From Treponema sp. (GTDB lineage Bacteria > Spirochaetota > Spirochaetia > Treponematales > Treponemataceae), in contig SHOL01000008.1 in the NCBI GenBank assembly GCA_004294945.1, positions 1 through 33,889 of the forward strand: a stretch of DNA of 33,889 nucleotides, given 5' to 3'. Position 1 is the first letter of the stretch. Every line of letters starts with the position of its first letter. Made by a program: the position numbers and the translations under genes. Under the pieces are notes generated by a model. That model did not search any database, was not told the DNA's origin, and saw only the letters and a program-made list of their open reading frames with translations. Of the stretch, positions 1 to 33,889 are shown piece after piece.

Positions 1-197
1 ATCAGGCAAGCTACCGCGAAGCCGCCCGGGAAGACAGCTTCGCCGAAGGCAAGGCTCAAGGACTGGCTGAAGGGAAAGCTGAAGGACTGCTTGAAGCGAA
101 GCGGGAAACTGCCCGAAAACTCAAGGCTCGTGGCTTTGAACTTTCGGAAATCGCAGAAATCACCAATCTATCTGCCACAGAAATCGCAAACCTCTAA
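1..197 (+). CDS. Rpn-family PD-(D/E)XK nuclease / putative transposase, C-terminal end (5' truncated by window)
   Basis: The open frame enters from the left edge (first full codon at base 3) and stops at TAA 195-197, giving 64 residues. It shows the tail typical of Rpn/PDDEXK_2-type proteins: a run of Gly-Lys-Ala/Glu-Gly repeats (EGKAQGLAEGKAEG), then a basic helix (KRETARKLKARGF) and a small helical end with the pattern ELSEIAEITNLSATEIANL. In this family the tail follows a nuclease core, which would lie to the left of the window. These proteins are often many-copy in treponemes. The repeat tail plus the helical end support the family call; activity cannot be judged without the core. Confidence 0.7.
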   Translation, partial: QASYREAAREDSFAEGKAQGLAEGKAEGLLEAKRETARKLKARGFELSEIAEITNLSATEIANL

Positions 198-211
198 TTG
201 GCCCGGGTTCT

Positions 212-322
212 GGAGCTTCCACAAATCTGGACGGCGATACAGTAACCCAAAAAGAAGCGATACTCGATGTCAGGGCTGTCGATGCAGACGGCCAAATTTG
301 TTTCCGGCGACACGTACAGTAA
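212..322 (+). pseudogene. Fragment of a second Rpn-family nuclease N-terminal core
   Basis: The plus-strand frame 212-322 reads GASTNLDGDTVTQKEAILD and continues VRAVDADGQIC before a TAA at 320-322. The segment KEAILDVRAVDADG resembles the start of the PDDEXK_2 core, where the Asp of LDV is a catalytic residue. There is no start codon with a ribosome binding site, and the expected Glu-x-Gln motif just after it is lost. I read this as a decayed relic of a gene copy next to the intact tail at 1-197. The match is short, so this is tentative. Confidence 0.4.
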
Positions 323-540
323 TTTGAAGGCCTGCATCGGAACCAACCTGCTGGAGAACACCTAGATACACTCCCTGCGCGTTCGCGCAATGCCTGACGC
401 TCGTACTCGGTTTGATATCTCTGACCCTGATTCGAAGCTTGCACATACACGAAAGCCCATTTGTCCGCGAAGGGTAAAAAATTGGTATTAGAATAATCCC
501 AGCTGACCAATAAAAACACAGTCCTGTACATATATAATAG
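323..540. other. Stretch with no supported gene
   Basis: Between the Rpn relic and the promoter region I find no frame with both a ribosome binding site and a recognisable protein. A minus-strand open frame crosses 160-531, but it runs through the Rpn relic and has low-complexity content, so I do not count it. The stretch may contain further decayed Rpn-type sequence. Confidence 0.4.
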
Positions 541-587
541 AAAGAACTGAAACGTTTAAGTGAATTTCAAGAATTTAAACTTTTTAC

Positions 588-648
588 TTTACAAAACCGG
601 TTAAGTAATCGTAAAATGATGATAAACCGGTTTAGTAAACCGGTTCAT
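588..648 (+). promoter_or_regulatory. Promoter with three LacI-type operators upstream of the CBM48-barrel gene
   Basis: A -35 box TTTACA (588-593) and a -10 box TAAAAT (612-617) are 18 bases apart, predicting transcription from about 624. Palindromes with a central CG sit in the spacer (AACCGGTT, 595-602), on the start site (AAACCGGTTT, 624-633) and 13 bases further on (AACCGGTT, 638-645). A related palindrome AAACGTTT lies upstream at 550-557. Even palindromes with central CG are typical of LacI-family repressor sites. No such repressor is encoded in the window. The gene start has a strong GGAGG site, spaced normally from ATG 670. Confidence 0.7.
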
Positions 649-669
649 AGTATGAGGAGGAATTAAAAG

Positions 670-2604
670 ATGAAAAAGCTTACCGCTTTCATCGCTGCTC
701 TCCTGGTGCTCGGTTCATTCGTAATGGCCGACGTATCAGTAAAGGATCTCGGAGATGGTACTGCAGAAGTAACATTCTTCTACGGAAATCCGAAAGCAAG
801 CGAAGTTGTTGTTGCCGGTACATGGACTGACTGGGAAAAAGCTGCCCACCCCATGACCAAAGTGGAAAAAGGTTGGGAGTACAAAACTGTCCAGCCCCAC
901 GACGCAGTTCTCAAGTACAAGTTTATTTCCGACGGAAACTGGACTCCGGATCTCAAAGCTCCCGATAACACAGACGATGGTTTTGGCGGAAAGAACGGCC
1001 TTGTTGAAGTTGCAAAGCTTGTTGCCGTAGAAAAAGCAAAGGCGACCGGCGACACAGCCGCTCTGGAAAAACTCAGCGCAGCCGGACTGAAATTCGGTAT
1101 GTTCACTCAGGTTAACCTGAATACCAATTTTCTTACCCGCGGTGTTGCAGACAAGACAAAAGACGGATTCGAAACCGACAGTGTCCAGGTCCGCGCAAAG
1201 TCGTACTGGAAAATTTCCGGCGATATTCTTCCGAACATGCCTACTTACATTGAGCTCAAAGCTTTCGACGGTACCAAAAACATCTATGATGTAACTAATG
1301 CTGGCGTAGTGGATCCCAAGGTAGCCGATGGTCTGGATAGCTTCGCGACAGGCATGCTGTTTCACCCGTTCAATTACCTGAATGGTAACGAGAATTCTGT
1401 GCTCGGACATTTCAAGGCTGGACTGAACACACCTTTCGTCAACCTAGAAACCGGCTATAACTGGGCAAAACCCTCAAAGCGCGAAAACATCCTGTGGCTC
1501 ACTGTCAAGGACGGAGACGCCAATGCTGGTTACCTCCAGATTTCCAATGGTGCTAACATTCAGCAGTTCGGCGATGTCAAGATCGACGCAGCGCTTGTTC
1601 CAAACAAGAGCCAGGGCAATCTTGCAATGCGCAACTGGGTGAATGTTGCATACAAAGACATGGTAACCGCCGAAGTACAGTGGGATGTAAAGTCCAATGC
1701 TGCAGAGCAGGTTGGTTCCGAATTCTTCTCTGACTTCACCGGTAACGTAATTCCCGGCGCAAAGTTCAATATGTCCGGTTTCGACCTCAAGGCTCAGGCG
1801 TCAATTCCCGTTGCATCCGACAAAGTCGAAGACGGTATGGCATTTAAAGTGCTTGCCGGTTACGGAATGGATATGTTTGGTGTTACCGCTACCTATGGCA
1901 ATTACCAGAAAAATGCCTATTTGATGTACGGCGACGACGATCACGTCAAGAACAATGCCGAGAAGACCATTGTTGAGCTTAATCCCTGGGTTAAGCCCAT
2001 CGACGGCTTGAAGATTGGTCTTGACAACAAGATGACGACCAACGACAAGTTCGAAATGGATGTCAAGAATGAATTCAATTTCAAACCCTATGTCAACGTG
2101 GATCTTGGCAAGCTTGCTGCGGTCAAGATGACTGTAGACGGATATTCCAAGCTCTTCTTTGATGCGAATGCTGACGAAGATGCGTTCAAGTTCAACGAAC
2201 TCGGACTTAAGCTCGGCATGACTGAAGTTTCCGAAGCAGTGCCCTCGTTCGACGTGTACTACGGACTCCAGAATGCTGACATCAAGTCACTTCACACCCT
2301 TATTGCAAGCATGACCACCAAGCCCGGAATTGGTATTGATATTGGAACCGGCATCCGCCTGACCAATAGCGATGCGACCGAAGCAGAGGAAAAAGAAAAC
2401 TGCATGCTCGGATTTGTCATGGGAGCCGACTATAAGGTTAAAGCGCTCAAGGATGGTGTACTGTTCGGAGCATTTGTGTACAACATGGATCCGTACGATG
2501 ACGACAAGGACGACCTTAAGTGGAGCGACTATCGTCCGGACAAGGGTATTGACGACTTCGCCGGAAATGCCAAGTTCCGCCTCGGCATGAAGTGGGATTT
2601 CTAA
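670..2604 (+). CDS. Outer-membrane beta-barrel protein with N-terminal glycogen-binding (CBM48/AMPK-beta-like) domain
   Basis: The 644-residue product starts with a signal peptide (residues 1-20, cut after VMA). Residues 24-114 look like the AMPK-beta/CBM48 glycogen-binding fold: VVVAGTWTDW (47-55), KYKFISDGNW (82-91) and an Asn-Gly near 109, with Trp52, Trp55, Trp69 and Trp91 as possible sugar-contact residues. A short helical linker (115-138) leads to about 500 residues of alternating aromatic/polar sequence ending in MKWDF. A terminal Phe after amphipathic strands is the usual signature of proteins inserted in the outer membrane. I infer a glucan-binding porin for maltodextrins. It is the first gene of the operon, 15 bases before the repeat lipoprotein. 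The barrel family is not recognised; the fold is inferred from composition and the C-terminus. Confidence 0.72.
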   Translation: MKKLTAFIAALLVLGSFVMADVSVKDLGDGTAEVTFFYGNPKASEVVVAGTWTDWEKAAHPMTKVEKGWEYKTVQPHDAVLKYKFISDGNWTPDLKAPDNTDDGFGGKNGLVEVAKLVAVEKAKATGDTAALEKLSAAGLKFGMFTQVNLNTNFLTRGVADKTKDGFETDSVQVRAKSYWKISGDILPNMPTYIELKAFDGTKNIYDVTNAGVVDPKVADGLDSFATGMLFHPFNYLNGNENSVLGHFKAGLNTPFVNLETGYNWAKPSKRENILWLTVKDGDANAGYLQISNGANIQQFGDVKIDAALVPNKSQGNLAMRNWVNVAYKDMVTAEVQWDVKSNAAEQVGSEFFSDFTGNVIPGAKFNMSGFDLKAQASIPVASDKVEDGMAFKVLAGYGMDMFGVTATYGNYQKNAYLMYGDDDHVKNNAEKTIVELNPWVKPIDGLKIGLDNKMTTNDKFEMDVKNEFNFKPYVNVDLGKLAAVKMTVDGYSKLFFDANADEDAFKFNELGLKLGMTEVSEAVPSFDVYYGLQNADIKSLHTLIASMTTKPGIGIDIGTGIRLTNSDATEAEEKENCMLGFVMGADYKVKALKDGVLFGAFVYNMDPYDDDKDDLKWSDYRPDKGIDDFAGNAKFRLGMKWDF

Positions 2605-2619
2605 GGTCAGGAGATAACA

Positions 2620-3849
2620 ATGAAAAAGATACTTACCATACTTGCGGCTGCAGCCGCGATATTCGGAGCGGCCAGCTGCTCCACCGGCACCATGCATGAT
2701 GCCGAAGTGATGCTGGTCGAAAAAGTTGTTGTAGAAGGACTTACTGAACTTGTTGGACAGGAAATGGTAATTTCCGGCAACTGGATTCTTGGTAAAGATG
2801 GAACTTCTACATGGGTTCACGGTCTTGGAGATTCTTCCAAGATAGCCGCAGGCGCAATCGGTACTGTCGATGTGGATGGAAGAGTTGAGTTCAAGACGAA
2901 TCAGCTGACTTCCGAATCGACTCTCGAGTTCCTCGGAAAAGTTAACGAAGCTGGTTGGGTGAGCACGAAGCGTTTTGGCGAGAAAGCGTATGCCGACGAC
3001 AATGCCAAGATCCCTAATGCTTTCTCCGGTCCTCTTGTTCCCAAGACAATTCTTGGACGTGTTCAGCAAGATAAGAGTATCGAATGGTCTGTTGTAGATG
3101 CGATTGCTGAAAACCGAATGGTCATTAGCAAAGTTGTTGTTAAGAATCTCCCGGCTGCAACCTATCCTGATGGAACAATTCTCGAGTTCAAAGGATTTTT
3201 CAATGACGAGACATATCTTGCCACGAATGCAGCGGTGTCAGGCGGCGAAGCAACCCTCGAATTCCTCAAACCCGTTGTTGTAACTCAGGCAAATCCGACC
3301 TGGAAAGTGAAGAATGTTACTACTTGGGATAATGCTCTCGGTGTTTCCGTCGGTGGAAATGATGCAACTGTCGCGAATCCCTGCACCGGTCCTGACGTGG
3401 TGTACAAACTGATCGGAACAGTGAATGCTGACAATAGCATTGCCTGGGTTCTATCTGCAGCTGCGACTGACTACATTGTCGGCTGGGAAATTGTTGACGG
3501 CGAAGCTTCCAAATCATATGTAATCAATGGTTCGGCTCCTGCTTGGTCATTTGCATGGAACAACACTAGCGTTGCCATGATTACAACTGATGCTTCTGGA
3601 AAAGGAAGCAAGAACTTCCCTGACAAGTATGAGTTTAAACCGGCTGATGTTTTTACTGGTGCTGTACTTAAGGCTGATGGTTCGGGACCCGATTGGGACG
3701 TCGATAGGTTTACTGTAGATAACAAACCGGTTTCTACCATGACGTACAGCGTTGAAAAGACTGAAGATACGGTTTCTGACGAGTATGTCATCAGACTTAC
3801 CAGAACTGCTGAAAATAACTGGACCTGGTCTTTGGTGGTCGCCGAGTAA
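2620..3849 (+). CDS. Lipoprotein made of three related repeats, candidate surface glycan-binding protein
   Basis: The 409-residue product has a lipoprotein signal with lipobox AASC (Cys20). The mature part contains three related beta-rich units at about 34-160, 169-281 and 287-409. Each closes with a similar strand: GRVQQDKSIEWSVVDA, GTVNADNSIAWVLSAA and RTAENNWTWSLVVAE. Units 1 and 2 also share (S/A)TLEFL (101-105 and 212-216). The units are Trp- and Asn-rich, and unit 1 has VISGNW, which recalls the VVVAGTW strand of the preceding CBM48 domain. This layout is like the multi-domain starch-binding lipoproteins SusE/SusF of Bacteroidetes by analogy only; I do not recognise the family. An AGGAG site precedes ATG 2620, and the short gap from the barrel gene suggests one transcript and a shared task. 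Confidence 0.65.
   Translation: MKKILTILAAAAAIFGAASCSTGTMHDAEVMLVEKVVVEGLTELVGQEMVISGNWILGKDGTSTWVHGLGDSSKIAAGAIGTVDVDGRVEFKTNQLTSESTLEFLGKVNEAGWVSTKRFGEKAYADDNAKIPNAFSGPLVPKTILGRVQQDKSIEWSVVDAIAENRMVISKVVVKNLPAATYPDGTILEFKGFFNDETYLATNAAVSGGEATLEFLKPVVVTQANPTWKVKNVTTWDNALGVSVGGNDATVANPCTGPDVVYKLIGTVNADNSIAWVLSAAATDYIVGWEIVDGEASKSYVINGSAPAWSFAWNNTSVAMITTDASGKGSKNFPDKYEFKPADVFTGAVLKADGSGPDWDVDRFTVDNKPVSTMTYSVEKTEDTVSDEYVIRLTRTAENNWTWSLVVAE
3724..3733 (+). promoter_or_regulatory. Perfect operator-like palindrome inside the lipoprotein gene
   Basis: AAACCGGTTT, identical to the central operator at 624-633, lies inside the coding sequence. It may be an auxiliary site for DNA looping or a chance result of the codons Asn-Lys-Pro-Val. 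Confidence 0.3.
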
Positions 3850-3864
3850 GGTCTCTCACTTCTG

Positions 3865-3884
3865 CCGGAAACTTCGGTTTCCGG
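3865..3884 (+). other. UUCG-tetraloop hairpin after the lipoprotein gene
   Basis: An 8-base perfect stem (CCGGAAAC with GTTTCCGG) closes a TTCG loop 15 bases after the stop codon. There is no T run behind it, so it looks more like an mRNA 3'-end stabiliser than a simple terminator. Confidence 0.55.
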
Positions 3885-3930
3885 TTGCGTTCCGGGGGGG
3901 ATTCTGCGAAAACGGATTCCCCTGCGGGAT

Positions 3931-3967
3931 GTGCACAGGCCGGTTCCGGCGGGACCTGCCTGTGCAC
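3931..3967 (+). other. 10-bp stem-loop in the lipoprotein-amylase gap
   Basis: GTGCACAGGC (3931-3940) pairs perfectly with GCCTGTGCAC (3958-3967) around a 17-base loop. It has no T run and is the second of four structured elements between the two genes. Confidence 0.5.
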
Positions 3968-4010
3968 CTTCTGCAATGTGATTCTCAGGTTTTTAATTGA
4001 GCTGGAGGGG

Positions 4011-4048
4011 CTAACAAGAACACTGTGCAAGAGCGTTCTTCAGGTTAG
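4011..4048 (+). other. Stem-loop directly before the terminator
   Basis: CTAAC plus AAGAAC (4011-4021) pair with GTTCTT (4035-4040) and GTTAG (4044-4048), with a CAG bulge. Its last two bases are the first two of the terminator stem, so the two structures compete at the edge. This would suit an attenuation leader, but I recognise no known riboswitch. Confidence 0.45.
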
Positions 4049-4079
4049 AGGAAGTACGGGTGTACTTCCTCTTTTTTTT
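4047..4079 (+). terminator. Intrinsic terminator 23 bases before the first amylase start
   Basis: AGAGGAAGTAC (4047-4057) pairs perfectly with GTACTTCCTCT (4062-4072) around a GGGT loop, followed by a T run to 4079. It is the strongest terminator in the locus. No operator or clear promoter lies between it and the amylase start, so amylase expression may depend on read-through. Confidence 0.85.
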
Positions 4080-4101
4080 CTTTTCTGATGGAGGCAAGGT
4101 T

Positions 4102-5868
4102 TTGAAAATAGTAATGGTAGAGAAAAAAATGGGCGCAATTGTCACCTGTTTGATTCTTGCTATACAGATACTCAGTGCGGGAGGCTCGAAGGAGTCCGCA
4201 CCTGAAATTGCTCCGGTAGCCCCTGTCGCTTCCGCTCCCTCCCGCCTTTTCGAGTGGACCGGAAGCGAGGGGTATCGCAGCCCGATGGATTCGCGGATCG
4301 AGAAGGCGAATCTCGTGAATCAGGCGCAGGGTCTTGAAGAGGGCTGGGAGCGTGATTCTTCCTTTTATCACATTTGGGTAAAGTCTTTTAGCGATTACGA
4401 CGGCGACGGTATCGGAGATTTCCGGGGGATTACCGCCAAGCTCGATTACATCAAGAACGAAGTGGGCTGCGATGCGATCTGGCTTTCGCCGATATTCGAC
4501 TGCGCAGGTAAGGGGACGACCGCCGACTACAACATGCACGGCTACGATACGGTCGACTATTACAATGTGAACGACTATTTCGGAAATATGGAACACCTGG
4601 AAGAGCTTCTGCGCCAGGCACACGCGCGGGGCATGAAAGTGATTTTCGACTTTGTGCCGAACCATACCTCGAACCTGCATCCCTGGTTCCTTCAGTCGGC
4701 AAAACGGGAGAGCGGCAAGGACGACTGGTATCTGTGGAACAACGAAAAACTGTCCTGGAATGCGATGGGGAATGGGAATACCTGGTATTCGAATTACGAC
4801 CGGCAGCAGTTCTATTACGGCGCTTTCTGGTCGGGCATGCCCGATCTCAACTTCCGCAACCGCGAGGTTCGCGAAGAAATGAAGAACGTCGTCCGCTTCT
4901 GGCTTAACAAGGGTTTCGACGGACTCAGGATCGACGCTGTGCGGTATCTGGTCGAGGAAGACGGCGCCAAAGCAGGCCTTGTCGACACCGAAGCCACCCA
5001 CGACTGGTTCGAGGAGCTTCGGGCGGAAGTCGTCGACGCCTATGCTGAGCTGGGCTCCCCAAAGTTCATGATTTGCGAGGCCTGGGTGAACAACGATCGC
5101 ACGCGACTCGACCGCTACTACGGCACTACCGAGGTTCCCGAGTTCAATATGGTGTTCGATTTCGATTTTGCCGGAAAACTGACAATGGCTGCAAAGTACC
5201 GCAATCCGGAGTTCTTTTCGTTCCTGGAAAAGCAGTTGTTCAATCCCGGAAATCCCGTGCGTTATGCGACGTTCCTTTCGAACCACGACAATGTGTCGAA
5301 CCGTCCGGCGAGCGTATATAAAACACGCGAAGAACTGCGTCTTGCTTCGGCGATGCCGCTTCTTCTGCCTGCGACGCCGTTTATCTATTATGGAAACGAA
5401 ATCGGGCAGGAGGACCAGCCGGGGCTTTCCGGACAGGACCTGCGCCTGCGCTATCCGTTCGACTGGAAAAAAGCCGAAGCTCAGCTTTCAGACTCGAACT
5501 CTCTCTTGGCCATGCACCGGACGCTGCTCGGTCTTCGTGCGGCGCATCCTGCACTCAGAATCGGTTCGTATACTTCGGTTCCGGTGCAGGCGTCCGATGT
5601 GAAAACCGCTTATGCTTATCTTCTCCGGTCCGGCGGGGATGCAGTGCTGTGCGTGTTTAATCTCGGATTGGATGCTGTTCCTTCGCTTGCGATTGATAGC
5701 GGAAAGATAGCCGGCTTCGATATGCCTCGGACAGCCGACCTGTTGTACGCTTCTTCTGCGTCCGTTGTCCATTCATTGACCGATGGAACACTGACGCTCT
5801 CCGGAATGGACAGCCGTGATTTTGCGGTGTTTGCGCTAAAATTAGTCCTTGAGAGGATACTTTATTAA
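4102..5868 (+). CDS. GH13 alpha-amylase family enzyme, exported (first of a tandem pair)
   Basis: The start is TTG 4102, with GGAGG at 4090-4094 and a 7-base gap; upstream in-frame starts fall in the terminator. The product has 588 residues. A signal sequence (about 1-25) ends in ILSAGG, which looks like a lipobox with Gly in place of Cys, so the protein is probably exported but not lipidated. All GH13 motifs are present: DFVPNH (D183-H188), GLRIDAVRY with nucleophile Asp278, CEAW with acid/base Glu326, and SNHDN with Asp396. A calcium-loop sequence DYDGDGIGD stands near residue 90. The enzyme should cut alpha-1,4 glucans; exact specificity cannot be told. It overlaps the ribosome binding site of its paralogue, whose ATG begins 2 bases after this stop. 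Confidence 0.85.
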   Translation: MKIVMVEKKMGAIVTCLILAIQILSAGGSKESAPEIAPVAPVASAPSRLFEWTGSEGYRSPMDSRIEKANLVNQAQGLEEGWERDSSFYHIWVKSFSDYDGDGIGDFRGITAKLDYIKNEVGCDAIWLSPIFDCAGKGTTADYNMHGYDTVDYYNVNDYFGNMEHLEELLRQAHARGMKVIFDFVPNHTSNLHPWFLQSAKRESGKDDWYLWNNEKLSWNAMGNGNTWYSNYDRQQFYYGAFWSGMPDLNFRNREVREEMKNVVRFWLNKGFDGLRIDAVRYLVEEDGAKAGLVDTEATHDWFEELRAEVVDAYAELGSPKFMICEAWVNNDRTRLDRYYGTTEVPEFNMVFDFDFAGKLTMAAKYRNPEFFSFLEKQLFNPGNPVRYATFLSNHDNVSNRPASVYKTREELRLASAMPLLLPATPFIYYGNEIGQEDQPGLSGQDLRLRYPFDWKKAEAQLSDSNSLLAMHRTLLGLRAAHPALRIGSYTSVPVQASDVKTAYAYLLRSGGDAVLCVFNLGLDAVPSLAIDSGKIAGFDMPRTADLLYASSASVVHSLTDGTLTLSGMDSRDFAVFALKLVLERILY

Positions 5869-5869
5869 A

Positions 5870-8056
5870 ATGAAGAAAAAAGTTATGTTTTCAGGCGCCG
5901 GCAAGACCGGCGCCTTAAGCGGTGTTTTTGCTCGCTGCGTGCCCCGTTCTGCTGGTTCTGTTGCCCTGTTTGCGGTTGCAGCACTTTTGCTCCTGCTTGT
6001 TTCGTGCAAGGAACCGTCAGAACCAGAAAAAGCTCTATCAGACGGCGCTAATCTTTTTACCCTTACCGGCAGCGAAGACTATAGAAGCCCGAATCATAAG
6101 GAAATCGAGTCATCGAACCTGGTGAATCAGTCGAATAATCTTGAAGACGGTTGGTATCGTGATTCGTCCTTTTATCATATTTGGGTAAAGTCCTTCGCCG
6201 ATTCTACGACCGGACCGCTTGCAGGTGACGGCTGCGGCGATCTCAACGGCATTACCGAAAAGCTCGACTACATCAAAAATAAAGTAGGCTGCGATGCGAT
6301 CTGGCTTTCGCCTATTTTCGACTGCGCCTCAAAGGGCACCGCTGCGAGCTACAACATGCACGGCTACGATACCATCGACTATTACGCGATCAATCCCCGG
6401 TTCGGCACCAAAGAAGACCTGGGCAACCTGCTCGCAGCCGCACACGACCGTGGCATGAAGGTCATCTTCGACTTTGTCCCGAACCATACTTCCGACCAGC
6501 ATCCCTGGTTTGCCCAATCCGCACAGCGCGCGAACGGCAAGGACGACTGGTATCTATGGAGCGCCGAGGACCGACTCTGGAATCCGCTGGGAGGACGTTC
6601 CGCCTGGTACCGCAACTCCGCGCGTGATTCCTATTACTACGGCGCCTTTTGGGCCGGCATGCCCGATCTTAATTTTCGCAACCGCGAAGTCCGCGAGGAA
6701 CTGAAGAACGTCGCCCGATACTGGCTTAATTTCGGGTTCGACGGCCTGCGCATGGATGCAGTGCGCTACCTTGTGGAAGAACCAAACGACTTTACCGACA
6801 CCCAGGCTACCCACGACTGGTATGCCGAACTCCGCTCCGAGGTGATAGACGCATACGGATCCGATATTGGGGCAGCCCCGAAGTTTATGGTATGCGAGGC
6901 ATGGATCAATAACGATAGGGGAGCGCTCGACGCCTATTTCGGGACCGCCGCACGGGCAGAATTCGACATGGCGTTCGACTTCGATTTCCCAGGCCGTCTG
7001 TATTACTCGGTCATCTCCGGAACCGACTACGTTTCATCGATGGATGGCCTGTATGCGTCGGGCAGCGCGCCGGACAAGCGGTACGGCTCTTTTCTTTCCA
7101 ACCATGACAATGTCTCCAGCCGGCCCGCAACCTTCTTCGAAGGCGACCGGCTGGAACTGTACACGGCGCTGTCTCTCCTTCAGCCCACGACGCCTTTTAT
7201 TTACTACGGAAACGAAATCGCGCAAAAAGACGGGTCTGGATACGGCAGCGAAGATATAAGGCTTCGCCTATCGTTGGATTGGAATGTTGCGCAGAGCGCG
7301 ATTCAGGCCGTGGAGCTGGGCGCTGCTCAAGGTTTGACTCCCTCAGGCGATCCGGCTTCGATTCTCGCGCTCCACAAGGCGCTGCTCGTTCTCAGGCGGG
7401 ATCATGCGGCGTTCAGAACCGGTGCGATGACCGCGGTTAAAGCGTTTGCGGCTGATACCGGAGCTGTGGCCGATCTTCCCCGCGGATTCGCGGCGTACAC
7501 GTTGACCGATTCGTCTGCCGGCGAAACCTTTCTCTGTGTGTTCAATCTGGAGAACTGTAAGAAGTATATCGATCTTTCCCTTTCCCTCTCCGGCTATTCG
7601 AGCGCTTCGACGCTTGTCGGCCGCCCGACCTGCGTTTCCGCCGACGGTTCATCCGTGACAGTGTCGTCGTTCGGTCCCTATGCTGTGCGCGTGTACCAGC
7701 TCGGCGGCCCTGCGGATTCCGAATCGACGTCTCCGCTGTATAACTCGGAAAGCACCGGTTCTTCGATGTATTTGCGCGGCAGTTTTAATGACTGGAAGCC
7801 AGACATTCCGATGACTTATTCTATAGTAGAAAACGAAGTTGTATGGACTGCCGATGTCGAGCTTTTGGCCGGAACACATACGTTTAAGTTCGACTCCTCC
7901 GGAGCGAAGACAGAGTGGCCTGATGGACAGAACTGGGGCGGGACGGACGGCGCGAATATGAGTTATACCGCTGCGACTTCCGGCATGTATCGGTTCAGTT
8001 TCAATTTTTCGAGAATGAGATGTGACGTCGAACTGCTGGAAGGTGCCGGTGTCTAA
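5870..8056 (+). CDS. GH13 alpha-amylase family lipoprotein with C-terminal starch-binding-like domain
   Basis: ATG 5870 gives 728 residues; an in-frame TTG at 5849 inside the previous gene is less likely. A hydrophobic stretch ends in LLVSC (Cys46), so this is a lipoprotein with an unusually long amino-terminal part. The catalytic region closely resembles the preceding amylase, including the block DSSFYHIWVKSF. Motifs are DFVPNH, GLRMDAVRY (Asp296), CEAW (Glu343) and SNHDN (Asp413). The calcium-type loop is replaced by an insertion (DSTTGPLAGDGCGD). Residues 631-728 add a domain absent from the paralogue, with LRGSFNDW, FKFD and WPDGQNWGG, like CBM20/48-type starch-binding modules. It is probably surface or periplasmic and acts on larger glucans. 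A hairpin (GGCGCCGG with CCGGCGCC, 5894-5914) lies early in the gene. Confidence 0.85.
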   Translation: MKKKVMFSGAGKTGALSGVFARCVPRSAGSVALFAVAALLLLLVSCKEPSEPEKALSDGANLFTLTGSEDYRSPNHKEIESSNLVNQSNNLEDGWYRDSSFYHIWVKSFADSTTGPLAGDGCGDLNGITEKLDYIKNKVGCDAIWLSPIFDCASKGTAASYNMHGYDTIDYYAINPRFGTKEDLGNLLAAAHDRGMKVIFDFVPNHTSDQHPWFAQSAQRANGKDDWYLWSAEDRLWNPLGGRSAWYRNSARDSYYYGAFWAGMPDLNFRNREVREELKNVARYWLNFGFDGLRMDAVRYLVEEPNDFTDTQATHDWYAELRSEVIDAYGSDIGAAPKFMVCEAWINNDRGALDAYFGTAARAEFDMAFDFDFPGRLYYSVISGTDYVSSMDGLYASGSAPDKRYGSFLSNHDNVSSRPATFFEGDRLELYTALSLLQPTTPFIYYGNEIAQKDGSGYGSEDIRLRLSLDWNVAQSAIQAVELGAAQGLTPSGDPASILALHKALLVLRRDHAAFRTGAMTAVKAFAADTGAVADLPRGFAAYTLTDSSAGETFLCVFNLENCKKYIDLSLSLSGYSSASTLVGRPTCVSADGSSVTVSSFGPYAVRVYQLGGPADSESTSPLYNSESTGSSMYLRGSFNDWKPDIPMTYSIVENEVVWTADVELLAGTHTFKFDSSGAKTEWPDGQNWGGTDGANMSYTAATSGMYRFSFNFSRMRCDVELLEGAGV

Positions 8057-8075
8057 GCCGTCCGGTTGGGTCGAT

Positions 8076-8106
8076 ATCCTGCAACGCTGAAAAGGCGTTG
8101 CAGGAT
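8076..8106 (+). terminator. Strong hairpin after the second amylase
   Basis: ATCCTGCAACGC (8076-8087) pairs perfectly over 12 bases with GCGTTGCAGGAT (8095-8106). No T run follows directly; a run of seven Ts comes about 23 bases later. It is probably the operon's 3' end, by termination or protection. Confidence 0.55.
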
Positions 8107-8153
8107 GGTGTAACGTCATTAAATCTGTCTTTTTTTGAGCTTTGCGTTCATCC

Positions 8154-8206
8154 CCGATAGCAAAAAAGTCTTGTGCTTTTTTGACCAAATAAAGTTGCAC
8201 TATCGG
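8154..8206 (+). other. Nested inverted repeats at the pullulanase promoter
   Basis: CCGATAG (8154-8160) pairs with CTATCGG (8200-8206), and inside it CAAAAAAG (8161-8168) pairs with CTTTTTTG (8176-8183). The right arm overlaps the proposed -35 box. It could be a second protein-binding site or a bidirectional structure. Confidence 0.45.
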
Positions 8207-8252
8207 TAATAGTGCGGTTATACTGAACTAAACCGGTTAATTAAACCGTTTT
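8195..8252 (+). promoter_or_regulatory. Promoter with two operators upstream of the pullulanase gene
   Basis: TTGCAC (8195-8200) and TATACT (8219-8224) are 18 bases apart. AACCGGTT (8231-8238) sits on the predicted start point, and AAACCGTTTT (8243-8252) lies 13 bases further, the same spacing as the two downstream sites before gene 670. The -35 box is weak. Confidence 0.65.
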
Positions 8253-8268
8253 ACTTTCTGGAGGAATC

Positions 8269-11088
8269 ATGTTGAAAAGAAAACATGCGCTTATTTCTGC
8301 CGTTATTCTGGCAGGCGCATTGCTTGCGACTCTTTCGTGCGCTTCAGGCCCTGCGGACCAGAAAGCGGCCGCTGCCAATACCGCAGCCAAGGGTGCGCTT
8401 TCTGCGGCTCCCGGTACGTTCGAAAACGCTGCTCCCGCAGGGTTGCCCGAAGTAATCAAGCTCAGTGAAAAGCTTCAGCCCAAAGAAGATGAACTGGTAA
8501 TTTTCTATGTCCGAAAAGACAAGGATTATGCTCCTTGGGCTTTGTGGCTGTGGGCAATTCCCGGCGGAGACGGTTCCGCCGCCTGGCCCAAAACCCAGGA
8601 ATGGAAAGTGGAAGACGGTATTGGCTACATGCGCTTCAAGCTTGACGGTTCCGATCTTGGTATAAAGCCGATCGGGTCGGACGGCCAGCTTGGCATGATT
8701 GCCCGTCAGAAAGCCGGCTGGACGAAGGATGGCGACGATGACCGCGTGTGGGATACGAATGTCTCGAACTCCGTTGTCATTTTCTCCGGAGACAACAATA
8801 CCTATGCCGCCCGTGAATACAAGCCGAAGGCTATGTCTGCGGTTCTCTCGACCACTACCGAAATTCAGGTTACCCTGAGTGGCCGCTACGGGCTCGATAC
8901 CGACGGAGGCGCTTCCGGTTTCTCTGTTGTTACCAAAGACGGAAAAGAGTATCCGATTGCTAAAGTATTCAATGCCGAAAGTCCGGACGATCTTACCAAA
9001 AATAACGCGCGCCGCCTGGTGATCCAGCTCAAGGAACCCATCAGCGCATCTGACGCCCTGGTTCTCAAGAATCCGGTTTTCGAAGGAGACAAGCAGATCG
9101 ACGGATCAAAGCTTGCCGTCCAGCTTGCGGAAAAAGCAATGCCGGCCAAAGACGCGGTTCTTGGTGCTGTCTACAATGCGAAAACCAAATCTGCTTCTTT
9201 TTCTCTGTGGGCGCCCACTTCTTCGGCAGCAACGCTTAACTTGTATCGCAAGGATCAGGCAACTGCCGCGGATTATACCGTACCCATGACATACGACGCC
9301 GCTACCGGTATATGGTCTGCAACGTTCAGCGAAGCTGATCCGGACGGTTTCTTCTATGACTTCACTCTGAGCAATGCTAAGGGTTCTGTTGCTGTACTTG
9401 ATCCCTATGCCCGCTCGATGGCAGCCTATCGCAACAAGGGCGGTTCAGGCCGCGCTGCAGTGGTCAACATGGCTTCTCCCCGCGCCCTGCCTGCAGGCGG
9501 CATGAATGCCGGTTTTGTTCCGCTCAAGCAGCGCGAAGATGCCGTTATCTATGAAATGTCCGTACGCGATTTCACGATCAGCGCCGACGCGGGTGTTAAA
9601 GCCGCTCCCGGAACGTACCTTGCGTTTATCGAAAAACTGCCCTACCTCAAGAGTCTAGGAATTACTCATGTGCAGCTGATGCCGGTTGTCAATTTCTATT
9701 TTACCGATGAAACAAACCGTGCGTTCGAAGACAGCGGTACAGTCAGCAATAACAACTACAACTGGGGGTACGATCCGCACAATTACTTTACTCCCGAAGG
9801 CTGGTTTGCAACTGATGCCGAGGATCCCTATGCTCGTATAGCCGAACTGCGTACGCTGATAAACGAATGCCACAAGGCCGGTATTGGCGTGCTTCTTGAC
9901 GTTGTCTACAATCACATGGCGGGAACTTCCTTCCTTGACGATATCGTTCCCGGCTATTTCTTCCGCACGAATGCCCAGGGAAAACTGACCAGCAATTCCG
10001 GCTGCGGTAACGACGTTGCAACCGAGCGTGCCATGGCGCGCAAGTTGATCGTCGATTCTGTCCGCCATTGGGTTACCGAGTACAAAGTGGACGGATTCCG
10101 TTTTGACCTTATGGGATTAATGGACAGCCAGACTGTGCTCGATTCCTACGCAGCGGCGAAAGCGGTAAATCCGGCGACTCTGTTCGAAGGCGAAGGCTGG
10201 AAAATGTATAACGGCGCCACCGGCACCGTCGGTCTTGATCAGGCATACATGACAAAAACCGACTCTGTTGCCGTATTCAACGACGAAATCCGCGATCTGA
10301 TGAAGGCTGGAGGTTTTAACGAGCAGGGCAAGGGATTCCTTACCAGACAGGGACCGAATACCGAGAAGCTCTTCAAGAACATTCTTGGTCAGCCCCAGGC
10401 AAACTATAAAGCCGACGATCCGGGCGACAATCTTCAGTATCTTGTTGCGCACGACGGTTTGACCCTGCGCGATACCATTGCGCACAACGCAAAGCTCGAT
10501 GACTCCGATCCCGTGCAAAAGGCGGAACTGATCAAACGTATCAAGCTTGGAAACTTTACCCTCCTGACATCTCAGGGAATTGCATTCCTGCATGGCGGAC
10601 AGGAACGGGGCAGAACCAAGCCCAATTTCACCGATTCGAAAAATGAAACAATCGGCAAGTTTGTACGGAACAGTTATGACTCTTCCGACAATATCAACCA
10701 GATTGTATGGACGCTTGATTCAGACTATAAGACGGTTCTCGATTATACCTCATCTATGATTGCGCTTCGTAGAACCTTCGATGTATTCCGTATCGGCGAT
10801 ATGGCACAAGTCAATGCCGCAGCCGCTCTGCTTCCCTGCCCGGAAGACAATCGTCTGACTCTTGGCTATGTCCTGAACTGGACCGATGGAACTTGGCTTG
10901 TTCTGGCAAATGCCGAAACAAAAGCGATGACATTTACCGTTCCTGTATCGGTTGACGGCGCGACGGTATTCGCCGACGCAAACGGTGCGCAGGTTTCCGG
11001 AATTGCAAGCCCTGCAGGGGTTACCCTTGCCGGCACTTCTGTGACGCTGGCTCCGCTTTCCGCAGCCGTTATCAGAGTAACAAAATAA
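8269..11088 (+). CDS. pulA: Type I pullulanase lipoprotein (debranching enzyme)
   Basis: The 939-residue product starts at ATG 8269 behind GGAGG and has a lipoprotein signal with lipobox TLSC (Cys24). Domains in order are an Ala-rich linker (25-60), a pullulanase-associated PUD/CBM41-like module (about 72-180, with ALWLWAIPGG and DRVWDT), an intermediate beta domain (about 190-285), a CBM48-like module (about 297-395, FSLWAPTSSAATLNLY) and a GH13 barrel. The signature YNWGYDP (497-503) marks type I pullulanases. Catalytic residues are Asp613 in GFRFDLMG, Glu642 in GEGW and Asp729 in AHDGLTL. It should cut alpha-1,6 branches of pullulan, starch or glycogen outside the cytoplasm, feeding linear maltodextrins to MalEFG. 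It has its own operator-bearing promoter and appears to be monocistronic. Confidence 0.92.
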   Translation: MLKRKHALISAVILAGALLATLSCASGPADQKAAAANTAAKGALSAAPGTFENAAPAGLPEVIKLSEKLQPKEDELVIFYVRKDKDYAPWALWLWAIPGGDGSAAWPKTQEWKVEDGIGYMRFKLDGSDLGIKPIGSDGQLGMIARQKAGWTKDGDDDRVWDTNVSNSVVIFSGDNNTYAAREYKPKAMSAVLSTTTEIQVTLSGRYGLDTDGGASGFSVVTKDGKEYPIAKVFNAESPDDLTKNNARRLVIQLKEPISASDALVLKNPVFEGDKQIDGSKLAVQLAEKAMPAKDAVLGAVYNAKTKSASFSLWAPTSSAATLNLYRKDQATAADYTVPMTYDAATGIWSATFSEADPDGFFYDFTLSNAKGSVAVLDPYARSMAAYRNKGGSGRAAVVNMASPRALPAGGMNAGFVPLKQREDAVIYEMSVRDFTISADAGVKAAPGTYLAFIEKLPYLKSLGITHVQLMPVVNFYFTDETNRAFEDSGTVSNNNYNWGYDPHNYFTPEGWFATDAEDPYARIAELRTLINECHKAGIGVLLDVVYNHMAGTSFLDDIVPGYFFRTNAQGKLTSNSGCGNDVATERAMARKLIVDSVRHWVTEYKVDGFRFDLMGLMDSQTVLDSYAAAKAVNPATLFEGEGWKMYNGATGTVGLDQAYMTKTDSVAVFNDEIRDLMKAGGFNEQGKGFLTRQGPNTEKLFKNILGQPQANYKADDPGDNLQYLVAHDGLTLRDTIAHNAKLDDSDPVQKAELIKRIKLGNFTLLTSQGIAFLHGGQERGRTKPNFTDSKNETIGKFVRNSYDSSDNINQIVWTLDSDYKTVLDYTSSMIALRRTFDVFRIGDMAQVNAAAALLPCPEDNRLTLGYVLNWTDGTWLVLANAETKAMTFTVPVSVDGATVFADANGAQVSGIASPAGVTLAGTSVTLAPLSAAVIRVTK

Positions 11089-11097
11089 GCATTGGAT

Positions 11098-11123
11098 GCT
11101 CCGGAGAATATCTTCTTCGGAGC
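11098..11123 (+). terminator. 11-bp hairpin after the pullulanase gene
   Basis: GCTCCGGAGAA pairs with TTCTTCGGAGC (one G-T pair) around TATC, 9 bases after the stop. No T run follows, as with the hairpins after 3849 and 8056. Confidence 0.5.
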
Positions 11124-11154
11124 TAAAAAATGGTTACTAAACTGAGCCTGAAAT

Positions 11155-11216
11155 TTGACAGGTTTAGTTAATAGTTTAATACTTAATTAACCGGTTTACA
11201 CTCTGTGTTCCGGTTC
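11155..11216 (+). promoter_or_regulatory. Promoter with operators upstream of malE
   Basis: A perfect TTGACA (11155-11160) is followed by overlapping -10 candidates TTTAAT (11175-11180) and TAATAC (11177-11182). The palindrome AACCGGTT (11189-11196) lies at the same distance past the -10 as in the other two promoters. A partial site (TTCCGGTT) is centred 19 bases further, at 11211.5. Confidence 0.65.
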
Positions 11217-11246
11217 GTTAAAAGAATCTCAGGAGGAGAAGAGAAA

Positions 11247-12449
11247 ATGAAAAAGCTGATTTGTGTGCTTGTTGCAATCAGTCTCGTTGCCGGTGCCGCT
11301 TTTGCGAGCGGCGGTGCGGACGCTAAGGGAAAATCCGGAAAGATTACCCTTAAAGTATGGGAATCGGAAGGTCCCGAAAAAGATTTTATTCTGTGGGCAG
11401 CCGCTGAATTCAAGAAAACCTATCCGAATGTCGACATTACCTACGAACCCGTCGGTTCAGTCGACGCTCGCGCTAAAATTGAACTGGACGGTCCTGCCGG
11501 AGTCGGTGCCGACGTCTTTGTCGCTCCTCACGATCATCTTGGTGCCCTGATCAACGGTGGACACGTTCTTGAGAACACCGATCCGAACTTCAAGGCTTCT
11601 TTTGTTGATGCAGCCGTTATCGGTTCCACCTACAACGGAAAAGTGTATGGATATCCCCAAGGTATCGAAACCTATGCCCTTTTCTACAACAAGGACATCA
11701 TCAAGACCGCTCCCAAGACTTGGGCAGAAGTCGAAGCGTTTGCAAAAACCTGGAACAACAAGGCAGACAACAAGTACGCCATTGTCTGGGAAGTAGCGAA
11801 TGCCTATTTTGACTACATTTTCATGGGCGGTTTCGGCGCTCCGCTGTTCGGACCGAACGGTAACGATCGCACCCAGCATAATATCAACAGCGCGAATGCC
11901 GTGGCAGGACTGAAGTACTTCCAGTCTCTCCGCAAGAACATCCTTGATGTACCCTCCGCAGATATGAGCGGCGACTTCTGCAACTCTTCGTTCGTAGAAG
12001 GAAAAGCTCCGATGATCATCACCGGACCCTGGAAGATCAACGACTATACCAAGGCAAACCTGAACTACGGCATCGCTCCGATTCCGGTGTTCCCGAACCA
12101 GAAAACTGCTCCGGCATCTTTCTCCGGTGTGCGCCTTGCCTTTGTCAGTGCATATACCGATTATCCTGCCGAAGCAGCCGCTTTTGCACAGTTCCTTACC
12201 TCCAAGGAAGTGCTTGCCAAGCGCTATGAAGTTACCAAGCAGATTCCTCCCCGCAAGGACATCACTATCAGTGATCCTCTGAGCGCTGGAATTCTTGCCC
12301 AGGCGCAGTTTGCAACTCCGATGCCGACTATTCCCCAGATGGGAACCTACTGGTCGGCCATGGGTGCCGCATTTGCGAGCATCTGGGATGGTGCCGATGT
12401 GCAGAAAGAGCTTAATTCCGCTGCAGCAGCAATGGAAGCAGCCAAATAA
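11247..12449 (+). CDS. malE: Maltodextrin ABC transporter substrate-binding protein
   Basis: ATG 11247 follows AGGAGG at 11231-11236 and gives 400 residues. A signal peptide covers about 1-20; the region FASGG has no lipobox Cys, so a soluble periplasmic form is predicted unless another anchor exists. The mature part has the family-1 solute-binding pattern: ITLKVWESEG, EFKKTYPNVDITYEPV, ADVFVAPHDHLGALINGG, VYGYPQGIETYALFYNKD and GPWKINDY. These match MalE/cyclodextrin-binding proteins over the whole length. It should deliver maltodextrins to MalFG encoded next, and the long structured gap to malF may set a high MalE:MalF ratio. Substrate range is inferred from the neighbouring amylases and pullulanase. 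Confidence 0.88.
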   Translation: MKKLICVLVAISLVAGAAFASGGADAKGKSGKITLKVWESEGPEKDFILWAAAEFKKTYPNVDITYEPVGSVDARAKIELDGPAGVGADVFVAPHDHLGALINGGHVLENTDPNFKASFVDAAVIGSTYNGKVYGYPQGIETYALFYNKDIIKTAPKTWAEVEAFAKTWNNKADNKYAIVWEVANAYFDYIFMGGFGAPLFGPNGNDRTQHNINSANAVAGLKYFQSLRKNILDVPSADMSGDFCNSSFVEGKAPMIITGPWKINDYTKANLNYGIAPIPVFPNQKTAPASFSGVRLAFVSAYTDYPAEAAAFAQFLTSKEVLAKRYEVTKQIPPRKDITISDPLSAGILAQAQFATPMPTIPQMGTYWSAMGAAFASIWDGADVQKELNSAAAAMEAAK

Positions 12450-12462
12450 TCTGAACGGCTGA

Positions 12463-12534
12463 ACGGGATTGCGGCCTCCTGACTCCTCTAAAACTCAATG
12501 AGTTTTCCGGGGAAGCGCGGAGGCCGTATCCCGT
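12463..12534 (+). other. Extended stem-loop between malE and malF
   Basis: ACGGGAT (12463-12469) pairs with ATCCCGT (12528-12534), and CGGCCTCC (12472-12479) pairs with GGAGGCCG (12519-12526). Inside the loop AAAACTC (12490-12496) pairs with GAGTTTT (12500-12506). There is no T run. It probably protects the malE mRNA or lowers read-through into malF. Confidence 0.6.
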
Positions 12535-12566
12535 ATTTCTTTTTATATTGGAATGGAGTGTGCTAC

Positions 12567-13937
12567 ATGAGTCGACAGGACGCTGGTATCAACGAACAAA
12601 TTATCAAGAAAGCGCCGATAGCATCGGCGTGCTTCATGGGTCTTGGACAGATCCTGTATCTGAAACAGTACCTCCGTGGAGCCGTATTCGCACTTCTGGA
12701 ACTTATTATGCTGTTTTTCACAGTATTTGAATCCGGAACATTTATCCCCAATTTTAGAGGGCCAATTGTAAAATCCCTTGTGGGTCTGATTACTCTTGGA
12801 GACCCGAAGCCGGATCTGCCGGTAAAACTCCGCGATCATTCGATCTTTATGCTGGTCACCGGACTTATTGTCCTGATTGTTGTAGTTTTGTATGTTGCTG
12901 TGTACGTATTCAATATCAAAGATGCGAAAGCTTCTGCGATTCAAATTGTAGAAAAAAAGAGGTTTCCTACCTATACGGAAACCAGAAATCATATTCAGGA
13001 AGCAGCCTTTCCCTATATCGGACTTACTCCCGTAGTTGTGCTGCTGGCTTTCTTTACCGTTGTTCCCTTGCTGTTCTCCGCTCTGGTTGCCTTTACCAAT
13101 TATTCTTCTCCGGATCATATTCCGCCGAACAATCTGGTAGACTGGGTTGGTTTTGAAAACTTCCGGACAATGTTTACCGCTTCTGCGAATAACAGCTGGT
13201 TTTCGGCTTTTGGACGGGTTGCCGCCTGGACCGTTATCTGGGCTTTCGCGTCGACTCTGACCTGCTATGCCGTCGGCATGCTGTTTGCCGTTGTTCTTGT
13301 GGATCACCGCATCAAGATTGCTAAAGTGTTCCGCACCATTTTTATCCTCCCGTATGCTATCCCGACCATGCTCAGCCTTTTTATCTGGCAGAACCTCTTG
13401 AATGGAACCTTCGGGCCGATCAACCGGACGCTTATCGAGCTCGGGTTGATAAGCAATCCCATACCCTGGCTCTCTGATCCAAACATGGCGCGAATTACAC
13501 TCATTCTGGTCAATATCTGGATCGGCTTTCCCTATAGCATGATTCTTGTTACCAGCAACATGACGGCAATACCGTCCCAGCTGTATGAAGCCGCGATTAT
13601 CGACGGCGCAAACAAGTGGAACCAGTTCAAGTCGATTACCCTGCCGCTGGTATTGTTCCAGACTATGCCGCTGCTGATCATGCAGTTTGCCGGAAACATC
13701 AACAACTTCGGCGCAGTATTCTTCCTGACGGCCGGCGATCCGAAAGTCAGCGATACGATTACGACTCAGGCCGGTGCAACCGATCTTATGATTTCCTGGA
13801 TTTATAAACTCACCATGAATACGCCGAATATGTACAATCTTGCTTCAGTTCTGTCCATTCTGGTATTCATTGTGCTCGTTCCGTTTGCGGTCTACAACTT
13901 TACGCAGACCAAATCGTTCAAGGATGGTGAACTCTGA
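12567..13937 (+). CDS. malF: Maltodextrin ABC transporter permease MalF
   Basis: I choose ATG 12567, preceded by GGAG (12555-12558), over an in-frame ATG at 12498 that lies in the structured gap. The product has 456 residues and about eight membrane spans. The first part (LRGAVFALLELIMLFF, then FMLVTGLIVLIVVVLYVAVY) is an N-terminal extension, followed by the permease core with the coupling loop YEAAIIDGANKWNQFKSITL, the EAA motif that contacts the ATPase. It would pair with MalG, whose ATG overlaps its stop by one base (TGATG). No ATPase gene is present here; an MsmK/UgpC-like ATPase encoded elsewhere is usual for such operons. Confidence 0.9.
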   Translation: MSRQDAGINEQIIKKAPIASACFMGLGQILYLKQYLRGAVFALLELIMLFFTVFESGTFIPNFRGPIVKSLVGLITLGDPKPDLPVKLRDHSIFMLVTGLIVLIVVVLYVAVYVFNIKDAKASAIQIVEKKRFPTYTETRNHIQEAAFPYIGLTPVVVLLAFFTVVPLLFSALVAFTNYSSPDHIPPNNLVDWVGFENFRTMFTASANNSWFSAFGRVAAWTVIWAFASTLTCYAVGMLFAVVLVDHRIKIAKVFRTIFILPYAIPTMLSLFIWQNLLNGTFGPINRTLIELGLISNPIPWLSDPNMARITLILVNIWIGFPYSMILVTSNMTAIPSQLYEAAIIDGANKWNQFKSITLPLVLFQTMPLLIMQFAGNINNFGAVFFLTAGDPKVSDTITTQAGATDLMISWIYKLTMNTPNMYNLASVLSILVFIVLVPFAVYNFTQTKSFKDGEL

Positions 13938-14845
13938 TGACATACGCACCGGGGAAAAAAAGACATTCCAAGTCCAGTACGGTTTTTGTCACTTCAATAC
14001 TGTATATCTTTTTGACAATAACCGTTCTTGTAGTAGTGTATCCTGTCGCGTTTACAATCGGCGCGGCATTTACCGAAACCAACTCGCTGGCATCCACCAG
14101 GCTTGTACCCTGGCCGGAAAAACCGTCGTTCTACCAATTTCAGCGCCTTCTGACACCTTCAAGTCAGACTGTCGTCGGCACGGTAGACGTACGTGGCACC
14201 AACTATCTGGTGTGGTACCGCAATACGCTCAAGATCGCAATAGTGAACACCCTGTGTACTCTCGCGATTTGCGTTACTTCCGGCTATGTTTTCTCGCGCT
14301 TCCGTTTCCGGGCCCGCAAACCGATGATGGCCACAATCGTTGTCCTCCAGATGTTCCCGAGCTTTATCGGAATGATCGCGACGTATGTTATTCTGTGGCG
14401 AATCGGCGGACTCAACACCCATTGGGGACTGATACTTGTCTATGTTACGGGAAGCATTCCGTTCAACTCCTGGCTTATGAAAGGCTACTTTGATACCGCA
14501 GTTTCCAAGAGCATCGAAGAAGCTGCCCGCGTTGACGGCGCAAACCAGATTACTACCTTTATCAAAATTGTTATCCCGATGGTTAAACCGATGATTATGT
14601 TCCTTGCTCTTTCGAGCTTTACCAGCCCCTGGATGGATTTTATCTTCCCGCGCCTGATTCTGCGCAGCGATGATAAAAAAACGTTGGCGGTCGGTTTGTT
14701 CGAACTGATCAACGGCCGCGCGAACGACAACTTTACCATGTTTGCTGCCGGCGCCTTGCTGGTTGCAGTTCCGTTCGCAATTCTCTTTATGTCCGGCCAG
14801 AAATTCCTTCTTAAATCGATGGCTGGCGACGGTACCAAGGAATAA
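13937..14845 (+). CDS. malG: Maltodextrin ABC transporter permease MalG
   Basis: The 302-residue product has six predicted membrane spans and the EAA loop SIEEAARVDGANQITTFIKI. Its ATG overlaps the malF stop by one base, so translation is probably coupled. The segment after the first span (residues about 40-85, with TRLVPWPEKPSFYQFQRLL) matches the periplasmic P2-like part of MalG-type permeases. It completes the importer with MalE and MalF. A strong terminator follows 19 bases after the stop, closing the malEFG transcript. Confidence 0.9.
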   Translation: MTYAPGKKRHSKSSTVFVTSILYIFLTITVLVVVYPVAFTIGAAFTETNSLASTRLVPWPEKPSFYQFQRLLTPSSQTVVGTVDVRGTNYLVWYRNTLKIAIVNTLCTLAICVTSGYVFSRFRFRARKPMMATIVVLQMFPSFIGMIATYVILWRIGGLNTHWGLILVYVTGSIPFNSWLMKGYFDTAVSKSIEEAARVDGANQITTFIKIVIPMVKPMIMFLALSSFTSPWMDFIFPRLILRSDDKKTLAVGLFELINGRANDNFTMFAAGALLVAVPFAILFMSGQKFLLKSMAGDGTKE

Positions 14846-14863
14846 GTTTCTGTTTGCATCAAG

Positions 14864-14903
14864 AAAGCGTGCCGGGATTCTGTTTCCGCGCACGCTTTTT
14901 TTT
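14864..14903 (+). terminator. Intrinsic terminator after malG
   Basis: AAAGCGTGC (14864-14872) pairs with GCACGCTTT (14890-14898), followed by a T run to 14903. Confidence 0.85.
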
Positions 14904-14944
14904 CGTTCACCAATAAAAACCCATACTGACGGAGGTTTCCTGTT

Positions 14945-16627
14945 ATGATAACCGGATCAACAAATTCTTTGCGCACCCAGAGGCGCAGCCTTCTGGCATT
15001 GCTCGCAATCGTCTGTATCCTTTTTGGTGCAGCCTCCTGTGCGTCGGGTCGGGCCGAGTCGATTGACCCGACAAAAGCAGTCACACAGCTTGCTCCCCTG
15101 CCACGCCGCGCACAGACCCCTACTGCCGGGGTCTACTACTGCATTTTTGTCCGATCCTTCGCAGACTCAAATGGCGACGGAATCGGCGATTTCAAGGGTA
15201 TGACCGCTCGTCTGGACTACCTCAACGACGGAAACGACCGTACAACCTCTGATCTGGGGGTAACTGGAATTTGGCTGTTGCCGATATTCCCCTCCCAATC
15301 GTATCATGGCTACAACGTTGACGATTATTACGGCGTAAATCCCGACTATGGCACGCTTGCCGACTTCGAAGAGTTTCTTTCCGAAGCGGAAAAACGCGGT
15401 ATTTCGGTTATCATAGACATGACCTGCAATCATTCTTCCTTATATACAGACTGGTTTATCGAATCCCGCAACAAGGACAGTCCGTATCGCGGATGGTACC
15501 GCTGGGTTGAAGATGGCGACACCAGGTATAACCTGAATCAGAAGATATGGGGACATAATCTCTGGAACTACTACGAAGGTGCCTATTATGCAGGCCTTTT
15601 CGAAAGCGGCATGCCCGACTTTAACCTGTCCAATCCTGCCGTCCGCGAAGAGTTCAAGAACATTGCTTCGTACTGGATCGGGAAGGGTGTAGACGGATTC
15701 CGCTTTGACGCGGCCGGCCATGTGTTCAACGCCGCCAAGCTCGCAGCAGGGGAAGAGTCCCAATCCCAGGGCGTTGCCTTCTGGAAAGAACTTGTCGGCC
15801 ATGTACGGTCTGTAAAACCGGACGCCTACACAGTCGGAGAAGTGTGGGAGCCTACTTCCACGCGTGCTGTCTATATGCAGGGCCTTGGATCCACCTTCCA
15901 TTTTGATCTGGGTACAAAAATTGTAGACGCAATACGAGAAGGATCCGGGGGAAAAAATAATATTGCAAACTCCTTGTACGGCGATTACACAACCTACAAA
16001 GAAATGAATCCTGACTATATCGATGCACCATTCCTGACGAACCACGATCAAAACAGAATTTCAGGAATGCTCAGGGGCGATTCTCGGCTTCTCAAATTAT
16101 CTGCGTCTTTGTATATTCTTGCGGAAGGAGTTCCTTTCATGTATTACGGCGAAGAAATCGGCCTGATGGGTGCCAAGCCCGACGAGCAGATCCGTACGCC
16201 GATGCTGTGGAACGACCCGGGGAAAGACCGGCTGCAAACCAGCTGGATCGAGTCGAAATATAACAAGAATACCATACCGGTCAGCCGTCAGCAAAAAGAT
16301 CCTGAATCGCTGCTTAATTACTACAAGCGGCTTATTCGGGTAAAAACTGCGCATTCCGCCCTGTTTGAGGGCCGATTTACTGCGGTGGCTACCGATGCTT
16401 CGGAAATTGTATCCTGGAAGATGGAATCGCAGAAGGAAAAAGCCTTTGTTCTGCATAACCTGTCTCCTGAACCTGTTACCCTGGTTTTGCCGCCGGAAGC
16501 GCTTGGAGCCGATGGCGCGCCGATGCCGCTGATCTTTGCCGGTTCTTCCGGTGTAACGATTACCGGTACGTCCATAACCCTGCCCCCGCGGGAGTCTGCA
16601 GTTCTCGCGGCAGCTTCCGCCCAATAA
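14945..16627 (+). CDS. GH13 alpha-amylase/alpha-glucosidase family lipoprotein
   Basis: ATG 14945 follows GGAGG (14931-14935) and gives 560 residues. The signal has lipobox GAASC (Cys32). Motifs include the calcium loop DSNGDGIGD, DMTCNHSS (region I), GFRFDAAGH with nucleophile Asp255, VGEVW with Glu299 and TNHDQN with Asp368. The short lid and DSNGDGIGDFKGMTARLDYL resemble the oligosaccharide-cutting branch of GH13 (oligo-1,6-glucosidase and neopullulanase relatives), so it may trim short maltodextrins before uptake; specificity is inferred. It lies after the malG terminator and has no operator palindrome, unlike the other transcripts of the locus, so it may be read through or expressed separately. 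It is distinct from the tandem amylase pair. Confidence 0.85.
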   Translation: MITGSTNSLRTQRRSLLALLAIVCILFGAASCASGRAESIDPTKAVTQLAPLPRRAQTPTAGVYYCIFVRSFADSNGDGIGDFKGMTARLDYLNDGNDRTTSDLGVTGIWLLPIFPSQSYHGYNVDDYYGVNPDYGTLADFEEFLSEAEKRGISVIIDMTCNHSSLYTDWFIESRNKDSPYRGWYRWVEDGDTRYNLNQKIWGHNLWNYYEGAYYAGLFESGMPDFNLSNPAVREEFKNIASYWIGKGVDGFRFDAAGHVFNAAKLAAGEESQSQGVAFWKELVGHVRSVKPDAYTVGEVWEPTSTRAVYMQGLGSTFHFDLGTKIVDAIREGSGGKNNIANSLYGDYTTYKEMNPDYIDAPFLTNHDQNRISGMLRGDSRLLKLSASLYILAEGVPFMYYGEEIGLMGAKPDEQIRTPMLWNDPGKDRLQTSWIESKYNKNTIPVSRQQKDPESLLNYYKRLIRVKTAHSALFEGRFTAVATDASEIVSWKMESQKEKAFVLHNLSPEPVTLVLPPEALGADGAPMPLIFAGSSGVTITGTSITLPPRESAVLAAASAQ

Positions 16628-16650
16628 GGTAGGTCTGATTCAGGCTTTGC

Positions 16651-16710
16651 ATTCTCCCTTGTTCGGCAGTATATTTTTTTAAGAACGTGAGATCACGCGA
16701 CAGGGAGAAT
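16651..16710 (+). promoter_or_regulatory. Inverted repeat that could cover the ribosome binding site of the next gene
   Basis: ATTCTCCC (16651-16658) is the exact complement of GGGAGAAT (16703-16710), which contains the Shine-Dalgarno sequence for ATG 16715. A small hairpin (CGTG with CACG, 16686-16697) lies in the loop. If transcribed together, the pairing would block translation. Confidence 0.4.
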
Positions 16711-16714
16711 GTTC

Positions 16715-18220
16715 ATGCCTATTTCTACTATTATAATGCTCTTTTTCTGCTACAGTTTTATGGGCTGGGTTTCGGAAGTTGTCTACTGTTCATTGATTGA
16801 ACGCCGTTTTGTCAATCGCGGTTTTTTGGTAGGCCCGCTCTGCCCGGTGTATGGTTTTGGGGGCTTGCTGGTTGTGTTTTTGCTGGAGCCTTTTACCGGC
16901 AACGTCCTGTATTTGTTTGTTATGGCTATGGCCGTTACCACAGTCCTGGAATATGTTACCGGCTGGGCTCTGGAATCCATTTTTTCCACAAAGTGGTGGG
17001 ACTATTCGCAATACCGGTTCAATATTCATGGCCGGGTTTGTCTGCTGAATTCCGTACTGTTCGGTATTATGGGCGTTGTCGCACTGTGTTTTGTGCATCC
17101 TGCGGCGTTGTCGTTCATCGGGATGATTTCTCCGGAAACCCGGGTTCTGCTCGCCGCCGGCTTTTCTGCGGTACTGTTCGTCGATTTTGCCTACACGCTC
17201 CGATCTTTGGTAGATTTCAGCGCAAAACTTGCGAGCCTTACGGAATTTATGGACAGTGTTACAAGTTCCATCGATTTTGGCGAATGGTTTAACGAAAAAG
17301 ACCTGAAAGCCAGCCTTGAACGGCTCAAAGAAAGAGCGCGAGTCGATGCAACCGAATTTAATGCGCGCATTACGGAAAAACTCGAACAGCTGATCGACCG
17401 TGCGAAGGGTATGCAGCATCTTGTCAGTGCATTCCCCGGTATGACCAGCCGCCGTCATGATGTGCAGCTGACCGCATTCAAGAGGCTGTTCAATGTCCAT
17501 CGCAGTGCGACTGAACACACCGCTATGGATGCTCCCCGGGGCAGTGCCAGGGATGCTCTGCAGGGCAGTACCAGGCCAGTACTGCAGCCTTCGGGCGTGG
17601 TTGAATTTCTGTTTGTGTTTCTTGTCAGCAGCTTTCTTGGTTCGGTGATCGAGACTCTGTGGGGTTTGGGTTCTGGAGGTGTGCCGGGTATCAGATCTGC
17701 TCTGGTGTTCGGGTATCTGAATCCGTTGTACGGTAGTGCGGTAATAGCCCTGAGTGTGTTGTACTCGCGGATTTCCAAATGGAGAGATCTTGGTGTAATC
17801 GTTCTTTTTTCGGCAGTACTGTACCTGTTTGTGCTTCTGGTAGGACTTTTGCAGGATGTGCTGCTTTCGTCAGGCACCTGGTCTTTTGTCGGTCCATTCG
17901 ATTCTGTCCGGGGTGATCATTCTCTGTTGTTTATTGTAGCTCTTTCGGTACTGTCGCTTTTCTGGATCAGGGACATTCTGCCGCTTCTGATCGGCGTGTT
18001 CCGCAAAATGAACCGGAATTTTGCCGCAGTTGTCATTGTCTGCGTCTTTCTGTGCGCCATTGCGGATGCTGCGGTTTCTTTCGGTTCGGTGAAGCGCTGG
18101 GTTGAACGGAAAAACGGATTGGAAGCGGCAAGTGCGCCGGCTCACCTGCTCGACCGGTATTTTCCCGACGAAGTCCTGACCGGACGATTCCCCTGGCTTC
18201 GGGTAACCGAAGACAAGTAG
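16715..18220 (+). CDS. Integral membrane protein with two CmpB-like (PF06541 type) domains
   Basis: ATG 16715 is spaced properly from GGGAG (16703-16707); an ATG at 16709 would be too close. The product has 501 residues. The first half carries the family pattern: FCYSFMGWVSEVVYCSLIER, then FVNRGFLVGPLCPVYGFGG, followed by three more membrane spans. A charged, probably helical region (about 180-275, KASLERLKERARVDATEF) follows. A second, weaker copy begins near 290: FVFLVSSFLGSVIETLWG, then FGYLNPLYGSAVIAL. Most family members have one such domain. They are labelled putative ABC transporter permeases, but their function is not established. Between the halves is a 24-base tandem duplication at 17539-17586. 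No partner ATPase is next to it. Confidence 0.75.
   Translation: MPISTIIMLFFCYSFMGWVSEVVYCSLIERRFVNRGFLVGPLCPVYGFGGLLVVFLLEPFTGNVLYLFVMAMAVTTVLEYVTGWALESIFSTKWWDYSQYRFNIHGRVCLLNSVLFGIMGVVALCFVHPAALSFIGMISPETRVLLAAGFSAVLFVDFAYTLRSLVDFSAKLASLTEFMDSVTSSIDFGEWFNEKDLKASLERLKERARVDATEFNARITEKLEQLIDRAKGMQHLVSAFPGMTSRRHDVQLTAFKRLFNVHRSATEHTAMDAPRGSARDALQGSTRPVLQPSGVVEFLFVFLVSSFLGSVIETLWGLGSGGVPGIRSALVFGYLNPLYGSAVIALSVLYSRISKWRDLGVIVLFSAVLYLFVLLVGLLQDVLLSSGTWSFVGPFDSVRGDHSLLFIVALSVLSLFWIRDILPLLIGVFRKMNRNFAAVVIVCVFLCAIADAAVSFGSVKRWVERKNGLEAASAPAHLLDRYFPDEVLTGRFPWLRVTEDK
17539..17586 (+). repeat. Two-copy 24-bp tandem repeat inside the CmpB-like gene
   Basis: Units 17539-17562 and 17563-17586 both begin GGGCAGT and end CTGCA, differing at a few bases. 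They encode related Gly-Ser-rich segments (SARDALQ / STRPVLQ) in the linker between the two membrane domains. Confidence 0.6.
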
Positions 18221-18251
18221 CGGTACCAACGTGCGCCGATCTTGACGCGTT

Positions 18252-18295
18252 CGCATGAGGGGGCTCCGAACTGGATGCGTTCGCCCCCCGATGCG
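18252..18295 (+). terminator. Stem-loop between the CmpB-like gene and metA
   Basis: CGCAT plus GGGGGC (18252-18264) pair with GCCCCC plus ATGCG (18283-18295) with two mismatched positions. It lies between convergent genes and may stop transcription from either side; no clear T run is present. A second small stem (TGCCTC with GAGGCA, 18301-18324) follows. Confidence 0.4.
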
Positions 18296-18353
18296 CTTTC
18301 TGCCTCGGTCTTGCTGATGAGGCAACTTCCCGGTGTTTTTATGCTTTGCGTTT

Positions 18354-19271
18354 TTAGTGGATGGTCTCGATGTCGTACGGTGTTTCCTGGTAGACAAAGT
18401 AGTTCAGCCAGTTGACGAACAAGAGATTTGCGTGCGCCCGCCACATGACGGGCGGAAAATGTGCCGGGTTGTTGTCGGGAAAATAGTTTTTTGGCACATC
18501 GATGTGCATGCCCCTGGCGATATCGCGCTGGTATTCCCGGGCAAGAGTGTCGGCGTCGTATTCGGCATGGCCAGACACGAAGATTGAGCGGCCGTCCCGG
18601 CTTGCAACCAGATAGACGCCGGCTTCGTCGGCTTCCGCCAGCAGTTCCAGTTCCGGCACCTTTAGTATGTCTTCTTTTTGGATGGTTGTGTGCCTGCTAT
18701 GAGGTGCAAGGAAGGTTTCATCAAAGCCGCGAACCAGTTTGTGCTTTGGGTTGAGTATCCGGTGACTGAATATGCCGAACGCTTTTTCTTCCAGCTTGTG
18801 TTTGCCGATTCCGTAGTGATGGTAGAGGGCGGCCTGCGATCCCCAGCAGATATGGAGTGTGCTGTAAACGTGGGATGTGCTCCAGTCCATGATGGTTACC
18901 AGCTCTGGCCAGTAATCGACTGCTTCAAACGGGAGGTTTTCCACCGGTGCTCCGGTGATAATCATGCCGTCGAACTTTTGGGTTTTCACGCTGTCGAACG
19001 TTCGGTAGAAGGCGTCAAGGTATTCGCGGCTGGTGTTTGCAGATTGGTGGGATGCCATAGCCAGGAGGGTTATTTCGATCTGAAGCGGGGTGTTTCCAAG
19101 GAGGCGCAAAAGCTGCGTTTCTGTTACGTCTTTGGTGGGCATCAGGTTCAGGATGAGTATTTTTAGCGGACGGATGTCCTGGTTTTTTGCGCGCGAATCG
19201 TCCATAACGAAGATGTTTTCTTCGGCAAGTATTTTTGAAGCGGGAAGAGCTGCTGGTATTTTTACGGGCAT
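18354..19271 (-). CDS. metA: Homoserine O-acyltransferase MetA, predicted acetyl-CoA-dependent
   Basis: The 305-residue product matches MetA along its full length, with [19 protein letters not shown] near the start. The catalytic triad is in register with the characterised enzymes: Cys142 in [11 protein letters not shown], and His235 and Glu237 in SGHAEYD. Residue 111 is Glu in [10 protein letters not shown]; in this family Glu111 is associated with acetyl-CoA and Gly111 with succinyl-CoA, so homoserine O-acetyltransferase activity is predicted despite the usual succinyltransferase label. It makes the activated homoserine used for methionine synthesis. An AGGAG site lies 8 bases before the start. 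It stands alone between a convergent membrane-protein gene and divergent tex, with no SAM riboswitch recognised upstream. Confidence 0.93.
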
Positions 19272-19363
19272 CCTGTGTTCTCCTGTCCGGATCCAAATGT
19301 AACCGGGATGCGGTCGATTTTATCGGAAGGGGGGTGTTCTGCCAATAGGGTACGTTCCGATGC

Positions 19364-19393
19364 TTGCCCGCCACCCCGTTTATCCTGTAAAAT
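19364..19393 (+). promoter_or_regulatory. Promoter very close to the tex start codon
   Basis: TTGCCC (19364-19369) and TAAAAT (19388-19393) are 18 bases apart. The -10 box ends 8 bases before ATG 19402, predicting an mRNA leader of about 2 bases. There is no Shine-Dalgarno sequence in the gap. Confidence 0.55.
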
Positions 19394-19401
19394 ACGTGAC
19401 T

Positions 19402-21885
19402 ATGGAATTTACACAGGAACAGATTGATGCACTCGTAGTTAACGAGGTTGCGATTCTTAAGCGGATTGCCGATGAGCTGAAAATTCAGCCGGCGCAGGTT
19501 TCGGCAGTGGTTTCTCTTGTTGCCGAGGGCTGCACGATTCCCTTTATTTCCCGGTACCGCAAAGAGCGCCACGGTTCTCTGGACGAAGTGCAGGTCCGGG
19601 ACTGCGATCATCTTTTCAAGAGCTATCAAAACCTTGAAACCCGCAGACTCGAAATAGTCAAAGGCATTTTCGGCCAGGGAAAGCTGTCCGAACTGCTGTA
19701 CGATAATGTCATGAAAGCTCAGACCTTAACCGAACTCGAGGATCTGTGGGCACCCTTCAAAAAGAAGAAAAAAACCCGCGGCATGCTCGCGATTGAGCGA
19801 GGGCTTGAACCGCTTGCAGATCTTATGGAAAAAGCGGATAACGCACAGGTCGAAAAAGAAGCGCTGGCGTACGTGAAAACCGACGAAGAGAATGCGGAAT
19901 TGTCGGTCGGATCTGTCGAAGAAGCGCTTCAGGGCGCAATGGATATCATCGCCGAACGCGTTGCGCAAAATCCCGAATTCCGGGCGGCTGTTCGCGATTA
20001 TTACATGAAGTCCGGCCAGTTTGTGGTAACCGGAGTAGGCGACGAGGCGGTGGAGAAAACATCCGTGTACCAGATGTACTGGGACTACAAGGAACCGCTT
20101 AACCAGATAAAGCCGCACCGGGTTCTTGCCATTAACCGCGGCGAGCGCGACAAGGCACTGGATGTCAAAATCGACGTCGATGTGGACGGCGCGATCGAGA
20201 TTATCGAGCGCAGTTACATGATAAACAATAAGTGGTGCAAGGAAGCGATTTCCGACGGCCTGGTACGGCTGCTTTCGCCGGCTGTTGTTCGGGAAATCCG
20301 TTCGGATCTTTCTGACCAGGCCGATACCCATGGGATCAGTGTTTTCAGCGAAAACCTGAAAAATCTGTTGATGCAGCAGCCGATCAAGGGGACGAGGGTG
20401 CTCGGCGTGGACCCGGGAATCCGGACCGGAACGAAGTGTGCTGCGCTCGATTCGACCGGCAAGTATCTTGGCAGTTTTGTTATCTATCAGCATAAGCCTG
20501 CAGAAGGCGAAAGGGCGATTCTGAAAGCTATCAAGGATTACGATGTTCAGCTGGTTGCCATTGGTAACGGTACAGGCACCCGCGAGGTGCAGGAGATTGT
20601 AGCCAAGGTGATTTCCGAGCACTGTCCTTCGGTATTGTATACGGTTGTAGACGAGGACGGGGCGTCTGTCTATTCCGCAAGCGATATTGCCCGCGAAGAA
20701 TTCCCCGAGCTCGATCTGACCATCCGCGGTGCCATTTCGATCGGCCGCCGCCTGCAGGATCCGCTTGCTGAACTCGTCAAGATTGATCCGAAATCAATCG
20801 GAGTCGGGCTGTACCAGCACGATCTTAACCAGAAAAAACTGTCCGAAATGCTCGATGAGGTTGTCGGATCTGTCGTGAATAATGTCGGCGTAAACTTGAA
20901 TACGGCGAGCTTCTCCCTGCTGAAGTACGTTTCCGGCATTAACAGTTCTCTTGCCAAGAAGATTGTCGCGTTTCGCGAATCCACCGGAAAAATTACCAGC
21001 CGCGAGGCTATTATGAAAGTGCCCGGCATGGGGCCGAAGACTTTCGAACAGTGTGCCGGCTTCCTCAAGATTCCGGAAAGTGCTGATCCCTTGGACAACA
21101 GCTGGGTTCACCCTGAAAATTACCAGGCTGCCCGTGTGGTGTACGAAATTGTGCAGAAGAAGGAAGAGGTGACCCACGATGTTCGCAGCGAGCTGAAAAA
21201 ATCCTGGAACCTCGGTGAGCAGACGATCGACGATATCATCGAGGAACTGAAAAAACCGAACCGCGATCCCCGCGAAGGCTATCCGAAACCGATTATGCAA
21301 AAAGGGGTGCTTTCCTTTGAAGACCTTAAAGAAGGCATGACGGTTACCGGAAAGATCAAAAACGTCGTCGATTTCGGCGCCTTTGTTGATATCGGCATCA
21401 AGGAAACCGCGCTTCTGCATCTTTCGGAAATGAGCGATCAGTATGTCAAGGATCCGATGGATGTGGTAAAGGTCGGCGATGTAAAGGAATGCAGGATTAT
21501 CGGTCTGGATGTGGACAGAAGGCGCATCAGCCTGAGCTGCAAGAGCCTGTCCGGAGGGAAAGCTTCCTCGGGCGCACACGGCGGTCAGGGGGGGGATTCT
21601 TCTACACGCGACGGTTCGCGCAAAGTGGTTGTTGCGCGCCGTGCCGACGGTTCCGGAGGGGCTACAGGCGGTTCAGGCACTTCTACAGGTGCTGCAGGCG
21701 GGTATTCGGGCGGTTCCCGAAGCGGAACCCCGGGGGGATCCCGAAGCGGATCCTGGGGCGGAAAATCTGCTTGGGACGGAAAATCTACCCGGGACGGAAA
21801 ATCTGCCCGGGACGGAAAATCTGCCCGGGACGATGACGGTATGACCTATAATCCGTTTGCCGAGCTTCTGAAAGGCAAAAAATAA
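19402..21885 (+). CDS. tex: Tex-family transcription accessory / RNA-binding protein with long Gly/Ser-rich tail
   Basis: I choose ATG 19402 (MEFTQEQIDAL), since an in-frame ATG at 19360 adds 14 residues that do not fit the family. The product has 827 residues. Domains are an N-terminal Tex region (VAEGCTIPFISRYRKE), a YqgF/RNase H-like domain from about 331 (LGVDPGIRTGTKCAALD), helix-hairpin-helix motifs near 515-565 (MKVPGMGPKTFEQCAGFL) and an S1 RNA-binding domain at about 642-715 (GKIKNVVDFGAFVDIG). About 110 further residues form a Gly/Ser/Arg-rich tail ending in MTYNPFAELLKGKK, with four 6-residue repeats of the KSARDG type. Tex proteins bind nucleic acid and associate with transcription; the tail is longer than usual. 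rsmG follows after 2 bases. Confidence 0.93.
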   Translation: MEFTQEQIDALVVNEVAILKRIADELKIQPAQVSAVVSLVAEGCTIPFISRYRKERHGSLDEVQVRDCDHLFKSYQNLETRRLEIVKGIFGQGKLSELLYDNVMKAQTLTELEDLWAPFKKKKKTRGMLAIERGLEPLADLMEKADNAQVEKEALAYVKTDEENAELSVGSVEEALQGAMDIIAERVAQNPEFRAAVRDYYMKSGQFVVTGVGDEAVEKTSVYQMYWDYKEPLNQIKPHRVLAINRGERDKALDVKIDVDVDGAIEIIERSYMINNKWCKEAISDGLVRLLSPAVVREIRSDLSDQADTHGISVFSENLKNLLMQQPIKGTRVLGVDPGIRTGTKCAALDSTGKYLGSFVIYQHKPAEGERAILKAIKDYDVQLVAIGNGTGTREVQEIVAKVISEHCPSVLYTVVDEDGASVYSASDIAREEFPELDLTIRGAISIGRRLQDPLAELVKIDPKSIGVGLYQHDLNQKKLSEMLDEVVGSVVNNVGVNLNTASFSLLKYVSGINSSLAKKIVAFRESTGKITSREAIMKVPGMGPKTFEQCAGFLKIPESADPLDNSWVHPENYQAARVVYEIVQKKEEVTHDVRSELKKSWNLGEQTIDDIIEELKKPNRDPREGYPKPIMQKGVLSFEDLKEGMTVTGKIKNVVDFGAFVDIGIKETALLHLSEMSDQYVKDPMDVVKVGDVKECRIIGLDVDRRRISLSCKSLSGGKASSGAHGGQGGDSSTRDGSRKVVVARRADGSGGATGGSGTSTGAAGGYSGGSRSGTPGGSRSGSWGGKSAWDGKSTRDGKSARDGKSARDDDGMTYNPFAELLKGKK
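21760..21831 (+). repeat. Four 18-bp tandem repeats in the tex 3' end
   Basis: Units begin at 21760, 21778, 21796 and 21814. The last two are identical, each GGAAAATCTGCCCGGGAC. They encode GKSA/TRD-type hexapeptides and keep the reading frame, so slippage would change tail length by six residues per unit. Confidence 0.85.
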
Positions 21886-21887
21886 GT

Positions 21888-22751
21888 ATGGCCAAAAAAA
21901 CGGAGGTCCGGAATACCGGATCTCCGATGCATCAGTTTCCCTGGGAATCCTCTGTGCTGCTTCAAAAAGGCTTGCGTGCGCTTGGTTTGCCGGATTCGGA
22001 CAACACCCTTCCGGTTCCGGGCACATCTGATGCATGCAGTGAACTATCGGTGCGGGGTCTCCCTTCTGTGCAAGAACGAATCGAAACGTATATGAAAGAG
22101 CTGGAGCTCTTTAATGCGGTGTTCGATCTGGTCGGGGCCGAAACCGGTACCGATCAGGGCCGCTCCGATCTTGTAGTCCGTCACATACTGGACAGCCTTG
22201 CTCCCTGGAAGGATATTGCGGCTTCTTTGTTCGCCACTGTGCGTCCGAAGCCTCTGACTCACTATTCTCCGAAAGTCCCGGAATCAGGCTATGTGGTAGC
22301 TGACGCCGGCTCGGGAGCGGGATTCCCCGGCATTCCTCTTGCAATTGTGTTTCCTTCGGTTCATTTTGTGCTTGTGGAACGAATGTCAAAGCGATGTGCG
22401 TTTCTGGAGAATTGTGCTGCGATACTCGGCCTTCAGAATGTTTCGGTATGCAATTCAGAAATAGAAAAAGCTCCGGAAGCGTTTTGCGACCTGGCAGTTT
22501 TTCGCGCATTCAGGCCGCTCGAACATAAGATTATTTGCAGTCTGTTCCGCATGGTTTCTGCAGGCGGGTTCCTTGCTGCGTGGAAGGCAAAAAAAGACAA
22601 GATAACCGAAGAGATGAACGGGGTTCGAACTGATATTTCTGGTTGGGTATCCATGCCGGTTACCGTGCCGTTTCTTGAACATGAAGAACGGCATCTGGTG
22701 CTTATAGCTTCAGCGGCGTCCCCGAATCCACTGCAACAAGAATCTTGTTGA
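21888..22751 (+). CDS. rsmG: 16S rRNA (guanine-N7) methyltransferase RsmG
   Basis: The 287-residue product carries the RsmG S-adenosylmethionine motif DAGSGAGFPG (139-148), the following VLVERMSKRCAFLE strand-helix, and FRAFRPLEHKI in the C-terminal half. RsmG methylates G527 (E. coli numbering) of 16S rRNA. It is longer than typical members (about 210 residues) because of roughly 50 extra N-terminal residues and an insertion before the SAM motif (ATVRPKPLTHYSPKVPESG). The start at 21888, two bases after tex, has no clear ribosome binding site and may rely on coupling; an ATG at 21927 is an alternative. The last 50 bases overlap the 3' end of the convergent TPR gene. Confidence 0.88.
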   Translation: MAKKTEVRNTGSPMHQFPWESSVLLQKGLRALGLPDSDNTLPVPGTSDACSELSVRGLPSVQERIETYMKELELFNAVFDLVGAETGTDQGRSDLVVRHILDSLAPWKDIAASLFATVRPKPLTHYSPKVPESGYVVADAGSGAGFPGIPLAIVFPSVHFVLVERMSKRCAFLENCAAILGLQNVSVCNSEIEKAPEAFCDLAVFRAFRPLEHKIICSLFRMVSAGGFLAAWKAKKDKITEEMNGVRTDISGWVSMPVTVPFLEHEERHLVLIASAASPNPLQQESC

Positions 22752-24066
22752 GCCGTTCCTTGTCGTACAGATCGATCGGCCGACCTTCTGTAAAACGGCG
22801 GGATTCTTCTGAATATAATCCGGCAGACAGACAGATTCCCTTTCCGGCTTTGAGATCCTTTATCCGCGCATGAAAATCCCGAAGCAGCAGTTCCCCTACT
22901 GATCCCTGCGACCTGAAAAATCTGAACAGGACAATATCCGACCATTTGGGCGTATCTATTTCTGCGACAATATCCGTATAATCCGCAAATACGGAAATAT
23001 CCGTAATCTTGACCTTGGCTCCGGGAAAAAACTGCACAACGATCTTTCTGCAAAGCGCGACGAATTCGCTTTGTACTGCCATCAGATAAATCTGGAGGTT
23101 CTTGTTTTGGTTCAATTCCTGATATCTGACTATAAGCGCAGGCACATCCTTGTACCCGGGTGTGACGCGTTGAATGTCTTTGAGCAGGAGGAGGGCTCTT
23201 CCCAAATCCTGTAATTTGATGCAGGTAACCGCCATCTTGTACCGGAGATCGTTCGCAATTTCTGGGGAGATATTCTCGTGCTTGAGTCCGATTTCAAAAT
23301 CTACAACCGCTTTTTCGAACTGGTTTGTCTGCAGGTGGATAATACCGGCATACAGTGCGGATTGGGGACCAAGGACCGGATCGGGCCGCAGATGCGAGAA
23401 TATTTTCAGGGACCGTTCGCTGGCGCCGGATTCGAAAAGGCATTCGGCCATTGCAAACAGTGCTTCTTTGTCGTCCGGCTGCAGGTCGATCGATTTTTTC
23501 AGATACGGCAGGGCTTCTCGGTATTTGTGGGCTTTGTGATAGCTGAATCCCATGTATCGCTGTACCAGAACATTTTCGGTATCAACGAGCAGTGCTGCCT
23601 TGAGAAACGGAATGGCCTTTTCGTACTCTTTCTGCTGATAGCAGATATAGCCCAGGTTGTAGTTGACTTCAAAATGATTCGGCTTGATTTTCCGCGCAAT
23701 CATGAACCCTCGTGATGCTTCCGGGAATCTGTTGGTTTTGACGGCGGATACTCCAAAGCGCAACGCTGTTTCAAATTCGTCTACCTTATGGGTAGAAGTA
23801 GCGATATCGAGAAGAATCTCATAGGTAGCGTACGCTTTTGCCCAATCCTGATCCTGATAATATATGCTCCCCATCGCAGCAAGCCCCACCGGATCCCGCG
23901 GGTTTTGCGCAAGACGGCGTGTTGCATCGCGAATTATCAGGGACTTGTCTCTTTTTTTCTGTTTTTTTGGCCCGCCGGAATCTTTCCCGCGGGTTATAAA
24001 CGATAATAAGAGTATGGCTATCGCAATTACTATGAGCACGGAAATAATGGTCAAACTCGAATTCAT
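22702..24066 (-). CDS. Membrane-anchored TPR protein with C-terminal Mrr-like nuclease-fold domain (probably inactive)
   Basis: The 454-residue product begins with a membrane helix (residues 5-24) followed by a basic patch (PKKQKKRDK), suggesting a cytoplasmic body. Residues about 45-310 are helical TPR repeats, clearest at 133-200 (NYNLGYICYQQKEYEKAIPF, YMGFSYHKAHKYREALPYL). Residues about 335-445 resemble the Mrr-type restriction endonuclease core: TDIVAE (364-369), then DIVLFRFFRSQGSVGELLL, then GKGICLSAGLYSEESRRF and PIDLYDKERL. Asp365 fits the first catalytic Asp, but the expected Gln/Glu-x-Lys is replaced by Leu/Phe-x-Arg, so nuclease activity seems lost. I infer a binding or scaffold role. 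It shares a divergent promoter region with the LysM gene. No Shine-Dalgarno sequence precedes its ATG. Confidence 0.7.
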   Translation of the reverse strand: MNSSLTIISVLIVIAIAILLLSFITRGKDSGGPKKQKKRDKSLIIRDATRRLAQNPRDPVGLAAMGSIYYQDQDWAKAYATYEILLDIATSTHKVDEFETALRFGVSAVKTNRFPEASRGFMIARKIKPNHFEVNYNLGYICYQQKEYEKAIPFLKAALLVDTENVLVQRYMGFSYHKAHKYREALPYLKKSIDLQPDDKEALFAMAECLFESGASERSLKIFSHLRPDPVLGPQSALYAGIIHLQTNQFEKAVVDFEIGLKHENISPEIANDLRYKMAVTCIKLQDLGRALLLLKDIQRVTPGYKDVPALIVRYQELNQNKNLQIYLMAVQSEFVALCRKIVVQFFPGAKVKITDISVFADYTDIVAEIDTPKWSDIVLFRFFRSQGSVGELLLRDFHARIKDLKAGKGICLSAGLYSEESRRFTEGRPIDLYDKERLNKILVAVDSGTPLKL

Positions 24067-24075
24067 ATATAGTAC

Positions 24076-24104
24076 ATTATGGAGGCCATCTGGTGGACTG
24101 TCAA
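24076..24104 (-). promoter_or_regulatory. Promoter of the TPR gene, next to the start codon
   Basis: On the minus strand TTGACA (24104-24099) and CATAAT (24081-24076) are 17 bases apart, close to consensus. Only 9 bases separate the -10 box from the ATG, so the leader should be about 3 bases. Confidence 0.65.
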
Positions 24105-24113
24105 TAATTCACG

Positions 24114-24143
24114 TTGACAAGAGACTTGTTTGCATACTAAAGT
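24114..24143 (+). promoter_or_regulatory. Promoter of the Hsp70-SBD/LysM gene
   Basis: TTGACA (24114-24119) and TAAAGT (24138-24143) are 18 bases apart. Its -35 box is 10 bases from that of the divergent TPR gene, so the two promoters may compete or be co-regulated. AAGAGG (24167-24172) is the ribosome binding site for ATG 24181. Confidence 0.5.
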
Positions 24144-24180
24144 AAAGTAAGATCTTTACGGTAAAAAAGAGGTAAGACTC

Positions 24181-25170
24181 ATGGGTAACGCTTCGATAGG
24201 CATCAAGCTTGCTGACGGCAAGTTCTATCCCGTGCTTGACGAAGGTTCTCCTGCAAGTAAGATTCTCGAAGTATCGACTGTCAGAGACAACCAGGCGAGC
24301 GTGCAGATAAATCTGTTCAGAGCAGAGGATGCTTCTGTAATCTGGGTGGATGATACACCCGGAGTCAAATATGTCGGAACACTGATTATCGAGGATATTT
24401 CCGAAAAACCGGCAGGCGATCCGACAATTTCTCTTACTCTGACACTGAACGATTCGAACGAACTTTCGGCAGAGGCTGTCGATCTCGATTCAGGATCGCG
24501 ACAGGTGTTGAATGTCTCGCTCGAAACGCTCGAAACTCCGAATATCTATGCCCTGCCCGATTTTGACCTTGTACCCAATGACAGTGATATTTCTCTTGGC
24601 GAAGACCCGGATCATCAAAATGTTGTTGTGGAGGGGCCGGTTCCGGGAAACGCCCCTGAAGGATTGTTTGATATGAACAGAGAAGAAGAACGAAAAAATG
24701 GCATTTTTATGCCCGCCTGGCTTTGCATTCTGATCCTGGCGGTCGGAGTCGTCGCGCTTGTGCTTGCGATGATTGTCTATGCCCGTGTTCTGGTGATGAG
24801 CACCTCTATCAGCGAACAGCAGCAAGTTGTCGCTCCTCCAGTGGTAGAAACGCCGGTGGTTCCCGCTGTTGAACCGGCGCCAGTTCCGGAACCGGTACCC
24901 GAGGTTATTACGCCGCCTCCCGTCGAGGTAGTAGAGGAAGCTCCGGTTGCCGTTGTTGTCGAGGAGCCGGTGGTAATACCGGTGCAGCCCGAACCGGTTG
25001 AAGAGGTTAAGGACATCCGCTACAAGATCAAGTGGGGCGATACCCTTTGGGATATTGCCGAGTCATACTATAGAAATCCATGGTTGTACCCGAAAATTGC
25101 ACAGCATAACAAGATCAAGAATCCGAATCTTATTATTTCCGGAACCTACATCGATATTCCGGCCAACTGA
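24181..25170 (+). CDS. Membrane protein with Hsp70 substrate-binding-like domain and C-terminal LysM
   Basis: The 329-residue product has three parts. Residues 5-115 resemble the beta substrate-binding domain of Hsp70/DnaK: GIKLADGKFYPVLDEGSPA, STVRDNQASVQINLF, VGTLIIEDI, LTLTLNDSNELSAEAVDLDS and RQVLNVSLE follow DnaK's order of strands, with no ATPase domain. An acidic linker leads to one membrane helix (177-205). A Pro/Val/Glu-rich stretch (217-275) is followed by a LysM peptidoglycan-binding domain (279-327, with WGDTLWDIAESYYRNPWLYP). The basic cluster EERKNG before the helix suggests the Hsp70-like part is cytoplasmic and LysM is periplasmic. I infer a link between cytoplasmic peptide binding and the cell wall. 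It is followed by a lytic transglycosylase gene. Confidence 0.75.
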   Translation: MGNASIGIKLADGKFYPVLDEGSPASKILEVSTVRDNQASVQINLFRAEDASVIWVDDTPGVKYVGTLIIEDISEKPAGDPTISLTLTLNDSNELSAEAVDLDSGSRQVLNVSLETLETPNIYALPDFDLVPNDSDISLGEDPDHQNVVVEGPVPGNAPEGLFDMNREEERKNGIFMPAWLCILILAVGVVALVLAMIVYARVLVMSTSISEQQQVVAPPVVETPVVPAVEPAPVPEPVPEVITPPPVEVVEEAPVAVVVEEPVVIPVQPEPVEEVKDIRYKIKWGDTLWDIAESYYRNPWLYPKIAQHNKIKNPNLIISGTYIDIPAN

Positions 25171-25181
25171 TGCACCGACCC

Positions 25182-25211
25182 GGCCCCGGTACTCGCGTCC
25201 CGGGGCCTTTT
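25182..25211 (+). terminator. Terminator-like hairpin between the LysM and transglycosylase genes
   Basis: GGCCCCGG (25182-25189) pairs with CCGGGGCC (25200-25207), followed by four Ts. It lies 6 bases before the chosen start of the transglycosylase gene, so it may control read-through or translation. Confidence 0.55.
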
Positions 25212-25216
25212 GCTGC

Positions 25217-27391
25217 ATGCTTGTAATCTTCCTTATAACCCTGCTGTCGTCGTGTACGTCTTCGCACATTTGGGGTATGGATCGTGCGACTCTGATGCAG
25301 GCAATAACCCGCAGAGATTTCTCTTTTCTTGAACCGGTATCTTCCAGACAGTATCGAGATATTTTAAAACTTGGAAACGGATATTGCTATATTCTTGGTC
25401 TGAGTCTGCTTGAAGCCGGAAACACGGAACAGGCCCGATCTTTTTTCTCCGCAGGGTTTACGCATGATGTACCTCCGTATAATCTGTTATGTCTTGAAGA
25501 GCTTTCCCGTATCGGTACTGCTGAACAGCGGTATGCTGCGCTGGAAGCTTGGCAGCAGCTTGCAGAATCCTCCTTTGGCACTTTGTACACTGACGGGTTT
25601 TTTCTCCCTCCCGATCTTGCGGACGATTCCATCGGGACCGCCCGGGGTGAAATACTGCTTGCTCTTGGCAAATACACCGAATTCCCCGACGGAATTGCCG
25701 ACTGGTATGCCGAACGGCAGCTTTCGGAGGGTATGACGCGACTTTTTCCGGAAATTCTGCAGCTTTCTTCTGCCGAGGCGGGAACGGCTTTGTCGAAACA
25801 TGGAGTCGACGTGCCTGTTTTTGACCGCACGACCCGCGCACGGATCGATCTGGGCAAACGTCAGTATCAGGCATCATGGGCGGTGTTCCGCGAGCTTCTC
25901 GAGAATCGGTCTGCGTATCTGTTTACCCGATTTGTTTTATCGGATGCCTGTAAGGCAGCCTTGTATGGCGGGACAGCTGTTGATGCAGATTTTTTGCGCA
26001 GTCTTTCGGACTCTCTGCCTGCGCAGACGCTTGCTTCCGGCTCGGACGGGACCGCCCGGTTTCTGTTGTCGTTTTACAGTGCGCGTATACTACACAAAAA
26101 CAGGAGTGCCGGGACCGGGGATCTGGCAGATGTTTTGTACGGGGAAGCAATTTCCCGGGCGGAAAGTGAAAAAGATTATGATACTGCAGTATGGTACCTT
26201 CTTGATTACCTTCAGACAGACCGTTCTGCATTTCTTCAGGCTGTAGGCGTCTATGCGCCTCTGTGGCATGACGCTTCCTGGTATTCCGACGTACTTGATG
26301 CTTTTATTGTAAGGGGTGTGCAGCTTCGCGACTGGAAGTCGCTCGGCATGCTGAAATTGGCTCTGTCTGGCCGGGCTGATCCTTCGACCGAGGCTCGTCT
26401 TTCCTATTTGTGTGCACGGACCGGGGGCGGCGGTGTTTTTGAGGGAAAGAAGTCGGACCGGGACTTTTATATGGAAGCGTTTGAAGGGGACCATGATTCT
26501 CTGTATTACCGGTTTCTTTCTGCAAACGAGCTTGGAATGCCTATTGGATCCTATGCGCCGGGAAACCGTGAACATGTGGTGGAAGCATCGGGGGCGGTTT
26601 CTACGCCGGCAGCCGACGCCGGCGACGACACCGAAGACGCCGGCGACGCCGCTGCAGAAACCGCAGCCGACGCCGGCGATTTGTTTACGGAAGATTTTCT
26701 TGCAGCGTTCGTAGAAGCAGGATTGTACCGGCAGCTGTATTCCGTGCTTGCCCGCTGCAAAACCGTTTCGCCCGAGCGGGCAATTCGTCTTTCTGAAGCG
26801 CTTGCACACGCAGGACAACATGAATTGGCGTTGCGAACGGCGGTTCTGGGTTTGCGGCGATCCGACGGGCCGGTAACAGATGCTCTGTTGAAGCAGGTAT
26901 ATCCCCGCCCCTGGCTGGATGCCGTCTCTGCCAGCGCAACCCATTTCGGTCTCGACGAGGACGTCGTCTATGCGTTACTTAGAAGCGAAAGCTTCTTCCG
27001 GCCGGATGTTGTATCTTCGGCCGGTGCAATCGGACTTTCTCAGCTGATGCCGGCTACTGCCGGTGATATTGCGCGGAAGCTGAAAACAACCGGGTACGAT
27101 CTGAATGATCCGGGCACGAATATTACCTTTGGGGTCTATTATCTAGCAGAACTGGCTGGCCGTCTGGACGGGAACATGCTGGAAGCTTTATTTTCGTATA
27201 ATGCAGGAATTACCCGTGTTCGCTCATGGAAAAAAACTTTCGGAAACGTGTATCCGGATCTGTTTCTGGAAAGTGTGCCCTACAGCGAAACCAGGGAATA
27301 TGGGCGCAAAGTGCTTGCGGCTGCCGCAGTTTACGGGTATCTTTACTATCAAAAATCCGCAGAACAGACTGTTCGCGAAATCTTTCGATAA
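25217..27391 (+). CDS. Soluble lytic transglycosylase (SLT) lipoprotein
   Basis: ATG 25217 gives 724 residues with a short lipoprotein signal, MLVIFLITLLSSC (Cys13), which lacks the usual positive residues. Residues up to about 560 are helical, as in Slt70-type superhelical domains. The C-terminal SLT domain has catalytic Glu591 in LLRSESFFRP, then SSAGAIGLSQLMPATA and FSYNAG. It should cut the glycan strands of peptidoglycan in the periplasm. An Ala/Asp-rich insertion (about 466-492, PAADAGDDTEDAGDAAAE) interrupts the helical part. The start is uncertain: a TGATG at 25168-25172 opens an 18-codon frame with a more typical basic start that would fuse to this gene after a one-base shift. uppP follows after 14 bases. 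Confidence 0.85.
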   Translation: MLVIFLITLLSSCTSSHIWGMDRATLMQAITRRDFSFLEPVSSRQYRDILKLGNGYCYILGLSLLEAGNTEQARSFFSAGFTHDVPPYNLLCLEELSRIGTAEQRYAALEAWQQLAESSFGTLYTDGFFLPPDLADDSIGTARGEILLALGKYTEFPDGIADWYAERQLSEGMTRLFPEILQLSSAEAGTALSKHGVDVPVFDRTTRARIDLGKRQYQASWAVFRELLENRSAYLFTRFVLSDACKAALYGGTAVDADFLRSLSDSLPAQTLASGSDGTARFLLSFYSARILHKNRSAGTGDLADVLYGEAISRAESEKDYDTAVWYLLDYLQTDRSAFLQAVGVYAPLWHDASWYSDVLDAFIVRGVQLRDWKSLGMLKLALSGRADPSTEARLSYLCARTGGGGVFEGKKSDRDFYMEAFEGDHDSLYYRFLSANELGMPIGSYAPGNREHVVEASGAVSTPAADAGDDTEDAGDAAAETAADAGDLFTEDFLAAFVEAGLYRQLYSVLARCKTVSPERAIRLSEALAHAGQHELALRTAVLGLRRSDGPVTDALLKQVYPRPWLDAVSASATHFGLDEDVVYALLRSESFFRPDVVSSAGAIGLSQLMPATAGDIARKLKTTGYDLNDPGTNITFGVYYLAELAGRLDGNMLEALFSYNAGITRVRSWKKTFGNVYPDLFLESVPYSETREYGRKVLAAAAVYGYLYYQKSAEQTVREIFR

Positions 27392-27405
27392 TTCCGGAGT
27401 AAATC

Positions 27406-28209
27406 ATGTCTATATTCGAAGCTGTCCTTTTGGGATTAGTACAGGGACTGGGAGAATTCTTGCCCATTTCAAGCTCGGGACATCTTGCGCTGGCTGGCGT
27501 GTTTATGGGAACCAGCGACGTTCCGATGCTTTTTGACATTATGCTGCATGTCGCAACCCTGCTTGCCGTATTGATTGTGTTCCGGAAACGCATCGGATCG
27601 CTATTCGCCGTGCTTGGCAGAACGCTCCTGCGAAAAGCCGGTCCTGAAGATACAGCCGAGCAGAAGCTCATCGTCGCGTTATTGGCAGGGACTGCCGTAA
27701 CCGCTGTTATTGGATTTGCCATCAAGGATGTGGCAGACGCTTTCTCTCCGTTCATGATTTCCTGCAGCCTGGTGGTTACCGGCTTCCTGCTGTTTTTTTC
27801 CGGAAAGTATCAGCCCAAGAAGACTGTTCCCGGAGCAGGACTGGTGCAGGGCCTGATCGTTGGCGCGGCGCAAGGAATCGGCGTTCTTCCGGGAATATCG
27901 CGTTCGGGAATTACCATTGCCGCCTCTCTGATTTCCGGTCTTGAACGGAAAGCGGCAGGAGAATATTCGTTTCTGCTTTCTGTATTTGCAATCACGGGCG
28001 CATTTATCCTTGAGCTCAAAGATGCCGATACTCTGGTTAGCGCCGTTTCTCCGGCGTCGTTGATTGCAGGAATGGCAACCGCGTTTCTGGTGGGCTTTCT
28101 TTCTCTTAAATTTCTTCTGGGGTTGATCAACAGGGGAAAGTTGGGCTGGTTTGCCTTTTACCTGGTTCCTGCGGGCGTTTCTTTGGCAATCTATTTTGCG
28201 ACAGTGTGA
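27406..28209 (+). CDS. uppP: Undecaprenyl-diphosphate phosphatase UppP (BacA)
   Basis: The 267-residue product is a multi-span membrane protein with both family signatures: EFLPISSSGH (17-26) and GISRSG (163-168), the latter containing the essential Arg166. It dephosphorylates undecaprenyl diphosphate, recycling the lipid carrier for peptidoglycan. A GGAG site lies 10 bases before ATG 27406. It sits between a peptidoglycan-cutting enzyme and ftsK, consistent with a wall and division cluster. Length and motifs are normal. Confidence 0.95.
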   Translation: MSIFEAVLLGLVQGLGEFLPISSSGHLALAGVFMGTSDVPMLFDIMLHVATLLAVLIVFRKRIGSLFAVLGRTLLRKAGPEDTAEQKLIVALLAGTAVTAVIGFAIKDVADAFSPFMISCSLVVTGFLLFFSGKYQPKKTVPGAGLVQGLIVGAAQGIGVLPGISRSGITIAASLISGLERKAAGEYSFLLSVFAITGAFILELKDADTLVSAVSPASLIAGMATAFLVGFLSLKFLLGLINRGKLGWFAFYLVPAGVSLAIYFATV

Positions 28210-28254
28210 TACTCCGGTATTCCCGGGGCGCACTGCGATTTTCGGGAGTACTAC

Positions 28255-30951
28255 ATGACAATGCCTGCTTCACGAACCCGGAGGCTGATTGCTTCGGTCT
28301 TCTCTGGTTCGATACTGTTTCTTGTGTCAGCCTATTTGACTATATCATTATTGATTTCGCTCATTGATCCTTCTATGGTTCCGCTTTCAGTTTCCGGGCC
28401 CGGAACTGTTCTGCTGAACGTGTACGGGTTTTCTTCCTTCCTGGTTCCGGCAGTAACGCTCTGGGCTTCGCTGCTGCTGCTCATCCCCGCCTGGTCGTTC
28501 CGTTCGACGCTTCTGTTATCGTTTTCCGCCGTTTATTTTCTGACAGTCCTGGCCGCAGAAAAAAGTATGAACGCAACAGCGCGCTTCCGCTCCGATTCGA
28601 ACCTCTCGGGACTCATCACCGCCGGAATTATTGTAACAATGCTCCTTTCACTGGTGCTGGAAGTTCTTGTTGTCTTGCTTCTTGCAGACCGAATCGAGCA
28701 GAGCAGGACAGACAGCCGCCAGGATAGCGATACCCCGGAAGTTGAATTCGAGCTGCCCGATGACATAGACGCAGAAATCGAGCCCGACGAAGCGGAATAT
28801 GTAGACGAACCTGAACCAACAGACGCGGGCGATGCAACACTCGCAGGCGAACCGGCTGCAGGTGGCGATGCAACACTCGCGGGAGAACCAACAGACGCGG
28901 GCGAACCGGCTGCCGGAGCCGAAGCGGAAGATCCGTTGTCTTTTGTCGGTCGCGGCGCTCCGAATCGCGACCAGGCGGAAATTCAGTACGAATATGCATA
29001 CTCGGTTCGGCCTATCGAAGATCTGCCTGAACACATCGCCGAGGATGACATTGTCCAGCCTGATGAGGCGGACGCGATTTTTGCACTGGCTGATGACGGT
29101 TTTGAATTGCCAGAAGACGATGCAGCACTGGCTGAAGACGGCGAGGTGCCTGTTTCCGCGGAGCCGTCTGTTTCCGCAGGGCCATCCGATCTGGGCGTTG
29201 CGGGTAAACCGGCAGCAGGCGGTTTGCGCGCAGCTGCCGAACTCAAGCGTGCCGCGCTTGCGGAAGACTCGGTCGAAGCCGATTTCATGCTTGACGAAAT
29301 TTTCGATGACCTTGACGGGAATGATGATGACCTTGACGAGACTGATGATCCAGTCGACGACGATCCGGGAGTCGTGGATTTTATTGTCGATGACGCTGGT
29401 CTGGAAGACGATTCGGAATTCGATGCTGAGTTACCCGATGTTGTCAGTATTCCTCCAGCACCCCGTTCCGGGGAGTTGACCGGAACAGAAGTGGTTCTGG
29501 ATTCCGGGAAGCCCGGTCTGTTCGGCCGGAAAAAACGCCAGGTGTACTCAGTTCCGTTCGACATACTGACGTCGTATCCGGATGGTGAATACTGGGTAAT
29601 AGACGATGCTACCCGGCGTTCGGCGGTAGCGCTCAAGGAAACGCTGAACGAATTCCGAATTCAGGCTGATGTTACCGGTATCAGAAAAGGCCCGGTTATT
29701 ACCATGTTCGAAATTCTTCCTGCGCCGGGGGTTAAATTATCCCGAATTGTCGGTTTGCAGGATAATATTGCGCTCAGGCTTGCTGCCTCCAGCGTCCGTA
29801 TTGTTGCGCCGATTCCCGGAAAACATGCTGTGGGCATAGAAGTGCCAAACGCTCGGCGCGCGATTGTGAGCTTTCGGGAACTGATCGAAAGCGATATTCC
29901 ACAGTCCAAAAAGATGGAAATTCCCGTTGTTTTGGGCAAGGATATTACCGGAGAGGCACAGTTGCTTGATCTGGCTTCAACGCCGCATTTGCTGATTGCC
30001 GGCTCTACCGGATCGGGAAAATCCGTCTGCGTCAATTCAATCATTCTGTCCATCTTGTACAAGCGTTCACCCGAGGACGTAAAACTCATTCTCATCGACC
30101 CGAAGATAGTCGAACTCAAGTTGTATAACGATATCGGACATCTGCTGTCTCCGGTAATCACGGAGCCGAAAAAGGCTTTCCAGGCGTTGCAATACTGTCT
30201 GTGCGAGATGGAGCGGCGGTATGCCCTTCTGGACGGTATGGGTGTTCGCGACATAAAGAGTTATAACCGGAGAATCAAGGAACGGAATATTGCTACCGAA
30301 AAGCTGCCGTACCTTGTAGTTATCATCGACGAATTCGCAGATCTGATGGCGACTACCGGCAAGGAGCTTGAATCGACGGTAGCCAGACTATGCGCAATGA
30401 GCCGCGCTGTCGGTATTCATCTGGTTCTGGCGACGCAGCGGCCTTCTATCGATGTTATTACCGGTCTTATCAAGGCTAACATACCGACCCGCATCGCGTT
30501 TATGGTTGCGTCGAAAATGGACAGCCGGATTATAATCGACCAGGTCGGAGCCGAAAAGCTTCTGGGACGCGGCGATATGCTGTATGCAAGCGCGACAGAT
30601 CCGTTCCCTGTCCGTATCCAGGGCGCATTCGTATCCGAAGAGGAAGTCGAACGGGTTGTTGAGCACGTCAAGACGCTCGGCGAACCGGAGTACATCGATG
30701 AGGAAATCTTTGTCGAGGACGATGACGACAGTGTAATCGACGCGTCTCTGTTTTCCGACGGGGAAGATCCGCTGTATGAAAAGGCGCTGGAGATTGTGCT
30801 GCTGGCAGGAAAGGCTTCGGCTTCGTATATTCAGCGAAAGCTGAAAATCGGCTACAATCGTGCCGCCCGTCTTGTTGAAGACATGGAAGCGCGAGGAATT
30901 GTCGGTCCGGCAAACGGATCAAAACCCCGCGACGTGATACATCATCCGTAG
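28255..30951 (+). CDS. ftsK: DNA translocase FtsK/SpoIIIE
   Basis: The 898-residue product has an N-terminal membrane part of about four spans (15-150), an acidic Ala/Asp/Glu/Pro linker (about 155-410) and the motor. The motor shows the alpha domain (VTGIRKGPVITMFEILPAPG), Walker A GSTGSGKS (583-590), Walker B VVIIDEFADLM (Asp692) and the sensor region LATQRPSIDVITGLIKANIP. The C-terminal gamma winged helix (about 835-898, KASASYIQRKLKIGYNRAA) should read polar chromosome motifs. FtsK pumps DNA during chromosome segregation at the division septum. The linker contains a direct DNA repeat (28828-28894). GGGAG precedes ATG 28255; an ATG at 28261 is also possible. Confidence 0.95.
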   Translation: MTMPASRTRRLIASVFSGSILFLVSAYLTISLLISLIDPSMVPLSVSGPGTVLLNVYGFSSFLVPAVTLWASLLLLIPAWSFRSTLLLSFSAVYFLTVLAAEKSMNATARFRSDSNLSGLITAGIIVTMLLSLVLEVLVVLLLADRIEQSRTDSRQDSDTPEVEFELPDDIDAEIEPDEAEYVDEPEPTDAGDATLAGEPAAGGDATLAGEPTDAGEPAAGAEAEDPLSFVGRGAPNRDQAEIQYEYAYSVRPIEDLPEHIAEDDIVQPDEADAIFALADDGFELPEDDAALAEDGEVPVSAEPSVSAGPSDLGVAGKPAAGGLRAAAELKRAALAEDSVEADFMLDEIFDDLDGNDDDLDETDDPVDDDPGVVDFIVDDAGLEDDSEFDAELPDVVSIPPAPRSGELTGTEVVLDSGKPGLFGRKKRQVYSVPFDILTSYPDGEYWVIDDATRRSAVALKETLNEFRIQADVTGIRKGPVITMFEILPAPGVKLSRIVGLQDNIALRLAASSVRIVAPIPGKHAVGIEVPNARRAIVSFRELIESDIPQSKKMEIPVVLGKDITGEAQLLDLASTPHLLIAGSTGSGKSVCVNSIILSILYKRSPEDVKLILIDPKIVELKLYNDIGHLLSPVITEPKKAFQALQYCLCEMERRYALLDGMGVRDIKSYNRRIKERNIATEKLPYLVVIIDEFADLMATTGKELESTVARLCAMSRAVGIHLVLATQRPSIDVITGLIKANIPTRIAFMVASKMDSRIIIDQVGAEKLLGRGDMLYASATDPFPVRIQGAFVSEEEVERVVEHVKTLGEPEYIDEEIFVEDDDDSVIDASLFSDGEDPLYEKALEIVLLAGKASASYIQRKLKIGYNRAARLVEDMEARGIVGPANGSKPRDVIHHP
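28828..28894 (+). repeat. Direct repeat in the ftsK linker
   Basis: Two copies of a stretch encoding GDATLAGEP start near 28828 and 28864, with the nearby segments TDAGE and EPAAG also repeated. They look like recent in-frame duplication of linker codons. Confidence 0.6.
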
Positions 30952-30956
30952 ATCGG

Positions 30957-30976
30957 TTCTGTTCAGTTGAACAGAA
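30957..30976. terminator. Hairpin between convergent ftsK and cheD ends
   Basis: TTCTGTTC pairs with GAACAGAA around AGTT, covering the cheD stop codon 6 bases after the ftsK stop. It has no T run on either strand, so it is a weak two-sided terminator at best. Confidence 0.4.
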
Positions 30977-31568
30977 ATATGGTTCCGCTCTCCGATTTCT
31001 TGTTTTCTTCGAGCTTGTTCTGCCAGAAGCTGTGTTCGTTTTTCTCCAGGGCAACTTCCGCGGTGTTTTTAATAAAACGGCGGTATACGGCATAAGTGTC
31101 GGTTCGGAATTTGATAACCCGTCCCTGTGTTCCGCCGATATCCATCGATTCTGTCGCAATTTTTTCGGTGTTCAGAAATTCTTTGATAAATCTGGCGTTG
31201 ACGTCGCCGACGCACATGAAGTTGTCCTGGACATCGAGCTGAATAACCGCCGCTCCGCCGAATACTTTAGCCTTGAAGTATTTTCGCTCTGCCCCTTTTT
31301 TCAGCAGTGCGTTTATTAGAAGCTCCATCGCATTAATTCCGTAGCGCCCCGCTTCGCTGATCGGCATCGGTATGTCTTTGGCATACCGTCTGTTTGCCAG
31401 CAAAAAGTGGTTCATGCCGGCAACCTTGTTCACCGGATCGTACAGACAGACAGCTATGCAGGACCCGAGCAGTGTGGTGATGAGCGAAGGTTCGGCTGTA
31501 ACAGCTTGTTCGCCGGGATGTACCACGATCTTGGGCAAATGCAGCAGATCGGGCTGTTCGGAGTTCAT
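30963..31568 (-). CDS. cheD: Chemoreceptor glutamine deamidase CheD
   Basis: ATG at 31568 overlaps the symporter stop by one base (TGATG) and gives 201 residues; an in-frame TTG one codon upstream is possible. The catalytic residues are Cys37 in LLGSCIAVCLYDP, His54 in GMNHF and Thr31, with the same spacing as the Cys27/His44/Thr21 set described for Thermotoga CheD. CheD deamidates glutamines in methyl-accepting chemoreceptors, usually tuned by CheC. The C-terminus carries about 40 extra residues (NKLEENKKSESGTIFLF). No other chemotaxis gene lies in the window, and coupling to a transporter gene is unusual. Confidence 0.9.
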   Translation of the reverse strand: MNSEQPDLLHLPKIVVHPGEQAVTAEPSLITTLLGSCIAVCLYDPVNKVAGMNHFLLANRRYAKDIPMPISEAGRYGINAMELLINALLKKGAERKYFKAKVFGGAAVIQLDVQDNFMCVGDVNARFIKEFLNTEKIATESMDIGGTQGRVIKFRTDTYAVYRRFIKNTAEVALEKNEHSFWQNKLEENKKSESGTIFLFN

Positions 31569-32797
31569 CAAATAAAGAACCGTAAATCCCGATGATTAAC
31601 CATGTCCCACTTCTTGCCGACGATGTAGGTTCCGGCAAGAGCCGTGAGTGCGTCTATTGCTGCCGCAACAGAACCCAGGAAAAAGGCAGCCGGTTTCAGG
31701 ATAAGGTACCCTGCCTCGAAGCCCCGACCGTACAGGGCGCAGATTGCCGCAAGCGCTATGAAGGTACCTCCCGAGGGAAACCGCCCCAAAAAGAAGGAAA
31801 TCAGTATGGCAGCTCCGATAAGCCAGACCATGTCGGAAAATGAAATGCCGAGACTGGAATAGGATTTCAGTATGACTATAAAACTGACGGTAACAACGAG
31901 GGCCGAGCCGCCCCTGCCGAAGATTGAAAACATCGGTAATGTAACCGACGAGATTCTTCTGCGTACTCCGAGGCTTTCGTTGGTGTGTCTGAGCAGTACC
32001 GGCAGCGTCATAATAGTGTCGCCGGAGAAGAACGAGGCAAGGACGGGCGCGATACCGGCGTACAGAATCCGGTACGGATTGATCTTGCCGCATAAAAGCC
32101 GGATCAGCGCCGGATACAGCACCAGTGCGACAAAAAGCAGGTCGAACAGGAGCAGCAGGATAAAATCGACAAATACGCGGGAGGCGATCATTGATCGGTA
32201 TTCAAAGACCCAGTTAATCGATAGTGCGATCATCCCGATCGAGACAAGATCGACAAAAAAGGTCATCACGGCATAGGCTACGCGCGAAAGCGAATCGAAA
32301 AGGGTCAGGGTTGCTTTTGCTTCGCTTTTGTCAACTGCGCAGCCTGCTCCTGCAAAGCCGCCAAAAATGCACAACGGCAGTATGAACGATCCATTGGTTA
32401 ATGCCTCAAAGGCGCTTGTCGGCAACAGCTGCCTGAAAGACTCCACGATTCCCAGGGCTTCGATGTCTGTGGTCCCTTCGACAAAAATGGGGATGCGGGA
32501 CGGATTTCGCACAAGAACACTGATCAGTCCCGTGACGGCAAGCAGAATTGTCGTTATAATGAGTATGAGCGAAGTGAATGTACCGAGTTTCAGCAGCGAC
32601 CGGCTCTCGCGCAGTTCGTAGACGCCGATGGTAAAGCTGAAAAAGAGGACTGGATACAGGGAATACCTGCCGAAGCGTATGCTGAGGTCCGCGAGGACCT
32701 TGACGGCTTCGTTGAAGATATCGTTACGAGTCGGTGCTATAAGTGCGAAAGCTATTCCGATCACGATTCCGGCAAGATATTTTATCCAGATTTTCAT
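31568..32797 (-). CDS. Dicarboxylate/amino acid:cation symporter family protein (divergent)
   Basis: I choose ATG at 32797 (MKIWIKYLAGIVIG), giving 409 residues with about eight spans and two re-entrant-like segments. Overall layout matches the SDF/DAACS family (GltP, DctA): an N-terminal KIWIKYLAGIVIG span, SFFSGDTIMTLPVL in the first hairpin position and LPMFSIFGRGGSAL in the seventh span. Key motifs differ: the serine-rich Ser-Ser-Ser is Ser-Gly-Asp, and the cation/substrate motif Asn-Met-Asp-Gly-Thr is Gly-Arg-Gly-Gly-Ser. Substrate and ion coupling therefore cannot be assumed. A promoter abuts the start codon and no ribosome binding site is seen. It is translationally coupled to cheD. 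Confidence 0.8.
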   Translation of the reverse strand: MKIWIKYLAGIVIGIAFALIAPTRNDIFNEAVKVLADLSIRFGRYSLYPVLFFSFTIGVYELRESRSLLKLGTFTSLILIITTILLAVTGLISVLVRNPSRIPIFVEGTTDIEALGIVESFRQLLPTSAFEALTNGSFILPLCIFGGFAGAGCAVDKSEAKATLTLFDSLSRVAYAVMTFFVDLVSIGMIALSINWVFEYRSMIASRVFVDFILLLLFDLLFVALVLYPALIRLLCGKINPYRILYAGIAPVLASFFSGDTIMTLPVLLRHTNESLGVRRRISSVTLPMFSIFGRGGSALVVTVSFIVILKSYSSLGISFSDMVWLIGAAILISFFLGRFPSGGTFIALAAICALYGRGFEAGYLILKPAAFFLGSVAAAIDALTALAGTYIVGKKWDMVNHRDLRFFI

Positions 32798-32804
32798 GCA
32801 ATAA

Positions 32805-32833
32805 AGGATACCGGATGCTCCGGTTCCAGTCAA
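32805..32833 (-). promoter_or_regulatory. Promoter abutting the symporter start codon
   Basis: On the minus strand TTGACT (32833-32828) and TATCCT (32810-32805) are 17 bases apart. Seven bases separate the -10 box from ATG 32797, predicting an almost leaderless mRNA. No Shine-Dalgarno sequence is present. Confidence 0.5.
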
Positions 32834-32847
32834 TCGGAAGGTGATAC

Positions 32848-33889
32848 ATGAGCACATGGTATACGCTCAATGCGTGTTTGAGCGTTTTGATGATACTGGT
32901 ATTTGCCTTCCTGAACCTGTTTGCAAAAAAACGCAAACGGCTGCATGTACGGCTTGGTTTTCTCGGGATTTTTATATCGTTCGGCATTATCACAAATATG
33001 CTCATATCAACTGGTGTTGTTGCGCCGCTGTTTCTGATCCGGGCAAGCATGTATTTCTGGGGCTGGTTTGCGGCTCTTGTCTATCTTTCGTTTCTTATCG
33101 ATATTACCTCTGCCAGGCGGTCGAAATACTTTTATTTTTCGTATGCCATACCCTTTGCGTTGGCAATCCTTACCGCCGGCATCGATGTGTTTTGGTTTCA
33201 CATTGTGCTTTTGGCAGGCGGTACGGTGACCGTGGGTTTTTTCAGCATTTATTTTACGCTTGCCTGGATACGGGCTGCAACAGATAACCGCGCCCGCCGC
33301 GACGGCGAGTGGATGCTGATGGTGTTCATTGCGTTCGGTCTGGGGACGATTGTCAGCTACACCCATCAGATGACAGAAGTGTTCTGGCTGCTTTCGATAT
33401 GGTATCTGGTGCTGCATATCGCGGTTCACCATCTGGGCATTACGGAGCATCTGTCGAGTCCGGAAAACATTGCTATTATTGATAACGTGTTCGACATTGT
33501 CGTTATTCTTGATCATGCGGGGAAAATCGTGCGTCTGAACAGCAGGGGGTTTACTCTTACCGGTTGTTCTGCTTCGCGCATGTATGGGAACGGGCTGGAG
33601 CTGCTGGTAAGCCATCCGGAGCTGTCGGCCGGAACCAGAACCGACTGGCTTGCCCGGTACAGCTGGTTCGATACCGGAGTCGGGCAATCCCGCAGTCCTT
33701 CCATAGATGCCTGGGTTATGTGCGATTCGGGTGAAGAAATTCCGGTTGACTTGCGCGTTCTTGCGTTGGCCGATTCTTCCCGGCGGGTTACCGGTTATGT
33801 TGTGTCTGCGACCGACATGCGCATTACGCGCCAGCTTATGAAAGAAATCTCTGACCGGGAATACGCAGCCAGGGATCTTGCCCTTTCGG
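32848..33889 (+). CDS. Membrane sensor protein with PAS domain, probable histidine kinase or other signalling enzyme (3' truncated)
   Basis: ATG 32848 follows GGAAGGTG and the frame stays open to the window end (347 full codons). About seven hydrophobic spans fill residues 5-200 (LSVLMILVFAFLNLFAKKRK and GWFAALVYLSFLIDI among them), resembling 7TM sensor modules. A PAS-like domain follows at about 208-330: NIAIIDNVFDIVVILDHAGK, IVRLNSRGFTLTGCS and GYVVSATDMRITRQL. The final residues (KEISDREYAARDLAL) look like a signalling helix leading to an output domain outside the window. The output could be a histidine kinase, a GGDEF or another module. It is divergent from the symporter-cheD pair. Confidence 0.75.
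   Translation, partial: MSTWYTLNACLSVLMILVFAFLNLFAKKRKRLHVRLGFLGIFISFGIITNMLISTGVVAPLFLIRASMYFWGWFAALVYLSFLIDITSARRSKYFYFSYAIPFALAILTAGIDVFWFHIVLLAGGTVTVGFFSIYFTLAWIRAATDNRARRDGEWMLMVFIAFGLGTIVSYTHQMTEVFWLLSIWYLVLHIAVHHLGITEHLSSPENIAIIDNVFDIVVILDHAGKIVRLNSRGFTLTGCSASRMYGNGLELLVSHPELSAGTRTDWLARYSWFDTGVGQSRSPSIDAWVMCDSGEEIPVDLRVLALADSSRRVTGYVVSATDMRITRQLMKEISDREYAARDLALS

Follow-up and report, generated by a model that had tools for sequence, protein, structure and literature searches.

A CBM48 domain on a predicted 24-stranded outer-membrane barrel, with a lipoprotein partner, looks like an undescribed route for starch fragments in spirochaetes

The outer-membrane channels LamB and ScrY are 18-stranded, and ScrY carries an N-terminal periplasmic extension, a coiled coil, before its barrel. 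In SusC/SusD systems the barrel gene is directly followed by a lipoprotein gene, and a lipoprotein amylase bearing a SusG_C domain is encoded nearby; CBM48 domains are carried by the AMPK β subunit and GH13 enzymes; and the 24-stranded ushers PapC and FimD hold an Ig-like plug of a size similar to CBM48. To our knowledge, the passage of polysaccharide fragments across the spirochaete outer membrane is poorly understood. Here we describe an intact, 644-residue ORF (670-2604, + strand) with a clear signal peptide in a Treponema sp. contig (SHOL01000008.1), analysed over a window of 33,889 nucleotides, in which a CBM48 domain is joined to a predicted outer-membrane β-barrel.

Each of the described systems matches this locus in part. 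Like LamB and ScrY, the product is predicted to form a channel in the outer membrane, and its gene lies in a locus for maltodextrin uptake that includes MalEFG, but about 24 strands are predicted in place of 18, a glucan-binding module takes the place of the coiled coil of ScrY in the N-terminal extension, and the barrel matches neither the LamB maltoporin family (PF02264) nor any other Pfam family, with 33 members scanned. The SusC/SusD arrangement recurs in the barrel-lipoprotein gene order and the nearby lipoprotein amylase with SusG_C, whereas by profile the partner lipoproteins show no relation to SusD, no Plug match was found by Pfam in the CBM48-barrel protein, which argues against SusC membership, and onward uptake would proceed via a MalEFG ABC transporter. 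The domain belongs to the same family as the AMPK β glycogen-binding domain and the CBM48 of GH13 enzymes, with the same glycogen-contact residues, but sits on an outer-membrane barrel and not on a kinase subunit or enzyme. Ushers share the 24-strand barrel and give the best fold match; their extra domain, however, lies between strands, whereas here it is N-terminal, and usher Pfam domains, chaperone genes and pilin genes are all absent. The features of the locus are collected in Table 1.

Table 1. Features of the CBM48-barrel locus, in coordinates of the window
Feature	Position	Strand	Basis
Three operator-like palindromes, AAACCGGTTWA-like (594-604, 624-634, 637-647), upstream of CBM48-barrel gene	594..647	.	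Motif count
Signal peptide MKKLTAFIAALLVLGSFVMA, aa 1-20	670..729	+	Sequence; kept in homologues
CBM48 / AMPK-β-type glycogen-binding domain, aa 21-116	730..1017	+	Pfam, alignment, PDB profile, fold match
Ala-rich helical linker, aa 117-138, length varies among homologues	1018..1083	+	Alignments, AlphaFold
Predicted 24-stranded outer-membrane β-barrel, aa 139-644, ends in MKWDF	1084..2601	+	AlphaFold, Foldseek, loop parity
Lipoprotein P0002 (lipobox ...FGAASC), up to three ~130-aa β modules	2620..3849	+	Lipoprotein gene kept here in homologous loci
GH13 α-amylase	4060..5868	+	Pfam
GH13 lipoprotein amylase, C-terminal AMPK1_CBM-like domain	5849..8056	+	Pfam
Operator-like palindromes upstream of pullulanase gene	8230..8253	.	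Motif count
Lipoprotein pullulanase (PUD, CBM48, GH13)	8269..11088	+	Pfam, NCBIfam
Operator-like palindrome upstream of malE-like gene	11187..11198	.	Motif count
MalE-like solute-binding protein	11205..12449	+	Pfam, NCBIfam
MalF- and MalG-like permeases (12498-13937, 13937-14845)	12498..14845	+	Pfam, NCBIfam
Lipoprotein GH13 amylase with SusG C-terminal domain	14945..16627	+	

The identity of the N-terminal domain rests on agreement between profile, structure and ligand-contact residues. Residues 42-116 match Pfam AMPK1_CBM (PF16561) at an E-value of 1.5e-7 and 31.9 bits against a cut-off of 26.8; the match to CBM_48 (PF02922) is weak, at 22.5 bits against a cut-off of 22.4 in the six-frame search and 19.2 bits in hmmscan. 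Glycogen-binding domains of AMPK β-1 were the top matches of the whole protein by phmmer, and a domain profile built from 27 sequences retrieved LSF1 (2.3e-9) and the AMPK β-1 glycogen-binding domain (7.7e-9) from the PDB. In a Foldseek search of a viral library, the full-length model matched an AMPK glycogen-binding-domain protein over 82 columns at 1.2 Å rmsd with a probability of 1.00, and porins were matched separately by the same model. Residues W100, K126, W133 and N150 of AMPK β-1 are critical for carbohydrate binding (PMC4032982), and correspond to W55, K84, W91 and N109 in the phmmer alignment. W55, K84 and N109 are invariant in all homologues of alignment A2 in which the position is present, while W91 is Trp or Tyr. 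Membership in the CBM48/AMPK1_CBM group is thus confirmed, and the conserved glycogen-contact residues, together with the locus, point to α-glucan as the putative ligand.

The remainder of the protein was modelled by AlphaFold with 37 sequences (mean pLDDT 82.8, pTM 0.72) as an all-β domain (aa 20-113), two short helices (aa 114-135) and 24 strands (aa 139-643). Foldseek returned the 24-stranded ushers PapC and FimD as best solved folds at TM 0.40-0.45, with AlgE, LptD, porins and TonB-dependent receptors ranking behind them; no relative of the barrel was found among PDB sequences. The predicted model combines the signal peptide, antiparallel barrel, C-terminal aromatic residue, short periplasmic turns and long external loops of outer-membrane β-barrels. 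With strands numbered 1-24, outward-facing loops total 167 residues, with insertions spanning 234 alignment columns, compared with 48 residues and 24 columns for the periplasm-facing loops, a split reached by random picks of 12 of the 23 loops 8 times per 200,000. An even strand number and a C-terminal aromatic residue place both ends of a barrel in the periplasm in established barrel topology. Because loop lengths and insertions alternate, and because the model has an even strand count and the C-terminal aromatic, both termini are predicted to be periplasmic and CBM48 to face the periplasm or sit in the lumen.

The preliminary description of this DNA had proposed a CBM48/AMPK-β-like domain directly after the signal peptide, fused to an outer-membrane barrel. 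The AMPK1_CBM match, the PDB profile and the 1.2 Å fold match bear out the former, and the 24 modelled strands with their Foldseek matches to outer-membrane barrels the latter; neither a model lacking a barrel nor an N-terminal part lacking the CBM48 fold, the two outcomes named there as refuting, was seen in the predicted structure and fold search. Its domain limits (aa 24-114) were right in location and are better set at about aa 21-116, and of its two proposed placements the periplasmic side (or the lumen) stands, while a surface location is rejected on loop parity.

The gene downstream of the barrel encodes a lipoprotein, and this order is strongly conserved. A script placed a lipoprotein gene directly downstream of the barrel gene in 37 of 40 loci, mostly 14-28 bp away. 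One further case (L073, at about 21 bp) was missed by the script, the sequence of another (L064) stops 2 bp past the match, and L077 is the only locus without a downstream lipoprotein; the order therefore holds in 38 of the 39 homologous loci that have downstream sequence. Among other ORFs of at least 400 aa in the same loci, 29 of 128 have a lipoprotein gene next downstream. Because paralogues of the barrel without CBM48 also precede a lipoprotein gene (five of six, the sixth lying near a contig end), barrel and lipoprotein look like the core unit, with CBM48 as an attached module. The partner lipoproteins are diverse, at ~130 to ~640 aa, and the short ones match the first ~130-aa module of P0002. 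P0002 itself had no match by phmmer or NCBIfam, its AlphaFold model is poor (pLDDT 58) with unconvincing fold matches, and no SusD family match was found in it (Pfam, NCBIfam) or in ten partner lipoproteins. As a guess, P0002 may be a SusE/F-like starch-binding lipoprotein, the one pointer in that direction being a CBM_20 starch-binding match above cut-off in a distant partner lipoprotein (L069).

The CBM48-barrel gene is the first of a plus-strand run of genes for the lipoprotein, amylase, pullulanase, MalE/F/G-like proteins and SusG_C amylase. The AMPK1_CBM-like domain of the second amylase scores 26.4 bits, just below cut-off. Copies of the palindrome AAACCGGTTWA deviating by no more than one letter stand upstream of three genes, namely the barrel gene (three copies), the pullulanase gene and malE. 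With at most two mismatches, the window holds 24 matches against 10.1 expected, a number reached by none of 100 shuffles; the 2.7-Mb genome has 13 palindrome matches per strand, several of them within the window. These common palindromes suggest that the barrel, pullulanase and malE units are probably co-regulated. The context recurs elsewhere: 11 loci of other genomes have a close pullulanase (45-72% identity) in the vicinity of the barrel gene, and six have a MalE-like gene (65-73% identity) there.

Homologues are widespread among spirochaetes. Scanning genome contigs with the single protein as query gave no match, and an alignment query recovered 45 loci in named genomes, nearly all in spirochaetes and including Gracilinema caldarium, Rectinema subterraneum, Brucepastera parasyntrophica, Treponema porcinum, T. 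saccharophilum and T. ruminis. Matches were present in 21 of 59 genomes of the same order, some to the CBM48 part alone. A phylum-wide sample, in which two candidates per genome were scored so that counts are minima, holds complete or almost complete members in four families of the order (f1, f3, f4, f5) and four of the class (f6, f9, f12, f19); CBM48-barrel homologues thus span at least eight spirochaete families. Conservation across the family rules out chance or artefact. In seven loci (L042, L043, L044, L048, L054, L055, L098) CBM48-barrel genes stand in tandem with one small lipoprotein gene between them, the second copy being strongly diverged.

Several more distant CBM48 proteins were also seen. 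L089, L091 and L092 encode proteins of 775-954 aa with an N-terminal CBM48 and a long β-rich region ending like a barrel, and are possibly further barrel types bearing the module. Outside the spirochaetes, CBM48 proteins in Eisenbacteria (L080, 10001-11435) and Verrucomicrobia (L082) both end in DDGFGGKNS, and in L080 the protein is followed by an 889-aa ORF that opens with another CBM48-like stretch. A membrane helix combined with a C-terminal CBM48 marks a group of short proteins (L023, L026, L024, L025, L027, L028) that is seemingly widespread in the phylum; L023 and L026 also carry, near the N-terminus, an H-x3-C-x2-C-like motif resembling that of zinc-binding anti-sigma factors, which makes a glucan-sensing anti-sigma factor possible.

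Comparison of paralogues within genomes revealed an uneven pattern of conservation. In several same-genome pairs the CBM48 residues agree at 97-100% and the barrel residues at 35-74%; several MAG contigs break within this repeat, and those cases need care. In T. porcinum, an isolate, the CBM DNA of L051 and L056 agrees at 99% and its third positions at 97%, compared with 75% and 61% for the barrel, and L063 and L069, on one 117-kb contig, have 86% of CBM and 27% of barrel residues in common. A same-genome pair in T. saccharophilum (42% and 40%), like some other pairs, lacks this pattern. Because the third-codon agreement is not easily explained by protein selection, these comparisons indicate that the CBM48 module is exchanged as a cassette between divergent barrels, by recombination or gene conversion. 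In the CBM48-less barrel paralogues L083-L087 the signal peptide is followed by a conserved DGF motif (for example EADDGFIVPLNEDF); this is perhaps a relic of the last CBM48 strand (DDGFGG), in which case the domain would have been lost by deletion.

We consider it probable that the protein forms an outer-membrane channel dedicated to α-glucan oligosaccharides as substrate, with a periplasmic CBM48 and a lipoprotein partner, a reading in which we infer transport, ligand, handover and complex formation. Lipoprotein amylases and the pullulanase would cleave starch or glycogen, and the resulting malto- and branched oligosaccharides would pass through the barrel. CBM48, tethered at the periplasmic end or plugging the lumen, would bind them and pass them on to the MalFG transporter and its MalE-like binding protein, and the downstream lipoprotein would work with the barrel as its dedicated partner, much as SusD works with SusC. 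Among 80 sampled Treponemataceae-level genomes LamB is absent from all and SusD present in one; another outer-membrane route for glucans is therefore needed, for which the CBM48-barrel is the natural candidate. TonB-plug proteins, which 38 of these 80 genomes encode, as does the window's own genome (78% complete), could provide an alternative route. Against the dedicated channel stand the top structural match to a protein-secretion usher, albeit at TM ~0.45 and without usher Pfam domains, and the possibility that some family members lie in other glycan loci. The uptake device unlike maltoporin or SusCD envisaged in the preliminary description is thus upheld as regards the fusion and its α-glucan locus, with transport itself put forward as likely; its CBM48 stays at the pore, but rather than handing glucans to the channel the domain would more likely receive or hold those leaving it.

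Other readings differ in where CBM48 sits or in what the barrel carries. A variant of the dedicated channel, differing in the position of CBM48, has the domain as a plug that closes a wide pore without glucan and is moved by glucan binding, making the pore ligand-gated; it would share the possession of a plug with ushers and TonB-dependent receptors but would work without TonB. A 24-stranded barrel would be very wide if unplugged, CBM48 is an Ig-like sandwich directly before strand 1, and the ushers that best match the barrel have an Ig-like plug; the variable length of the Ala-rich linker, however, suggests a flexible tether, and barrel paralogues without CBM48 exist, and we regard plugging as a possibility of lesser weight. 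The strong divergence of the barrels (often 25-40% identity) behind a conserved CBM would also suit a general porin without sugar preference whose CBM48 binds periplasmic glucan of the cell itself, or has an anchoring or sensing role, but genes and operators are joined with amylases, pullulanase and MalEFG in a context that recurs in many genomes, which makes this improbable. Export of polysaccharide or protein, to which the top Foldseek matches (PapC/FimD, AlgE, LptD) might point, is very improbable, since by sequence the barrel falls into none of the usher, AlgE and LptD families, the neighbourhood lacks genes for chaperones, pilins or polymerases, and uptake genes are all around. Returning to glucan import, a TonB-free, 24-stranded glycan importer gated or plugged by a CBM, with a dedicated lipoprotein and barrels swapped behind a conserved CBM48 cassette, would be a new type, a suggestion that we make tentatively.

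A search of the open literature found neither a CBM48 on a porin nor a description of such a system in spirochaetes; most subscription journals lie outside that search and may hold an earlier description. As far as we have found, this is the first CBM48 described on a pore. The CBM48-barrel and its lipoprotein, present in many starch-eating spirochaetes, look like an undescribed route for starch fragments across the outer membrane. A barrel present across the class, with its own glucan-receiving domain and a partner lipoprotein, would offer a testable answer to how glucans enter spirochaetes, and cultured species in which to test it include Treponema saccharophilum, T. ruminis, Gracilinema caldarium, Rectinema subterraneum and Brucepastera parasyntrophica.
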